Positions 1-64,000 of a stretch of 64,000 bases of DNA are shown here, in pieces; within the stretch, counting starts at the first letter, position 1, and every line of letters starts with the position of its first letter. The notes below the pieces were generated by a model. That model did not search any database. It saw only the letters and a list, made by a program, of their open reading frames with translations, and was not told the origin of the DNA. Made by a program: the position numbers and the translations under genes. Source of the DNA: Prauserella salsuginis (GTDB lineage: Bacteria > Actinomycetota > Actinomycetes > Mycobacteriales > Pseudonocardiaceae); contig NZ_JANBBF010000011.1 in the NCBI RefSeq assembly GCF_024648885.1, positions 372,001 to 436,000 of the forward strand, read 5' to 3'.

Positions 1-1
1 C

Positions 2-265
2 GGTGAGGCGTCCCGCATCGTCGACGAGGCGCACGCCGAGGCCGACAAGCAGCGCGGCGACTGCGACGCCTACGTCGACGGCAAGCTCGCCGAGTTCTCC
101 GAGTTGCTGTCGACGACGCTGCGCACCGTCGACTCCGGCCGTAACCACCTCCGCGGCAGCGGTGGTTACAACGGCTCCGGCGGTTCCGGTTACAACGGCT
201 CGGGCTCCGGCTCGTACACCTCCGGCGCGGGTGGCCGCGGCTTCTACGACTTCCAATCCCACTGA
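2..265 (+). CDS. sepIVA: SepIVA-like DivIVA-domain septation protein, C-terminal part
   Basis: Only the last 87 codons are present; the start lies before the window. The visible part begins with a charged helix typical of the DivIVA coiled coil (residues such as VDEAHAEADKQRGD). It ends in a Gly/Ser/Tyr-rich tail with repeated GYNGSG motifs and a terminal YDFQSH. In mycobacteria the gene directly before DUF177-rpmF-rnc is sepIVA (Rv2927c), a DivIVA-family protein needed for septation and for organising the intracellular membrane domain. The same neighbours follow here, so position supports the name more than the sequence does. The Gly-Ser-Tyr tail is low complexity and probably disordered. 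Confidence 0.6.
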   Translation, partial: GEASRIVDEAHAEADKQRGDCDAYVDGKLAEFSELLSTTLRTVDSGRNHLRGSGGYNGSGGSGYNGSGSGSYTSGAGGRGFYDFQSH

Positions 266-460
266 GCGTTCGTGATCACCGGCATCGGTGCCCGTGCGAG
301 CGTGTCGGGTGCCGCCGCCGGCCCGTCCGGGCCCGTCGGGTTCTGCCCGGCCGCCGGGGACGGGTCCGCGCTGCTCGCGTACGCTGGATTGACGGCCTCA
401 CGCCGGCCGGTGTGATCGCCGGCGCCGGTCGTTCCAACCTCCCTCGAACCGAGAAATCCG
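266..460. other. Intergenic region before the DUF177-rpmF-rnc-mutM operon
   Basis: These 195 bp separate the septation gene from DUF177. A GC-rich stretch with short self-complementary segments (300-360) is followed by a possible -10 hexamer TACGCT near 380. No open frame here looks coding. The promoter is a weak guess; nothing else is recognisable. Confidence 0.3.
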
Positions 461-1096
461 ATGTCTGACGAACGTTCCCCGTATCCGAGCTCCGAACGTG
501 CCGACCGCAACCCGTGGCTGGTCGACACGCACGAGCTGGGCCGCCGCCCCGGCGCCAGCCGGCCGCTGCAACGGGACATCCCCGTCACCGAGCCGCTGGG
601 TGTGCCCGATGTGGTCACCGTGCCGTCCGGTGCGGCCATCGCCGTCGACCTGCTCATGGAGTCGGTCGTCGAAGGTGTGCTCGTCACCGGCTCGGCGAGC
701 GCGTCGACCACCGGCCAGTGTTCGCGGTGTCTCGACCCGATCACCGGTGACGTGGCGATCGACGTCACGGAGCTGTTCGCCTATCCGGAGTCGACGACCG
801 ACGAGACGACCGAGGAAGACGAGGTCAGCCGGGTCGTTGACGATCGCATCGACCTGGAACCGGTGGTCAGGGACGCGCTCGTGCTCGCGCTGCCGTTGGT
901 GCCACTGTGCAGCGACGACTGCGCCGGATTGTGCGCCGGATGCGGCGTGAAGTGGGCCGATCTCGAGCCCGGACACGGGCATGAGACGATAGATCCTCGG
1001 TGGGCCGCGCTCGTCGAGCGACTGCAGGACACGGAGGACGTCTCGGACGTCCCGAGTGACCGGGCAGAAGAAGGATCCGACGGCTCGGACCGGTGA
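461..1096 (+). CDS. DUF177 / YceD-family protein (23S rRNA accumulation protein)
   Basis: A protein of 211 residues of the YceD/DUF177 family, whose members accompany rpmF and are linked to 23S rRNA accumulation and 50S assembly. Two cysteine clusters are visible: CSRC near residue 87 and CSDDCAGLCAGCG near 148-160. They are the family's likely metal-binding pair. The N-terminal 35 residues are charged and variable; the last 25 are Asp/Ser/Glu-rich. It starts the run DUF177-rpmF-rnc-mutM, all on the same strand with short gaps, so cotranscription is likely. The exact biochemical role in Actinobacteria is not settled. Confidence 0.85.
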   Translation: MSDERSPYPSSERADRNPWLVDTHELGRRPGASRPLQRDIPVTEPLGVPDVVTVPSGAAIAVDLLMESVVEGVLVTGSASASTTGQCSRCLDPITGDVAIDVTELFAYPESTTDETTEEDEVSRVVDDRIDLEPVVRDALVLALPLVPLCSDDCAGLCAGCGVKWADLEPGHGHETIDPRWAALVERLQDTEDVSDVPSDRAEEGSDGSDR

Positions 1097-1183
1097 CACC
1101 GCACGTCGGTGCCGCATCCCACCCCGGAGTTCGAGCAAGCAGCTCGCGCGATCGCGGGCAGATTTTGATGAGGAGAATCAGCC

Positions 1184-1366
1184 GTGGCTGTCCCCAAGCG
1201 GAAGATGTCGCGCTCCAACACCCGCGCCCGCCGTTCGCAGTGGAAGGCGACGCCGGTGCAGCTCGTGGAGTGCTCCAACCGCGCCTGCAAGGCCAAGAAG
1301 CCGCAGCACGTCGCCTGCCCTGAGTGCGGTCAGTACGCCGGCCGGCAGGTCGTCGAGCCGGCCTGA
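1184..1366 (+). CDS. rpmF: 50S ribosomal protein bL32
   Basis: Sixty residues beginning [20 protein letters not shown], the bL32 signature. Four cysteines at positions 30, 35, 45 and 48 form the zinc ribbon of the C+ paralogue of L32. The GTG start is set by AGGAG at 1171-1175. High-GC actinobacteria often keep both zinc and non-zinc L32 forms. This copy, next to rnc, is the zinc-dependent form. It lies 12 bp before the chosen rnc start, so the two are surely cotranscribed. Confidence 0.97.
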
Positions 1367-1377
1367 GGTTTCGCGAG

Positions 1378-2121
1378 ATGGGGGGTAAGGCACCGGCAGG
1401 CCCGGCTACGGATCCCGCACCGCTGCTCGAAGCGCTCGGTGTCGGCTTCGACAGCGAACTGCTGACGCTCGCGCTGACGCACCGCTCGTACGCGTACGAG
1501 AACGGTGGGCTGCTGCCGAACGAGCGGCTCGAGTTCCTCGGCGATGCGGTGTTGGGCCTGGTGGTGACCGATCACCTGTATCGCAAGCATCCCGATCTGC
1601 CGGAAGGGCAGTTGGCGAAACTGCGAGCGAGCGTCGTCAACATGCACGCGCTCGCGGGCGTCGCGCGTGAGCTCGGCGACGGTGGTCTCGGCACGTACCT
1701 GCTCCTCGGCAAAGGGGAGGAGCTGACGGGCGGCCGTGACAAGGCGAGCATCCTGGCCGACGGGCTCGAAGCCGTTATCGGCGCGACCTACATCGCGCAC
1801 GGCATCGAGACCGCGCGTGAGCTCGTCCACCGGCTGTTCGGCCAGTTGCTCGAAGAGGCGCCGCTGCGCGGAGCCGGCCTGGACTGGAAGACCAGCCTGC
1901 AGGAGCTGACCGCGTCGGCGGGCCTCGGCGTGCCCGAGTACAAGGTCGAGGACACCGGGCCCGACCACCGCAAGGAGTTCACGGCCACGGTGTACGTGAG
2001 TGGCCGCGACCTCGGCAGCGGCAGCGGCACGACGAAGAAGGAAGGCGAGCAGAAGGCCGCCGAGACGGCGTGGCGTGCGCTGTCCGAGGAGCTCGACCTC
2101 GGCAACGAGTCGTCCTCCTGA
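1378..2121 (+). CDS. rnc: Ribonuclease III
   Basis: Double-strand RNA endonuclease of 247 residues, acting in rRNA precursor processing and dsRNA decay. The catalytic domain carries [13 protein letters not shown] (residues 48-60), with E52 and D56 as metal ligands and a second acidic pair in DGLEAVIGA. The C-terminal 70 residues form a dsRNA-binding domain ending [16 protein letters not shown]. An in-frame ATG at 1324 lies inside rpmF. The ATG at 1378, just past the rpmF stop, gives the normal length and is preferred, though its ribosome site is weak, suggesting translational coupling. Confidence 0.96.
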
Positions 2122-2139
2122 TCCCGTCCGGAGTCGCAC

Positions 2140-3012
2140 GTGCCTGAGCTTCCCGAGGTAGAGGTCGTGCGTGCCGGTCTCGAACGGCACGTGGCGGGCC
2201 GGGTTATCGCCTCGGTCGACGTGCTGCATCCGCGGGCGATCCGCAGACACGTGCCGGGTGCCGACGACTTCGCGGGCAGGCTCACCGGCGTGAAGATCAC
2301 CGCCGCGCGCAGGCGCGGGAAGTATCTGTGGCTGGATCTCGCCGACGGCGAGGCCATGCTCGCCCATCTGGGCATGAGCGGCCAGATGCTCGTTCAGCCG
2401 GCGTCGGCACCGGACGAGAAGCACCTGCGCGTGCGCATCCACTTCGCCGACGACGGCCCCGAGCTGCGGTTCGTCGACCAGCGCACCTTCGGCGGACTCG
2501 CACTCGACGACCTCATCGACGCCGACGGCACCCTCGTGCCCGCGAGCGTCGCCCACATCGGTCGCGACCCGATGGACCCGCGGTTCGACCTGGCCGCCGC
2601 GGTCGCGGGCCTGCGGCGCAGGCGCACCGAGATCAAACGGGCGCTGCTCGACCAGACGCTCGTCTCCGGTATCGGCAACATCTACGCCGACGAGGCGCTG
2701 TGGCGGGCGCGCCTGCACGGCGCGCGCCCCACCGAACGGCTCACCCGAGCGCAGGGCGAACTGGTGCTGACCGCCGCCAGCGAGGTCATGGCCGACGCGC
2801 TCGCCGCGGGTGGCACCTCGTTCGACGCGCTGTACGTCAACGTCAACGGCCGGTCCGGCTACTTCGAACGCTCGCTGGCCGTCTACGGCAGGGCGGGCCA
2901 GCCGTGCCGTCGCTGCGGCGCCGACATCCGCCGCGAAGCGTTCACCAACCGGTCCTCGTACTTCTGCCCGCGCTGTCAGCGCAGGCCCCGCCGGAGTCCC
3001 GCGGCCCGCTGA
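2140..3012 (+). CDS. mutM: Formamidopyrimidine-DNA glycosylase
   Basis: Base-excision repair glycosylase/AP lyase that removes 8-oxoguanine and formamidopyrimidines. The mature protein would start with Pro2-Glu3 (PELPEVE), the nucleophile and acid of the family; the conserved Lys is K61 in [10 protein letters not shown]4 zinc finger closes the protein (CRRCG...CPRCQ). With 290 residues it has normal length. The GTG start at 2140 is fixed because Pro must be residue 2. It lies 18 bp after rnc, and the rnc-mutM order is conserved in actinobacteria. A 14-residue Arg/Pro tail follows the zinc finger. Confidence 0.97.
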
Positions 3013-3045
3013 GCGTGTGCCGAGGCGGTGTCGACGGCCCGACGG

Positions 3046-3618
3046 TTACCGGCTGGACGTGCTCGAGCCGGTCGGTTCGGAACTCGGTCCGTCCGGAGTG
3101 GTGGTAGTCGTCGGCTCCGGTTCGGAGGACGTCGTTGTCGTCGTCGTGGTGGTCGACGAGGTGGTGCTCGACGTCGTCGGGTCCGGGTTGCCCGTCGGCT
3201 CCGGACCGGGGTCGTCCGGCTGGTCGTCGCGGGACGACGAGGACCGCTGCGGGTCGTCGGTCGTGGTGACGACGGTGGTCGTCGGTGTGCCGTCGGGGCC
3301 GATGCTGACCATGGTGCTCGTGGTCGACGTGGGCTCCGTCGAGGCGGGCACCGGCTTGCCGTCGACCATCACGGTCGTCGCGCCGGGCTCGGAACTGCCG
3401 GGGTCGGCCGTGGTGCTGTCGTTGCCCGCGTTGTCCACCTGGGAGCTGTCGTCGCCGTCTGCGGTGGCCTGGTCCCCGCCACCGGTCGTGACCTGGGCGA
3501 GCGCTCCGAAGGCGGTGGCCAGCACGAGGCCGCTCGCCGCCAGTGCGAGGTAGCCGGTGCGCTGCCAGCGTCCGGACGACTCGCGTGGGGGTGCGGTCTC
3601 GTCGTGCGAGGGGGCCAT
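3046..3618 (-). CDS. Single-pass membrane protein with Thr/Ser-rich outer domain, unknown function
   Basis: A 190-residue protein with a short cytoplasmic N-terminus, one hydrophobic helix (YLALAASGLVLATAFGAL, about residues 23-40) and then about 150 residues rich in Thr, Ser, Pro and Asp. Near the C-terminus are runs of Thr encoded by GTC-type trinucleotide repeats (complement of about 3120-3180). No domain is recognised; the tail looks like a disordered, possibly glycosylated stalk. It runs convergently into mutM with a 33-bp gap and divergently from acyP. The codon pattern of the first 50 residues supports a real gene. Confidence 0.6.
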   Translation of the reverse strand: MAPSHDETAPPRESSGRWQRTGYLALAASGLVLATAFGALAQVTTGGGDQATADGDDSSQVDNAGNDSTTADPGSSEPGATTVMVDGKPVPASTEPTSTTSTMVSIGPDGTPTTTVVTTTDDPQRSSSSRDDQPDDPGPEPTGNPDPTTSSTTSSTTTTTTTTSSEPEPTTTTTPDGPSSEPTGSSTSSR

Positions 3619-3772
3619 GCGGTTTCCTCCGACTCAGACAACCCGGATGGACGACGGCGGCACGCTATCACTGTCGGGTAAAGCCTGGGTGCGCGCAGGT
3701 GGGTAGGCCGGGTGGGCGGAGACTGCGCCGACGGGGCGCCATCATGGACGCGTGGGTGAAGGAGACGACACC
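3619..3772. promoter_or_regulatory. Divergent intergenic region between the Thr-rich membrane protein and acyP
   Basis: These 154 bp must hold promoters for both directions. The stretch CTATCACTGTCGGGTAAAG around 3664-3683 is the least GC-rich part and could hold a -10 element for either strand. No clear operator is seen. The assignment rests on gene arrangement only. Confidence 0.3.
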
Positions 3773-4093
3773 GTGGGTACGGGCGAGACCGTGGATACGA
3801 ACGACATCTCGCGGCCGGACGACTCGGCACGGGTGACCGCGTGGGTGCACGGAGCGGTGCAGGGCGTGGGGTTCCGGTGGTGGACCCGCAGCCGTGCGCT
3901 GGAGCTGGAACTGGTGGGAAGTGCGACCAACCTGCCGGACGGCAGGGTGCAGGTGGTCGCCGAAGGCTCGCGCGAGCGGTGCGAACGGCTGCTGGAGGCG
4001 TTGCGCGGCGGACAGCCGCCGGGCCGGGTGGATCATGTGGCGGAGCTGTGGGCCGAGCCGAAGGGCGGTCTGTCGGGGTTCGTCGAACGCTGA
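3773..4093 (+). CDS. acyP: Acylphosphatase
   Basis: Small alpha/beta enzyme hydrolysing acyl phosphates such as carbamoyl or acetyl phosphate. The core has the signature VQGVGFRWWTR, with the phosphate-binding Arg, and ATNLPDGRV, with the catalytic Asn. The GTG at 3773 follows AAGGAG at 3759-3764 with 8-bp spacing and gives 106 residues. An in-frame GTG at 3752 would add 7 residues but has no ribosome site. About 15 non-conserved residues precede the domain in either case. acyP directly before smc is the conserved actinobacterial order. Confidence 0.93.
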   Translation: MGTGETVDTNDISRPDDSARVTAWVHGAVQGVGFRWWTRSRALELELVGSATNLPDGRVQVVAEGSRERCERLLEALRGGQPPGRVDHVAELWAEPKGGLSGFVER

Positions 4094-4123
4094 CTCCCCG
4101 GACGCCGACCCCCTGAGTGCTGT

Positions 4124-4231
4124 TCTGGAGCGCTGATCTCGAGTCTGGAGCGCTGATCTCGAGCACCGGGGCACCGGGGGACTTGGACACCGGCGCACTT
4201 GGACGCCGGGCGCTTGGACACCGGGGCACTT
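4124..4231. repeat. Intergenic short tandem repeats between acyP and smc
   Basis: Two exactly adjacent identical 20-bp units (TCTGGAGCGCTGATCTCGAG) lie at 4124-4143 and 4144-4163. Three 15-16 bp units of the form GGACACCGGCGCACTT follow at 4185-4200, 4201-4215 and 4216-4231. A GCGCTGAGATCGAGC segment near 4234 is partly the inverse of the first unit. No open frame is convincing. The array resembles, in style but not sequence, the repeats at 15.4, 19.9 and 31.4 kb. Confidence 0.75.
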
Positions 4232-4512
4232 GGGCGCTGAGATCGAGCACTGATGCCGGACACTGACGTCGGACACGCACATCGGGCGCTGCCGCCCGCG
4301 CGGCCCACGGTGTGACGCCTGTGGTCACGGGGCGAACTGTGCCGGTTGGGGCGGGTGAGGCGAAAGCGGCTGGTCGGCGGGCCTCGGCGGTCGCGATGCG
4401 GGTGCGGCCGAGGTGGGCCGCGCCGGGGCGTCGTCCGACGGCGCGCGAGGGCACCCGGGTAGCATTCACCGATCGGAGATCGCCCCGGATGTGAGCGAAA
4501 GGTCGACGCCGC
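4232..4512 (+). promoter_or_regulatory. Upstream region of smc with possible -10
   Basis: About 280 bp without a credible gene. TAGCAT at 4460-4465 fits an actinobacterial -10 hexamer roughly 50 bp before the smc start, though no clear -35 is seen. AAAGG at 4498-4502 is the likely ribosome site. The rest is GC-rich sequence with no recognised feature. Confidence 0.4.
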
Positions 4513-7500
4513 GTGTACCTCAAGAGCTTGACGCTCAAAGGCTTCAAGTCGTTCGCGTCGGCGACCACGCTGCGGTTCGAACCAGGTATCACGTGCGTGG
4601 TCGGCCCGAACGGCTCGGGCAAGTCCAACGTCCTCGACGCGCTGCGCTGGGTCATGGGTACTCAGGGCGCCAAGGACCTGCGCGGCGGCAAGATGGAGGA
4701 CGTCATCTTCGCCGGCACGTCGGGTCGCGCGCCGCTCGGCCGCGCCGAGGTCACCCTGACGATCGACAACGCCGACGGTGCGCTGCCGATCGAGTACTCC
4801 GAGGTGTCGATCACCCGGCGGATGTTCCGGGACGGCGCCAGCGAGTACGAGATCAACGGCAGCGGGTGTCGGCTGCTCGACATCCAGGAACTGCTGTCGG
4901 ACTCCGGTATCGGCCGCGAGATGCACGTCATCGTCGGACAGGGCCAGCTGTCGGAGATCCTGCAGGCCAAGCCCGAGGAGCGCCGAGCGTTCATCGAGGA
5001 GGCCGCGGGTGTGCTCAAGCATCGCAAGCGCAAGGAAAAGGCCGTGCGCAAACTCAATGCGATGCAGGGCAACCTGGACCGGCTCAACGACCTGACGACG
5101 GAACTGCGCAGGCAGCTCAAACCGCTCGGCAAGCAGGCGGAGATCGCGCGCAAGGCGCAGACCGTCCAGTCGGAGCTGCGCGACGCGAAGCTGCGCCTCC
5201 ACGCCGACGATCTGGTGACCCAGCGGGAGGCGATCGCCAAGGAGGAGGCCGACGAGAACGCCGCGCGTGCCCGCCGGGCCGAGGTGGAGCAGGCGCTGGA
5301 GGTCGTCAGTTCCGAGCAGGCGGACCTGGAGCGCTCGCTCGCCGAGGACGCGCCGATGCTGCAGGCGGCGCAGGACACCTGGTACAAGCTGTCGTCGCTG
5401 GCCGAGCGGCTGCGCGGCACGGTGCGACTGGCCGTGGAGCGGCAGCGGCACCTGTCGGAGGAGATCGACACCGGCGGCACCGGCCGGGACCCGGAGGAAC
5501 TACTCGCCGAGGCCGAGGAAGCCGCCGAGCGCGAGGAAGAACTCAACGAGGCCGTCACCGAGGCCCGCGCCGCGTTGTCCGACGCGACCGAACGTCGCGA
5601 GCATCTGGAACGGGTGGTGCAGGAGGCCGAGCGCGCCCACATGGCCGCGGTGCGCGCCATCGCCGACCGGCGGGAGGGCATCGCGAAGCTGTCCGGCCAG
5701 GTGGAGGCGCTGCGCAGCAAGAACAACGCCACGGCCGACGAGGTCGAGCGGCTCACCAGCGCGATCGAGGAGGCCGAAGCCCGTGCGGAGGCCGCCGCCG
5801 AGGAGCTGGAGGCCGCCCGTGCCGAGGGCGGGGTCGAGGACTCCGACGACGCCGGCCTGCAGGAACGCCACGAGCGCGCTGTGGCGGCTGCCGAGGCCGC
5901 TAAGCAGCGGGTCGACGAACTGGTCAAGGCCGAGCGCAGCGCCGAGCGGGACATCGCGTCCGAGAAGGCCAGGGTCGATGCGCTCTCGATGGGCCTGAGC
6001 CGCAAGGACGGCGCGGGTGCACTGCTCGGCGCGACGGACGAGCTGCCGGGCCTGCTGGGGTCGGTCGCGGCGCTGCTGACCGTCGAAACCGGGTTCGAAG
6101 TCGCCTTGGCGGCGGCACTGGGACCGGTCGCCGACGCCGTGGCCGTGTCCGCGGGTGAGGAAGCCCTGTCGGCGCTGCGGTACCTCAAGGACAACGAATC
6201 CGGCCGTGCTGGTCTGTTGCTCGGCGGTGCCCGCGGCTCGGTGGACACGTCGGCGTGGCCCGCGCTGCCCAGCGGTGCGCGGTGGGCCCGCGAGGTCGTG
6301 ACGGCGCCGGACGCGTTGCGGCCCGCCGTCGAGCGCGCACTGGACCGCGTCGCGGTGGTCGAGACCCTGGACGACGCGCGTGAGCTGGTGCTCGCCGAGT
6401 CCGGGATCACGGCCGTCACCCGGGACGGCGACGTGCTGGGTGACCACTGGGCCGTGGGCGGATCGGCCAAGGACGAGAGCGTCATCGAGGTGCAGGCCGC
6501 CGTCGACGAGGCGCAGGACCGGCTGGCCGCCGCCGAGCGCGCCCTGGAACGGGCGTCCTCCGAACTGGAGGGCGCGCGCGCCGAGCAGGAGGATCGCCAG
6601 GCCGAGGTCACCGCGGCGAAGGACGCGCTGGGCGAGGCGAAGGTCCGCAAGGCCCGATCCACCGAGCGGCTCAGCAGCCTGGAACAGACCGCGCGGTCGG
6701 CCGAGTCCGAGGTGGAACGGCTGCGGAATCAGCGCGCGAAGGTGGAGCAGAGCCGCGAGGAGATGCTGACGCAGCTCGCCGAGCTCGAGGATCGCCTGGC
6801 CGCGGTGTCGGAACAGCCCGTGGAGGAGGACCCCGACACCTCGGAACGCGACGAGGCAGCCGAATCGCTCACCGAGGTGCGGCAGGAAGAGGTCGACGCG
6901 CGGTTGGCGCTGCGAACCGCCGAGGAACGCGCCCGGAGCATCGCGGGCAAGTCGGACGCGCTGGTGCGGGAGGCCGAGGCCGAGCGGCAGGCGCGGGAAC
7001 GTGCCGAGCAGGCGCGCATCGCCCGCGAGCGCGGCGCGGCGATCGCCGAGGCGGTCGCCAGCGGCGGTGAGGTGGCGCTCGACCGTATCGAGACCTCGTT
7101 GCAGCGCGCCGCCGCCGAACGGGACGCGGTGAAGGCCCGCCGGGAAGAGCGTGAGACGGCGCTGACGCAGGTGCGCGGCAAGGTCAAGGAGCTGACCGGG
7201 GAGTTGGAGAAGCTCACCGACGCGGTGCACCGGGACGAGGTCGCGCGCGCCGAACAGCGGCTCCGACTGGAACAGCTCGAAGTGAAGATCACCGAGGAGT
7301 TCGGCATCGGGCTGGACGACCTGGTCGCCGAGTACGGGCCGCACGTCGACGTGCCGCCCGGCGCGGGCGAGTTGGCCGAGTACGAAGCCGCCAAGGAACG
7401 CGGCGAGACGGTCGCCGAGCCGCAGCCGATCCCGTACGACAGGCCCACGCAGGAGCGCCGTGCCAAGCGCGCGGAGAAGGATCTCGCACAGCTCGGCAAA

Positions 7501-8148
7501 GTCAACCCGCTCGCCCTCGAGGAGTTCGCCGCGCTGGAGGAACGCTACAAGTTCCTGTCGACCCAGCTCGAAGACCTCAAGGACACCCGCAAGGATCTGC
7601 TGCAGGTGATCCAGGAGGTCGACGACAAGATCCTCGAGGTGTTCAGGAGCGCCTACGAGGACGTCGCGCGGGAGTTCGAGACCGTGTTCTCGGTGCTGTT
7701 CCCCGGCGGCGAGGGCCGCATGGTGCTCACCGAGCCCGAGGACATGCTGGCCACAGGGGTCGACGTCGAGGCCCGCCCGCCGGGCAAGAAGGTCAAGCGG
7801 CTCTCGCTCCTGTCCGGTGGCGAGAAGTCGCTGGTCGCGGTCGGGATGCTGGTGGCGATCTTCCGTGCCCGCCCGTCGCCGTTCTACGTGATGGACGAGG
7901 TCGAGGCCGCACTGGACGACACGAACATGCGCAGGCTGATCGGCCTGCTGGAGCAGCTGCGCGACAGCTCCCAGCTCATCGTCATCACGCACCAGAAGCC
8001 CACGATGGAGATCGCCGACGCGCTGTACGGCGTCAGCATGCAGGGCGACGGCATCACGAAGGTCATCTCGCAGCGCATGCGCACCGACACGGGTGAGCCG
8101 GAACCGGATTCGTCGGACCGCGACCAGGCCGAGCCCATCGAGGCCTGA
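4513..8148 (+). CDS. smc: Chromosome segregation protein SMC
   Basis: Condensin ATPase of 1,211 residues that organises and separates daughter chromosomes together with ScpA/ScpB, which are not in this window. The head is formed by both ends: Walker A GPNGSGKS at 31-38, ABC signature LSLLSGGEKS at 1097-1106 and Walker B FYVMDEVEAALDD at 1124-1136. Long Glu/Ala/Arg-rich coiled coils flank a hinge at roughly 510-660. The GTG start is supported by AAAGG at 4498 and by the family start (YLKSLTLKGFKSF). Length is normal. The C-terminus has a 25-residue acidic tail. Confidence 0.98.
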   Translation: MYLKSLTLKGFKSFASATTLRFEPGITCVVGPNGSGKSNVLDALRWVMGTQGAKDLRGGKMEDVIFAGTSGRAPLGRAEVTLTIDNADGALPIEYSEVSITRRMFRDGASEYEINGSGCRLLDIQELLSDSGIGREMHVIVGQGQLSEILQAKPEERRAFIEEAAGVLKHRKRKEKAVRKLNAMQGNLDRLNDLTTELRRQLKPLGKQAEIARKAQTVQSELRDAKLRLHADDLVTQREAIAKEEADENAARARRAEVEQALEVVSSEQADLERSLAEDAPMLQAAQDTWYKLSSLAERLRGTVRLAVERQRHLSEEIDTGGTGRDPEELLAEAEEAAEREEELNEAVTEARAALSDATERREHLERVVQEAERAHMAAVRAIADRREGIAKLSGQVEALRSKNNATADEVERLTSAIEEAEARAEAAAEELEAARAEGGVEDSDDAGLQERHERAVAAAEAAKQRVDELVKAERSAERDIASEKARVDALSMGLSRKDGAGALLGATDELPGLLGSVAALLTVETGFEVALAAALGPVADAVAVSAGEEALSALRYLKDNESGRAGLLLGGARGSVDTSAWPALPSGARWAREVVTAPDALRPAVERALDRVAVVETLDDARELVLAESGITAVTRDGDVLGDHWAVGGSAKDESVIEVQAAVDEAQDRLAAAERALERASSELEGARAEQEDRQAEVTAAKDALGEAKVRKARSTERLSSLEQTARSAESEVERLRNQRAKVEQSREEMLTQLAELEDRLAAVSEQPVEEDPDTSERDEAAESLTEVRQEEVDARLALRTAEERARSIAGKSDALVREAEAERQARERAEQARIARERGAAIAEAVASGGEVALDRIETSLQRAAAERDAVKARREERETALTQVRGKVKELTGELEKLTDAVHRDEVARAEQRLRLEQLEVKITEEFGIGLDDLVAEYGPHVDVPPGAGELAEYEAAKERGETVAEPQPIPYDRPTQERRAKRAEKDLAQLGKVNPLALEEFAALEERYKFLSTQLEDLKDTRKDLLQVIQEVDDKILEVFRSAYEDVAREFETVFSVLFPGGEGRMVLTEPEDMLATGVDVEARPPGKKVKRLSLLSGGEKSLVAVGMLVAIFRARPSPFYVMDEVEAALDDTNMRRLIGLLEQLRDSSQLIVITHQKPTMEIADALYGVSMQGDGITKVISQRMRTDTGEPEPDSSDRDQAEPIEA

Positions 8149-8191
8149 ACCGCAACGGCCTGTGGGGACCGCGGGCGGGCGTCGCGGGCCG

Positions 8192-8833
8192 TCAGCGCCG
8201 GCGGCGGGCGAAGACGACAGCGCCAGGCACGTCCTCGTCCGGCCGCAGGATCAGCTCGGCGTCGATCGTGAACCCCGCGTCGCGGAGCAGACCCGCGACC
8301 GCGTCGGGCCTGCGGTCGTGGCTGTCGACGTTGACCGGTCGGCCCGTGTAGCCCTCGGATGTGTGCCGGATGCCGTCGCCGACGTGGAAGCCGACCAGGA
8401 CGGGGCCCCCGGGGCGCACCACGCGGTGGAACTCGTCGAACACGCCGGGCAGGGCGTGGTCGGGCACGTGGATCACGGACCAGAACGCGAGCACCCCCGC
8501 GACGGCACCGCCGGCGAGGTCGAGGTCGGTCATGGTGCCGACGTCGAAGCGCAGGTGGGGGTAGGTGCGCCGGGCGAGGGCGACCATCTCGGGGGAGAGG
8601 TCGATGCCGAACGCGTCCACTCCCGCCTCGTGGAGGTGATCGGTGACGTGGCCCGGTCCGCAACCGACGTCGGCGACCGGGCCGCCTCCGCACTCGTGCA
8701 CCGCTTCGACGAACACCGCCAGGCTCGCCCGCAGGTGCGGCATCTCGTCGAGCAGCCCGCGCACCTTGTCGGCGTATCCGGACGCGTCGGTGTCGTACGA
8801 GGAGCGGGTGTCGGACAGCCAGGCGTCGGCCAT
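8192..8833 (-). CDS. Class I SAM-dependent methyltransferase
   Basis: A 213-residue Rossmann-fold methyltransferase with motif I VADVGCGPG at residues 53-61, an acidic end of strand 2 (GIDLSPEM) and the post-motif HRVVRPGGPVLVGFHVG. It resembles the UbiE/Methyltransf_11 group that modifies small molecules, but the substrate cannot be told from sequence. It runs convergently to smc with a 43-bp gap and is transcribed away from the symporter gene. The gene is not part of the conserved core order and was probably inserted between smc and ftsY. Confidence 0.8.
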   Translation of the reverse strand: MADAWLSDTRSSYDTDASGYADKVRGLLDEMPHLRASLAVFVEAVHECGGGPVADVGCGPGHVTDHLHEAGVDAFGIDLSPEMVALARRTYPHLRFDVGTMTDLDLAGGAVAGVLAFWSVIHVPDHALPGVFDEFHRVVRPGGPVLVGFHVGDGIRHTSEGYTGRPVNVDSHDRRPDAVAGLLRDAGFTIDAELILRPDEDVPGAVVFARRRR

Positions 8834-8906
8834 GAGGTGAACGGTAGTCGCTGCGCGGGCGGGCGGCCGGGCGCCGAACCGGTGGCGGCCGTCCGGGTGC
8901 GGGCGC

Positions 8907-8947
8907 GCGAAGGCCGGCGGGCGAACCGATCACCCGCCGGCCTTCGC
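8907..8947 (-). terminator. Strong hairpin terminator after the anmK-symporter operon
   Basis: Two 15-bp perfectly complementary arms (8907-8921 and 8933-8947, core GGCCGGCGGG/CCCGCCGGCC) enclose an 11-nt loop, about 20 bp past the symporter stop. There is no U-tract, which is common for actinobacterial hairpin terminators. Confidence 0.8.
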
Positions 8948-8967
8948 CGTCGTGGTACCCGCCGGTG

Positions 8968-10482
8968 CTAGACGGGTTCCTCCTCCTGCGTCTCCATCTC
9001 GGCCGCGCGCGGGTCGGGGCCGCTGTGCCGCAGCGACAGTAGGCCGCCGATGACCAGCGTGACGACCACGCCGAGCGGCACGTACCAGGGGAAGGCCAGG
9101 CCGACCTCCTCACCGTCCACGGTGAACGTGACACCCAGGACGAACACGGCGGCCACGACGACGGTGCACGCGAACGCGATGATCGCGTCGGTCTGCCGTG
9201 CCTTCTTGACGATCATGCCGAGGAAGAACGCGCCGAGCAGCGCACCGTAGGTGTAGCTGGCGATGCTCAGTCCGAGTTCGACGACCGGGGTGTCGGTGCT
9301 GGTGAACATCGAGGCGAACACGACGAACACGACCGCCCAGATGATCGTCCAGATCCGCGCCTGCTTGAGCATCACCGCGTCGGACATCTTCTTCTTCGTG
9401 AACCGCTCGTAAAGGTCGGCGATCGTCGACGTCGACAGCGAGTTCAGCGACGAGGAGATCGTCGACATGGCGGCGGAGAGGATGCCGGCGATGAGGATCC
9501 CGGACAGCCCGACGGGCAGTTCCTCGAGGATGAACCTGGGGAACAGGTCGTCCGGGTTGGCCAGGCCCAGCGCGTCGATGCTCTGCCCGCCGTAGAACGA
9601 GAACAGCATCGCACCGACCAGCAGGAACACCGCGAACTGGAAGAACACCACGACACCACTGGCGATCACGGCCTTCTGGCTGTCACGCACGTTCTTGCAC
9701 GCCAGCAGGCGCTGCACCATCAGCTGGTCGGCACCGTGCGAGGCCATCGCGAACAGCGCACCGCCGACGACCGCGGTGATGAACGCGTACTGGTCGGTGA
9801 TGATGTCGGAGCCGAACTCGAAGAGCTGGAACTTGCCCGCGTCGGCGAGCTCGCCGAACCAGCCGCTGGGCAGCTGGCCCGCCAGCACGAAGATCGCGGC
9901 GATGGCGCCGAGCACGTAGATGGCCATCTGGACGACGTCGACCCAGATGACGGCGCGGATGCCGCCGAAGTAGGTGTAGATGACCGCCACGAGCGCGATC
10001 GCGGCGATCACGACCCAGTACGACACGTCGAGGCCGATCCCGTCGAGCACGAGTTTGACCGGGATGGCCGTGGCGAACAGGCGAACGCCGTCCGCGAGCA
10101 GACGGGTGACCAGGAACGTCACCGAGGCGGTGCCCTGCAGTCCGCCACCGAAGCGCTTGCCGAGGAAGCCGTACGCGCTGACGAAGCCGCCTGCGTAGTA
10201 CTTGGGTAGCAGCACGAATGCGACGACGACGCGGCCGATGAGGTAGCCGATCGCCAGCTGTAGATACGTGATGTTGCCGAGGTAGGCAACGGTCGGCACG
10301 CTCAGCACGGTCAGCGTCGAGGTCTCCGTGGCGACGACCGAGAAGGTGACCGCCCACCAGGGCACCTTCCGGCTGCCGACGAAGTAGTCGTTCGACGATC
10401 GCTGCTTCCCGCTGAGCAGGATGCCCAGGATGGGCGTTCCCACCAGGAAGATCGCGATGATCGCGAGGTCCAGTGCGCGCAT
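8968..10482 (-). CDS. Sodium:solute symporter (SSS family), possible amino-sugar or anhydro-muropeptide sugar importer
   Basis: A 504-residue integral membrane protein of the SSS (LeuT-fold) family. Family features include an N-terminal helix LDLAIIAIFLVGTPILGILL, the segment ATETSTLTVLSVPTVAY and a later helix start SAAMSTISSSLNSLSTSTI that carries sodium-site Ser/Thr residues. About 13 membrane helices are expected. The ATG start is set by AGGAG a few bases upstream. It begins 9 bp after anmK, so the two are cotranscribed. That context suggests uptake of N-acetylmuramic acid, 1,6-anhydroMurNAc or a related sugar; the substrate is inference, since SSS members also carry sialic acid, sugars, proline and others. 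Confidence 0.85.
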   Translation of the reverse strand: MRALDLAIIAIFLVGTPILGILLSGKQRSSNDYFVGSRKVPWWAVTFSVVATETSTLTVLSVPTVAYLGNITYLQLAIGYLIGRVVVAFVLLPKYYAGGFVSAYGFLGKRFGGGLQGTASVTFLVTRLLADGVRLFATAIPVKLVLDGIGLDVSYWVVIAAIALVAVIYTYFGGIRAVIWVDVVQMAIYVLGAIAAIFVLAGQLPSGWFGELADAGKFQLFEFGSDIITDQYAFITAVVGGALFAMASHGADQLMVQRLLACKNVRDSQKAVIASGVVVFFQFAVFLLVGAMLFSFYGGQSIDALGLANPDDLFPRFILEELPVGLSGILIAGILSAAMSTISSSLNSLSTSTIADLYERFTKKKMSDAVMLKQARIWTIIWAVVFVVFASMFTSTDTPVVELGLSIASYTYGALLGAFFLGMIVKKARQTDAIIAFACTVVVAAVFVLGVTFTVDGEEVGLAFPWYVPLGVVVTLVIGGLLSLRHSGPDPRAAEMETQEEEPV

Positions 10483-10491
10483 TGGTCTCTC

Positions 10492-11724
10492 CTACCGTGT
10501 CTCGCGCGAGTTGGCCACCCTCAGCCGCGAAATCGGCGACGTCGGTGGGGTCGGAAGGGCGAGCCGTCGCTCACCAGGGGTGATGCTGCCGAGGACGCGT
10601 GGCCCGCGGGCGCCGGTGGCGCTGGGAACATTGCCCGCGGCGCCGTGCCACGACAGCCAGCCGAGCACGGCCGTCAGGTAGGCCTCCTTCGCGTCGGCGG
10701 GCAGCCCCAGCTCGTCGCTCCTGTGGACGACGAGACGGCGGCCCAACGCGCGCATCAGGGTCGGGTTGTGCACCCCGCCGCCCGAGGCGTACACGGTCGT
10801 GGCGCCGTGGCGGGCGCAGGCGTCGGCGATGGTGACGGCCGTGAGCTCGGTCAGCGTCGCCAGCAGGTCGGTGTCGCCGACCTGGGGCAGGCCGCCGAGT
10901 GCCGCGGCGAGGTATGTGCTGTGGAAATGCTCCTTGCCCGTCGACTTCGGCGGCGGGGCCGCGTAGTAAGGATCCGCGAGCAGCCGCTCGAGCAGGTCGG
11001 TGCGGACCGTGCCGGCCGCGGCGAGCGCACCGTCGACGTCACTGCGGGCGGCGCCGCCGGTGACCTGGGCGGCCGCGAGGTCGAGCAGCGCGTTGCCGGG
11101 GCCGGTGTCGTAGGCGAGCACGTCGCCGACCGCGCCGGAGCCGTCGTCGGAGTTGTTGCCGGAGCCGCCGGGCGGCACGACGGTGATGTTGCTGATGCCG
11201 CCGATGTTCAGTGCGACCGTCGGGGATCCCGCCCGGTCGGCGACCGTGCGCAGCAGCAGCGCGTCGAGCGTGCTCGCGAGCGGCGCGCCGTGACCACCGG
11301 CGGCGACGTCGCGCACCCGCAGGTCGGAGACGACGGGACGGCCGGTGCGCTCGGCGATCCAGGCGGGTTGGCCGAGCTGCAGCGTGCCGAGTGCCCGGCC
11401 CTCGTCGATCCAGTGGAAGACCGTCTGGCCGAGCGAGGCGACCACGTCGACGGGGCCGGCATGTGCCTCGGCGTGGCTGACGGCGTCGGCGAACTCCTGG
11501 CCGACGTGGGTGTCGAGTTTGGCGAGTTCTTCGGCGCTGCACGGTGCGGGCGGCAGCGCGGCGAGCAGTCGTGCCCGCAGCTCGTCGGGGTAGGGCAGCT
11601 CCCACTGGCCACACGGCGTGAGGACGAGCTCGCCGTCCGACTCGGCCAGTTCGGCGATGGCGACGTCGATGCCGTCCACGGAGGTGCCGGACAGTAATCC
11701 GGCGATACGGAGCGAAGGGGACAC
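10492..11724 (-). CDS. anmK: Anhydro-N-acetylmuramic acid kinase
   Basis: AnmK phosphorylates 1,6-anhydroMurNAc, opening the anhydro ring to give MurNAc-6-phosphate for cell-wall recycling. The start of the protein has the family motif GLLSGTSVDGIDVAI (residues 9-23); later segments include LNIGGISNITVV and DTGPGNALLD, part of the sugar-kinase fold. At 410 residues it is slightly longer than the usual 370-390. The GTG start has no ribosome site; a DasR-like sequence begins 4 bp upstream. MurQ, the next enzyme in Gram-negative recycling, is not nearby. The downstream symporter probably supplies substrate. Confidence 0.93.
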   Translation of the reverse strand: MSPSLRIAGLLSGTSVDGIDVAIAELAESDGELVLTPCGQWELPYPDELRARLLAALPPAPCSAEELAKLDTHVGQEFADAVSHAEAHAGPVDVVASLGQTVFHWIDEGRALGTLQLGQPAWIAERTGRPVVSDLRVRDVAAGGHGAPLASTLDALLLRTVADRAGSPTVALNIGGISNITVVPPGGSGNNSDDGSGAVGDVLAYDTGPGNALLDLAAAQVTGGAARSDVDGALAAAGTVRTDLLERLLADPYYAAPPPKSTGKEHFHSTYLAAALGGLPQVGDTDLLATLTELTAVTIADACARHGATTVYASGGGVHNPTLMRALGRRLVVHRSDELGLPADAKEAYLTAVLGWLSWHGAAGNVPSATGARGPRVLGSITPGERRLALPTPPTSPISRLRVANSRETR

Positions 11725-11727
11725 GGG

Positions 11728-11743
11728 AGTGGTCTAGTCCAAT
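11728..11743 (-). promoter_or_regulatory. Candidate DasR (dre) operator upstream of anmK
   Basis: AGTGGTCTAGTCCAAT matches the Streptomyces dre consensus (A-C/G-TGGTCTAGACCA-C/G-T) except at two positions, A to T in the right arm and the weak penultimate base. A second half-site, CTGGTCTG, begins at 11747. The element lies next to the anmK start codon, where a bound GntR-family repressor would block expression. DasR senses GlcN-6-P and controls amino-sugar uptake, which suits the genes. No dasR gene is in the window. Confidence 0.6.
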
Positions 11744-11985
11744 CAGCTGGTCTGTGCAACACGTTCGGTGGGTACCTGGCCTAGATCTATGCGAGACCGT
11801 TAACTTCCCACGCCGCGAGCCCTGACGCACCGTCCGACGCCCGGAGCGTTGCGCCGAGCGTCGAGCCGGGCGTCCGGGTTCGGCGCTACCGCGCTCCGGA
11901 CGGACCCGGGCCGGTGGAGACGGGCCGGCCGGGGCGCGGGGCGAGCCGTGTCAACCGGATCGGAGGCCAGTGGGAGGATGGCGGC
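11744..11985. promoter_or_regulatory. Divergent upstream region of anmK and ftsY
   Basis: The 240 bp between the candidate operator and ftsY hold the ribosome site GGGAGG (11972-11977) for ftsY and presumably promoters in both directions. ACCTGGCCTAGATCTATGCGAG (11777-11794 region) is the only AT-richer patch. No other gene is supported. Confidence 0.35.
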
Positions 11986-13503
11986 GTGTCGAGCACAGCC
12001 GTGATCTGGATCGTTGTCGTTGTGGCCGCCCTGCTGGCGGTCGCCCTCGTCGTGGGGCTGACCCTGTCCCGCAGGCGCAAGATCAGCCTGGAGCAGGACC
12101 AGGAGAAGCAGGTCCCGAAGGGCGGCGGGTACCAGGCAGGGGGCGGCATCTCGCTCGCACCCGGCGGGGAGGGCGCCACCACCCGGCCGTCGGACGCGCC
12201 CTCCCATCCGGTCGAGGAACGCACCGAGGTCGACGGCCAGCCCGGGGTCGGCGACGACGCATCCGTGCCGCGTGATGCACCGCGTCGCGACATCGTCGAC
12301 GTCGGACTGCCGGACACCGAGCAGGAACCGGCGTCCACCGGCACCGCGGAGCCGGCCCCGGACACCGTGCGCGCCGACGACACAGCGACGGCCGCTCCAG
12401 GCACGACCACCCCGGACACGCCTGCCCCGGACACGGCGCCCGCGGAGCCGGCCGAAGCTCCGAAGACGGGCGAGCCCACGCCGGCCGCCCCGGAGCCGGC
12501 CGCCCCGGAAGCCGAGGCACCGAAGACCGCAGCGCCGGAGCCGGAGCCGGAGACCGAGGTCGAGGAGCCCGAGCCCGCCTCGGGTCGTATCGAACGGCTG
12601 CGGGGACGGCTGTCGAAGTCGCGGTCGGCACTGGGGCAGGGGCTGCTCGGTCTGCTGGGCGCGGGCGACCTCGACGAGGACTCGTGGGAAGAGATCGAGG
12701 ACACGCTGCTCGTCGCCGACCTGGGCGCGTCGACCACGACCGAGATCGTCGAGAGGCTGCGTGAGGAACTGTCGGCCCGCGGCGTGCGGACCTCCGACGA
12801 CGCGCGGGCGGCGCTGCGCGACGTGCTCATCGAGACGCTGTCGCCGGAGGCCGACCGTTCGGTGCGGGCGCTGCCGCACGAGGTGGACGGTGCGAAGCAG
12901 CCCGCCGTCGTCCTGGTCGCGGGTGTGAACGGCACTGGCAAGACCACCACGACCGGCAAGCTCGCGCGCGTGCTCGTGGCGCAGGGCAGGCAGGTGCTGC
13001 TGGGGGCCGCCGACACGTTCCGTGCGGCCGCCGCCGACCAGCTGGAGACCTGGTCGCAGCGGGTCGGCGCCGAGGTGGTGCGCGGTAAGGAAGGTGCCGA
13101 CCCGGCCTCGGTCGCGTTCGACTCCGTCAAGCGTGGCGTCGACGCGGGTGTCGACGCTGTCCTGGTCGACACCGCGGGCAGGCTGCACACGAAGACCGGC
13201 CTGATGGACGAGCTCGGCAAGGTCAAGCGCGTCGTCGAGAAGCAGGCGAAGGTCGACGAGGTGCTGCTCGTGCTCGATGCGACGACGGGGCAGAACGGTC
13301 TGGCGCAGGCGCGGGTGTTCTCCGAGGTCGTCGACGTCACCGGCGTGGTGCTGACCAAGCTCGACGGCACGGCCAAGGGGGGAATCGTGTTCCAGGTGCA
13401 GCGCGAGCTCGGCGTGCCCGTCAAGCTCGTCGGTCTCGGTGAAGGGCCGGACGACCTGGCACCGTTCGAACCCTCGGCGTTCGTTGACGCCCTGCTGGGC
13501 TGA
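11986..13503 (+). CDS. ftsY: Signal recognition particle receptor FtsY
   Basis: SRP receptor GTPase that docks Ffh-bound ribosomes at the membrane; its partner ffh is at 45.1 kb. The GTG at 11986 follows GGAGG with good spacing and gives 505 residues. An upstream in-frame ATG at 11914 lacks such a site. The N-terminus has a membrane helix (residues 5-22), typical of actinobacterial FtsY. An acidic Pro/Ala/Thr-rich linker of about 170 residues with PAPDT/PAAPEP-type repeats follows. The NG domain carries GVNGTGKTTTTGK (313-325), DTAGR (395-399) and TKLDG (457-461). Confidence 0.97.
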   Translation: MSSTAVIWIVVVVAALLAVALVVGLTLSRRRKISLEQDQEKQVPKGGGYQAGGGISLAPGGEGATTRPSDAPSHPVEERTEVDGQPGVGDDASVPRDAPRRDIVDVGLPDTEQEPASTGTAEPAPDTVRADDTATAAPGTTTPDTPAPDTAPAEPAEAPKTGEPTPAAPEPAAPEAEAPKTAAPEPEPETEVEEPEPASGRIERLRGRLSKSRSALGQGLLGLLGAGDLDEDSWEEIEDTLLVADLGASTTTEIVERLREELSARGVRTSDDARAALRDVLIETLSPEADRSVRALPHEVDGAKQPAVVLVAGVNGTGKTTTTGKLARVLVAQGRQVLLGAADTFRAAAADQLETWSQRVGAEVVRGKEGADPASVAFDSVKRGVDAGVDAVLVDTAGRLHTKTGLMDELGKVKRVVEKQAKVDEVLLVLDATTGQNGLAQARVFSEVVDVTGVVLTKLDGTAKGGIVFQVQRELGVPVKLVGLGEGPDDLAPFEPSAFVDALLG

Positions 13504-13514
13504 GCACGACCGAC

Positions 13515-13548
13515 GTCACGGCCGCGCCCGGAACCGGCGCCGTGTGAC
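13515..13548 (+). terminator. Possible hairpin terminator after ftsY
   Basis: Imperfect GC-rich inverted repeat (GTCACGGC... and ...GCCGTGTGAC) starting 12 bp after the ftsY stop, with an internal bulge. There is no U-tract. Position fits termination of ftsY. Confidence 0.4.
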
Positions 13549-13678
13549 GGAAGCCTGATATGTCGTGGTTCGGCCCGCTGTGCGGGTCGTGGTCTTCGCC
13601 CGGCCGAACCGGGCGGCGCCGGGAGAATCCTGCCCGACCCGGTTGCGGGTGGGCGTCACCTGTCGAGGAGTGCCTGTC

Positions 13679-14341
13679 ATGTCCCGTCTGGCCCGTGTCG
13701 TCTTCGTGCCGGTCGCCTGCGCGGCGCTGGCGTTGACAGGGTGCTCGTTCGAGTTCTCCGTCGGGTCGACGGTCGGCAAGGACGAGCTCGAGAAACAGGT
13801 CATGGGCGCCCTGTCCGAACAGGACCGGCGTCCGAAGGACGTGACCTGCCCCGACGACCTCGAACCGGAGGTCGATGCGACGACGACGTGCACCTCGACC
13901 GGGCAGGACGGTGTCCAACGCGATGCGAAGGTGACGGTCACCGAGGTCGGCGAGGACGACCGGGTTCAGTTCGACGTCGTACTCTCGGGCGGTGACGGTG
14001 ACGGGCAGGCCGGCGGCGACCGGTCCACGGCACCCGACGCCACGCCGGCAGGCGACGACGGCCGGGCGTCCGACGCGCCCGCCGGCGACGAGATCGACCG
14101 GGCCGTGCTGGCGCGGGAGGCTGCTCGGTCGCTCAGCCGCGAGGCCGGGCAGCACCTCGGTGAGGTCGGATGCCCGGAACACGTCGAAGCGACGGTGGGC
14201 GCCAGCACGCGCTGCGTGCTCACTAACCCGGCGGGAACCCGGTTCGGCGTCACCGTCGAGGTGACCGAGGTCGACGCGGAAACGCAGAACGCGAACTTCC
14301 ACGTCCAGGTCGACGCGCAGCCGCTGAGTGGCGGTCGCTGA
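13679..14341 (+). CDS. Lipoprotein with two DUF4333 domains
   Basis: A 220-residue lipoprotein: a signal peptide ends in the lipobox ALALTGC, with Cys22 as the lipidated residue. Two DUF4333 copies follow, each with a DELEKQV-like helix start, a conserved pair of cysteines (TCPDDLEPEVDATTTC in the first, GCPEHVEATVGASTRC in the second) and a beta-rich end. They are joined by a Gly/Asp/Ala linker (about residues 103-140). The ATG at 13679 follows GAGGAG with 8-bp spacing; a longer frame begins upstream without a signal sequence. First of four DUF4333 genes in a row. Function unknown; the domain is known from actinobacterial surface lipoproteins. Confidence 0.85.
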   Translation: MSRLARVVFVPVACAALALTGCSFEFSVGSTVGKDELEKQVMGALSEQDRRPKDVTCPDDLEPEVDATTTCTSTGQDGVQRDAKVTVTEVGEDDRVQFDVVLSGGDGDGQAGGDRSTAPDATPAGDDGRASDAPAGDEIDRAVLAREAARSLSREAGQHLGEVGCPEHVEATVGASTRCVLTNPAGTRFGVTVEVTEVDAETQNANFHVQVDAQPLSGGR

Positions 14342-14530
14342 CCGGGCGGAGCACGTCAGCCGGCCGAACTGAGGCGGGCGCGGCGATGCGGCGGATACGC
14401 CGCTGGTAGCTGCTGCTCGTGTGTGACCTGTAACACCGATGTGTCAGGGAACGAGAAGCGCACATGTGCGGTCTGACCGAAACATGAGGTTTCGGCATCC
14501 CGCCGGAGCCGCCGCCCTCAGGAGATCGTC

Positions 14531-14827
14531 ATGCCCCGCGTGTCGCGCGCTCCGGCCCTGTCGGTTGCCGGCGTTTCCGTTCTCGGGCTGACGGCGTGTT
14601 CGGCGCACGTCGAGACGGACGAGCTGGAGAAACAGGTGGCGACGACACTCGTCCAGCGGGGCGACGTGGAGGTCGACAGCGTGCACTGCCTCGAGGAGCT
14701 CGACGCAGAATCGGATGCCACGACAGCGTGCAGTGTGACCGTCAAGGGTGGACGGAAGCTCACGGCGAACGTCACGGTGACCGACACCGGAGGTGACCTC
14801 GTCCAGTTCATGATCGATACCGAGTAG
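14531..14827 (+). CDS. DUF4333 lipoprotein (second of four)
   Basis: A 98-residue protein with a short signal peptide, lipobox LGLTAC (Cys23) and one DUF4333 domain (TDELEKQVATTL... with VHCLEELDAESDATTAC). AGGAG at 14519-14523 sets the ATG. Its leader and first codons (from CAGGAGATCGTCATGCCCCG onward) are almost identical to those of the fourth copy at 15691, which points to a recent duplication. No enzyme motif is present; a small anchored binding or envelope role is only a guess. Confidence 0.82.
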   Translation: MPRVSRAPALSVAGVSVLGLTACSAHVETDELEKQVATTLVQRGDVEVDSVHCLEELDAESDATTACSVTVKGGRKLTANVTVTDTGGDLVQFMIDTE

Positions 14828-14977
14828 TGCGCCTCGCCGTAGCCGTCCGCCCACTCCGCGTCAGGCCCCGCGGATGCGCGCACACGCGCGGGCACGGATT
14901 CGGACCCGATTGCGGTGCGGCACAGTCCTCAGGACGCCCTCGTTTCTGCCCTCTCGTTTCTGCACTGAAGGAGACCC

Positions 14978-15328
14978 ATGTCCACGACCGCTCGTTTCGT
15001 TGCTGCAGCTGCCGCCTGTCTGACGTTGGGGCTGGCCGCGTGCTCCGCCGAAGTGTCGGTCTCCACGGGCCCGCAGATCGAACAGGGTGAGCTCGAGAAA
15101 CAGCTGCTGGCGTCGGTGACGGCGGAGGTCGGACAGCGACCGAAGGATCTCACGTGCCCGGGTGACGTCGATGCCGAGAAGGGCGCGAGGACCGAATGCA
15201 CCCTGGTTGCCCCGGACGGAACCGCCGCGCCGGTGTCGGTGACCGTGACGCGTGTCGACGCCGACTCCGGTGATTTCGGGGTCGACTGGGAGGTCGGTCA
15301 GCCGGAATCGGCCACCGCCGACTCTTGA
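14978..15328 (+). CDS. DUF4333 lipoprotein (third of four)
   Basis: A 116-residue lipoprotein with signal peptide, lipobox LGLAAC (Cys22) and one DUF4333 domain: GELEKQLLASV, then LTCPGDVDAEKGARTEC and a beta-rich C-terminus. The ATG follows GAAGGAGA. The mature N-terminus (SAEVSVSTG) and the text RPKDLTCP match the two-domain paralogue (RPKDVTCP) better than the other copies, so copies one and three form one subgroup. Confidence 0.82.
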   Translation: MSTTARFVAAAAACLTLGLAACSAEVSVSTGPQIEQGELEKQLLASVTAEVGQRPKDLTCPGDVDAEKGARTECTLVAPDGTAAPVSVTVTRVDADSGDFGVDWEVGQPESATADS

Positions 15329-15690
15329 TTCGGGCGCAGGCCGCTCGCGGTCCGAAGTAGACGGCGGCCTCGGCCCGCCGGTGCGACGGCCCGGCCTCGC
15401 GACGACAACCCGCTCCGGCCGGACGTGTATTCGTCATGTCGGATTGCGGCGCGGTGCGAGATTGCGGCGCGGTGCGAGATTGCGGCGCTGTGTGGATTGC
15501 GGCGCTGTGTGGATTGCGGCGCTGTGTGGATTGCGGCGCTGTGTGGATTGCGGAGCCGCGGGGGATGAGATGCCGTGTGGGATGGGACACCACGTAGCAA
15601 CGGAACGCGCCGGGCGACTGTGAAGTCGGAGTGAAGTATGAGGCTGCGGCTGTCCGGCCGGAGCTCCCTTCACGTCTTCAGGAGATCGTC
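15329..15690. repeat. Intergenic region with six-unit tandem repeat (15443-15546)
   Basis: This 362-bp gap has no credible gene. Six adjacent units occupy 15443-15546: two of 18 bp (ATTGCGGCGCGGTGCGAG), then four identical 17-bp units (ATTGCGGCGCTGTGTGG). A partial seventh follows. The unit closely resembles the TGCGGGGCGCTGTG repeats at 38.65 kb. The region from 15600 to 15690 leads into the fourth DUF4333 gene and ends with its AGGAG ribosome site. The array could fold into structures or act as a slippage-prone spacer; no function is known. Confidence 0.8.
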
Positions 15691-15999
15691 ATGCCCCGCG
15701 TGTCCCGTGTTCTTGCACTGTCCGTCCTCGGCGTCGCCGTGTTCGGACTGGCCGGGTGCTCGATGTACGTCGAGAAGGACGACCTCGAGGAGCAGGTGTC
15801 GTCGTCGATCTCGCAGCAGGGCATGCCGGTGGACAGCGTCGACTGCCCCGACGATCTGGACGGCGAGGTGGACGCCACGACGACGTGCACGGTGACCGTG
15901 CAGGGCGGTACCGAGGTCAAGACCGATATCACCGTGACCAGTGTCGACGGTGACGAGGTTCGCTTCGACATCACGCCGCAGCAGACCGCGGGGGAGTGA
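15691..15999 (+). CDS. DUF4333 lipoprotein (fourth of four)
   Basis: A 102-residue lipoprotein with lipobox FGLAGC (Cys23) and one DUF4333 domain (KDDLEEQVSSSI..., VDCPDDLDGEVDATTTC, then alternating beta residues). The ATG at 15691 follows AGGAG; an upstream ATG at 15631 is in frame but would precede the signal peptide with 20 unlikely residues. The start region is a near copy of that of the second gene. It converges on the IclR gene with a very strong hairpin between. Confidence 0.82.
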   Translation: MPRVSRVLALSVLGVAVFGLAGCSMYVEKDDLEEQVSSSISQQGMPVDSVDCPDDLDGEVDATTTCTVTVQGGTEVKTDITVTSVDGDEVRFDITPQQTAGE

Positions 16000-16020
16000 G
16001 GGCGCCGGCCGCTCATCACT

Positions 16021-16061
16021 GACGACGGCGGGCGCCGGGACATCCGGCGCCCGCCGTCGTC
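16021..16061. terminator. Bidirectional hairpin terminator between DUF4333 gene and iclR
   Basis: Perfect 18-bp arms (16021-16038 and 16044-16061; core GGCGGGCGCCGG) with a 5-nt loop. It sits between converging genes and would stop transcription from both sides. Just after it, 16080-16140 has three rough copies of GGTGTGGGCCGG. Confidence 0.88.
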
Positions 16062-16176
16062 GTATGCACGCCCGGCGCCGGTCGCGGTGTGGGCCGGCAG
16101 TGGTGTCGGCCGGGTGGTGTGGGCCGGGCGTGGTGTGGACCTGAGCGTGGCCCGCCGGTGCCGCGCCGCCGCGGCG

Positions 16177-16926
16177 TCACCCCGGTAGTTGTTTCGCCAG
16201 GGCCTCGGCGGTGCGCTGGACAGTCGGGGCAATGCGCACGACGGCGTCCTTGGTCAGCCTGCCCTCCGGTCCGGACACCGAGACCGCGGTCGGGGTCGGC
16301 GTGCCGGGAACCGGTACCGCTATGCACCGCACGCCCAATTCCTGTTCGCTCTCGTCGAGCGCGTACCCCTGTCGGGCGATCTCGGCGAGGTGTGCCAGGA
16401 ACGCCTCGACGTCGGTGTGCGTGTGCTCGGTGTAGGCGGGCATGCCGGTCCGGTCGAGGAGGGCACGGACCTCGTCGGTCGGCAACTGCGCCAGGATCGC
16501 CTTGCCGACGCCCGTGCCGTGGGGCAGCAGTCGCCTGCCCACCTCGGTGAACATTCTCATGGAGTGTTTCGAGGGCGCCTGGGACACGTAGACGACCTCG
16601 TCGCGTTCCAGGACGGCCAGGTTGGCCGTCTCGCCGATCTCGTCCACCAGTTCGGCCAGCAGTGGCCGTGCCCAGGTGCCGAACTGCAGGCTCGCCTGTT
16701 CGCCCAGTCGGATCAATCGTGCCCCGAGGGCGTAACGCCGGTTCGCGTTCTGCCGTACGTAGCCGCAGGCTACGAGGGTGCGGATCAACCGATGGATCGT
16801 CGGCATGGGCAGCCCCGACGACGTCGCCAGCTCGGACAGACTCGCTTCGCCCCCGGCGTCCGCGAGCCGTTCCAGCAGCTCGAACGCCCGCTCGAGGGAC
16901 TGCACTCCACCGCTCGTGGCCACCAT
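16177..16926 (-). CDS. IclR-family transcriptional regulator of the malate synthase unit
   Basis: A 249-residue IclR-type regulator: an N-terminal winged helix (residues about 10-70, with LSELATSSGLPMPTIHRLIRTL) and a C-terminal effector domain with HGTGVGKAILAQ. The ATG at 16926 follows GAAAGGAG. Longer in-frame starts overlap aceB regulatory DNA and are rejected. It is divergent from aceB with 110 bp between. In Streptomyces an IclR regulator (AllR) sits beside aceB and allantoin genes and responds to allantoate or glyoxylate; the same role is inferred here. Paired operator-like repeats lie in the shared gap. Confidence 0.88.
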   Translation of the reverse strand: MVATSGGVQSLERAFELLERLADAGGEASLSELATSSGLPMPTIHRLIRTLVACGYVRQNANRRYALGARLIRLGEQASLQFGTWARPLLAELVDEIGETANLAVLERDEVVYVSQAPSKHSMRMFTEVGRRLLPHGTGVGKAILAQLPTDEVRALLDRTGMPAYTEHTHTDVEAFLAHLAEIARQGYALDESEQELGVRCIAVPVPGTPTPTAVSVSGPEGRLTKDAVVRIAPTVQRTAEALAKQLPG

Positions 16927-16966
16927 GACTCCTTTCACCCTCGCTGCAGGGTTGCTCACATTGAGC

Positions 16967-17002
16967 TTCCGTAATGTAGAAACTATAGTCCGACATATAG
17001 AA
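16967..17002. promoter_or_regulatory. Candidate IclR-type operator pair between iclR and aceB
   Basis: Two 15-bp elements, TTCCGTAATGTAGAA (16967-16981) and GTCCGACATATAGAA (16988-17002), agree at 11 of 15 positions and start exactly 21 bp apart, two helical turns. Both lie in the only AT-rich patch of the gap. IclR proteins bind as dimer pairs, which suits same-face repeats. CTATA/TATAG (16983-16987, 16996-17000) also form an inverted repeat. Confidence 0.5.
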
Positions 17003-17036
17003 GATCGATGCTCAACGACGTTCCCTGAGGTGTTCC

Positions 17037-18614
17037 ATGTCTGATGTTCGTGTGCTCGGCGACGCGATCGAGCGCGGCGACGAAGTGCTGACGCAGGAGG
17101 CACTCGACTTCGTGGCCGGCCTGCACGAGAACTTCGCGGCCACTCGTGACCAGCTGCTGGAGGCTCGTAAGCAGCGCCGCGAGGAGGCCAAGCGCACCGG
17201 ACGCCTGGACTTCCTGTCCGAGACCAAGCAGGTTCGCGAGTCCGACTGGCAGGTCGCCGACGCTCCGCCCGCGCTGCGCGACCGCCGTGTGGAGATCACC
17301 GGCCCGACCGAGCGCAAGATGACGATCAACGCGCTCAACTCCGGTGCCAAGGTGTGGCTCGCCGACCTCGAGGACGCGAACACGCCGCACTGGAGCAACG
17401 TCGTGAACGGGCAGATCAACCTGTCCGACGCGATCCGCGGCACGATCGAGCTCGAGTCGAACGGCAAGCACTACGCGCTGCGCGACGACGTGGAGCACGC
17501 CACCATCGTCGTCCGCCCGCGCGGCTGGCACCTCGACGAGCGCAACCTCGAGTTCAACGGCCGCAAGGGGGTCGGCGCGCTCGTCGACTTCGGCCTGCAC
17601 TTCTTCCACAACGCGAAGGAACTGCTCGCCCGCGGCAAGGGGCCGTACTACTACCTGCCGAAGATGGAGAGCCACCTCGAGGCGCGGCTGTGGAACGACA
17701 TCTTCACCCACGCCGAGAAGGCGCTCGGCGTGGAGCACGGCACCATCCGGGCCACGGTGCTGATCGAGACCATCCCCGCCGCGTTCGAGATGGAGGAGAT
17801 CCTCTACGAACTGCGCGAGCACGCCTCGGGCCTGAACGCGGGCCGCTGGGACTACCTGTTCAGCGTCATCAAGTACTTCCGCGACGCGGGTGAGAAGTTC
17901 GTCCTGCCGGACCGCAACGCCGTCACCATGACCGCTCCGTTCATGCGCGCCTACACCGAGCTGCTCGTGCGCACGTGCCACAAGCGCGGCGCCTTCGCCA
18001 TCGGCGGCATGTCGGCGTTCATTCCCAGCAAGGACCCCGAGGTCGCCGAGAACGCCACGAAGAAGGTGCACGCCGACAAGTCGCGCGAGGCCGGCGACGG
18101 CTTCGACGGTTCGTGGGTCGCCCACCCCGGCATGGTCGGACTGTGCAAGGAAGAGTTCGACAAGGTCCTCGGTGACAAGCCGAACCAGCTCGACCGCCTT
18201 CGCGAGGACGTGTCCGTCACCGCCGACCAGCTCCTCGACGTGGCCGCGACCGACGCGCAGTGCACCGCCGCCGGCCTGCGGGGCGCCGTGGACGTCGGCG
18301 TGCGCTACATCGCCTCCTGGTTGGGCGGTAACGGTGCCGCCGGTATCCACAACCTCATGGAGGACGCTGCGACCGCCGAGATCTCCCGGTCGCAGGTGTG
18401 GCAGTGGGTGCAGAACAGCGTCGTGCTCGCCGACACCGGGGCGACCGTGACCCGCGAGCTCGTGCGCTCCGTGCTCGACGAGATCAAGGGCGAGCTGGCC
18501 GACGAGATCCCGTCCGACCTGCTCCAGCCCGCGGTCGAGCTGTTCGAGGAGGTCGCGCTCGCCGACGAGTTCGCCGACTTCCTGACGCTGCCCGCCTACG
18601 AGCGGATCAAGTAA
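17037..18614 (+). CDS. aceB: Malate synthase A
   Basis: Condenses glyoxylate and acetyl-CoA to malate, the outlet for glyoxylate from allantoin or acetate metabolism. The 525-residue length and absence of the long insert mark the AceB (A-type) class rather than the ~720-residue GlcB. Conserved blocks include LADLEDANTPHW, KMESHLEARLWNDIF, ETIPAAFEMEEILYEL near 243-258 and PYYYLPKMES. The ATG follows CTGAGG. Isocitrate lyase is absent nearby, which favours a role in ureide-derived glyoxylate use over the acetate shunt. The next gene starts on the base after its stop codon. Confidence 0.96.
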   Translation: MSDVRVLGDAIERGDEVLTQEALDFVAGLHENFAATRDQLLEARKQRREEAKRTGRLDFLSETKQVRESDWQVADAPPALRDRRVEITGPTERKMTINALNSGAKVWLADLEDANTPHWSNVVNGQINLSDAIRGTIELESNGKHYALRDDVEHATIVVRPRGWHLDERNLEFNGRKGVGALVDFGLHFFHNAKELLARGKGPYYYLPKMESHLEARLWNDIFTHAEKALGVEHGTIRATVLIETIPAAFEMEEILYELREHASGLNAGRWDYLFSVIKYFRDAGEKFVLPDRNAVTMTAPFMRAYTELLVRTCHKRGAFAIGGMSAFIPSKDPEVAENATKKVHADKSREAGDGFDGSWVAHPGMVGLCKEEFDKVLGDKPNQLDRLREDVSVTADQLLDVAATDAQCTAAGLRGAVDVGVRYIASWLGGNGAAGIHNLMEDAATAEISRSQVWQWVQNSVVLADTGATVTRELVRSVLDEIKGELADEIPSDLLQPAVELFEEVALADEFADFLTLPAYERIK

Positions 18615-19832
18615 GTGACCGCCGGCCGGCTCACCGAGGACGTCTACGCGCGCATCGACGCCTCACTCGCGGCGTCCGACGCCCGTGTGGCAGCCGCCTA
18701 TCCCGGTGAGCCGGCCGGACGGCAACCCGTTCACACCGTCTACGTCCCCGCGGGCCGTTACCACGCCGGGTTGGCGGGCCAGTGGGGCACTCGTGCCCTC
18801 GACGTCCTGACGTCCCACGAGCTGCCCGCGACCGACGACGTGCTCGCACGGGTGCGCACCAAACTCGCGTCGGAACCGATCGAAGACCTGCGCATCGACT
18901 TCGAAGACGGTTACGGCAACCCCGGCGACGACGTCGAGGACGCCGAAGTCGTGCGCTGCGGACGGGAACTCGCGTCCGAAGTGGCCGGTCGCGGCGACCC
19001 CGACAGCGGCCCCGTCGCGCCGTTCTGCGGTATCCGGTTCAAGAGCTTCGAGGTCGGCACCCGCCGCCGCGGCATGCGCACTCTCGACCTGTTCCTCGAA
19101 GCGCTCGGCGGTCCGCCGCCCGGCTTCGTCGTCACGCTGCCGAAGGTCACCGACGTCGACCAGGTCACCGCCGCCGCGGACGTGCTCAGCGAGCTGGAGA
19201 AGGTCCACGGGCTCGCCGTCGGGACGCTGCGGTTCGAGGTGCAGGTCGAGACCACCCAGTCGGTGTTGCGGGCGGACGGCACCGTCGCGTTGCCCGCCAT
19301 CGTGCAGGCCGCCAACGGCCGCTGCAGCGGGCTGCACTTCGGCACCTACGACTACAGCGCGAGCCTCGGCATCGCGGGCGCGTACCAGAGCATGGACCAC
19401 CCGGCCGCCGACTTCGCCAAGCAGTTCATGCAGGTCGCGGCCGCCGGCCGGGGTGTCCGGCTGTCCGACGGGTCGACCAACCGCCTACCGGTGGGCGAGG
19501 CCGTAGCCGACGGGTGGGCCGAGCATCTGCGATTGGTACGCCGGTCCCTCGAACGCGGCTTCTACCAGGGCTGGGACCTGCATCCGCACCAGCTGCCCAG
19601 CCGGTTCGCCGCCACCTACGCGTTCTTCCGCGAGAACCTCACGTCCGCCGCCGACCGGCTGCGCGCCTACGTCGGGGACGTCGACGGAGCGGTGCTCGAC
19701 GAGCCCGCGACCGCCCAGGCACTCGCGACGTACGTGCTACGCGGCCTCGACTGCGGCGCCGTCGACGAGACCGAACTGGACGGTGGACTGGACCGGCGAG
19801 CACTGTCCCGGTTGGCCGCGCGCGCGGGTTGA
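18615..19832 (+). CDS. HpcH/CitE-like aldolase-fold protein (DUF6986-type) coupled to malate synthase
   Basis: A 405-residue protein beginning with GTG on the base right after the aceB stop, so translation is coupled. It resembles the PEP/pyruvate (HpcH/HpaI, CitE) barrel family: IEDLRIDFEDGYG may supply metal-binding acid residues, and FEVQVETTQSV resembles the usual substrate-loop region. Similar uncharacterised proteins accompany malate synthase in streptomycete allantoin clusters. The substrate is unknown; cleavage or handling of a C-C bonded glyoxylate adduct is possible. It is followed by the tandem repeat array at 19871. Confidence 0.7.
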   Translation: MTAGRLTEDVYARIDASLAASDARVAAAYPGEPAGRQPVHTVYVPAGRYHAGLAGQWGTRALDVLTSHELPATDDVLARVRTKLASEPIEDLRIDFEDGYGNPGDDVEDAEVVRCGRELASEVAGRGDPDSGPVAPFCGIRFKSFEVGTRRRGMRTLDLFLEALGGPPPGFVVTLPKVTDVDQVTAAADVLSELEKVHGLAVGTLRFEVQVETTQSVLRADGTVALPAIVQAANGRCSGLHFGTYDYSASLGIAGAYQSMDHPAADFAKQFMQVAAAGRGVRLSDGSTNRLPVGEAVADGWAEHLRLVRRSLERGFYQGWDLHPHQLPSRFAATYAFFRENLTSAADRLRAYVGDVDGAVLDEPATAQALATYVLRGLDCGAVDETELDGGLDRRALSRLAARAG

Positions 19833-19870
19833 CCGCCGGCATACGGACGCGCGTGTCCTGCGTTCAAGAG

Positions 19871-19973
19871 CCCGTGTTGCAGATTCCGGGGCCCGTGTTC
19901 CGCATTCAGGGGCCCGTGTTGCGGTTTCCGGGCGCGTGTTGTGCAAACGGGGTTCGTGTTGTGGTTTCCGGGG
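19871..19973. repeat. Five-unit CCCGTGTTGC...TTCCGGGG tandem repeat
   Basis: Five head-to-tail units of 20-21 bp (19871-19891, -19912, -19932, -19952, -19973), each close to CCCGTGTTGCGGTTTCCGGGG. A second array of the same unit lies at 31362-31445. The array starts 39 bp after the aldolase-like gene's stop. It is not CRISPR: there are no spacers. Confidence 0.85.
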
Positions 19974-20452
19974 CTCGTCGCCCTCGCCGGGCGGGCAGTT
20001 CTCCGGGATCAGGTGGAACTCCGCGTCATCGCCGCCGTGTGGCCGCGTGTATCACGCGGTCTTCAAAGCGCACGGTGTCGTCGGTGTGCGGCTGTTTCGT
20101 GTGCCTGCGTACTCGGTAGGTGTGCTGCTCGGGCTCGTTGGTGACAAGCCGGCACGCAGTTGATGATCTCGATATGGGTGGGTGCCTCCGCGCTCGGTGC
20201 GGATCACCACGAACAACACGCCGATCCGAGTAGGTCCTCCGGTGGTCCACCGTGACGCTCCACAGTGGTCCGCCATGGGGTGATGCCGCCGGGTGTACTC
20301 CCTCACGTTGACAGTCCTCCCGAAGCGCCCGGCCATCACGGTTGACGTCGTCCCCGAGTTGGCACTGTTCGGCACGACGACCGAAATCGGCACCGCGATA
20401 TCGGCACTATTGGGTGAAGTTATTCGTACTGGTGTTCGGTAGTGTTGGTGGG
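19974..20452. other. Gene-poor region before the HNH gene, with possible relic ORFs
   Basis: About 480 bp without a confident gene. On the minus strand two overlapping frames look partly coding: one from ATG 20336 to stop 20052 (94 residues, start MAGRFGRTVNVREYTRRHH) and one from 20250 to 20026 whose tail reads HTYRVRRHTKQPHTDDTVRF. A frameshifted or decaying small gene would explain both. Near 20400-20450 the composition is AT-richer, with several TATTC/TTATTC motifs, probably the promoter of the HNH gene. Confidence 0.35.
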
Positions 20453-21652
20453 GTGCTTGGTACTGGGGACATGGTCGCGGCTGCGCGTTCGCTGCGGGAG
20501 CAGCGGGCGCGGGTCGATGCTGCCGAGGTCGAGTTTCTCGCCGCGGTGGACACTGGTCCGGCCGAACGGCGGGGGCTGGCCGAGACGTTGGCACCCGAAC
20601 TACGTATGTCGCCCCAGGAAGTCGAGGCACGGATCCAGGCAGCAGTGGACCTGGCCAGCCGGATGCCGCAGATGCTGACGGCCATGCGCCATGGGTTGAC
20701 CGACGGCTACGGGGCGCGCCGGGTGCTGCGGGTGACCGCACCGTTGTCCGACGCTCACGCCCGGCGGGTGGACGAGCTGTTGGCCGATAAGCTGACGGAT
20801 GCGCCGGTGTCGACGTGGCAGCCGGGCAACCTGGCCCGTCACGCGGCACGGCTGGTGCAGCGCGTCGATCCGGGCGGGCAGACGGCCCGCGCCCGCACTG
20901 CCGACGAGGACCGCAAACTCCAGCTCGATCACGGCGAGCACGCCCAATCACGCCTGACCGTCGACCTGCGCTCCGAAGTGGCCTCGGCGTGTTACGCCCG
21001 AGTCGATGCCATGGCCCGCCGACTGCGTCGAGGCGGCGAGACCCGCACGTTGGAGCAGTTGCGGGCCGATGTCACCGCCGACCTGCTACTCGGCAACGAC
21101 CCCGGTGTTCAGGTGCCGCAGGCGGCGGCGCAGGTGTATGTGCACCTGCCGGTCGACGCGGCCCTGTCCATCAGCGACACCGGCTGCGAACTCGACGGCT
21201 ACGGCCCCATCCCCGCCCCCATCGCCCGGGAGATCATGACCGGTCCGGAAAGCGTGTGGCGGGCGGTGTTGTGCGACTCGGCCACGGGCGAGCCGCTCGA
21301 CCTTGGCCGGACCCGGCGCCGACCGACGGCCACCATCCGCGAACTCGTCCGCGTACGCGACCGCGAATGTGTTGTTCCCTGGTGCCGGCGGCCCGCGCGG
21401 CACTGCGACCTCGACCACGAACGCGAATGGGCCGCCCACCACGGCCCCACCTCGCTGACCAACACCGGACCACGCTGCCGACGACATCACCGGATGAAGA
21501 ACGCACCCGGGTGGGTCACGCGCTACGACCCGATCCGCGGCGCCACAACGATCACCACGCCCACCGGCGCCACCTACACCGGCGAACGCGAACCAATCCT
21601 CACCCCACGACGGCAGTCACCGCTGAGCCGTGACGAACCGCCACCCTTCTGA
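20453..21652 (+). CDS. DUF222 / HNH endonuclease domain protein (13E12-type)
   Basis: A protein of about 399 residues with an N-terminal helical DUF222 domain (SLREQRARVDAAEVEFLAAV...) and a C-terminal HNH nuclease (DRECVVPWCRRPARHCDLDHERE, then CRRHHRMK). This pair defines the actinobacterial 13E12 repeat family, present in many copies per genome and linked to mobile DNA. The start is uncertain: GTG 20453, ATG 20471 or ATG 20342. The earliest would include AT-rich, non-coding-like sequence. There is no recognisable transposase or flanking repeat, so present mobility is not shown. Confidence 0.8.
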   Translation: MLGTGDMVAAARSLREQRARVDAAEVEFLAAVDTGPAERRGLAETLAPELRMSPQEVEARIQAAVDLASRMPQMLTAMRHGLTDGYGARRVLRVTAPLSDAHARRVDELLADKLTDAPVSTWQPGNLARHAARLVQRVDPGGQTARARTADEDRKLQLDHGEHAQSRLTVDLRSEVASACYARVDAMARRLRRGGETRTLEQLRADVTADLLLGNDPGVQVPQAAAQVYVHLPVDAALSISDTGCELDGYGPIPAPIAREIMTGPESVWRAVLCDSATGEPLDLGRTRRRPTATIRELVRVRDRECVVPWCRRPARHCDLDHEREWAAHHGPTSLTNTGPRCRRHHRMKNAPGWVTRYDPIRGATTITTPTGATYTGEREPILTPRRQSPLSRDEPPPF

Positions 21653-21778
21653 CGGGAACGGCGGCCCAGGTCGGGCGTCGCCACGGGTACCCCGAGGAAA
21701 CCGCTACCTCCGTGTCTGGTGGCTCTTCGGTGCACGCGCGCACGCCGCCGACCCGGGGCCTGCGTTTACCCTGACGAC

Positions 21779-22534
21779 ATGGTGCTCGACCTCAACAGCG
21801 ACCTCGGTGAAGGTTTCGGGATCTGGCCGTTGACCGACGACGACGCGCTGCTCGACATCGTGACCAGCGCCAATGTCGCATGTGGATTCCACGCGGGCGA
21901 TCCGACCGTGTTGCGCCGCGTCACCGAACGCGCAGCCGAGCGCGGGGTGGCGATCGGTGCGCAGGTCGGCTACCGCGACCTGGCCGGGTTCGGTCGGCGG
22001 TTCATCGACGCAGACCCCGCCGAACTCGGCAACGACGTCATCTATCAGATCGGTGCGCTCGACGGCTTCGCGCGCATTGCAGGCACGCGCGTCCGCTACG
22101 TCAAACCGCACGGCGCGCTGTACAACGCCGTCGCCCACCACACTGCTCAGGCCGAAGCCGTCGTGGATGCGGTACGGACCTACGACGCGAACCTGCCGAT
22201 CCTCGGGTTGCCCGGATCCGAACTGCTGCGGCTGGCCGACGAGGCCGGACTGCCGACCATCGCCGAGGCGTTCGCCGATCGTGCCTACACGCCGGAAGGC
22301 AGACTCGTGTCCCGCCGGGCACCGGGCGCCGTCGTGCACGACGCCGACACGGTCGTCGCCCGTAGCGTGCGGATGGCGACCGAAGGAATGGTCACCGCGA
22401 TCGACGGCACCGAGATCGAGGCGCGGCCGCGCTCGCTGTGCCTGCACGGCGACACAGCAGGCGCGGTCGAACTCGCCCGGCGAGTCCGGGAAGGGCTGCT
22501 CGACGCGGGCGTCGAGCTCGCGCCGTTCGCATAG
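21779..22534 (+). CDS. pxpA: 5-oxoprolinase subunit A (LamB/YcsF family)
   Basis: A 251-residue LamB/YcsF barrel: VLDLNSDLGEGFG at the start, ANVACGFHAGDP, then VKPHGALYN and LCLHGDTAGAV. With PxpB and PxpC it makes the ATP-dependent 5-oxoprolinase that opens pyroglutamate to glutamate; neither partner is in the window, so they must lie elsewhere or this copy works alone. The ATG at 21779 puts the conserved DLNSDLGE at the N-terminus; an upstream in-frame ATG (21719) adds 20 Arg-rich residues and is unlikely. Confidence 0.88.
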   Translation: MVLDLNSDLGEGFGIWPLTDDDALLDIVTSANVACGFHAGDPTVLRRVTERAAERGVAIGAQVGYRDLAGFGRRFIDADPAELGNDVIYQIGALDGFARIAGTRVRYVKPHGALYNAVAHHTAQAEAVVDAVRTYDANLPILGLPGSELLRLADEAGLPTIAEAFADRAYTPEGRLVSRRAPGAVVHDADTVVARSVRMATEGMVTAIDGTEIEARPRSLCLHGDTAGAVELARRVREGLLDAGVELAPFA

Positions 22535-22620
22535 CGGAAGCGCCGCCCTGTAACCCCAGAATCGCGGGAAACCACAGAGCTGCGCAGCGCTGCCGCTGCT
22601 GTCCGGCCGCGTGTAGCTGT

Positions 22621-22890
22621 TCACCGCCCGTCGGTGTCGGCGCGGCCGACCTCGCCGGTGTGGTCGGAGGCCGACCGCCGACGTCGCGGCCGGGAACGCC
22701 AGGCCGCCACGGTCATCGTCGCGCCCGCACCGACCTGCGCCGCGGACAGCCAGACCGGGTTGTCGGAACCGATCGCCAGAAAGAGCCCGACCAGAGCGAC
22801 GAAGACGCCGCACGCGAGCTGCAGCACAGTGCGCTTGCCCAGGATCGTGCCTGCCTCGCCCGAGCCGTCCCGCACGTCGATCATCGTCAC
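22621..22890 (-). CDS. Small two-helix membrane protein, unknown
   Basis: An 89-residue protein with two hydrophobic segments (VLQLACGVFVALVGLFLAIG, about 22-41, and SAAQVGAGATMTVAAW, about 49-64) and a basic C-terminal tail. It begins GTG at 22890 or ATG at 22884; no strong ribosome site. It resembles the many short membrane proteins of Pseudonocardiaceae with no known role. Converges on pxpA. Confidence 0.5.
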   Translation of the reverse strand: MTMIDVRDGSGEAGTILGKRTVLQLACGVFVALVGLFLAIGSDNPVWLSAAQVGAGATMTVAAWRSRPRRRRSASDHTGEVGRADTDGR

Positions 22891-23076
22891 CGAGGTTATC
22901 CCCCGGTCCCGGGCCCGCGAGGGGTTCGTCGCCGGGACCGGCGGGTCGTGGACGGGCGCTCGGTTCGGCGCACCGTCGTCCGCGGTCAGGCACCGTTCGA
23001 GCCGTGAGCGGCCGGCGCCGAGCCACAGCCGCAGGTGCCGGCTCGTTTGCCGTCGCCAGTCGCCAGTCGCCAGCCG

Positions 23077-24768
23077 TCAGCCGTCGCGGAGCCGGGCCAC
23101 GCGTAGTGAGCGCAGCCGGGACAGTGCGGCGGCGACCTCGAACCGGCGCGGCACGACGTAGTCGCCGAGGAAGCCGTGGCGGATCGCGTCGGCGCCGTCG
23201 GCGAGGTCGTCATCGAGCAGGTCGAGGAACTCGGCGATGGTGCGGTCACCGTCGACCAGTCCCGCTTCGACGCCGTGAGCCAGCGCCAGGCCGATGCCCA
23301 TCACCTGACCGGGGTCGACGATCTGTTCCACGGCACGCAGGTCGATGTCCGTGTCGCCGTAGGTGAGCGTGTCGATGCCGCGTTGCTTGACCTTGCGCCT
23401 GCCCTTGTGTTCGGGCGAGAGCGACGCGGGGTCGCACACCCGGTGCGCCGCGGCGGGAAACCCGCTGGCCTCGACCGTCCGGTCGGCCCGGCCGCGTAGC
23501 TGCTGAGCCCGTTCCGTCGCGTCCTCCGCGTGGTAGGACGCCATCATGATCACGCGGTCGGCGATGTCGAGGTAGTCGCCGGAGCCACCCATCACCAGAA
23601 CGGTCGACACGCCGTGTTCGGTGTAGAGCGGCCGCACGAGATCCACGAACGGTGTCAGCGGCTCGTTGCCCTTGGCGACGAGCTCCTGCATCCGGGCGTC
23701 GCGGATCATCAGGTTCGTCGCCGCGGTGTCCTCGTCGATCAGCAGCACCTCGGCGCCCGCCTCGAGGGCCTCGACCGTGGTCGCGGCCTGCGAGGTCGAC
23801 CCGGAGGCGTTCGACGTCGAGAAGTCCCTCGTGTCCGCGCCGGTGGGCAGCCCGCCGACGAACGCGCTGACGTCCACCCGCTCCACGCTGCGTCCGTCCT
23901 CGGCGCGGATCTTCGCCGTGGCAGACCGACTGACCACCAGTTCCCTGCCGTCGCCGGGAACGTGGTCGTACACGCCGCGCTCGAGCGCGCGCAGCAACGT
24001 CGACTTGCCGTGGAACCCGCCGCCGACGATCAACGTGATGCCCTCGGCGATGCCCATCCCGGTGACCGTCCCCCGGTTGGGCAATTCCACAGTGGTGCGC
24101 AGCGACTCGGGGGATTCGAACGGGACGCCGTCGGCCAACGGCCGGTCATCGGTGCCGCTGCGGCGTGCGAGCATCGCGCCATCGGCGACGAATGCCACCA
24201 GCCCGCGTTCGGGCAGGGCCTTCCGCAGCGCGTCGGTGTCCTCCACGGAGTCAACGAACGCGGCGAGGTCGTCGGCGTCGAGCGCGTCGTAGCGCAGCGA
24301 CTCGACGGCGCGGGGGAGCTGCTCGCACAGCGCCTTCCGCGCGCCGCGGCCGTCGATGCGGCGGCGCGGCCCCGGCAGGTCGATGCCCAGCCGTACGGTC
24401 AGTGCGCCGCCGGAGATCCGCAGCGCACTGCGGTCCAGCACCTGCTGTCCGCCCACGTCGGCGCGCAGCAGCGACCCGCGCAATTGCTGACCCAGTACCC
24501 GCAGCAGGCGGTCCGCGAGCGCACGTGCGCGGACCGGCGTGTGCCACAGTTCCTTCGGGAACCCGGCGTAGTCCGCCGAGATCCGCACCTCGATGCGGCT
24601 CGCCGGGGCGAACGGATCCGTCTGCGCCTTGCGGACGCCGACCGTGTATCCGCCCGCGTCCCAGTCGCCCTGGAGACTCTTGTACCTGCCGTAGCTCTGA
24701 CCGTCGAGCCGGGACAGTGTCGCCCCCAGCTCGGCGAGCGTTCGTTCGTCACTCCTGTCGCGTGCCAT
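23077..24768 (-). CDS. ABC-class P-loop ATPase, COG3044-like, unknown role
   Basis: A 563-residue soluble protein similar to the 'predicted ATPase of the ABC class' family. It has a P-loop GGGFHGKST (near residue 250), a region EAGAEVLLIDEDTAATNLMIRD that holds a Walker B-like aspartate/glutamate, and ABC-like STSNASGSTSQAATT before it. There is no membrane segment or transporter partner. The first 230 residues are a non-ATPase domain. The ATG at 24768 is chosen because the longer frame runs into non-conserved Arg/Pro residues. It lies 53 bp downstream of pucR on the same strand, so the two may be cotranscribed. The cellular role is unknown. Confidence 0.75.
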   Translation of the reverse strand: MARDRSDERTLAELGATLSRLDGQSYGRYKSLQGDWDAGGYTVGVRKAQTDPFAPASRIEVRISADYAGFPKELWHTPVRARALADRLLRVLGQQLRGSLLRADVGGQQVLDRSALRISGGALTVRLGIDLPGPRRRIDGRGARKALCEQLPRAVESLRYDALDADDLAAFVDSVEDTDALRKALPERGLVAFVADGAMLARRSGTDDRPLADGVPFESPESLRTTVELPNRGTVTGMGIAEGITLIVGGGFHGKSTLLRALERGVYDHVPGDGRELVVSRSATAKIRAEDGRSVERVDVSAFVGGLPTGADTRDFSTSNASGSTSQAATTVEALEAGAEVLLIDEDTAATNLMIRDARMQELVAKGNEPLTPFVDLVRPLYTEHGVSTVLVMGGSGDYLDIADRVIMMASYHAEDATERAQQLRGRADRTVEASGFPAAAHRVCDPASLSPEHKGRRKVKQRGIDTLTYGDTDIDLRAVEQIVDPGQVMGIGLALAHGVEAGLVDGDRTIAEFLDLLDDDLADGADAIRHGFLGDYVVPRRFEVAAALSRLRSLRVARLRDG

Positions 24769-24821
24769 CACTTCACACGGTACGGCCCACAGCGGTGTCG
24801 CGAAGGCCGCGGCGGGTCCTG

Positions 24822-26240
24822 TCAGGACTCCACGGACAGCGCGAGGAAGACCTCGACCTGGGTGCGGAAGTCCGTGAGGTCGGCGTCGAGGATCTCGCCG
24901 GCCCGCGCGATGCGGTACCGCAGCGTGTTCACGTGGACGTGCAGTTGCTTGGCCGCCTTCGCAGGGGATCCCGAGCATTCCAGGTAGACGCAGACGGTGC
25001 GCAGCAGCTCCGGATGCTGCGGTAGCGCCCCGAGTACGCGCCCGGCCAACGTGCGGCGCAGTTCGTCCGGCGCTCCCGCGAGCAGCAATCGGTGCATGCC
25101 CAGGTCGTCACCCGAGGCGACGGCGACCCGTTCGGGGCGGCGCTGTGCCGCCTGCACCGCGTGCCGCGTTTCGTCCGCCGCACCCCGCAGTCCCGGTACC
25201 TGCACCAGACCGCCCGCACCGACGAGGACGCGGCCTCGCCCGAGCGCCGCGAGCGCGTCGGTCGCCCGCGCGGCCCAATCCTCGGGCCAGCCGGCGCCCG
25301 CGGGTACGACCGCCCACGCCTCCTCCACGAGATCCGGGGCGCCCGGTCCGGTGAAGGCCGTGTCCTCGGCCGACAGGACCGCGAGCAATTCGTCGAGGAT
25401 CTCCGCGGCCGCACCCGAACCGGGAGTGCGTGCGAGCAGGACCCGCACGGGCTTCTCGCCGGACAGTCCCGTCGCGGCCAGCGCCCGGGTGAGTTCCTCG
25501 GTCGTGCTCGCGGGGTCGGCCAGTGCCTGCACCAGGGGAGCGGCGACCTGCATGCGGGTGCGGCGTACCTCGTCCTCGCGGCCACGGGCCAGCCCGACCA
25601 GGCTCGCCAGTTCCTCGGCCACCTCCGATGCGCCGGGGCCCAGGTCCGCGTCGACGACGAGCGACCACGGCACCGCGTTCCTTCCTCCCACGGCGAGCAC
25701 GCTGCGTCGCCGCGGCGGCCTCGGGTCGTTGGCGGCCACGACGCGGCCCGTCGGGGTGACGACCCAGCAGTCCGCGCCGAGTTCGGCGGCGCCGCAGGCC
25801 AACAGCGCGGGCAGCGACGCGTCGTCGGCCGCCGCCGACAGCAGCCGTTTGCGGGAACCGCCGGTCTCCGCGGCCAGGGCCAGCACGACCCGTTCGGTCA
25901 CCACGGCGAACGAGAGGTCGGCGGGCACCTCCAGCAGCGGAATCCGATGCCGCCGGCACGCCTCGACCAGGTCGTCCGGGATGCCGCCGGTGTCGGCCCC
26001 CGACGCCGCCAGCCCGGCGCACCACGCGTGGGCGAGCGCGTGCACGAACGGCTCCGCATCGCCCGGTTCGCGCCACCACAGCAGTCCCGACAACACGAAC
26101 TCGCCCTCGGACAGGTAGCGGCTCGGATCGGGCAGTTCGGTCACGTAGATCCGGCTGACCTCGCGGTCGAGCAGATTCCCGCCCGTGTGCACGCGCAGTC
26201 GCAGGCTCGGGATCTCCAGCAGAGTCTTCACCAGCGTCAT
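24822..26240 (-). CDS. pucR: PucR-family transcriptional regulator of purine catabolism
   Basis: A 472-residue regulator with an N-terminal PucR-like domain (MTLVKTLLEIPSLRLRV... to about 125), a middle GGDEF-like region and a C-terminal PucR-type helix-turn-helix (HVHVNTLRYRIARAGEIL, about 433-455). In Bacillus, PucR activates the puc purine degradation genes in response to allantoin-type effectors. It is divergent from the xanthine dehydrogenase operon, 124 bp apart, and is most likely its regulator. The ATG at 26240 fits the family start; there is no ribosome site, so the message may be leaderless. Confidence 0.92.
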   Translation of the reverse strand: MTLVKTLLEIPSLRLRVHTGGNLLDREVSRIYVTELPDPSRYLSEGEFVLSGLLWWREPGDAEPFVHALAHAWCAGLAASGADTGGIPDDLVEACRRHRIPLLEVPADLSFAVVTERVVLALAAETGGSRKRLLSAAADDASLPALLACGAAELGADCWVVTPTGRVVAANDPRPPRRRSVLAVGGRNAVPWSLVVDADLGPGASEVAEELASLVGLARGREDEVRRTRMQVAAPLVQALADPASTTEELTRALAATGLSGEKPVRVLLARTPGSGAAAEILDELLAVLSAEDTAFTGPGAPDLVEEAWAVVPAGAGWPEDWAARATDALAALGRGRVLVGAGGLVQVPGLRGAADETRHAVQAAQRRPERVAVASGDDLGMHRLLLAGAPDELRRTLAGRVLGALPQHPELLRTVCVYLECSGSPAKAAKQLHVHVNTLRYRIARAGEILDADLTDFRTQVEVFLALSVES

Positions 26241-26364
26241 CAGATTTGTAGGAAAACACAAAATCAGCCGGTTGTGGGGCCGCGCTTTCATGTGTGCGCG
26301 CCGTTGCCGCGGACCGGGCCGGGCTGTCTACTGACAGAAGCAACCCGAGACCTGGAGCGAGACC
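26241..26364. promoter_or_regulatory. pucR-xdh divergent control region with two inverted repeats
   Basis: Two palindromic elements are visible. TTTGT-N8-ACAAA (26245-26262) lies in a strikingly AT-rich patch directly at the pucR start. CTGTC-TACT-GACAG (26324-26337) lies 27 bp before the xdh FAD gene and may overlap its -10. Either could be a PucR site; the first would suit autoregulation. GGAG at about 26355 is the xdh ribosome site. Confidence 0.45.
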
Positions 26365-27231
26365 GTGGAATTCGTCCGACCGGACAGCCTGCAGGAGGCG
26401 CTCGCCACGAAGGCGGAGCGTCCGGGGGCCGTGCCCATCGCAGGCGGCACCGACGTGATGGTCGAACTCAACTACGACCACCGGCGCCCCGAGGCGCTGC
26501 TGGACCTGACGCGGATCGCCGAGCTCGCCACCTGGTCCGCGTCCGGCGGGTACGTCCGACTGGGGGCGGGCGTGCCCTACACCCGACTGATCGACGAACT
26601 CGGTGACACGCTCCCCGGCCTGGCGATGGCATCCCGCACCGTGGGGTCGCCGCAGATCCGCAACCGCGGCACCGTCGGCGGCAACCTGGGCGCCGCCTCG
26701 CCCGCGGGCGACACGCACCCCGTACTGCTCGCCGTCGGCGCGGAGATAGAACTCGCCTCGGCTCGCGGCGTGCGGCGGATTCCGGCGACCGACTTCTACA
26801 CAGGCGTCAAGCGCAGCGTCCTTGAACCCGACGAGCTGATCACCGCCGTGCTCCTGCCTGTGGCGGGAACGGCCGCGGAGCAGTTCAGCAAGATCGGGAC
26901 GCGCAACGCCATGGTGATCGCGGTGTGCTCGCTGGGCCTCGTCCTCCGCGACGGCCGCGCCGGTGTCGCCATCGGATCGGCCGCGCCCACCCCGCGCCGG
27001 GTGTCGGGAGCCGAGGAGTTCCTCGCCGCCGAACTGCCGTGGGACGACGACGCGCCGCTGCCGGACTCGCTGAAGCGGCGGTTCGCCGAGCTCGTGGCCG
27101 CGGCCACGGAACCGATCGACGACGTCCGGGGTACCGCCGACTACCGCACCCACGCCCTCGGCGTCCTCGCGCGACGGACGCTGACCTGGGCCTGGGACGA
27201 CTACCGAGGGAGCGTGCGAGCATGCGCCTGA
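26365..27231 (+). CDS. Xanthine dehydrogenase FAD-binding subunit
   Basis: The medium (FAD) subunit of a molybdenum hydroxylase, 288 residues. FAD-binding signatures are IAGGTDVMVEL near residue 26 and the TVGGNLGAASPAGDTHPVLLA block near 110-130. The C-terminal CO-dehydrogenase-type domain follows. First gene of a tight four-gene operon; it overlaps the iron-sulfur subunit by 10 bp. With the genes at 27222 and 29014 it forms a heterotrimer that oxidises hypoxanthine and xanthine to urate. Starts GTG. Confidence 0.92.
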   Translation: MEFVRPDSLQEALATKAERPGAVPIAGGTDVMVELNYDHRRPEALLDLTRIAELATWSASGGYVRLGAGVPYTRLIDELGDTLPGLAMASRTVGSPQIRNRGTVGGNLGAASPAGDTHPVLLAVGAEIELASARGVRRIPATDFYTGVKRSVLEPDELITAVLLPVAGTAAEQFSKIGTRNAMVIAVCSLGLVLRDGRAGVAIGSAAPTPRRVSGAEEFLAAELPWDDDAPLPDSLKRRFAELVAAATEPIDDVRGTADYRTHALGVLARRTLTWAWDDYRGSVRACA

Positions 27232-27683
27232 ATCTGACCGTCAACGGCGAGCGGCGCCGAGCCGACGACGTGTGGGAAGGCGAGAGCCTGCTGTACGTGC
27301 TGCGGGAGCGGCTCGGCCTCCCGGGGTCGAAGAACGCCTGCGAACAGGGCGAGTGCGGCTCCTGCACGGTGTATCTGGACGAGGTGCCCGCGTGCGCCTG
27401 CCTCGTCGCCGCGGGGCAGGCCGAGGGCAGGGAGGTTCGTACCGTCGAAGGGCTCGCCGACGGCGACACGCTCGATCCCGTCCAGCAGTCGTTCGTGGAG
27501 TGCGGCGCCGTCCAGTGCGGATTCTGCACGCCGGGACTGGTCGTCGCCGCGCACGACCTGCTGCGCCGCGAACCGGATCCGAGTGACGAGGAGATCCGCG
27601 AGGCCCTGGCGGGGAACCTGTGCCGCTGCACGGGTTACGAGAAGATCCTCGACGCGGTGCGCTCGGCGGCGAGTGCGCGATGA
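27222..27683 (+). CDS. Xanthine dehydrogenase iron-sulfur subunit (2 x 2Fe-2S)
   Basis: A 153-residue small subunit with a plant-ferredoxin cluster (C40, C45, C48, C60) and a second helical-domain cluster (C99, C102, C134, C136; motifs CGFCTPG and NLCRCTGY). It passes electrons from molybdenum to FAD. The ATG at 27222 lies inside the last codons of the FAD gene, and its own stop overlaps the next start (ATGA), showing strict translational coupling across the operon. Confidence 0.95.
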   Translation: MRLNLTVNGERRRADDVWEGESLLYVLRERLGLPGSKNACEQGECGSCTVYLDEVPACACLVAAGQAEGREVRTVEGLADGDTLDPVQQSFVECGAVQCGFCTPGLVVAAHDLLRREPDPSDEEIREALAGNLCRCTGYEKILDAVRSAASAR

Positions 27684-29017
27684 TGATCATCGAGAACGCG
27701 GCGGTCGCGACCGTCGACGCCCAGGGGACCGAGTACCGCAACGGCCACGTCGTCGTCGACGGCGAGGTCCTCGTCGCCGTCGGGGACGGCCCCGCGCCCG
27801 CGCGGTACACCGGAACCCGGGTCGACGCCTCCGGGCGTCTCGTCACCCCAGGGCTGATCAACACCCACCACCACCTGTACCAGTGGGCCACGCGCGGCTA
27901 CGCCGCCGATTCGACACTGTTCCAGTGGCTCGTCGAGCTGTATCCGGTGTGGGGCGGCCTCGACGCCGAGATCACCCACGCCGCCGCGTCCGCCGGACTG
28001 GCGCGCCTCGCGCTCACCGGCTGCACCACGGTCGCCGACCACCACTACGTCTTTCCGCGCGAGGGCGGCGACCAGCTGGCCGCCCTGGTGTCCGCGGTGG
28101 ACCGGGTCGGTGTGCGCGGCCACCTCGTGCGTGGCTCGATGGACCGCGGGCAGTCTCACGGCGGACTGCCGCCGGATCACCTCGTCGAAGATCTCGATGC
28201 CGCCCTCGCGGGCACGGAAGCGGCCATCGACGCCCACCACGACCCGGCGCCCGACGCGCGGGTGCGCATCGCCGTGGGCCCGTGCTCGCCGTTCACCGTC
28301 ACCGAGCGGCTCATGATCGATGCCGCGGACCTCGCGCGGCGCAAGGGCGTCCGGCTGCACACGCACCTGGCCGAAACGCTCGACGAGGAGCGGCAGTGCC
28401 TCGCCGAGTTCGGGTGCACGCCCGCCGAGTACGCCGACAAACTCGGCTGGCTCGGCGACGACGTGTGGCTGGCCCACACCGTGCACCTCGCCGACGACGC
28501 GGTCCGCCGCATGGGCGCCACCGGAACGGGAGCCGCGCACTGCCCGACCTCGAACGGCAGGCTCGGCACGGGCATCGCCCCGGCGCGGGCGCTGCTCGAC
28601 GCGGGCGCACCCGTCGGCCTCGGTGTCGACGGTGCCGCGTCCAACGAATCCGGCGGCCTGGGGGAGGAACTGCACCAGGCCCTGCTGCAGGCCCGGCAGC
28701 AGGGCGGTCCCGAGGCGCTGACGACCCGGCAGGCGCTGTGGATGGGCACGATGGGCGGGGCACGCTGCCTCGGCCGCGAGGGGGAGATCGGTTCGCTCGA
28801 ACCCGGCAAGTTGGCCGACCTGGCCGTGTGGGATCTCGGCGGACTGCGTTACGCCGGTATCGACGACCCGGTCGCCGCGCTCGTCCTCGGCGCGACACCC
28901 GATGTGAGCATGCTGCTGGTCGGCGGCGAGACCGTCGTCGCCGACGGGCGGCTGGCCACCACCGACGAGGAGGCAGTGACCGCGGAACTCCGCACCGCGA
29001 GCAGGAGGATGCGATGA
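27680..29017 (+). CDS. Amidohydrolase, 8-oxoguanine deaminase-like
   Basis: A 445-residue metal-dependent hydrolase of the Trz/AtzA-8-oxoguanine deaminase group. The metal site begins NTHHHLYQ (61-68), continues VRLHTHLAET and ends GLGVDGAASNESG. The segment TTVADHHYVFPREG is typical of 8-oxoguanine deaminases rather than guanine deaminase GuaD. The product of 8-oxoguanine deamination is urate, which feeds the uricase pathway. It is fused by ATGA overlaps on both sides into the xanthine dehydrogenase operon. Guanine deamination to xanthine is the main alternative. Confidence 0.8.
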   Translation: MMIIENAAVATVDAQGTEYRNGHVVVDGEVLVAVGDGPAPARYTGTRVDASGRLVTPGLINTHHHLYQWATRGYAADSTLFQWLVELYPVWGGLDAEITHAAASAGLARLALTGCTTVADHHYVFPREGGDQLAALVSAVDRVGVRGHLVRGSMDRGQSHGGLPPDHLVEDLDAALAGTEAAIDAHHDPAPDARVRIAVGPCSPFTVTERLMIDAADLARRKGVRLHTHLAETLDEERQCLAEFGCTPAEYADKLGWLGDDVWLAHTVHLADDAVRRMGATGTGAAHCPTSNGRLGTGIAPARALLDAGAPVGLGVDGAASNESGGLGEELHQALLQARQQGGPEALTTRQALWMGTMGGARCLGREGEIGSLEPGKLADLAVWDLGGLRYAGIDDPVAALVLGATPDVSMLLVGGETVVADGRLATTDEEAVTAELRTASRRMR

Positions 29018-31311
29018 CGTCGACGACCGGCGGCCGCACCGCAGCCACGACCGTGAACGGGGTAGGCACCAGCCCGGCCCGCCCGGACGGCACCAGGAAG
29101 GTGCGGGGCGAGTTCGCCTACTCGTCCGACCTGTGGCACGAGGACATGCTGTGGGGCGCGACGCTGCGCAGTCCGTATCCGCACGCGCGCGTCACCGGCG
29201 TCGACATCGCCGCCGCCGTCGCCGTGCCCGGCGTGTACGCCGTGCTGACCCACGACGACGTGCCCGGCCTGAACCGCTACGGCCTCGAACACCCGGACCA
29301 GCCCGTGCTCGCCGACGACGTGGTGCGCTACCGCGGTGAACCCGTCGCCGTCGTGGCCGCCGACCACCCGGAGACCGCGCAGCGGGCGGTGAAACTCATC
29401 GACGTCACCTACGACGTGCTCGACCCGGTGACCGACGCCGAGGAGGCGGTGCGCGGCGACGTTGCGGCGGTGCACCCGGGCGGGAACGTGGTGCGGCACG
29501 CGGCGATCCGGCGGGGCGAGCAGGCCTCGCAGGCCGACGTCGTCGTCACCGGACGCTACGAGGTCGGCATGCAGGACCAGGCGTTCCTCGGCCCCGAGTC
29601 CGGTCTGGCCGTGCCCGACGGCAGCGGCGGCGTGGACCTGTACGTGGCGACCCAGTGGCTGCACGTCGACCAGCAGCAGATCGTCGCCGCGCTCGGCGTG
29701 TCGCCGGAGCAGGTGCGGCTGACGCTGGCCGGTGTCGGTGGTGCGTTCGGCGGGCGTGAGGACCTGTCGATGCAGATCCACGCCAGCCTGCTCGCGCTGT
29801 ACACCGGCAACCCGGTGAAGATGGTCTACAACCGTGAGGAGTCGTTCTACGGCCACGTTCATCGGCACCCCGCGACGATGTACTACGAGCATGGTGCCAC
29901 CCGCGACGGCAGGCTCGTCTATGTCACCGCCCGGATCTACCTCGACGGCGGCGCCTACGCCTCGTCGACGGGTGCCGTGGTGGGCAATGCCGCGACCCTC
30001 GGCGTCGGCCCCTACGACGTGCCGAACGTGCGCATCGACTGCTGGGGCACGTACACCAACAATCCGCCGTGCGGGGCGATGCGGGGATTCGGCGCGGTGC
30101 AGGCGGCGTTCGGCTACGAGTCGCAGATGGACAAACTCGCCGCCGCGTGCGGGCTCTCGCCCACCGAGGTCCGGCGCCGCAACGCCATGTGCGAGGGCAC
30201 CGTCATGCCCACCGGGCAGACCGTCGACTCGGCCGCACCGGTGGCCGAGCTGCTGGACCGACTCGACGCCATGCCCCTTCCCTCCGGTCCCTCACGGGAC
30301 GCGGGCGTGGCCGATCTGCGCAGCCTTCCCGGCGGCGTGTCCAACACGACTCACGGTGAGGGCGTCGTGCGCGGCGTCGGCTACGCCGTCGGCATCAAGA
30401 ACATCTGCTTCTCCGAGGGATTCGACGACTACTCGACCGCCCGCGTGCGATTGGCCGCCGTCGGCGGCGAACCCGCCGTGACGGTGCAGACCGCGGCCGC
30501 GGAGGTCGGCCAGGGGCTGGTGACGATCCTCCAGCAAATCGTCCGCACCGAGCTGGGCGTCGACCAGGTGACGATCCTGCCGGCCGGCACCTCGATCGGC
30601 AGCGCAGGCTCGACGTCGGCGTCCCGGCAGTCCTACATGACCGGTGGCGCCGTGCGGGCGGCGGCGCTGAAGGTACGCGGAGCGCTGTTGTCCCATGCCG
30701 CGACGACACTGTCCCGCACCGCCGCTGAGCTGCACCTCGACGGCGGCAAGCTCGCCTCCGCGGCGGACGGCGTGCTCGCCGACCTCGTCGACGTGCTCGG
30801 CGAGGCGGAGTTCGATGAGACCGTTGAATGGCGGCACCGGCCCACCGAAGCGCTCGACCCCGAGACCGGCCAGGGCAACGCGCACGTCCAGTACGGGTTC
30901 GCCGCCCACCGCGCCGTCGTCGACGTCGACGTCGAGCTCGGCCTCGTCAAGGTGGTGTCGCTGGACTGCGTGCAGGACGTCGGCAAGGCGCTCAACCCCC
31001 AGGCCGTCGTCGGCCAGATCCAGGGCGGCTCCGCCCAGGGGCTCGGCCTGGCGCTGATGGAGGAGATCCGGACCGACGGCGGCGTGATCCGCAACCCGTC
31101 GTTCACCGACTACCTCATCCCGACGGTGCTCGACATGCCGCCGATGAACATCGAGGTGCTCGAACTGGCCGACCCGCACGCCCCCTACGGCCTGCGCGGC
31201 GTCGGCGAACCTCCCACGATCTCGTCCACCCCGGCCATCGTCGCGGCCATCCGCGCCGCGACCGGCAAGGAACTGCTCCGAGTCCCGGTGCGCCCCGACC
31301 ACCTCATCTGA
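29014..31311 (+). CDS. Xanthine dehydrogenase molybdenum-binding subunit
   Basis: The large catalytic subunit (765 residues), carrying the molybdopterin. The catalytic Glu is E732 in GLRGVGEPPTIS; other conserved parts are GGAFGGREDLS, CGAMRGFGAVQ and AEVGQGLVTIL. The ATG at 29014, with GGAGG at 29004-29008, overlaps the previous stop as ATGA. An in-frame open stretch runs far upstream but is antisense-like noise over the deaminase. XdhC-type maturation and molybdenum cofactor genes are not in the window. Confidence 0.94.
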   Translation: MTSTTGGRTAATTVNGVGTSPARPDGTRKVRGEFAYSSDLWHEDMLWGATLRSPYPHARVTGVDIAAAVAVPGVYAVLTHDDVPGLNRYGLEHPDQPVLADDVVRYRGEPVAVVAADHPETAQRAVKLIDVTYDVLDPVTDAEEAVRGDVAAVHPGGNVVRHAAIRRGEQASQADVVVTGRYEVGMQDQAFLGPESGLAVPDGSGGVDLYVATQWLHVDQQQIVAALGVSPEQVRLTLAGVGGAFGGREDLSMQIHASLLALYTGNPVKMVYNREESFYGHVHRHPATMYYEHGATRDGRLVYVTARIYLDGGAYASSTGAVVGNAATLGVGPYDVPNVRIDCWGTYTNNPPCGAMRGFGAVQAAFGYESQMDKLAAACGLSPTEVRRRNAMCEGTVMPTGQTVDSAAPVAELLDRLDAMPLPSGPSRDAGVADLRSLPGGVSNTTHGEGVVRGVGYAVGIKNICFSEGFDDYSTARVRLAAVGGEPAVTVQTAAAEVGQGLVTILQQIVRTELGVDQVTILPAGTSIGSAGSTSASRQSYMTGGAVRAAALKVRGALLSHAATTLSRTAAELHLDGGKLASAADGVLADLVDVLGEAEFDETVEWRHRPTEALDPETGQGNAHVQYGFAAHRAVVDVDVELGLVKVVSLDCVQDVGKALNPQAVVGQIQGGSAQGLGLALMEEIRTDGGVIRNPSFTDYLIPTVLDMPPMNIEVLELADPHAPYGLRGVGEPPTISSTPAIVAAIRAATGKELLRVPVRPDHLI

Positions 31312-31361
31312 GATCGCGGATCCGCGTTCCCGGCCTCGGACCGTCCCCGGAGCCGCGCAGG

Positions 31362-31445
31362 CCCGTGTTGCAACTTCCGGGGCCCGTGTTGCGTTTTCCA
31401 GGGGCCGTGTTGTGCGTTGCGGGGTTCGTATTGCGGATTCCGGGG
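31362..31445. repeat. Four-unit CCCGTGTTGC...TTCCGGGG tandem repeat, second array
   Basis: Four 21-22 bp units (31362-31382, 31383-31403, 31404-31424, 31425-31445) of the same family as the array at 19871. Two inverted partial copies (CCGCAACACGGC and ACAACACGGCG) follow at about 31487-31518. The array fills the gap between the converging xdh operon and permease gene. Confidence 0.85.
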
Positions 31446-31575
31446 CGGCGCCACCCCGCCGACTGGGAACCATCGGCACACGAGTCCGCAACACGGCCGC
31501 CTGGATCGACAACACGGCGCCGTTGAAACCCGCCGGTGTCGTGCTCCCGGTGGCGATCGGGCACGCGGGAAACGG

Positions 31576-32955
31576 TCAGCTGCCGGACGACTCCGTCGGG
31601 TTCGGATCCGTCGAGCTCGTGCTTGCCGTGCCCGTGGGTTCCGTGTCCGTGGATTCCGGGTCCGCGGCGGACCGCCGTACACGGTCGCCGAACACGAGGT
31701 TGAGCACCACGGCGGCGAGACAGCCCGCGCTGATCCCGGAGTCGAGCACGGTGCGCAGCGCGGACGGGAACCCGGCGTAGAACTCGGGTGCCGCGATCGG
31801 GATGAGCCCGATTCCGAGCGCCGCGGCGACGATCGTGACGTTGGCGGGCCGTTCGAACGATGCCTTCGCCAGCGTCCGCAGGCCCGACACGGCGACGCTG
31901 CCGAACAGCACGAGCCCGGCACCGCCGAGCACGGGCTGCGGCACGAGGGCCACGATCCCTCCGGTCACCGGGAACATGCCCAGCAACACGAGAATCAGTC
32001 CGCTCGCCGCCACCACGTACCGGCTCACCATGCGCGTCAGCGCGACGAGTCCGACGTTCTGCGCGAAGGCCGTGCAGGCGAAGCCGCCGAACACGGTCGC
32101 CACGGCGGTGCCGAACCCGTCGGCGCGCAACCCGTCCGCCAGCGTGCGCTCCGAGGTGGGCCGGTCGACGATCTCGCCGAGTGCCAACATGTCCGCGGTG
32201 CTCTCGGCCATGATCACCAGCGCCACGATCGCCATCGAGACGATCGCCGCGATGTCGAACACCGGCGTGCCGAAGTGGAACGGTGTGACGATCCCGAAGG
32301 CGGGCGCCTCCGCGAGTGTCGACGTGTCGACCTCGCCCAGTGGCCAGGCGACGAGCGTGCCCAGCACCAGGCCCAGCAGCAGCGCGATCCGGCTCCAGAA
32401 GCCCGACAGGAACCGGTTGAACGCGAGAACCGCCACGAGCGTGATGCCCGCCAGCAGGAGGTTCGTCCCGCTCGCCGATTCCTCCTGCTGCGCGATCCAG
32501 CCGACCGCCACCGGCAGCAGCGACACCCCGATGAGCGTGATGACGGTGCCCGTGACGATCGGCGGGAAGAACCGGGTGAGCCGGGAGAAGAACGGTGCCG
32601 CCAGCACGATCAGCGCACCCGCGACGATCGTCGAACCGTAGACGACGCCGAGCGAGGCCTGCTGTCCGTGCTGTTCCACGATGGCCAGCACGGGCGCGAC
32701 CGCCGCGAACGTCACGCCGTTCACCAGCGGAAGCCGGGCGCCGAACCGCCACACGCCGAGGGTCTGCAGGAGCGTGGCCAGGCCGGCGGTCAGCAGGCTT
32801 GCGCTGATCAGCAGGCTCAGCTGGCCGGGGGAGAGGCCCACCGCCCCGCCGATGATCAGCGGCGGGGCGACGACGCCCGCGTACATGGCTGCGACGTGCT
32901 GCAGGCCTCCGGCGATCAGTTGTGGCAGCGGCGGTTTCGTGTCGACGGGATGCAC
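31576..32955 (-). CDS. Xanthine/uracil permease (NCS2 family)
   Basis: A 459-residue nucleobase:cation symporter-2 protein with about 12-14 membrane helices. Family motifs include LQHVAAMYAGVVAPPLIIG near the start and VALVIMAESTADMLALG, which holds the substrate-site acidic residue. Last gene of the uraD-hiuH-uricase-permease operon; it probably imports xanthine, uric acid or another oxopurine. The GTG at 32955 follows GGAGGGG; a TTG 15 bp upstream is in frame but lies within that ribosome site. The C-terminal 35 residues are Thr/Ser/Pro-rich, hydrophilic and non-conserved. Confidence 0.93.
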   Translation of the reverse strand: MHPVDTKPPLPQLIAGGLQHVAAMYAGVVAPPLIIGGAVGLSPGQLSLLISASLLTAGLATLLQTLGVWRFGARLPLVNGVTFAAVAPVLAIVEQHGQQASLGVVYGSTIVAGALIVLAAPFFSRLTRFFPPIVTGTVITLIGVSLLPVAVGWIAQQEESASGTNLLLAGITLVAVLAFNRFLSGFWSRIALLLGLVLGTLVAWPLGEVDTSTLAEAPAFGIVTPFHFGTPVFDIAAIVSMAIVALVIMAESTADMLALGEIVDRPTSERTLADGLRADGFGTAVATVFGGFACTAFAQNVGLVALTRMVSRYVVAASGLILVLLGMFPVTGGIVALVPQPVLGGAGLVLFGSVAVSGLRTLAKASFERPANVTIVAAALGIGLIPIAAPEFYAGFPSALRTVLDSGISAGCLAAVVLNLVFGDRVRRSAADPESTDTEPTGTASTSSTDPNPTESSGS

Positions 32956-33066
32956 GCAGAACCCCTCCAAAGTGGTCGGTGGCTGCCTGGCGACGGTGAC
33001 GGACGGCGGTACCGGTCGGCGGGGTGCGGTCTCGGCCGGTCGCGGCCGTGGAACCCGGTCGGTGAC

Positions 33067-33963
33067 TCAGAACTCGGGCAACGAGTACCAGGCGAGCCCG
33101 GCCGCGTCGGCGGGTTCGTCGTCCCGGAGCACGGTGCCCTCGATGAGGCCGTACGGGCGGTCGGCGGCGTGGAACACCTCGTTCTCGTTGGACAGCCCGA
33201 ACGGGCTCAGGTCCACGAGGAAATGGTGCTTGTTCGGCATGGCCAACCGGATCTCGGCGACCTCGGGCCGTGCCTCGAGTACGGCTTCGCCCATCGCGTA
33301 CAGGGTCTGCTGCAGCGACAGGCTGTGTTTGGTGGCGAACGTTTCGAGCAGCGTGCGGCGGATCTCGTCGAACGACAGGGTCCAGTCGATACCGCTCGTG
33401 GCGGAATAGCGCCAGCGTGCCGTGACGGCCGTCGCAAGAATCCGGTCGTCGGTCTCGGCGAGCGTGGTGTATTCGTCGCGCGGGAATCCGTGGAACTCCG
33501 ACCCGGTGGATTTCAGCACCGTCAGGCCGGTCAGGCCGGACACGACCCAGGCCTTGCCGTCCTGCAGCGTCACCGCCGTGGTGCGCTCCTCGCCCCCGGG
33601 GCGGCTGAACGCGTGATCGTGTGGTGTTCCGCCCACGTCGATGCGGTTCCACGCGTGTTCGGAGATCAGTATGCGGGCGCCCGTGATGTGTTCGAACGAA
33701 CCGGTGAAATGCTCGGCGAGCCGCAGTGCGAAGTCCTCGACCTCGCCGACCCCGCCGGCGGCGAAGGCGTAGACGGTGTTCTTCTGCGTGTCGGTGGCCA
33801 CGACGTCGGCGTTGTCGCCCGTCAGGTGCGTGCGCTCGAGTTGGCCGCGCAGGGACGTCGACACCGTGAGGTCCTTGAGGTGGTGCACCGGCCCCTCGCG
33901 GTCGACGGTGACGAGCCTGACCTCGGCCTTGCCGTACTGGTTGGGCCCCAGCGTGATGCCCAT
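33067..33963 (-). CDS. Urate oxidase (uricase)
   Basis: Cofactor-free enzyme that turns urate into 5-hydroxyisourate and H2O2. Its 298 residues have the two-domain T-fold: catalytic Lys12 (YGKAEVRL), the THLTGDNADVVATDTQKNT block with the partner Thr, and NKHHFLVDLSPFGL in the second half. GGGAG lies 9 bp before the ATG. It begins 5 bp after hiuH. No peroxisome-type signal or secretion signal is present, so it acts in the cytoplasm. Confidence 0.96.
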   Translation of the reverse strand: MGITLGPNQYGKAEVRLVTVDREGPVHHLKDLTVSTSLRGQLERTHLTGDNADVVATDTQKNTVYAFAAGGVGEVEDFALRLAEHFTGSFEHITGARILISEHAWNRIDVGGTPHDHAFSRPGGEERTTAVTLQDGKAWVVSGLTGLTVLKSTGSEFHGFPRDEYTTLAETDDRILATAVTARWRYSATSGIDWTLSFDEIRRTLLETFATKHSLSLQQTLYAMGEAVLEARPEVAEIRLAMPNKHHFLVDLSPFGLSNENEVFHAADRPYGLIEGTVLRDDEPADAAGLAWYSLPEF

Positions 33964-33968
33964 GTGGA

Positions 33969-34292
33969 TCAGCTCCCTCGGTAGGTGGAGTAGGCGAACG
34001 GGCTCAACAGCACGGGTACGTGGTGGTGCGCGGCCGGATCGGTGATGCGGAAGGCGACGGTCACCTCGGGCAGGAAGCAGCCCTCGCCCAAATAGGACTC
34101 GGTGTCGAACACGAGCCGGTACACACCTGCTGGCAGGGTGTCGGGTCCGAGGTCGCGGACGCGGCCGTCGTCGTCGGTGGTGGCGGCCGCGATGGTCGAC
34201 CAGTCGTCGTCGCGGGCGTCCAGGCGCACGGGAACGCCCGCGGCGGGCCGTCCGCGCCCGGTGTCGAGGACGTGCGTGGTCACGAGGCTCAT
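33969..34292 (-). CDS. 5-Hydroxyisourate hydrolase
   Basis: Transthyretin-like protein of 107 residues that hydrolyses HIU to OHCU. The two family signatures are intact: THVLDTGRGRPA at the start (His7) and the terminal YRGS. Arg near residue 46 completes the usual site. The ATG overlaps the uraD stop (ATGA), and uricase follows 5 bp later, so the three successive enzymes are translated as a coupled set. A longer frame upstream is spurious. Confidence 0.96.
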   Translation of the reverse strand: MSLVTTHVLDTGRGRPAAGVPVRLDARDDDWSTIAAATTDDDGRVRDLGPDTLPAGVYRLVFDTESYLGEGCFLPEVTVAFRITDPAAHHHVPVLLSPFAYSTYRGS

Positions 34293-34762
34293 GCGGTCAC
34301 CGCTTTCTCCAGGCGCAGCAGCGCGATCTCGACCAGTTCTTCGCCCGCGATGCGCAGCTCGGTGTCTGGGTCGTTGCCGAGCCGTGAGCGGAGGTTCGCG
34401 AGCAGTTCGGCGCCGCTGCGGCCGCTCGCGCACACCAGGAACACGTGCCCGAACCGCTTCTCGTACTCGACGTTGGCGGCGCGGAACCGCTCGGCGTCCG
34501 CATCGTCCACACCGGACTGTTCGGCGTGCGACGTGCCCGCGGCCGGTTTCTCGCCGATGCGCGGATGGGCCGCCATCGCGGCGTGGATCTCCGCCGGTTC
34601 GAGCGTGATGCGGGCATGGGCCAGCAGCGCGCCGACGTCGGCGTACGGGCGGCCCGCCAGCAGGCGGTCGGCCCACCGGTCGACGTCGAGGCATCCGGTC
34701 AGCAGTGGCCGGACGCGGTCGGGATCGGCCGAGTTGAACTCGGCCAGCCGCAGGTGGCTCAT
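34289..34762 (-). CDS. uraD: OHCU decarboxylase
   Basis: 2-oxo-4-hydroxy-4-carboxy-5-ureidoimidazoline decarboxylase, 157 residues, giving S-allantoin. The catalytic His is H66 in AAHPRIGEKP; the acid segment EYEKRFGHVFLVCASG is also conserved. A TTG at 34771 is in frame, but the promoter predicted just upstream places the transcript start at or next to the ATG at 34762, making this a leaderless message. First gene of the uricolytic operon. Confidence 0.93.
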   Translation of the reverse strand: MSHLRLAEFNSADPDRVRPLLTGCLDVDRWADRLLAGRPYADVGALLAHARITLEPAEIHAAMAAHPRIGEKPAAGTSHAEQSGVDDADAERFRAANVEYEKRFGHVFLVCASGRSGAELLANLRSRLGNDPDTELRIAGEELVEIALLRLEKAVTA

Positions 34763-34809
34763 CCGTTGCAACGTAAGCGAGCCCCATCAGTGCGTCAACA
34801 TTTTGTTGA
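34763..34809 (-). promoter_or_regulatory. uraD promoter with overlapping palindromic operator
   Basis: On the minus strand, TTGACG (34793-34798) and TACGTT (34770-34775) are spaced by 17 bp, a good sigma-70-type promoter. Only 7 nt separate the -10 from the uraD ATG, so the RNA would be leaderless. The palindrome TCAACA-TTT-TGTTGA (34795-34809) overlaps the -35 and is well placed for a repressor. Confidence 0.65.
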
Positions 34810-34862
34810 AATCCGTGCGCACGCGGGGCGCAAGCGAATGCGCGTGAGCGCGTCCCTGGGGA

Positions 34863-35354
34863 TCAGTCCTGGTCGAGGTGCCGGTCGCGGTTGAGGTAGT
34901 TGTACACCGTGAAGCGCGTGACGCCGAGCTGTTCGGCGACCGCTGCCACGGACCGGCGCAGCTGGAAGGCGCCCCGCTCGTCGAGCAGGCGTACCGCCCG
35001 CTGTTTGCCTGCTCTGTCCAGATCGGACAACCGGGTGCCGAGTTCGGCCTCCACCCGGCGCACGATGCCGTCCAGCACGCTGCCCGGTTCGGTCCCGTCC
35101 GGTTCGACGCTGGCGCCGGGCTGTTGCAGCCGCAGGGTGAGCCGGGTGGCGCCGCCGTCGAGAGCCGCGCGCGCGATCGAGGGGAGTGCGTCGAGCAGGG
35201 CCTCCGAGTCACCGCTGACCGACGTGCCGAGTGGGCCGAAGTCCGTGCTCAGCCCAGCCGCCTCGGCCGCGGCGCGCGCCTGGACGGCGTGCTCAGGCGG
35301 CGTGCCCTCCCCATGGAAGGGTTCGCTCGTGAACTCGGCCTCCAGGTGTCCCAC
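34863..35354 (-). CDS. MTH1187/thiamine-binding-like domain fused to helix-turn-helix, putative regulator
   Basis: About 163 residues. The first half (EAEFTSEPFHGEG... GPLGTSVSG... LRLQQ) resembles the MTH1187/YkoF-type ferredoxin-like fold that binds small ligands such as thiamine. The C-terminal third carries a helix-turn-helix, SVAAVAEQLGVTRFTVYNYLNR. The fusion suggests a ligand-sensing transcription factor. It is directly upstream of uraD (100 bp) on the same strand and divergent from hydroxypyruvate isomerase (48 bp). The start is uncertain; GTG 35354 is the first in-frame start before the domain, without a ribosome site. Confidence 0.7.
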   Translation of the reverse strand: MGHLEAEFTSEPFHGEGTPPEHAVQARAAAEAAGLSTDFGPLGTSVSGDSEALLDALPSIARAALDGGATRLTLRLQQPGASVEPDGTEPGSVLDGIVRRVEAELGTRLSDLDRAGKQRAVRLLDERGAFQLRRSVAAVAEQLGVTRFTVYNYLNRDRHLDQD

Positions 35355-35402
35355 GAAGGGGAAGGTTACGGGGGAACGCGGCGGGCGGGCCAGAATGGGC
35401 GC

Positions 35403-36227
35403 ATGAGCCCGGACCCCACCCTGCACGGCCTGCACTTCGACGCCCACCTGTCGACGCTGTTCACCGAGTTGCCGCTGCTCGAACGTCCCCGTGCGGCGCG
35501 CGAAGCCGGCTTCGACGCCGTGGAGTGCTGGTGGCCGTTCGACGCCGTGGCCGTCCCGGCCGATGCCGAGGTCGACGCGTTCGTCTCGGCGATCACCGAC
35601 GCCGGGGTGCGCCTGGTCAGCCTGAACTTCTTCGCGGGCGACATGGCGGCGGGCGACAGCGGACTCGTGTCGTGGCCGGGCCGTGAGACGGAACTGGCCG
35701 ACAGCGTCGACGTGGCTCTCGACATCGCGCGCAGGCTCGGTACCCGGCGATTCAACGCGCTGTACGGCAACCGGCTCGACGGCGTCGACCCCCGGGAGCA
35801 GGACGAGGTCGCGGCCGCTACGCTCGACCGGCTGGCACGCCGCGTCGGCGAGTTCGACGGCAAGATCGTGCTGGAGGCACTGTCCGGCCGCCCCGCGTAC
35901 CCGCTGACCACGACCGCTGACGCCCTGGCCATCCTGGACCGCGTCGGCAGGCCCGAGCTGACGCTGCTCACGGACCTGTACCACCGCGCGGTCGTCGGCG
36001 ACATCGACACCGTCGCCGAGCACGCCGCGCGCACCGGGCATGTCCAGCTGGCCGACGCACCCGGCCGCCACGAACCGGGCAGCGGCACCACCGACCTCGA
36101 CCGCCATCTCGCCGCGCTCGAGGCGGCCGGCTACGACGGGTTCGTCGGCCTCGAATACCTGCCCACCACGGACACGGTCACGTCGCTGGACTGGCTGCCG
36201 CGCGGCCGCCGCTCCGGGCACCGCTGA
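35403..36227 (+). CDS. hyi: Hydroxypyruvate isomerase-like TIM barrel
   Basis: A 274-residue xylose-isomerase-like TIM barrel similar to Hyi, which interconverts hydroxypyruvate and tartronate semialdehyde. The start LHFDAHLSTLFTELPLLERPRAAREAGFDAVECWWPF is typical; metal-site acids fall in KIVLEALSG (Glu) and LLTDLYHR (Asp/His), with the last Glu in GFVGLEYLP. Hyi normally works with glyoxylate carboligase and tartronate semialdehyde reductase in glyoxylate use after allantoin breakdown; neither is in the window. A different sugar-acid isomerase (OtnI) is possible. Confidence 0.85.
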   Translation: MSPDPTLHGLHFDAHLSTLFTELPLLERPRAAREAGFDAVECWWPFDAVAVPADAEVDAFVSAITDAGVRLVSLNFFAGDMAAGDSGLVSWPGRETELADSVDVALDIARRLGTRRFNALYGNRLDGVDPREQDEVAAATLDRLARRVGEFDGKIVLEALSGRPAYPLTTTADALAILDRVGRPELTLLTDLYHRAVVGDIDTVAEHAARTGHVQLADAPGRHEPGSGTTDLDRHLAALEAAGYDGFVGLEYLPTTDTVTSLDWLPRGRRSGHR

Positions 36228-36257
36228 GCGGGGTGCGGGAGCCGGTCGGCTCGGTGG

Positions 36258-36959
36258 TCAGTGCACGTTGATCCACACGGCGACCGCGGTGTCGGCGCCG
36301 TCGTTGCGGATGCGGTGTGGCCGCGCCGACGGGAACCGGATGCCGTCGCCGGGGCCGAGTTCGTGCCGGACACCGTCGACGTCGACGGTCAGCCGTCCGG
36401 CCGTGACGCTGCCCATCTCGTGGCCGGCGTGGCTGAGGTACTCGGCGTCCTGGCTCGAGGTCGACCCCGGTGGGTAGACGGTCTCGTACACCTCTGCGCC
36501 GGACAGCGGTACGGGGGTGAGGCTCCGGTACGTGACGCCGTCGCCGAGCGAGAGCACCGCGGACTCGTCCGCGCGCGTGACCACGACCGCGTCGCCGAGG
36601 TCGGACGTGCCCGCGCGCCGCGCGGCCCCAGTTCCGCCCGGCGGCGCGTCGCCGGTCTCCGTCCCGTCGGTCGGCGTCCCGCTCGGAACCGCCTCCGCCG
36701 CTGTCGCGTCCGCCGCGGTCGCTTCGGCAGTCGGCCCGCCGGGGGCCGTCTCGCCGAAGGCCGCGGACAGTGGCGCGTTCAGCGCCGACATGATCTGCAG
36801 CAGCCGGGTCACCGAGGGGCGCATCCGGCCGCGTTCTATCTGCGACAGCGCGCTCGGGCTGATCCCGAGTTCCGCCGACAGGGCGCGTAGGGACACGCCA
36901 CGTCCGGTGCGCAGCGACCGGATGCGGGTACCGAGGTGCGTGTCGTCGGCGGGGAGCAC
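36258..36959 (-). CDS. XRE-family regulator with C-terminal cupin
   Basis: A 233-residue regulator: helix-turn-helix (SLRALSAELGISPSALSQIERGRM, about 23-46) plus a cupin (about 140-230, with GHEMGSVTAGRLTVDVDG and PGDGIRFPSARPHRIRN). Between them lies an unusual 60-residue Ala/Thr/Gly/Pro linker not needed for the fold. Cupin-XRE proteins often sense small metabolites. Divergent from allB (156 bp), so it probably controls allantoinase or itself. Starts GTG without a good ribosome site. Confidence 0.85.
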   Translation of the reverse strand: MLPADDTHLGTRIRSLRTGRGVSLRALSAELGISPSALSQIERGRMRPSVTRLLQIMSALNAPLSAAFGETAPGGPTAEATAADATAAEAVPSGTPTDGTETGDAPPGGTGAARRAGTSDLGDAVVVTRADESAVLSLGDGVTYRSLTPVPLSGAEVYETVYPPGSTSSQDAEYLSHAGHEMGSVTAGRLTVDVDGVRHELGPGDGIRFPSARPHRIRNDGADTAVAVWINVH

Positions 36960-37115
36960 GGATCGAATCTAGCGCGCCGGTCCCGGCCGCGGGGTCAGGC
37001 GCGGGGTGGTTGCCGCGCACGGGGTGCGTAGCGCATCGTGGGTACGGCGCGGGTGTTTACCTATGACTTCACATGTGCTTGGCTGCACGTGGTCTTTCGG
37101 TGAGGAGGTGCGGGT
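36960..37115. promoter_or_regulatory. Divergent control region of the XRE-cupin gene and allB
   Basis: Between 37050 and 37080 lies the AT-richer stretch GTGTTTACCTATGACTTC followed by the palindrome CACATGTG, a likely promoter/operator zone for allB. TATGAC could be its -10. No database-known box is recognised. Confidence 0.35.
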
Positions 37116-38477
37116 ATGGACCTGGTGTTCCACGCGGCACGTGCGGTGACGCCCGACGGCGAACGGTCGTGCAGTGTCGGCGTGTCCGACGGGCGTGTCG
37201 CGGCGGTCGACGACTACGGCGCGCTGTCCGGTGATCGCGTGGTCGAGCTGCGGGAGGACGAGGTCCTGCTCCCCGGACTGGTCGACACACACGTGCACGT
37301 CAACGACCCCGGCCGCAGCGACTGGGAGGGCTTCGACACGGCCACCCGCGCGGCGGCCGCCGGGGGCGTCACCACGATCGTCGACATGCCGCTCAACTGC
37401 CTGCCGCCGACCGTGGACGTGGCCTCCCTCGACGTCAAACGCCGTGCGGCCGAGGGGCGCATCGCCGTCGACGTCGGGTTCTGGGGCGGCGCCGTCCCCG
37501 GCAACCGCGGCGAGCTGCGGCCGCTGCACGACGCGGGCGTGTTCGGGTTCAAGTGCTTCCTGTTGCACTCGGGCGTCGACGAGTTCGCCCCGCTCGACGA
37601 GACCGGACTCGAGGAGGCGATGCGCGAACTGGCCGAGTTCGACGGCCTGCTGATCGTGCACGCCGAGGACGCCGACACCATCGAAGGGGCGCCCGCCGCG
37701 CACGGCCGCGCCTACACCGACTTCCTCGGCTCACGCCCGAGCGCCGCCGAGAACACGGCGATCGCCCGCGTGCTCGACCTCGCCCGCCGTACGGGCGCGC
37801 GCGTGCACATCCTGCACCTGGCGGCGGGCGACGCGGTGCCGTTGGTCGCCCAGGCCCGCGCCGACGGGGTGCGCGTCACCGCCGAAACCTGCCCGCACTA
37901 TCTGAGTTTCGTCGCCGAGGAGATCCGCGACGGCGCCACCGAGTTCAAGTGCTGCCCGCCGATCCGCGAAGCGGGCAACCGGGAAGAGCTGTGGCGGGCG
38001 CTGGGCGACGGCGTGATCGATTGCGTCGTGACCGACCATTCACCGTGCACCCCGGAGCTGAAACGGTTCGACACGGGCGACTTCGGCGATGCCTGGGGCG
38101 GCATCGCCGGCCTGCAGGTGGGACTGCCCGCCGTGTGGACCGGGGCGCGGTCGCGGGGATTCACCCTCGACGACGTCGTGCGGTGGATGGCGCAGCGGCC
38201 CGCCGAGCAGGTCGGACTGGCCAGCAAGGGACGCATCGCCGTCGGATGCGATGCGGACTTCGCGGTGTTCGCACCCGACGAGGCGTTCGTCGTCGACCGG
38301 ACACGGCTGCGGCACCGCAACCCGGTGAGCGCCTATCACGAGCGGGCGCTGGCCGGAGTGGTGCGCGCGAGCTGGCTGCGCGGCCGGGAGATCAACCTCG
38401 AGCACGGGGCCGAGCCGTTCGGCGAGTTCCTGAGCAGGGAGGAATCCGCTGCGCCCGTCCGGAGTGGACAGCACTGA
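37116..38477 (+). CDS. allB: Allantoinase
   Basis: Zinc amidohydrolase (453 residues) that opens allantoin to allantoate. The binuclear site is visible: H59 and H61 in DTHVHVND, the carboxylated Lys K146 in [11 protein letters not shown], then ILHLAAG and the Asp of VTDHSPC. The segment [11 protein letters not shown] fits allantoinases over dihydropyrimidinases. GAGGAGG (37102-37108) sets the ATG. In Streptomyces allB is followed by allantoicase; here a terminator follows directly, so the next enzyme must be encoded elsewhere. Confidence 0.95.
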
Positions 38478-38506
38478 CCGGCACATCCGTGCACGCGATC
38501 CTCACT

Positions 38507-38763
38507 CGGCCTCAGCCGAGCAGGGAGCGCAGCTGAACGCCCCCAAGGTCACCTTGGGGCGTTCAGCGCAGCCACGCGTCAGCGTGTCCTTGAGGGGCGG
38601 TGGCCGGGCGGCGGGTGGGAGCCCCTGTTCTTCCCTTGATCAAGGTGTGCCCTGCGGGGCGCTGTGTGCCTTGCGGGGCGCTGTGGGGTGCTGCGGGACG
38701 CTGTGGCGCGCCTGCCTACCCGTCGGGTCTCGCGCCCGGCCTCAGCCGAGCAGGGAGCGCAGC
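38507..38763. repeat. 27-bp direct repeats flanking a 203-bp hairpin-bearing insert
   Basis: The 27 bp CGGCCTCAGCCGAGCAGGGAGCGCAGC (written here as CGGCCTCAGCCGAG plus CAGGGAGCGCAGC) occur exactly at 38507-38533 and 38737-38763. The second copy is the 3-prime end of the FhuF-like gene (last codons and stop), so the first is a displaced duplicate of that gene end. The insert between holds a hairpin, the 12-bp palindrome CCTTGATCAAGG (38634-38645) and TGCGGGGCGCTGTG-type repeats (38650-38705). Confidence 0.75.
38533..38566. terminator. Hairpin terminator after allB
   Basis: CTGAACGCCCC(C)AAGGT and ACCTTGGGGCGTTCAG form a 16-bp stem with one bulged C and a single-base loop region. Lies between converging allB and the FhuF-like gene. 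Confidence 0.8.
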
Positions 38764-39386
38764 CGCCGGGTGCGTTCCTCGGGGGTCTGCTTCGGACAGC
38801 TGGCGCACTTCTGGCCGCCGGGGATGTCGTAGATCAGGCAGCACGAGGTTCGCCGCACCACCGGAGTCCCGCCGACCTCGGTGAACAGCGGCCGGGGCAT
38901 CGGCGCGCCCGCGGCGACGATCCCGTCACCGAGCTCGCCAGCCAGCCGCATCGCCTCCCCGGCCCTGTCCGTGCGCGACCCCGCCCAGAGCAGCCGGTTC
39001 CCGATCGAATCGGCCGCGATCGCCCACAACGAGCGTGACGTGGCCCCGCTGACCTCCGCGATCGCCTCGACGGCCGCACCCAGCGCCCGCGCGAACGCCT
39101 CCGCGAGCCGATCGAACTCACCGTGGAAGGCCCGCACCGACCGGGAGTCGAGGATCCGGCCGTCGTGGTGGACCTGCAGCATCACGGCTTCCAGCGACGG
39201 ATCCGCCGCCGTTCCGGTGTGGACCAGTGACTCCAGCGCAGGCGCCACGAGCATCGACGACGCCGAGTACCACCGGATCGTGCCGAGCACCCGGTCACCA
39301 GCCGCGCCGTAGAGTCCCGCCGCACGCCGCAGGTCCTCTCGCAGCCAGTCGCGGTCGGCCAGCACGCTCGCCGCCAGCTCGCTCAC
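38742..39386 (-). CDS. FhuF-like (2Fe-2S) protein, possible ferric-siderophore reductase
   Basis: A 214-residue cytosolic protein whose C-terminus holds the FhuF cluster pattern Cys-Cys-X10-Cys-X2-Cys (SCCLIYDIPGGQKCASCPKQ). FhuF-type proteins carry an unusual 2Fe-2S centre and reduce ferric siderophores after uptake. The upstream 170 residues match the length of the family's alpha-helical domain. The GTG at 39386 follows GGGAGG. No siderophore transport gene lies nearby, so the link to iron uptake rests on family membership. Confidence 0.8.
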   Translation of the reverse strand: MSELAASVLADRDWLREDLRRAAGLYGAAGDRVLGTIRWYSASSMLVAPALESLVHTGTAADPSLEAVMLQVHHDGRILDSRSVRAFHGEFDRLAEAFARALGAAVEAIAEVSGATSRSLWAIAADSIGNRLLWAGSRTDRAGEAMRLAGELGDGIVAAGAPMPRPLFTEVGGTPVVRRTSCCLIYDIPGGQKCASCPKQTPEERTRRLRSLLG

Positions 39387-39471
39387 ATGTTCCTCCCACG
39401 TCGCAGGTCGGCGGTCGTCGCGGCCCTACCGTTGCCCGACGGTACGCGCAGGCTCCGTCCGTTCCTCCGCC

Positions 39472-40335
39472 TCATCCGCTTCGTCGCAGCACCGACACGT
39501 CGAACTCGACGGTGACCGTCGTGGCGCCGGTCAGCGCGTCGAGCTTCTCACCGAGGCCGTCGCGATGGAGGTGGTGGGCGTTCGGCCCCATGAGCACGAG
39601 CCTGCGGACCTCGTCGGCGTCGAACTCGGCGGTGTGCCGCACCGTCTCCACCCCGGCGAGCTCGAAGTGCCCGGCCAGCGACTCGGCGACCCGGTCGGTC
39701 TTGTCGCCCGCGATGTCGAGTAGCCCCAGCTCGGTGACCAGCTCGCGCAGATGGCCCGCGCCGGGCGTCGCCACGGCGAGCAGGCCTCCGGGGCGCAGTA
39801 CGCGGTGGAACTCGACGGGGTTGCGCGGCGCGAAGACGTCGAGGACGACGTCGGCGACGGCGTCGGCCACCGGCCACGGCTCCCACAGGTTCCACACCAC
39901 GGCGCCGATCCGCGGATGTGCCTTCGCCGCACGCCGCAGGGCGGGCGCCGACACGTCGAGCGCCAGCCCCCACGCGGACTCGGTGGCCTCGAGCACCGCG
40001 GCGAGGTAGTAGCCCGTGCCCGCCCCCGCGTCGACGACGAACTCCGGATCCCCTGCCGACCGGGCGATGCGCGCGAGCAGGTCCGAGAGCGGTGCGTACC
40101 GGCCCGTCGCGAGGAAATCCGCGCGGGCGGCGACCATCTCGCTCGTGTCGGCGGTGCCGGCGTCGACACCCGCGCGGAGCAGGTTGACGTAGCCCTGCTT
40201 GGCGATGTCGAACGAGTGGCCACGTCCGCAGCGCAGCGACCGCCCCTCCGGATGCAGCTGCTCCGAGCACACCGAGCAGCGCAACGCGCCCACGACGGCG
40301 GGCGGCAACGAGCGCGGGTCGTTCCGAGTGGTCAC
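39472..40335 (-). CDS. RlmA-like 23S rRNA (guanine-N1) methyltransferase
   Basis: A 287-residue protein: an N-terminal zinc ribbon (CSVCSEQL...CGRGHSFDIAKQGYVNLL) followed by a Rossmann methyltransferase (VVDAGAGTGYY, ALDVSAPALRRA, NPVEFHRVLRPGG). This arrangement marks the RlmA/TlrB family, which methylates G745 or G748 in 23S rRNA; the TlrB type gives tylosin resistance in producers. Which guanine is modified cannot be told here. The GTG at 40335 is the first start before the zinc ribbon. Divergent from amt. Confidence 0.88.
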   Translation of the reverse strand: MTTRNDPRSLPPAVVGALRCSVCSEQLHPEGRSLRCGRGHSFDIAKQGYVNLLRAGVDAGTADTSEMVAARADFLATGRYAPLSDLLARIARSAGDPEFVVDAGAGTGYYLAAVLEATESAWGLALDVSAPALRRAAKAHPRIGAVVWNLWEPWPVADAVADVVLDVFAPRNPVEFHRVLRPGGLLAVATPGAGHLRELVTELGLLDIAGDKTDRVAESLAGHFELAGVETVRHTAEFDADEVRRLVLMGPNAHHLHRDGLGEKLDALTGATTVTVEFDVSVLRRSG

Positions 40336-40389
40336 GGACCATATTCGACCACGACGTTTCGCAACCGGACGTATCCGGCCCGGTGGGCG

Positions 40390-40437
40390 GAAACGCAGAA
40401 GTAACAATCCCGACGAACCGCTTCACGCACCCGAAAC
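40390..40437 (+). promoter_or_regulatory. GlnR-box-like elements upstream of amt
   Basis: Half-sites in GlnR spacing: GAAAC (40390) - N6 - GTAAC (40401) - N6 - GACGA (40412), then TTCAC (40422) - N6 - GAAAC (40433). The known actinobacterial GlnR box is GTnAC-N6-GAAAC repeated. Some half-sites deviate. amt-glnB-glnD is a standard GlnR target, which supports the reading. Confidence 0.55.
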
Positions 40438-40523
40438 GTCCTGAGCCATTCGGCGCAACACGGCTTCCCGATGCTGTCCCGCAATCGCGAGTTCGGCTGC
40501 CTGCTCTCTTAAGGAGGAGACGC

Positions 40524-42157
<1,634 letters not shown>

Positions 42158-42166
42158 GCGCGCGCG

Positions 42167-44539
42167 GTGGTCGCAGGGGGGCTCGTCGAGGCGGTCGACA
42201 GACTGCTGGAAGGCAGGCACGGCAGGCTCGGTGCCGCGGCACTGCGCGCCGCGCTGGTCGACCTGTACGAGTTCTGGCTGAACAAGGCCGCCGCGGCGGC
42301 CGGCGCCGACGTCACCGGTTCGCTACCGGACGGCGTTGCGCTGGTCGCCGTCGGCGGTCTCGGCCGAAGGGAGCTCGTGCCCTTCTCCGATCTCGACCTC
42401 GTGCTGCTCCACAATGGACATCCGGAGATCGGCGAGATAGCGGATGCGCTCTGGTATCCGCTGTGGGACGCGCGCATCGGCCTGGACCACTCGGTGCGTA
42501 CTCCTGCCGAGGCGCTGAAGGTCGCCTCGGAGGATCTGCGTACGGCGACGGGACTGCTGGACGGCAGGTTCGTCGCCGGCGATGCCGCACTGGCGTCCCG
42601 GCTCGTGGTCGCCGCTCGTGACCAGTGGCGGCGCACCGCGAGGAAACGCGTTCCGGAGCTCGTCGCCGCCACCCTGGAGCGCTGGCAGCGCAGCGGGGAG
42701 ATCGCCCAGTCATCCGAACCCGACCTCAAACACGGCCGCGGCGGCCTGCGGGACCTGGGACTGCTGGATGCGTTCGCCGTCGCCCAGGTGGCCGACCGGC
42801 CCGGGGAGGAACTCACGGCCGCCCGTGAACTGCTGCTCGACGTGCGGACGGAACTGCGCCGCACGGTGCGCCGCGGCCGGGACGTGCTCGGGGCCGAGGA
42901 CGCGGCCGTGGTCGCGTCGGAACTCGACTTCGGCGACCGGTTCGCCCTGGCCCGCAGGCTGTCCGGGGCGGGAAGGGCGGTCGCGTACGCCGTCGACGTC
43001 GCACTCAGGGCGGCCGACCCGCCGAAAGGCAGGTTCGGCAGGAAACCACCGCGCACGCCGTGCGGCGACGGCGTCGTGCTGCACGGCGACGAGGTGGCAT
43101 TGGCGCGCGACGCCGTGCCCGCGCGGGATCCCGGACTGCTGCTGCGCGTCGGGGCCGCGTCGGCGCGGACCGGCACCCCGATCGCGCACGGCACGTTGCG
43201 CACGCTCGCCGATACGGCGCCCGAACTGCGGGCGCCGTGGCCGGAACCGGCCCGCAGGGCGCTGACGGAACTGCTCGGCGCCGGCGCCGGGCTCGTCGAC
43301 GCCGTCGAGGCCCTCGACCGGACCGGGCTGTGGGCACGGCTGCTGCCCGAATGGGGAGCGGTCCGCGACCTGCCGCCGCGGGAACCGGTGCACGCGTGGA
43401 CCGTCGACCGGCATCTGGTGCAGGCGTGTGTCGAGGCCGCAGGGCTGACCGACACGGTGGCGCGGCCCGACCTGCTGTTACTCGGGGCGTTGCTGCACGA
43501 CATCGGCAAAGGGCGGGAGGCCGACCACTCCGAACTCGGCGCGGAGCTCGCCAAGCACGTGGCCGTCCGTATCGGACTGTCCGAACGGGATACCGAGCTC
43601 CTCGTCGGCATGGTCAGGCACCACCTGCTGCTGCCGGACACCGCCACACGCCGCGACATCAGCGAACCGGAGACGGTCGAACGCGTCGCCAAGACCGTCG
43701 ACGGCGACCCCGTGCTGCTCGAACTGCTGCACGCGCTGGCGAAGGCCGACTCGCTGGCGACCGGTCCCGGCGTGTGGACCCACTGGAAGGCGGGCCTGGT
43801 GGCGGAACTGGTCAGCCGCACCCGCGCCCTGCTCACCGGCAGGCCCCTGCCCGAACCGGAGGCCGTCGACGCGGCGCAGCGCGAGCTGGTCGCCGAGGCG
43901 GTCCGCACCGGCAGGGGACAGGTCATCGTGGCCCCGGACCGCAGACAGGACAGGACCGCCACGGTCGTGTTCGCCGTTCCCGCTGGCGCCGAGCTGCTCA
44001 CTCCCGCGGCGGGCGTGCTCGCGCTCAATTCCCTCGAGGTGCACACCGCGACGCTGCACACCGTGCCACCGGACGGACGCGAACCGGGCGACCGTGAGGC
44101 CGGTACGCACGAGAGCGGCAGGGTCGGCGTGTTCACCGCGTCGCCGCGCTTCGGCACGCCGCCCGATCCGGCGCTACTGCGCGACCAGTTCGCACGCGCG
44201 GTCGCCGGTGGGCTGGCGCTGGCGGAGAAGCTCGCCGAGAAGGAGCGGGCCTACGCGGGTGCTGCGACCGGACCCGTGTCGCCCAGGGTGCTGTGGTTCG
44301 ACGACGAGACGGCCGGCCCCGAGACGGTCGTGGTCGAGCTGCGCGCCATGGACCGCATCGCCCTCCTGCACCGCGTCGCGGGCGCGCTGCGGCGCTGCGA
44401 CGCCGAGGTGCGCTGGGCGAAGGCCGAGACTCTCGGCAACCGGGTGGTCGACGCGTTCGCCGTCACGCCGCGGACCGGCACGCGCGACACGGGCTGGCGC
44501 GAGCGCATCGAGCAGGCCCTCCTCGTGGCGGCCGGCTGA
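42167..44539 (+). CDS. glnD: PII nucleotidyltransferase/deadenylylase GlnD
   Basis: A 790-residue bifunctional enzyme that modifies PII at Tyr51 and removes the group. The nucleotidyltransferase part has GGLGRRELVPFSDLDLVLL (63-81); the HD phosphohydrolase has LLHDIGKGREADHSELG near 440; two ACT domains at the C-terminus sense glutamine (the last begins VVVELRAMDRIALLHRVAG). It starts GTG 9 bp after glnB. Actinobacterial GlnD enzymes adenylylate rather than uridylylate PII. Confidence 0.95.
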   Translation: MVAGGLVEAVDRLLEGRHGRLGAAALRAALVDLYEFWLNKAAAAAGADVTGSLPDGVALVAVGGLGRRELVPFSDLDLVLLHNGHPEIGEIADALWYPLWDARIGLDHSVRTPAEALKVASEDLRTATGLLDGRFVAGDAALASRLVVAARDQWRRTARKRVPELVAATLERWQRSGEIAQSSEPDLKHGRGGLRDLGLLDAFAVAQVADRPGEELTAARELLLDVRTELRRTVRRGRDVLGAEDAAVVASELDFGDRFALARRLSGAGRAVAYAVDVALRAADPPKGRFGRKPPRTPCGDGVVLHGDEVALARDAVPARDPGLLLRVGAASARTGTPIAHGTLRTLADTAPELRAPWPEPARRALTELLGAGAGLVDAVEALDRTGLWARLLPEWGAVRDLPPREPVHAWTVDRHLVQACVEAAGLTDTVARPDLLLLGALLHDIGKGREADHSELGAELAKHVAVRIGLSERDTELLVGMVRHHLLLPDTATRRDISEPETVERVAKTVDGDPVLLELLHALAKADSLATGPGVWTHWKAGLVAELVSRTRALLTGRPLPEPEAVDAAQRELVAEAVRTGRGQVIVAPDRRQDRTATVVFAVPAGAELLTPAAGVLALNSLEVHTATLHTVPPDGREPGDREAGTHESGRVGVFTASPRFGTPPDPALLRDQFARAVAGGLALAEKLAEKERAYAGAATGPVSPRVLWFDDETAGPETVVVELRAMDRIALLHRVAGALRRCDAEVRWAKAETLGNRVVDAFAVTPRTGTRDTGWRERIEQALLVAAG

Positions 44540-44542
44540 CGG

Positions 44543-44559
44543 CGGGCGATCATCGCCCG
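44543..44559 (+). terminator. Hairpin after glnD
   Basis: CGGGCGAT-C-ATCGCCCG, an 8-bp palindromic stem 4 bp past the glnD stop. The tight loop makes hairpin formation in RNA less certain; a bound-protein site is possible. Confidence 0.5.
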
Positions 44560-45093
44560 GCTGTCGAGGCTGCCCCGCCTGCGCAGGCTGCGCAGTGCCG
44601 CCGCGCAGGGCGGCTCAGCGCGTTCCTGCCACCGGCCGTGCAGGACTGCTCCGCTGTTCGGGGGCGGCGCAGCCCGGGCGTCGCGCGCGTCCGGGACGAG
44701 CCGCGCGCGACCGGCCGTGCGAGTCCGAGCGCGGGAACCCCGGGAAACCCTCACACGGCAGGGCGCGCTCACCCAGCACCGGTTGAGTAGCTCTACTCAG
44801 CCCGATTCCGGTGTCTTCACGCTGCCGCGTACCCCCGTGCGGGCCGCATGCTGGGAACCAGCTCGGGCACATCGGTTCTCCAGCGGTGCGGTTCGCCTGG
44901 TGCTGGGGGTCTGGCGAACAGGCCGACCAGGGAGCCGAGTGCCCGAGAAGAGACGCCGCCCGGCCGGGCGAGGGGGATCTGTGGGGGACAGACCGGCCGG
45001 GCGGCCCCTCGACCATCGGCGGCCAGTACCCTGGGAGGTCGTCGGCGCAGTGAGCCGGCGCCAGGAACCACGAACTGCTGGAGCGTGCACCCC
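44560..45093. promoter_or_regulatory. ffh upstream region with 16-bp palindrome and long hairpin
   Basis: About 530 bp without a gene. Visible elements are the exact 16-bp palindrome TGAGTAGCTCTACTCA (44784-44799); a hairpin with 13-bp arms GCCGCCCGGCCGG (44955-44967) and its complement (44993-45005) around a 25-nt loop that holds its own small stem; and TACCCT at about 45027-45032, a plausible ffh -10. No SRP RNA signature is present. Confidence 0.5.
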
Positions 45094-46635
45094 GTGTTCG
45101 ACACCCTCTCGGATCGGCTCACCTCGGTCCTGCAGAACCTCCGCGGCAAGGGCAAGCTCTCCGACGCCGACATCGACGCCACGGCCCGCGAGATCCGCAT
45201 CGCGCTGCTCGAGGCCGACGTCGCGCTGCCCGTGGTGCGGGAGTTCATCAAGCACGTCAAGGAGCGCGCGAAGGGCGCCGAGGTCTCCGAGGCGCTGAAT
45301 CCGGCGCAACAGGTCATCAAGATCGTCAACGAGGAGCTCGTCGGCATCCTCGGCGGCGAGACGCGGCGGGTGAACCTCGCGAAGACCCCGCCGACCGTGA
45401 TCATGCTCGCCGGTCTGCAGGGTTCCGGTAAGACGACGCTCGCGGGCAAGCTGGCGACGTGGCTGAAGAAGCAGGGGCACGCGCCGATGCTGGTGGCCTG
45501 CGACCTGCAGCGCCCGAACGCCGTGACGCAGCTGCAGGTGGTCGGTGAGCGCGCGGGTGTGACGACCTACGCCCCCGAGCCGGGCAACGGCGTGGGCGAC
45601 CCGGTCGACGTCGCCAAGCGCAGCATCGAAGAGGCACGCCACGCGCAGCACGATGTGGTCGTGGTCGACACGGCCGGCCGGCTCGGTGTCGACGAAGAGC
45701 TGATGCAGCAGGCCGCCGACATCCGCGACGCGGTCCAGCCGGACGAGACGCTGTTCGTCGTCGACGCGATGATCGGTCAGGACGCGGTGACGACCGCCGA
45801 GGCGTTCCGCGACGGCGTCGGGTTCACCGGTGTCGTGCTGACCAAGCTCGACGGCGACGCCCGCGGTGGTGCGGCACTGTCGGTGCGGCAGGTGACCGGT
45901 GAGCCCATCCTGTTCGCCTCCAACGGGGAGAAGCTCGAGGACTTCGACGTCTTCCACCCCGACCGCATGGCCAGCCGCATCCTCGGCATGGGCGACATGC
46001 TCACCCTGATCGAGCAGGCGGAGCAGGCGTTCGACCAGGAGAAGGCCGAGCAGGCGGCATCCAAGCTGGGGACCGGCGACATGACGCTCGAGGACTTCCT
46101 CGAGCAGATGCAGGCCGTCCGCAAGATGGGGCCGATCGGCAATCTGCTGGGCATGCTGCCCGGTGCCGGGCAGATGAAGGACCAGCTGTCGCAGGTCGAC
46201 GACTCGCAGATCGACCGGCTGCAGGCGATCATCCGCGGTATGACGCCCGCGGAGCGGGAGAACCCGAAGATCATCAACGCGTCCCGGCGGCAGCGCATCG
46301 CCAACGGTTCCGGTGTCGCGGTGCGTGAGGTCAACGACCTCGTCAACCGCTTCTACGAGGCCCGCAAGATGATGCAGCAGATGGCGGGCAAATTCGGCTT
46401 CGGCGGTGGCGGCGGCAGCGCCACGAAGAAGCAGAAGAAGGGGCGCAAGAACAAGAAGGGCAAGAACAAGGGGCAGCAGAAGCAGAAGATGCCCGGTGGC
46501 TTCCCCGGGATGCCGCCCGGTGGCATGCCCAGCGGTGGGGGCGGCATGCCCGACATGTCGCAGCTCGGCGGCGGGCTCAACGATCTGCCCCCCGGGTTCG
46601 ATCCGTCGAAGCTGAAGCTGCCGAAGAACAAGTAG
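45094..46635 (+). CDS. ffh: Signal recognition particle protein Ffh
   Basis: SRP54 GTPase of 513 residues that binds signal sequences and 4.5S RNA and docks on FtsY. The NG domain has GLQGSGKTT (107-115), DTAGRLGVDEEL and TKLDGDARGG. The methionine-rich M domain follows from about 300 (LGMLPGAGQMKDQL, RRQRIANGSG). The C-terminus is an unusual Lys-rich block followed by Gly/Met/Pro repeats (PGGMPSGGGGMPDM). GTG 45094 is chosen; a GTG 9 bp upstream is also in frame. Confidence 0.97.
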   Translation: MFDTLSDRLTSVLQNLRGKGKLSDADIDATAREIRIALLEADVALPVVREFIKHVKERAKGAEVSEALNPAQQVIKIVNEELVGILGGETRRVNLAKTPPTVIMLAGLQGSGKTTLAGKLATWLKKQGHAPMLVACDLQRPNAVTQLQVVGERAGVTTYAPEPGNGVGDPVDVAKRSIEEARHAQHDVVVVDTAGRLGVDEELMQQAADIRDAVQPDETLFVVDAMIGQDAVTTAEAFRDGVGFTGVVLTKLDGDARGGAALSVRQVTGEPILFASNGEKLEDFDVFHPDRMASRILGMGDMLTLIEQAEQAFDQEKAEQAASKLGTGDMTLEDFLEQMQAVRKMGPIGNLLGMLPGAGQMKDQLSQVDDSQIDRLQAIIRGMTPAERENPKIINASRRQRIANGSGVAVREVNDLVNRFYEARKMMQQMAGKFGFGGGGGSATKKQKKGRKNKKGKNKGQQKQKMPGGFPGMPPGGMPSGGGGMPDMSQLGGGLNDLPPGFDPSKLKLPKNK

Positions 46636-46641
46636 CCGCCC

Positions 46642-47706
46642 ATGTTCCACATTCGCGGTGTCGTGCTGCCCGACGGACGGCAGCAGGACCTCTGGATCGA
46701 CGGTGACCGGATCTCGCTGACGCCGGTGGAGGGCGCGCGCACGCTCGACGGTGCGTTCGTGCTGCCCGGGCTGGTCGACGCGCACTGCCATCCCGGCATC
46801 GGCGTCGACGGCCCGGTCACGCTCGACGAGGCCGCGGCGCAGGCCGAGACCGACCGTGACGCCGGGACCCTGCTCATCCGTGACTGCGGGGTGCCCATCG
46901 ACACCCGTCCGCTGCAGCGGCGCGACGACCTGCCGCGGATCATCCGCAGCGGGAAGCACATCTCGCTGCCCAAGCGCTACATCCCGAATCTCGGTCTCGA
47001 CCTCGAACACCCGGAGCAACTGCCGGATGCCGTGACCGAGCAGGCGCTCGCCGGCGACGGCTGGGTGAAGCTCGTGGGCGACTGGATCGACCGCAGCGTC
47101 GGGGACCTCGCGCCGCTGTGGCCGGACGACGTCCTGGCCGACGCCGTGAAGGCCGCCCACGACGCCGGCGCGCGCGTGACGGCGCACGTGTTCGGCGAGG
47201 CGGCGTTGCCGGGGCTCATCGACGCGGGGATCGACTGCCTCGAGCACGGCACCGGCCTCGACCGTGAACTCCTCGACCGGATGGCGGCACAGGGCACCGC
47301 CCTCGTGCCCACGCTGATCAACATCGAGAACTTCCCCGGAATCGCCGACCAGGCGGGCAAGTACCCGACGTACGCGGCCCACATGCGGGCACTGCACGCG
47401 GGTGTCGGCGACATGATCGGCGAGGCGATCGACGCCGGCGTCGACATCTACGCGGGCACCGACGCGGGTGGCATGGTCGCCCACGGCAAGTTGCCCGACG
47501 AGGTGTCCGCCCTGCACCGCGCGGGAATGCCGGCGGAGCAGGCGCTGGGTGCGGCGTCATGGGCGGCCCGCGCGTGGCTCGGCTACGACGGCATCGCCGA
47601 CGGGAGGCCGGCCGACCTGGTGGTGTTCGACGCCGACCCGCGTGACGACCTCGACGTCCTTCGCAGCCCCCGGCACATCCTGCTCCGGGGACGACTCGTC
47701 GGCTGA
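46642..47706 (+). CDS. Amidohydrolase family protein (Rv2915c-like)
   Basis: A 354-residue metal-dependent hydrolase of the imidazolonepropionase/cytosine-deaminase-like group. Metal-site motifs are VDAHCHPG (H48, H50), VTAHVFGE, CLEHGTG and AGTDAGG. It begins 6 bp after ffh, as does the mycobacterial counterpart Rv2915c. Its substrate is unknown; the conserved link with ffh probably reflects shared transcription rather than function. Confidence 0.85.
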   Translation: MFHIRGVVLPDGRQQDLWIDGDRISLTPVEGARTLDGAFVLPGLVDAHCHPGIGVDGPVTLDEAAAQAETDRDAGTLLIRDCGVPIDTRPLQRRDDLPRIIRSGKHISLPKRYIPNLGLDLEHPEQLPDAVTEQALAGDGWVKLVGDWIDRSVGDLAPLWPDDVLADAVKAAHDAGARVTAHVFGEAALPGLIDAGIDCLEHGTGLDRELLDRMAAQGTALVPTLINIENFPGIADQAGKYPTYAAHMRALHAGVGDMIGEAIDAGVDIYAGTDAGGMVAHGKLPDEVSALHRAGMPAEQALGAASWAARAWLGYDGIADGRPADLVVFDADPRDDLDVLRSPRHILLRGRLVG

Positions 47707-47788
47707 CGGCTGCCGGGCGGTCGTAACGACGCGGGCACGCACAGTAGGCTCGCGACGATTTGTCGGCCGAACACGGGGGAGGCCCAGC

Positions 47789-48553
47789 GTGGCGGTACCG
47801 AATCCGGGGCAGCCGGCGGCCGGCGACCCGAGTCCCGCGAGTCTGCCACGGCCACGCTGGGGCTTCGGTGCCTTCCTGCTCGTCGAGGCCGTGCTGCTGG
47901 CCTCGGCCGCCCTGATCGGCGCCATCCTGCACAGCGGCGGCGGGGACATGTCGGTGCGCAACGTGCTCATCGGCACGATGCTGCCCACGGTCATCGCGGC
48001 GGGCACGGCGCTGGTCATCACGAAGGTCCGCGGCAACGGCCCGCTGGCCGACCTCAACCTGTCCTGGTCCGCCGGCGACGTGAAGCTCGGCATCAAGCTG
48101 GGCGCCGTGGGGCTGGTCGTGACCAGCGTCGGCGCGTGGATCTGGACCGGGATCGTCGGCGAACGCAACGCCCAGTCCGCGATCAGTGCGCTCGTCGAGG
48201 GCCAGCCGATGTCGGTGCAGGCCGCCATCGTGATGTTCCTGTACCTGTGGCTGCTCGGGCCGATCTGCGAGGAGATCATCTACCGTGGCCTGCTCTGGAG
48301 CGCCACGGAACGACTGGAATGGCGCAAGGAGAAATGGGGCAGGCTCGCGGCGTTCGGCCTGTCGACCGCCGTGTTCGCCGTGAGCCACCTCGAACCGCTG
48401 CGCACGACGTTGCTGCTGGTCATCTCGATCCCCATCGGCCTGGCGCGCCTGATCACCGGACGGCTGCTCGGCAGCATCGTGGCCCATCAGATGAACAACT
48501 TCCTGCCCGCCGTGGCCATCCTGCTGACGGCGCTGGGGATCGTCGAGGTGTGA
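47789..48553 (+). CDS. CPBP-family intramembrane metalloprotease
   Basis: A 254-residue protein with about six to seven membrane helices. The CPBP (Abi/CAAX protease) motif EEIIYRGLL is at 161-169, with glutamates 161/162 and Arg166; further His residues lie in AVSHLEPLR and VAHQMNN. The family includes CAAX proteases and bacteriocin self-immunity proteins; the target here is unknown. The GTG follows GGGGGAGG. Converges on the TSUP gene with a 4-bp gap. Confidence 0.85.
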
Positions 48554-48557
48554 CCCG

Positions 48558-49325
48558 CTACAGGGTCTGGACCAGCAGATGGGCCGCGAGCCCGAGGCCC
48601 GCCAGCGCGATCGCGATGCGCAGCGGACGTTCCGGCAACTTCCGCACGACCATGGGTCCCAGCCATGCGCCGACGAACGATCCTGCGGCCAGCGAGATCG
48701 CGGCGGTCCAGTCGACCGGGGCGAGGATCGCGAACGCGACGGCGGCCGTGGCGTTCGCGGCGCCCGTGGCGATGTTCTTGAGCGCGTTGGCCACGGGCAG
48801 TCGGTCCGGCAGCGAGATCGACAGCACCGCGAGCATCATGATGCCCGCGCCGGCACCGAAGTAGCCCGAGTAGATGGTGACCGCGACGAACGACGCCGCG
48901 AAACCGGTTCCGGGGGAGCGCTGCCGGCCTTTCCGCGCGGCGCGCACGTCGGCGGCCTGCCGCAGCCGGTCGCGCAGCAGGAGCAGCACCGAGCCGAGCG
49001 CGATCAGCCACGGCACGACCAGTTCGAACGTGTCGCCCGGGGTCGTCAGCAGCAGCGCGGCACCGACGGAACCACCACCGACAGCCGCGGCGACGATCTT
49101 GGCGAGCCTGCGTCCCTGGCCGCGGAGTTCGCGGCGCGACCCACCCGCCGCACCGAGGGTCGTCGCCAGCATCGCGACGGTGTTGGTCATGTTCGCCGTC
49201 AACGGCGGCAGGCCCGCGGCGAGCAGCGCCGGATAGCTGAACAGCGATGCCAGGCCCGCCACCGACGACGCCAGGCCCGCCGCCACGCCCGCTCCGGTGA
49301 GCAGTGCCACCGCCGTGACGTCCAC
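48558..49325 (-). CDS. TSUP/TauE-SafE family membrane exporter
   Basis: A 255-residue protein with about eight membrane helices in two halves, each containing the family pattern ([18 protein letters not shown] near the start; [17 protein letters not shown] in the second half). The family exports sulfite, sulfoacetate or related anions; substrate unknown. The GTG at 49325 follows GAAAGGA, which rules out the longer frame to 49373. Not part of the conserved order; it sits between the ffh group and rpsP. Confidence 0.85.
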
Positions 49326-49604
49326 CTGCGATCCTTTCGTCGTCGGCCCGTGCGGCGGGCGGCCGGCGCGCACTGCGGTGCCGGGCCCGCCACCGCAGTG
49401 TTCTCCGGGGCCGCTGGGGCCGGGGAGGGGAGCCCGTCGCAGGTGACGTACCTCGCTCTGGCAAAATGGTGGCTTGCCCGCTCCGAACGGGCCCTCTCAC
49501 CGTGTCGGAGCGATACACAGACCTGCGGGCATCGCCGATCCGCTCCCCACTCGGGGGTGGTGCCTCGAACCGAGCAAGCGAACACGACAGGAGTACCCAC
49601 ACCC
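49326..49604 (+). promoter_or_regulatory. rpsP upstream leader
   Basis: 279 bp before rpsP. CAAAAT near 49460 is a probable -10. A short stem GCCCG-CTCCGAA-CGGGC near 49474-49490 would lie in the leader. ACAGGAG near 49587-49593 is the ribosome site. No other gene is seen. Confidence 0.4.
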
Positions 49605-50090
49605 GTGGCCGTCAAGATCAAGCTGCAGCGCCTGGGCAAGATCCGTGCGCCGTACTACCGCATCATCGTCGCGGACGCGCGTACCCGGCGGGATGGCAAG
49701 GCCATCGAGACGATCGGCAAGTACCACCCGAAGGAAGAGCCGAGCTTCATCGAGGTGAACTCGGAGCGTGCGCAGTACTGGCTGGGCGTCGGCGCGCTGC
49801 CGACCGAGCCGGTGCAGCGCATCCTCGAGGTCACCGGCGACTGGCAGAAGCACAAGGGCCTGCCCGGTGCCGAGGGCACGCTGAAGCCGCAGCCGGAGAA
49901 GAAGACCAAGCAGGAGATCTTCAACGAGGCGCTCGCCGCCGCGAACGAAGAGCCGTCCGTCGCGGCCGTCACCCCGAAGAAGAAGGGTGGCAACAAGAAG
50001 GCCGACAAGGCGGAGAGCCCTGCCGAGGAGACCGCCGAGGCAGCTGAGTCCACCGAGGCCGAGGGCGAGAAGAAGGCCGACGAGGCGTGA
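49605..50090 (+). CDS. rpsP: 30S ribosomal protein bS16
   Basis: bS16 core of about 85 residues ([42 protein letters not shown]). A long Lys/Glu/Ala-rich extension brings the length to 161, as usual in Actinobacteria. The GTG is set by AGGAG. First gene of rpsP-khpA-rimM-trmD, a widely conserved operon; it overlaps khpA by 4 bp. Confidence 0.97.
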
Positions 50091-50326
50091 GCTTCCTCGC
50101 CGACTCGCTCGAGCACCTGGTCCGCGGCATCGTCGACAATCCCGACGATGTCCGCGTGGACCTGGTCACCAACCGTCGTGGTCGCACACTCGAGGTCCAC
50201 GTCCACCCGGACGATCTCGGCAAGGTGATCGGCCGTAGCGGCCGTACCGCGACGTCGCTGCGCACCGTGATGAACTCCGTCGGCGGCAAGGGTATCCGCG
50301 TCGACGTGATCGACACCGATCGCTGA
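50087..50326 (+). CDS. khpA: KH-domain RNA-binding protein KhpA
   Basis: A 79-residue KH domain with the GxxG loop GKVIGRSG (45-52). KhpA works with KhpB as a general RNA-binding pair and influences cell size and envelope growth in Gram-positives. GTG overlaps the rpsP stop (GTGA), giving translational coupling. Confidence 0.94.
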
Positions 50327-50337
50327 CGGGATTCGCC

Positions 50338-50907
50338 GTGGAGGTCGTGGTCGGCCGGGTCGCGAAAGCGCACGGCATTCGCGGTGAGCTCGCCGTGGAC
50401 GTGCGCACCGATTCGCCGGACGAGCGTTTCGCCGAAGGTGCGGTTCTCACCGGTAAGTCCCGTAACGGTGGCACGACACGACTCACCGTGGCAGCCGCCC
50501 GCTGGCACAGCGGGCGGCTGCTGCTGCGTTTCGAGGAAGTTCCGGACCGCACCGCGGCGGAACGGCAGCGCGGTCTGTTGCTGCTCGCGGAGGCAGGTGA
50601 ACTACCGCCGATCGACGATCCCGACGAGTTCTACGACCACGAACTCGAAGGACTGCGTGCGGAGCTGACCGACGGCACCGTCGTCGGCACTGTGCGCGAG
50701 ATCGTCCATTCCCCAGGGGGAGAGCTGCTGTCGCTCGACCGTGACGGGGCCGAGGCACTCGTGCCGTTCGTGCGGGAGATCGTGCCCGAGGTCGACATCG
50801 ACGGTGGCCGCGTCGTCCTCGACCCGCCCGAAGGGCTCCTGGACGACGGCGGCGAGACCGCCGGTGCGCCCGACGACGCGGCCGGTCCGGACGAACCGGC
50901 CCGATGA
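50338..50907 (+). CDS. rimM: Ribosome maturation factor RimM
   Basis: A 189-residue 30S assembly factor that binds uS19. The N-terminal RimM barrel starts [19 protein letters not shown], and the PRC-barrel half has [11 protein letters not shown] and [14 protein letters not shown]. It lies 11 bp after khpA. The C-terminal 25 residues are Asp/Ala/Pro-rich and non-conserved. Confidence 0.95.
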
Positions 50908-50971
50908 CGCTCGCCCCGGGCCACGTCCCCGCGGCCGATCCAGCCCACGAACGTCCCCGAAAGCTGCCGCA

Positions 50972-51748
50972 GTGAAACTCGACGTCGTCACCATCTTTCC
51001 CGAGTACCTGCAGCCGCTGCGTGCCGCGCTGTTGGGCAGGGCGATCGATCGCGGCCTGATCGAGATCGGCGTGCACGACCTGCGGGACTGGACCTACGAC
51101 GTACACCGGGCCGTCGACGACGCGCCATACGGCGGTGGCCCCGGCATGGTGATGAAACCGCAGGTCTGGGGTGAGGCGCTCGACGCCGTGTGCACCGAGC
51201 GTTCGCGGCTGGTCGTGCCGACACCCGCGGGCAGGCCGTTCACACAGGCGATGGCGAGGGAGTACGCCGAACAGGAACACCTCGTCTTCGCCTGCGGCCG
51301 CTACGAGGGCATCGATCAGCGCGTGTTCGACGACGCGGCGCGGCGGATGCCCGTCGACGAGGTGTCCATCGGCGACTACGTCCTGGTCGGCGGTGAAGCG
51401 GCGGTGCTGGTCATGGTCGAGGCGGTCGTGCGGCTCCTGCCCGGTGTACTGGGCAACCCCGTCTCGGCCGAACAGGACTCGTTCTCCGACGGCCTGCTCG
51501 AAGGCCCCAGCTTCACGCGACCCGAGGTGTGGCGTGACCTGGCCGTGCCGGACGTGCTGCGCTCCGGCAACCACGCGCGCATCGACCGGTGGCGTCGTGA
51601 CCAGGCCCTCGAACGCACGTTTCACCGCCGGCCGGACCTGCTCGACCGCCTGGCCGGCGAGCTCGACGACCACGATCGTGCGGTTCTCGACCGGCTCCGC
51701 GACGACGACGGCGGATCCGACGGTGCCGGGGCGGCCGACCAGGCATGA
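50972..51748 (+). CDS. trmD: tRNA (guanine37-N1)-methyltransferase
   Basis: SPOUT methyltransferase of 258 residues that makes m1G37 and prevents frameshifts. The start [12 protein letters not shown] and blocks [25 protein letters not shown] and [14 protein letters not shown] (trefoil knot) are typical; the catalytic Asp lies in [15 protein letters not shown]. It starts GTG about 64 bp after rimM. An acidic Asp/Gly tail of 15 residues follows the domain. Confidence 0.96.
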
Positions 51749-51922
51749 CTCTGCCTGCCGGCGGCCCCGTGTCCGGCGCGAACACCCCACATGCCATACT
51801 TGACCAGTTGGCGCGACGTGTGAACACGCGCTGCCGAGAACTCCTGGGCCGCCTGCCGTGAGGCCGGTGCGTGCCCGGACATGTCAAGCCACATTGCCAC
51901 AAGGACGAGGACGGACCTGAAG
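51749..51922 (+). promoter_or_regulatory. rplS promoter and leader
   Basis: CATACT (51795-51800) is a good -10. It is followed by TTGGCGC (51808-51814) and a small stem CGTGT-GA-ACACG (51817-51828). The rpsB leader has the same TTGGCGC plus a GTGTTCACAC stem. A structured leader that senses a ribosomal protein is possible. Confidence 0.45.
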
Positions 51923-52279
51923 ATGAACACCCTGGACGCGCTGGACGCTCAGTCGCTGCGTTCCGACATCCCCTACTTCCGCCCGGGCGACACGCTCAAG
52001 GTTCACGTCCGCGTCATCGAGGGCAACCGCGAGCGGAACCAGGTCTTCGAGGGCGTCGTGATCGCCCGCCAGGGCGGCGGCATCCGCGAGACGTTCACTG
52101 TCCGCAAGATGTCGTTCGGCATCGGTGTGGAGCGCACGTTCCCGGTGCACTCGCCGAACATCGCGAAGATCGAGGTTGCCAAGAAGGGTGACGTCCGCCG
52201 GGCGAAGCTCTACTACCTGCGCAACCTGCGCGGCAAGGCGGCCAAGATCAAGGAGCGTCGCGAGACCTCCGCTTCCTGA
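51923..52279 (+). CDS. rplS: 50S ribosomal protein bL19
   Basis: 118 residues with the bL19 pattern: [29 protein letters not shown] and [25 protein letters not shown]. It lies at the 30S-50S bridge. The ATG at 51923 gives a normal length; an in-frame ATG 42 bp upstream would add 14 residues with no domain support. Confidence 0.97.
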
Positions 52280-52309
52280 GCATTGTGGAGCTTGCCGTAG
52301 CCTGACGCC

Positions 52310-53299
52310 GTGGTCGAGCCTGTGCCTTCAAACGCCCCCCAGGATGAGCCGGAGCAGCCGGACGACGAGCGGAACAACCCGTTCGAGACGCCCGCAGACG
52401 GAGTCGGATCGTCCGAGGACAGCGGCGGGAAGGCACAGGCCGCCGGCGGTGCCCATGGCCAGTCCCGGAGCCGTCGCAAAGGCAAGTCGAAGAAGCAGCG
52501 GTCGTTCTGGAAAGAACTGCCGATCCTGATCGGCATCGCGCTCGTACTCGCGTTCGTCATCCAGCAGTTCTTCGCTCGGGTCTACATGATCCCGTCGGGC
52601 TCGATGGAGCAGACGCTGCACGGCTGTCCCGGCTGTACGCCCGACCGGATCCTGGTCGACAAACTCGTCTACGACTTCGCCGATCCCGACCCCGGGGAAG
52701 TCGTCGTGTTCCGCGGTCCCGAGGCCTGGGTCGGTCCGGGACTCGCCGACGACGGCGGCAATGCCGTGGCCGACTTCTTCCAGATGGTCGGTTCCGCGTT
52801 CGGCCTCGCTCCGCCCGATGAGCGCGACTTCGTCAAACGGGTCATCGCGACCGGCGGGCAGACCGTCGAATGCTGCGACGACCAGAATCGGGTCCTCGTG
52901 GACGGTCAGCCGCTCGACGAGCCGTACCTGCATCTCGCCGGTGGCCGGCCGCAGGCCTCCTTCGACGAGGTGACCGTGCCCGAAGGATACGTCTGGGTCA
53001 TGGGTGACAACCGGAACAACTCGGCCGACTCGCGTTATCACAACGACGGCGGCGGCGCGTCCGGTGCAGTGCCCGTGGACAACATCATCGGCAAGGCGCG
53101 GCTGATCGTGCTGCCGCCGTCGCGGTGGGGGATCATCCACGGCGAGAATCCGCAGGAGCAGCAGGTGGGCGCCATGAGTGCGCCGACCTGGCAACAGGGC
53201 CTCCCGCTGGCCGCCGGTGCGTTGGCAGCGTGGCCGGTACTCGCGACGGGACGCCGGGTCGGCGCCGCCGTGGGTGGAGCGTCGCGACGCGACCGCTGA
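52310..53299 (+). CDS. lepB: Signal peptidase I
   Basis: A 329-residue membrane serine protease that removes Sec and Tat signal peptides outside the membrane. A 65-residue hydrophilic N-terminal tail is followed by a membrane helix (ILIGIALVLAFVIQQFFA, 72-89), catalytic Ser98 (IPSGSMEQ), Lys176 (FVKRVIATGG) and the GDNRNNSADSR box. The paired CPGC and ECCDD cysteines outside the membrane are an unusual detail shared by some actinobacterial enzymes. The C-terminus has a second weakly hydrophobic segment. Starts GTG. Confidence 0.95.
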   Translation: MVEPVPSNAPQDEPEQPDDERNNPFETPADGVGSSEDSGGKAQAAGGAHGQSRSRRKGKSKKQRSFWKELPILIGIALVLAFVIQQFFARVYMIPSGSMEQTLHGCPGCTPDRILVDKLVYDFADPDPGEVVVFRGPEAWVGPGLADDGGNAVADFFQMVGSAFGLAPPDERDFVKRVIATGGQTVECCDDQNRVLVDGQPLDEPYLHLAGGRPQASFDEVTVPEGYVWVMGDNRNNSADSRYHNDGGGASGAVPVDNIIGKARLIVLPPSRWGIIHGENPQEQQVGAMSAPTWQQGLPLAAGALAAWPVLATGRRVGAAVGGASRRDR

Positions 53300-53325
53300 C
53301 CTCCGGGTGAGAGCTGGAGCCTGCC

Positions 53326-54165
53326 GTGCCCACACCGTCGAACCGTTCCCCGGCATCGTCGAATCCGGCCGTGAACCGGCCGCGGCGACGGTCGTCGTTG
53401 TCATCCGCCGGCCCGAGGCCTCCGCGCGCGATCATCCGCGGCGCGATGCCGTGGGCATTGCAGGGTGCGCTGGACCGTCGCGGACTGGGTCCGGTGGCCG
53501 GGGTCGACGAGGCGGGCCGTGGTGCCTGTGCCGGTCCGCTGGTGGTCGCCGCGTGCGTGCTGCGCCCCGGCGACGCGTCCCGGCTGCCGGAACTCACCGA
53601 TTCGAAACTGCTGACGGCAGCGGCCAGGGAACGCGTGTACGAGCGGGTCGTCCGGCGCGCCGTCTCCTACACGGTCGTCGTCGTGCCGCCCGACGAGGTG
53701 GACGCCCGTGGCATCCACGTCACCAACATCGAAGGCATGCGCCGCGCGGTGACCCGGCTGGAGGTCGCGCCGGGCTATGTGCTGATCGACGGGTTCCGTG
53801 TGCCGGGGCTGCCCGCACCGAGCATTCCCGTGATCAAGGGCGATCGCGTGGCGGCATGTGTGGCGGCGGCGTCGGTGCTGGCCAAGGTCACCCGCGACCG
53901 GATCATGGCCGATCTGCACGCCGAGTATCCGCAGTACGGGTTCGACGTGCACAAGGGCTACACGACTGCGGACCACGGGCGGGCACTGACGGACCACGGA
54001 CCGTGCGCGGCGCACCGCTGGTCGTACACGAACGTCGCCGTCGCGGCGCAGGAACACGACCTGCAGCCGCCGCACCCGGTGATGCTGACCGCGGCTGCGC
54101 TGCAGGCGAAGCCGGCGCCCGCCATCGACAACCAGGAAGCGCTGTTCGACGTTCCCGCCGGGTGA
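53326..54165 (+). CDS. rnhB: Ribonuclease HII
   Basis: Removes RNA from RNA-DNA hybrids and misinserted ribonucleotides. Catalytic residues start with D61-E62 in [39 protein letters not shown] holds a further acid and the family helix, and [13 protein letters not shown] is conserved. The 279 residues include about 40 non-conserved N-terminal residues. GTG 53326 or ATG 53446 could be the start; the shorter form still contains the whole domain. Confidence 0.93.
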
Positions 54166-54262
54166 GGTGGAAAACGGCGGCGCCCGAGTCCTCTCCAGCC
54201 GTGGCTTCGGGTGTCACAATGGTTGTTCGCCACCGACCGGCTGTAAGGCTTGCGAGGAGCAG

Positions 54263-54589
54263 ATGAGCGCAGAGGATCTCGAGAAGTACGAGACCGAGAT
54301 GGAACTGTCGCTGTACCGGGAGTACCGCGACATCGTCGGGCAGTTCTCGTACGTCGTGGAGACCGAGCGGCGGTTCTACCTGGCCAACTCCGTCGACGTG
54401 CAGGTGCGTGACAGCGGCGGCGAGGTGTACTTCGAGGTGCGCATGTCGGACGCGTGGGTGTGGGACATGTACCGCCCGGCCCGCTTCGTCAAGAGCGTCC
54501 GGGTGATCACCTTCAAGGACGTCAACGTCGAAGAGCTGGAGAAGCCCGAGCTACGGCTGCCGGAGGAGGGCGGCCCGTTCGGCGGCTGA
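54263..54589 (+). CDS. DUF2469 family protein
   Basis: A 108-residue protein conserved throughout Actinobacteria beside rnhB (Rv2901c in M. tuberculosis): SAEDLEKYETEMELSLYREYRDIVGQFSYVVETERRFYLAN in pieces, followed by a FEVRMSDAWVWDMYRPARFV segment. No catalytic motif is evident and the function is unknown. GAGGAG at 54253-54258 sets the ATG; the longer frame to 54167 is rejected. Confidence 0.93.
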   Translation: MSAEDLEKYETEMELSLYREYRDIVGQFSYVVETERRFYLANSVDVQVRDSGGEVYFEVRMSDAWVWDMYRPARFVKSVRVITFKDVNVEELEKPELRLPEEGGPFGG

Positions 54590-54677
54590 CGTGCGGTCCG
54601 CCGCACCTCCGGCAGGTGCCGGCGACGTAGCACAGACCTCCGACAACACCGGAGTGCCGCAGCCCTCGGCGGACGGG

Positions 54678-54704
54678 TTGTCCACAGCACCCGGGTTGTC
54701 CACA
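54678..54704 (+). promoter_or_regulatory. Two DnaA boxes upstream of yraN-comM-dprA
   Basis: TTGTCCACA occurs at 54678-54686 and 54696-54704, both on the plus strand, start-to-start 18 bp, inside a near-exact 18-bp direct repeat. TTGTCCACA is the preferred actinobacterial DnaA box. They lie about 95 bp before yraN. Confidence 0.65.
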
Positions 54705-54798
54705 ACTTCGCAGAATCCCCCTGCCGCGGAGCCGGTCAGCCGGTGATCGTGGGTCGAGGCCGGTGAGTGCCGGCCGCGGACCTTGGGGGTGAACGCGA

Positions 54799-55206
54799 GT
54801 GAGTATCACGTTGCGCGGCCGGGGGAACGACAGTTCCCGGGCACGAGGCAGACGATCCCACCTCGACCTCGGCCGCAGGGGCGAAGACCTGGCGGCGCGG
54901 TATCTGACCGAACGCGGCCTGGTCGTGCTGAGCCGCAACTGGCGATGCCGGGAGGGTGAGCTCGACATCGTCGCGACCGACCGGTCCACCCTCGTCGTGT
55001 GCGAGGTCAAAACCCGGTCCGGGCACCGTTTCGGAGACCCGGCGGAGGCCGTCACCGACGACAAACAGGCACGGATCCGCAGGGTCACGTCGCGATGGCT
55101 GTCGGAGTTCCAGGTGGGCTGGTGCCCGATCCGGTTCGATGTGCTCTCCGTGGACTGCACGCCGGGTGGCGAGCCGACGGTGCGGCACATCGTGGGGGCG
55201 TTCTGA
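54799..55206 (+). CDS. YraN family protein (UPF0102 nuclease-like)
   Basis: A 135-residue protein with an endonuclease-like fold: GRRGEDLAARYLTERG then GELDIVA (D56), VCEVKTRSG (E69, K71) - the acid and Lys layout of restriction-type nucleases. UPF0102 proteins are linked to DNA processing but poorly studied. GTG start with GGGGG upstream. Its stop overlaps the comM start by one base (TGATG). Confidence 0.92.
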   Translation: MSITLRGRGNDSSRARGRRSHLDLGRRGEDLAARYLTERGLVVLSRNWRCREGELDIVATDRSTLVVCEVKTRSGHRFGDPAEAVTDDKQARIRRVTSRWLSEFQVGWCPIRFDVLSVDCTPGGEPTVRHIVGAF

Positions 55207-56717
55207 TGCCGCTCGCACGCGCCTGGTCGGTCGCCCTGATCGGCATCGACGGGCGGCCGGTGGAGATCGAGGCGGACATCGGTGCCGGACTGCCCGGGAC
55301 GAAACTCGTCGGCCTGCCGGACGCGGGCCTGCGGGAGGCCAAGGACCGGGTGCGGGCTGCGGTCCGCAACAGTGGTCAGCGTTGGCCCGACAGCAACGTG
55401 ACACTGGGTCTGTCGCCTGCGGATCTGCCGAAGGACGGCTCCGGCTACGACCTGGGGATCGCCGCGGCCGTGCTCGCGGCGTCCGGCGCGGTGCCCGCTC
55501 CGAAGCTGGTGGACACGATCCTGCTGGGGGAACTGGCGCTCGACGGCAGGGTCCGGCCGGTGCGCGGCGTGCTGCCGGCACTGCTGGCAGCGCGGAAGTC
55601 CGGCTACCGGCGGGCGGTGGTGGCACCCGAATCGCTCGCCGAAGGGTCATTGGTCGGCGGAATCGACGTACTGGCTGCCGGGCGCCTCGGTGAACTCATC
55701 GCCTGGCTGTGCGACGAGGACGGGCTGGACCGCGCCGAACCGGACCACGGCCGCGCCCAGCCGGAACACCCGGACCTGGCCGACGTCGCCGGACAACCCG
55801 AGGCCCGCTGGGCCCTCGAAGTCGCGGCGGCGGGCGGGCACAACCTGCTGATGACCGGCCCACCGGGGGTCGGCAAGACGATGCTGGCCACGCGCCTGCC
55901 GGGGCTGCTGCCCGCGCTCGGGGACGACGAAGCGCTCGAGGTCACCGCGGTGCACTCGGTCGACGGCTCTTTGGAACCCGACTCGCCGCTGGTGCGGGTG
56001 CCACCGTTCGTCGCGCCCCACCATTCGATCTCGGTCGCCGCGCTGATCGGCGGCGGCACCGGTATCGCCACGCCCGGTGTGATCAGCAAGGCGCATCGCG
56101 GGGTGCTCTTCCTCGACGAGGCTGCGGAGTACGGCGGCGAACGCCTCGACGCGCTGCGCACCGTGCTGGAGGAGGGTGAGGTGCGGATCGCCCGCTCGCG
56201 TGGCTCGGTCCGCTATCCGGCGCGATTCCAGCTGGTGCTGGCCACGAACACCTGCCCGTGCGCGCCCCCGCAGGAAACGGAGTGCCGGTGCAGCCCGGCG
56301 GCGCGGCGGCGGTATCTGGCGAAGCTGTCCGGTCCGTTGCTCGACCGGGTCGATCTGCGGGTGCGGATGCGCCCGGTGACCTCGATGAACATGGCGGGCG
56401 GCGAGTCGGCCGAGCCGACCGGGCGCGTTCGGGAACGTGTCGTCGCGGCGCGTGAGCGTGCGGCGAAGCGATGGTCGGACCACGGCTGGCAGACCAACGC
56501 CGAGGTGCCGGGCCCGGCGCTGCGCCGCGAGTTCGCCCTCCCGCCGGAGGCGACCCGACTGCTCGACCGCGGGTTGAGCCGGGGTGCCATCACCGCCCGC
56601 GGAGCCGACAGGTGCCTCCGCATCGCGTGGACGTTGTCGGACTTGGCGGAGGCCGACGAGCCGACCGCCGACCATGTCGCAGCCGCTCTCGAGTTCCGGG
56701 ATCGGAGGGCGGCATGA
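55206..56717 (+). CDS. YifB/ComM-type Mg chelatase-like AAA+ ATPase
   Basis: A 503-residue hexameric AAA+ protein. An N-terminal Lon-like domain (AWSVALIGIDGRPVEIEADI) is followed by Walker A GPPGVGKT (218-225), Walker B GVLFLDEAAE and a zinc-finger-like CPCAPPQETECRCSP. The Mg_chelatase C-terminal domain completes it. In Vibrio, ComM is a helicase that helps branch migration during natural transformation; in Actinobacteria its role is unproven. Located between yraN and dprA, both DNA-processing genes. Confidence 0.92.
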   Translation: MPLARAWSVALIGIDGRPVEIEADIGAGLPGTKLVGLPDAGLREAKDRVRAAVRNSGQRWPDSNVTLGLSPADLPKDGSGYDLGIAAAVLAASGAVPAPKLVDTILLGELALDGRVRPVRGVLPALLAARKSGYRRAVVAPESLAEGSLVGGIDVLAAGRLGELIAWLCDEDGLDRAEPDHGRAQPEHPDLADVAGQPEARWALEVAAAGGHNLLMTGPPGVGKTMLATRLPGLLPALGDDEALEVTAVHSVDGSLEPDSPLVRVPPFVAPHHSISVAALIGGGTGIATPGVISKAHRGVLFLDEAAEYGGERLDALRTVLEEGEVRIARSRGSVRYPARFQLVLATNTCPCAPPQETECRCSPAARRRYLAKLSGPLLDRVDLRVRMRPVTSMNMAGGESAEPTGRVRERVVAARERAAKRWSDHGWQTNAEVPGPALRREFALPPEATRLLDRGLSRGAITARGADRCLRIAWTLSDLAEADEPTADHVAAALEFRDRRAA

Positions 56718-57958
56718 ACGCCGAAGGCGACGCCGGAACCGGTCCCCGGGCGGAGGCGGCTGCCGACGCCGTGCACCGCGCCCGCGCGTACCTGCTCGGT
56801 GCCGCCGAGCCGCCCGCCCCTGCGCTCGCTGCGTTCGTCGCAGGACACGGCCCGATGGAAGCGGCCGAGCGGGTCCGCCGCGGTGACGTGCCCGAGCGGG
56901 TCGCGCAGGAGACCGAGGCGCGGCGCGACACGGACAGGTCGGAGAGGGACCTCGCCAGGGCTGCCGAAGCGGGCTACCGGCTGCTGACCCCGGAGGACGA
57001 CGAGTGGCCCGCGTGGCCGCTGTTGTCACTCGAGGTGGCTACCGGCCGTGGGGCGGACGGTGTCGCGCCGCCGCTCGGCCTGTGGGTCAGGGGAACGGCA
57101 CGGCTCGACGAGTCCGTGGATGGTGCGGTGGCGGTGGTCGGGGCGCGAGCCGCCACCGAGTACGGCGAGTATACCGCGGCGGAACTCGCGCACGGACTCG
57201 TGGCCGAGGGCGTGGCGGTCTTCTCCGGTGCGGCCTACGGCATCGACGGTGCCGCCCATCGTGGCGCGCTGGCCGCCGGTGGTCCGACCGTGGCGGTGCT
57301 GGGCTGCGGACTCGATGCCGGTTACCCGGCGGGGCATGTCGGACTGCTCAATCGGATCGCCGACCGGGGTGCGGTGATCAGCGAATATCCTCCGGGTGCA
57401 CCGCCGGCGCGCCACCGATTCCTCGTCCGGAACCGGCTGCTCGCGGCGCTCACCGCTGGAACGGTCGTCGTCGAGGCCGGCCGGCGGAGCGGTGCCCGCA
57501 ACACGTCGTCGACGGCCGGAGTGCTCGGCAAGGTCGTCATGGCGGTTCCGGGGCCGGTCGGTTCCGCGACGTCGGTCGGCTGTCACGAGCTGATCCGCGA
57601 GGCGTACGCGACGTTGGTGGGATCGGTCTCCGACGTGCTCAGCACCGTCGGACGACTGGGGGACCACGGAGGCGAGGCGACCGCGCCGCGGCCTCGAAGG
57701 CCGACCGACGAACTCGGCCCACAGGCCCTGCGTGTGCACGAGGCGCTGGGCAGACGGCGGGGCCTGTCGCCGGAAGCCGTGGCCGAGGAATCGGGTGTAC
57801 CGCTCGCTCGCGTGCGCGCGTTGTTGCCGGAACTGGAACTGTCCGGGCTCGCTGAGCGCTGCGAGACCGGCTGGAGACTCGCCGCCGGTGTCCCCGATCG
57901 AGTGATTTCGCCCGGTAGTGGGACGGGAACGGGCGAGAACCGCCCGCGTACCGGCTGA
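56714..57958 (+). CDS. dprA: DNA-processing protein DprA
   Basis: A 414-residue protein that loads RecA on incoming single-strand DNA. The Rossmann core reads [42 protein letters not shown] and [14 protein letters not shown]; a winged-helix DprA C-domain ([30 protein letters not shown]) follows. The core starts near 138 after a 130-residue SAM-like part. The ATG overlaps comM (ATGA). A 16-residue Gly/Thr tail is non-conserved. Confidence 0.94.
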
Positions 57959-58025
57959 TTGCAGCTTGATCATCGAGGTGTGGCGATGCTTGACCCCGTT
58001 CGTGGCGTGGCCCAGCGTCGGCGGC

Positions 58026-59150
58026 ATGAGTTCTTCGACAGCGCGCGGGCGGCGGTCCGCGGGCACCGCAGGTCGCCGCGCGGACCTGCGCCGGTTGCGC
58101 CAGCGGCTGCCGGTGCGCGCCGCAACCGTCGTCGATGACTACGAGCGGCACCTTGCGTCCGAACGAGGGCTGTCGGAGCACACGGTTCGCGCCTATGTCG
58201 GTGACGTCGTGTCGATGCTGGCGTTCCTCCACGGACTCGACGGTGCCGGGGAAACCGGGGAAGCCGAATCCGACGGTGCGGATTCCGGCGGCACGAATTC
58301 CGGCGAGGCCGACCCCGGCGACGGCAGGTCGGCCGGCGCAGGCTCCGGTGAGCCCGGCGGGCCCGGTGAGCCCGGTGGGCTCGGTGGGCTCGACATCGGG
58401 GTGCTGCGTGCCTGGCTGGCGCAACAGCGCGGCGAAGGCCACAGCCGCACCACACTCGCGCGGCGGGCGGCCTCGGCGAGGACGTTCACCGCGTGGGCCG
58501 CGGACCGCGGACTGCTGGCGGTCGATCCGGGGCTCCGGCTGGCTGCTCCGAAGGCACACCGCAGGTTGCCCGGGGTGTTGCGGCAGGAACAGGCCTCCGA
58601 CGTCATGGGTGCGTCCGCAACGGGGGCGCAACAGGAGGATCCGGTCGCCCTGCGTGATTACGCACTCCTGGAGATGCTGTACGCGACGGGAATGCGGGTG
58701 GCCGAACTGTGCGCCGTCGACGTGGACGACGCCGACCTCGACAGCAGGCTCGTGCGGGTGTTCGGCAAGGGATCGAAGGAACGGATGGTTCCGTTCGGGT
58801 TGCCCGCCGAACGGGCGCTGCGGTCGTGGCTCGACGCGGGTCGCGGCGCGCTGGTCACCGCGTCGTCGGGCGCTGCGCTGTTCCTCGGCGCCCGGGGCGG
58901 GCGGATCGACCAGAGGACTGTGCGGCGCGTCGTGCACGACGCCGTAGAGTCGGTGCCCGGCGCGGCGGGCATGGGCCCGCACGGGCTGCGGCACACGGCG
59001 GCGACGCACCTGCTCGAAGGGGGAGCGGATCTGCGAAGCGTTCAGGAACTGCTCGGTCACGCTACGCTGTCCACGACGCAGCTCTACACGCACGTGACCG
59101 TCGAGCGGCTGAAGGCGATTCATGACCGAACCCACCCCCGTGCCCAATGA
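58026..59150 (+). CDS. xerC: Tyrosine recombinase XerC
   Basis: Resolves chromosome dimers at dif with its partner recombinase. Catalytic residues: R224 (ATGMRVAEL), K248 (FGKGSKER), H319-x-x-R322 (HGLRH), H345 (LLGHATLS) and Tyr354 (TQLYTHV). The 374 residues exceed the usual ~300, because about 50 residues (72-122) of Gly/Ala/Asp/Ser low-complexity sequence interrupt the N-terminal core-binding domain. The ATG 58026 start is likely; no strong ribosome site. It overlaps whiG by 29 bp. Confidence 0.93.
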
Positions 59151-60309
59151 CACCGGTGGAGTTTCGGCCCATACGGTCGCGAGCAGGGCGGGTGAGACCG
59201 TGACATCCACTCGTGAACCCTCCGACGCGCCCACCGCGGAGCCGCCCGTCGGTGACGCAGCACCCGCCAGCTACGGAGCACCCGGAACGGACGGGGTACC
59301 CGGCGCCGACGCAGCGTCTGGCGCCGACGCAACGGCCGGCACGGACGCAGCGGCCGGCACGGACGCAACGCCCGGCACGGACGCCCCGGTCGCCGTCGAC
59401 GCCACCGGCACCGATGCAGCCGCTGCCGCTGCCGCCGTGACGGACACCCCGGTGGCCGGGGTCGACCGGGCCGACGATGACGCGCCGGCCAGTGGCCCTG
59501 CTCGCCCCCTACCGGCCGACGCGAACGGCTCCGGCGGTGGCCGGGCCGAAGCGGATGCCGCGATCAAGGCGTTGTGGCACGAGTTCGCCACCGAGCCGTC
59601 GCAGCGCGTGCGTGATCGCCTCGTGCTGCACTACGCGCCGCTGGTCAAGTACGTCGCCGGCCGAGTGGGCACGGGACTGCCCACCCACGTCGACGTCGCG
59701 GACCTGATCCAGTCGGGCATCTTCGGGCTCGTCGACGCGATCGAGAAGTTCGACCCGGACCGCGGGCTGCGGTTCGAGACCTACGCGATGCAGCGCATCC
59801 GCGGCGCGATCCTCGACGACCTGCGGTCGCAGGATTGGGTCCCACGCGTCGTCCGCAGCCGTGCCCGCGAGGTGGAACGCACACTCGAGCGGCTCGGAGC
59901 GCGGCTCGGCCGGACGCCGACGGACGCCGAGGTCGCCGCCGAACTGGGCATCTCACTGGGCGAACTGCACGATCTCTACGGGCAGTTGCGGCTCACCAGC
60001 GTCGTCGCGCTCGAGACGCTCGTCGCGGCAGGCCGGGACAGCGAATCGGTCGTCGAATCGCTGCCCGACGACGAGGCGGTCGATCCCGCGGCCGTGCTCG
60101 TCGACCGCGACAACCGCAAGCAGCTCGCCGACGCCATCGCTCAGCTCAACGAGCGGGACCGCATCGTCGTCAGCCTCTACTACTTCGAGAGCCTGACGCT
60201 CGCCGAGATCGGCAAGGTCCTCGGCGTGACCGAATCGCGGGTCAGCCAGCTGCACACGCGGGCGGTTCTGCGGTTGCGCGCGAAACTCCAGGAGCAGTCC
60301 GGGACCTGA
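59122..60309 (+). CDS. whiG: FliA/WhiG-family sigma factor
   Basis: A sigma-28-type factor; in Streptomyces, WhiG starts spore formation in aerial hyphae. The sigma domains begin around 148: region 2 ([18 protein letters not shown]... [32 protein letters not shown]), region 3 ([20 protein letters not shown]) and region 4 ([24 protein letters not shown]). An N-terminal extension of about 145 Ala/Asp/Thr/Pro residues is unusual and includes six 6-residue repeats. The ATG 59122 overlaps xerC; an internal start would give the normal ~250-280-residue size. Confidence 0.9.
59284..59391 (+). repeat. 18-bp tandem repeat in whiG N-terminal extension
   Basis: Six consecutive 18-bp in-frame units encode [36 protein letters not shown] (residues 55-90). 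The units differ by a few bases, so expansion is not very recent. Confidence 0.85.
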
Positions 60310-60314
60310 GACGG

Positions 60315-61187
60315 TCAGCCGGGCCACGGCTTCAGCCGCAGCGGGCCCGCTGCGGGCACGACGGTGAGTGGGTCCAGGTACCGTTCGCCGCGCCGCAACC
60401 CCCAGTGCAGGCATGCCGCGCGGTCACAACCGTCGTGGCCGCGGGTGACCGTGCCGATGCGTCGACCCGCCTCCACCCGCTCTCCCTCGGCGACCTGCAC
60501 CGACAGTGGTTCGTACGTCGTGCGCAGGCCACCGGGGTGTTCGATCGACACGACGCCCCTGCCCGCGAGGTCACCGGCGTGGACGATCCGCCCGGCGGCG
60601 GCCGCCGACACCGGTTTCCCGGGTTCGGCGGCCAGGTCGACACCCCGATGGCCGGGGCCGTACTCGCTGTCCGGGGGATCGAACGGCCGCACCACCTCCG
60701 GTTGCGGAGTCAACGGCCAGGTGAACGTCACCTCGGCATGCGGCTCGCCCGTGGCACGCAAGGACCGCACGGCGGCTGTCTCGGCACCTGCGACCTCGGC
60801 ACCTGCGACCTCGGCACCTGCGACCTCGGCACCTGCGACCTCGGCACCTGCGACCTCGGCACCTGCGATCTCGGTCCCGGCCGTCCCTCCCGCCCCGGAC
60901 CGCGGGCCCGGTGCGGCCGTGATGTCCGGCGGGGCGAGCGCCGTGACGGCGGTGACAACGGTGACGACGGCGGTGACGACGGCGGTGACGACCGCGACCG
61001 CCACTGCGACGCCGCTGGTGACGGTCGCGGCCCCGGCCCCGCGGAGCTGTCCCGGAGAGGGTGCCGCCGGTGTACGGACCGCGATGACGGTACGTGCCCG
61101 CCGCCGCGGCCCGTTCCGGCCACGTCCGGCTGCGCACGAGCGGCGTGGCGGAACCGCGGGCGGTCGCGCGATCGAACGGAACCTCAT
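60315..61187 (-). CDS. M23 (LytM) family peptidase-like membrane protein
   Basis: A 290-residue protein with a basic N-terminus, one Val/Thr-rich membrane helix (about 58-84), a linker with six AGAEV repeats (107-136) and a C-terminal LytM domain. Zinc ligands H180 and D184 (GHRGVDLAA) and H261 are present. The usual HxH reads CLH (C259-L-H261), so the first, catalytic His is Cys. It may therefore bind wall material without cutting it, or cut weakly. Homologous position to Rv2891. Converges on whiG (5 bp). Confidence 0.82.
60781..60870 (-). repeat. 15-bp tandem repeat in the M23 gene
   Basis: Six consecutive copies of TCGGCACCTGCGACC, the first five identical and the last with one change, encode AGAEV on the minus strand. 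The near identity points to recent slippage expansion. Confidence 0.92.
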
Positions 61188-61557
61188 CTGCCCAGCGTCC
61201 CGCTGCGAATGCCGGCGGTGGTCGTGCGCTGCGAATCTGTGGATGGCCGACGTCGATGTGGACAACTCGTGGCGGCCGGGCCTCCGGGTCGAGCGCCGAT
61301 GGCCGGGCGGCGTACACTACTTGGCGCAGTCTGTGTTCACACAGGCTGACTTCGCGTGCACGTGCGTGCCCCGCCAGCGGTTTCGGCCGTCACGGGGCGA
61401 CGGTGCCCGGCGGTCTCCCGGACCGAGGAACGACCCGGGAGTCCGGACGCCGGCACGGCACCAGGGCGGCCACCGACCCCGGTGGACCGCGACAACCGGC
61501 CCCGCGCGCCGGACGAGACGTCCGGTGCGCCTAGACAGAAGAGGTGCGAATCAGGCC
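61188..61557 (+). promoter_or_regulatory. Divergent region with DnaA box, rpsB promoter and leader
   Basis: 370 bp between the M23 gene and rpsB. TGTGGACAA at 61257-61265 is a minus-strand DnaA box; TGTGGATGG at 61238 is a weaker match. TACACT (61313-61318) is the probable rpsB -10, followed by TTGGCGC (61321-61327) and a stem CTGTG-TTCA-CACAG (61331-61344). The long remaining leader (61345-61557) has no gene and may be a control region. Confidence 0.5.
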
Positions 61558-62367
61558 ATGGCCGTCGTCACCATGAAGCAGCTGCTCGATTCCGGCGTGC
61601 ACTTCGGGCACCAGACCCGCCGCTGGAATCCGAAGATGAAGCGCTACATCCTCACCGAGCGCAACGGCATCTACATCATCGACCTGCAGCAGACGCTGAG
61701 CTACATCGACCGCGCGTTCGAGTTCGTCAAGGAGACGGTCGCGCACGGCGGCACGATCCTGTTCGTCGGCACGAAGAAGCAGGCGCAGGAGGCCATCGCG
61801 ACGGAGGCCCAGCGTGTGGGCATGCCGTTCGTGAACCAGCGCTGGCTCGGCGGCATGCTGACCAACTTCCAGACCGTGCACCGTCGTCTTCAGCGGCTCA
61901 AGGAGCTGGAGTCGATGGAGCAGACCGGCGGCTTCCAGGGGCTGAACAAGCGCGAGATCCTCACGCTCACCCGTGAGAAGGACAAGCTGGAGAGGACTCT
62001 CGGCGGTATCCGCGACATGTCCAGGGTGCCGAGCGCCATCTGGATCGTGGACACCAAGAAGGAGCACATCGCCGTCGGCGAGGCGCGCAAGCTCAACATC
62101 CCGGTCGTGGCGATCCTCGACACGAACTGCGACCCGGACGAGGTCGACTACCCGATCCCGGGCAACGACGACGCGATCCGCTCGGCCGCCCTGCTGACCA
62201 AGGTCGTCGCCGAGGCCGCCGCCGCGGGCCTGATGGCTCGTTCCGGTCGCAACGGTGCCGCCCCCGAGGGTGAGGACAAGCCCGAGGCCGCTGCCGAGCC
62301 GCTTCCCGAGTGGGAGCAGGAGCTGCTCGCCGGCTCCGAGGCCGCCGGGCAGAGCACCGCTTCCTGA
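61558..62367 (+). CDS. rpsB: 30S ribosomal protein uS2
   Basis: uS2 of 269 residues: [24 protein letters not shown] in pieces, [17 protein letters not shown] and [25 protein letters not shown]. The C-terminal 45 residues are an Ala/Glu-rich extension common in Actinobacteria. It is followed 51 bp later by tsf, the standard pairing. Confidence 0.98.
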
Positions 62368-62418
62368 TCCCGTACCGACACCACCTGCGCATCCAGCGAC
62401 AGAGAACGGAAACGCACG

Positions 62419-63243
62419 ATGGCGAACTACACCGCGGCAGACGTCAAGCGCCTCCGCGAACTCACCGGCTCCGGCATGATGGACTGCAAGAAGGCGCTGG
62501 AGGAGAGCGAAGGCGACTTCGACAAGGCCGTTGAAATCCTGCGCATCAAGGGCGCCAAGGATGTCGGCAAGCGGGCCGAGCGGTCGACCGCAGAGGGCCT
62601 GGTGGCCGGCGCCGGCGGTGCCCTGATCGAGCTGAACTCCGAGACCGACTTCGTCGCGAAGAACGAGGAGTTCCAGCAGCTGGCCGACAAGCTCGTCGAG
62701 GTCGCCCAGCAGCAGAAGACCGACGACGTCGAGAAGTTCAAGGCCGCAGAGGTCGACGGCAAGTCCGTCGCCGAGGTCGTCCAGGAGCTCTCGGCGAAGC
62801 TCGGTGAGAAGCTCGAGGTCCGCCGGGTCACGTACTTCGACGGCAACGTCGAGACGTACCTGCACCGTCGCGGCTCCGGGCTGCCGCCCGCGGTCGGCGT
62901 GCTCATCGAGTACACCGGCGAGGGCGAGGCGGCCGCCGAGGCCGCCCGCGGCGCGGCGCTGCAGGTCGCGGCGCTGAAGGCGCAGTACCTGACGCGTGAC
63001 GAGGTGCCGTCCGACGTCGTCGACAACGAGCGTCGGATCGCCGAGTCGACCGCCCGCGAGGAGGGCAAGCCGGAGCAGGCCTTGCCGAAGATCATCGAGG
63101 GCAAGGTCAACGCGTACTACAAGGACAACGTGCTGCTGGAGCAGCCGTCGGTCACGGACAACAAGAAGACCGTGAAGGCGCTGCTCGACGAGGCCGGGGT
63201 CACCGTGACGCGGTTCGCCCGCTTCGAGGTCGGCCAGGCCTGA
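62419..63243 (+). CDS. tsf: Elongation factor Ts
   Basis: EF-Ts (274 residues) recycles EF-Tu by exchanging GDP. The UBA-like start [28 protein letters not shown] and the [10 protein letters not shown] signature are intact. Two core subdomains follow, and the C-terminus lacks the mitochondrial or gamma-proteobacterial coiled-coil insert. Translation site upstream is weak (GGAAACG). Confidence 0.98.
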
Positions 63244-63256
63244 GTCCGCTCGCACG

Positions 63257-63297
63257 CATGTGCCCCGTCTCCCGCCAGGCCGGAGGCGGGGCACATG
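63257..63297 (+). terminator. Hairpin terminator after tsf
   Basis: CATGTGCCCCG (63257-63267) and CGGGGCACATG (63287-63297) form an 11-bp stem, extended inward by CTCC/GGAG with a mismatch. It lies 14 bp after the tsf stop and separates rpsB-tsf from pyrH. Confidence 0.8.
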
Positions 63298-63358
63298 TGC
63301 GAGACCCACATCGATACCCCTCCGATCGCCGCCCGTAGACGCTGAAGGGACCCCGGAC

Positions 63359-64000
63359 ATGACCGAAGGACAGACCGACCGGCCCGGACGCGGATACCGG
63401 AGAGTCCTGCTGAAGCTCGGTGGCGAGATGTTCGGCGGTGGCTCCGTCGGCGTCGACCCGGACGTGGTCCACTCGGTCGCCGTGCAGATCGCCGAGGTCG
63501 TGCGTGACGGCGCGCAGATCGCGGTCGTCATCGGCGGCGGCAACTTCTTCCGCGGTGCGGAGTTGTCGACACGTGGACTCGACCGTGACCGCGCCGACTA
63601 CATGGCGATGCTCGGCACCGTGATGAACTCGCTGGCGTTGCAGGACTTCCTCGAGAAGGAAGGCGTGCCGACGCGCGTGCAGACCGCCATCACGATGGGG
63701 CAGGTCGCCGAGCCGTACATTCCGCGCCGGGCGGAGCGTCACCTGGAGAAGGGTCGCGTGGTCATCTTCGGCGCGGGCACCGGCATGCCCTACTTCTCCA
63801 CCGACACCGCCGCGGCCCAGCGTGCGCTGGAGATCGGCTGCGACGCCGTGCTGATGGCGAAGGCCGTCGACGGTGTGTTCACCGCCGACCCCCGGGTGGA
63901 TGCGAGTGCCAAGCTGTACGACGAGATCACCCACCGCGAGGTGCTCGAGCGCGGCCTCAAGGTGGCCGACACGACGGCGTTCAGCCTGTGCATGGACAAC
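63359..64000 (+). CDS. pyrH: UMP kinase, N-terminal part
   Basis: 214 codons of bacterial UMP kinase, which makes UDP and is controlled by GTP/UTP; the gene runs past the window end. The amino-acid-kinase fold is clear: [45 protein letters not shown] and the [14 protein letters not shown] uridine-site block. GAAGGGA at 63344 sets the ATG. Next in the conserved order should come frr. Confidence 0.97.

Follow-up and report, generated by a model that had tools for sequence, protein, structure and literature searches.

Both the dismantled cell wall and chitin are believed to supply the amino sugars to which the regulator DasR responds. MurNAc salvage clusters of the E. coli type, with a MurR/RpiR regulator and murQ, serve the same pathway as the genes described here, and a Bacillus version of this cluster with a MurR/RpiR regulator and murQ exists as well. 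The DasR of Streptomyces coelicolor binds a dre with the core TGGTCTAGTCCA as efficiently as it binds the dasA dre (PMC4398421). DasR is released by GlcNAc-6-P and GlcN-6-P (PMC12680351), and the pathway of AnmK, MurQ and NagA would yield these two sugar phosphates (PMC13041923). In each half of its site, the Bacillus homologue NagR (YvoA), whose targets are nagAB and nagP, touches G-7, G-5 and G-4 and no other base, leaving the inner six bases without base-specific contact (PMC4333415).

The locus in this report lies in a window of 64,000 nt (the whole stretch of DNA that was analysed) from the genome of a Prauserella relative (Pseudonocardiaceae), called the host below; among named anmK loci, those closest to its own come from Prauserella. 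It has an anmK gene, a symporter gene and, just upstream of anmK, a 16-bp site that is very probably the dre operator of the host DasR ortholog, controlling anmK and the symporter gene as one operon. This was the reading of the initial annotation, and the sequence comparisons below support it; with its predicted operator, the operon would be a well-supported addition to the DasR regulon, and not a new kind of system. The features are as follows.

8968-10482, minus strand: SSS-family sodium/solute symporter, 504 aa (PF00474, TIGR00813, PDB 5nv9)
10492-11724, minus strand: anmK, 1,6-anhydro-N-acetylmuramic acid kinase, GTG start, 410 aa (PF03702, NF007146)
11728-11743: dre-like candidate operator, AGTGGTCTAGTCCAAT on the plus strand, which is ATTGGACTAGACCACT in the anmK sense, 14/16 match
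11731-11736, minus strand: putative promoter-like -10 hexamer TAGACC, inside the operator, spacing and surroundings conserved
11748-11754, plus strand: second half-site TGGTCTG named in the initial annotation, in 1/7 genus genomes
11754-11759, minus strand: putative promoter-like -35 hexamer TTGCAC, with a conserved TTGC at a constant 17/18 nt from the TA
13679-14341, 14531-14827, 14978-15328 and 15691-15999, plus strand: DUF4333 genes

The anmK product matches PF03702 with an E value of 2e-96 (323.7 bits against a cut-off of 24), and its 551.7 bits against the NF007146 cut-off of 440 place it in the AnmK family. The neighboring gene, 9 nt away and also on the minus strand, encodes a protein that matches PF00474 (E = 2e-33) and TIGR00813 (200.7 bits, cut-off 184). 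The PF03702 and PF00474 matches uphold both gene identities in the AnmK-symporter pair originally proposed. The best PDB match of the symporter is 5nv9, titled putative sodium:solute symporter, which we take to be a sialic-acid transporter. The symporter gene is directly 3′ of anmK in all 12 named Pseudonocardiaceae loci (L006-L017), and a search for it in 29 other anmK loci gave two weak, distant matches at most.

Elsewhere in the window, four short lipoprotein-like genes stand in a row on the plus strand (13679-15999); all are DUF4333, and the row is a local family expansion downstream of ftsY. A tandem repeat at 15441-15553, with 6.5 copies of the 17-bp unit GGATTGCGGCGCTGTGT, is found between two of these genes.

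The site AGTGGTCTAGTCCAAT scores 14/16 against the dre consensus ASTGGTCTAGACCAST and stops 3 nt short of the anmK start codon, a GTG at 11724, much as the initial annotation had it in describing a near match that adjoins the anmK start. The consensus written as A(G/C)TGGTCTAGACCA(G/C)T near a gene start is likewise found at anmK, with this same score and distance, and the contact bases G-5 and G-4 are present in both halves (TTGG...CCAC). The core GGACTAGACCAC is kept at anmK in all seven genomes of the host genus. No other match to ASTGGTCTAGACCAST with three or fewer mismatches occurs in the 64,000-nt window; at least one such match is also present in 28 of 100 shuffled windows, so the 16-mer match by itself is not significant, and the case for a predicted operator at 11728-11743 is carried by its position and conservation. 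The half-site TGGTCTG, proposed to lie beside the operator, does exist in the sequence, but it is not conserved; because its 7-mer is at that place in the host alone among the seven genus genomes, it is probably a chance occurrence and not part of the operator.

Across the host genome, nine places among the matches listed have at most one mismatch to TGGTCTAGACCA. Four are at the dasR/NagB-like isomerase genes, nagA, a PTS gene and anmK, and five are in or near reading frames with no evident amino-sugar link, for which reason the genome count of dre-like sites was rejected as proof. The scan pattern built from the AGTGGTCTAGTCCAAT site itself was counted as no evidence.

A dasR gene in the host had been named as a check on the DasR reading, and an ortholog is present at C3:648966-649718. 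It is the best of five UTRA-domain genes; its product has S. coelicolor DasR as its best PDB match (E = 6e-87) and is the only host protein that matches DasR at 1e-40. The two contact arginines and the wing glycine are kept in it, by a hand count on the alignment that assumes a three-residue tag offset. The gene is back to back with genes whose products resemble a NagB-II isomerase and a NagK kinase (the matches fall short of the curated cut-offs), with a dre between. In 28 of 29 genomes the 400 nt upstream of dasR hold a dre of at least 12/16, the exception being G011. In the host, TGGTCTGGACCA immediately precedes nagA. Of 30 nagA loci, 19 carry a site scoring 12/16 or more; in the other 11, where none of 12/16 was seen, nagA may lie inside operons. 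At the host PTS gene, whose best match is PTS-II-BC-nag (below cut-off), AGTGGTCTAGACCGGA ends 148 nt before the ATG.

Two further features of the host genome were noted. A gene for a SigE-family sigma factor immediately precedes nagA in the same orientation (L048 9866-10609), and the MurNAc salvage cluster (L246 4806-10000) encodes a NamZ exo-muramidase, a beta-lactamase-fold protein, an RpiR-type regulator and murQ. A dre at this murQ was considered and rejected, the best score in 10 kb being 11/16.

The element is also kept upstream of anmK in relatives, the other check that had been put forward. Of 200 genomes of the Pseudonocardiaceae, a family rich in antibiotic producers, 160 have anmK, and 110 upstream regions chosen by score and genus spread were examined. 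In 69 of the 110, a dre score of at least 12/16 occurs within the 60 nt that precede the anmK match, compared to 0/110 in a 60-nt stretch further upstream and 7/2200 shuffles. The regions were also searched for a module consisting of an anchor, TTG[CTA]NN with TA 16-19 nt later, with the best anchor taken per sequence and the same rule applied to the controls; six contact bases were scored, i.e., G-7, G-5, G-4 and their mirror positions, as contacted by NagR. The anchor was found in 103 regions, and the module with at least five of the six contact bases in 89, compared to 0/110 in a same-size stretch further upstream and 4/2200 shuffles.

When each of 34 genera is represented by a single genome, TTGC, the GTG before the TA and the GACCAC after it are highly conserved, and the stretch between is poorly conserved. 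The conserved positions of the anmK sites are the NagR contact positions (contacts from PMC4333415). The sites fall into two main forms. One, found in the host genus and several other genera, is GTGGACTAGACCAC or a close variant; the second is GTGGAATAGACCAC or GTGCAATAGACCAC. GTGGAATAGACCAC and GTGGACTAGACCAC differ solely in the inner six bases, and the GTGC form has lost one contact base as well. None of the 103 anchored sites is a full palindrome, and the upstream half is never a perfect dre half. In genus g31 the element is degraded, since all five examined genomes have dasR yet only two to four of the contact bases. None of 20 anmK loci from other families of the order exceeds 10/16. Because none of seven Streptomyces loci reaches 12/16 (an eighth, L045, whose match begins at residue 252, was left out), the predicted wiring is one seen in the sampled Pseudonocardiaceae and not in the model genus of DasR.

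Similar sites occur at chitin genes in relatives, where 18 palindrome sites were chosen by hand among the matches listed. Six asymmetric GTGGACTAGACCAC sites comprise two before GH18 genes, one at a CBM5/12 gene, one at a gene with no Pfam match and two away from chitin genes; six symmetric GTGGTCTAGACCAC sites comprise four at GH18 genes, one at a protein with no Pfam match and one not at a chitin gene. The asymmetric 14-mer of the anmK sites is thus also found before two GH18 chitinase genes.

DasR is favored as the reader of the anmK site because the core of that site is bound in vitro by the S. coelicolor protein (PMC4398421). An unlikely alternative is that a different GntR/HutC-family regulator uses the element. 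Regulators of this family share a GG...CC half-site logic, the anmK sites have a conserved asymmetry of their own, and the host has the four further UTRA-domain genes. Genome G034, which is without a DasR-like match at E 1e-20, nonetheless keeps the element in degraded form with five of six contact bases. Against this, binding of the core by S. coelicolor DasR is proven (PMC4398421), the same 14-mer precedes the two GH18 genes, and a single host protein matches DasR at 1e-40. The distribution of the element may also favor DasR: when genomes with a strong DasR match, plus G060 (gene split over two contigs), are taken as dasR-bearing, the module is present in 88 of 104 family genomes with dasR and in 1 of the 6 that lack it (Fisher p = 9e-4), a contrast that phylogeny confounds. 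None of 20 genomes from other families of the order has the module, and their best DasR-like proteins are at most 43% identical; this comparison is also confounded by lineage.

The genomes that have no close dasR offer a second arrangement, which counts toward the other-regulator alternative. In G027, G041, G081 and G138, which are four of the six family genomes without dasR, and in G235, one of the 20 genomes from other families, anmK has a GntR gene at a distance of about 2 kb, and the product of this gene shares 38-44% identity with DasR. The loci of these five genomes (L267-L271) all include murQ and an SSS symporter gene, and three include a nagA-like gene; the gene order in G027 is GntR, a BadF-type kinase-like gene, murQ, anmK and SSS. 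The dre-promoter module was not found at anmK in these clusters. With the GntR gene beside it there, anmK would appear to be under another HutC-type regulator in such genomes. Because these five GntR-murQ-anmK-SSS loci are in genomes without a close dasR, anmK and the symporter gene can be said, on comparative grounds, to travel together, beside their own GntR gene in genomes that lack dasR and with a dre in genomes that have it. It is likely that the regulator was swapped between lineages, local in some and DasR in others. Since the symporter stays with anmK in both regulatory settings and with murQ in one, we nominate it as a putative importer of (anhydro)MurNAc.

Returning to the host site and its reading as a DasR operator, the module also keeps a fixed distance to the gene start. 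Among 96 loci with at least four contact bases, the spacer from TTGC to TA is 17 nt (65 loci) or 18 nt (31 loci), and the gap between the hexamer and the start codon is 6, 7 or 8 nt in 41, 33 and 17 loci, respectively (91/96; the other five undetermined). The TA of the -10 hexamer is invariant among anchored loci by construction of the search. The TAG within the site is an in-frame stop before the anmK start, so that the GTG at 11724 is the only start possible before the conserved AnmK N terminus, and no Shine-Dalgarno sequence was seen in the few bases between this TAG and the GTG. With a start codon 6-8 nt after the hexamer, anmK is probably leaderless, judging from this geometry, and DasR would sit on its -10 box. 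We describe the promoter as inferred because the hexamers are weak (TTGCAC is a weak match to TTGACA) and a promoter consensus scan found none. The promoter-like pair, operator and start codon appear to form one fixed module. The initial annotation had missed that the site overlaps what resembles the -10 element of a gene that is apparently leaderless.

This geometry also lends some color to the view that the conserved block is a promoter only and its likeness to dre incidental, in that TTGC and TA are spaced as -35 and -10 hexamers are, with the start codon at a constant 6-8 nt. We regard that view as very improbable, since the GTG before TA and the GACCAC after it are conserved across 34 genera though no promoter needs them, these are the NagR contact bases, and the -10 hexamer keeps a C where promoters favor T. 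A chance match, for which the 28 shuffled windows might speak, was rejected as having practically no probability, given conservation at the same place in 89/110 relatives compared to 4/2200 shuffles.

The mechanism that we propose for the DasR operator takes core recognition, base contacts and sugar-phosphate release by analogy from the published Streptomyces and Bacillus work. A DasR dimer on 11728-11743 would cover the -10 region, with the transcript start at or next to the anmK GTG, and would block RNA polymerase, giving repression in the host. A rise in GlcN-6-P or GlcNAc-6-P would cause DasR to release the operator, and the anmK-symporter operon would then import and phosphorylate (anhydro)MurNAc. 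MurQ and NagA would convert the product to GlcNAc-6-P and GlcN-6-P, the inducers, and because the products of AnmK, MurQ and NagA are the sugar phosphates that release DasR, a positive loop may be closed.

With a conserved dre in front of an operon for anhydromuramic-acid salvage, peptidoglycan turnover would be wired directly to the DasR switch. Among the papers searched, none contained both DasR and AnmK and two contained DasR together with murQ; the titles and abstract openings gave no report of DasR control of anmK. What would be new here is a predicted regulon member with a notable promoter geometry, together with a likely regulator swap between lineages. The complete picture, to which we give an even chance of being correct, is that in most sampled Pseudonocardiaceae DasR controls a cassette of anmK and an SSS importer, while in relatives lacking a close dasR this cassette belongs to a murQ cluster that carries a DasR-like GntR gene of its own; that the operator stays imperfect and overlaps the -10 box of a leaderless promoter; and that the cell monitors its wall turnover by way of the chitin/GlcNAc switch, in a loop of positive feedback.

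Compared with the E. coli-type salvage system, the host has one such cluster (L246), which is without a dre, whereas anmK and the symporter gene lie elsewhere in the genome with one. The L267-L271 clusters resemble the host in their anmK, SSS symporter, murQ and DasR-like GntR genes, and they differ in that the regulator is encoded beside the genes it would control and in the absence of the dre-promoter module at anmK. Bacillus NagR belongs to the same HutC subfamily and uses the same contact bases, and its natural dre sites are imperfect, as are the anmK sites here; anmK is not named as a target in the available part of that report (PMC4333415). The closest likeness is to the S. coelicolor DasR regulon (PMC4398421), which shares the 16-bp imperfect palindrome, an orthologous regulator with its own dre and the amino-sugar targets (nagA and PTS, with chitinases in relatives here). 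Its scr5239 dre has a 12-bp core identical to that of the anmK site, and an anmK-SSS target is not mentioned in the available text of that paper, in which the words muramic and symporter occur nowhere (PMC4398421). The Streptomyces regulon differs from the present one in the anmK loci: the seven examined there lack a 12/16 site, and the host locus carries the predicted operator on the -10 element of a likely leaderless gene.
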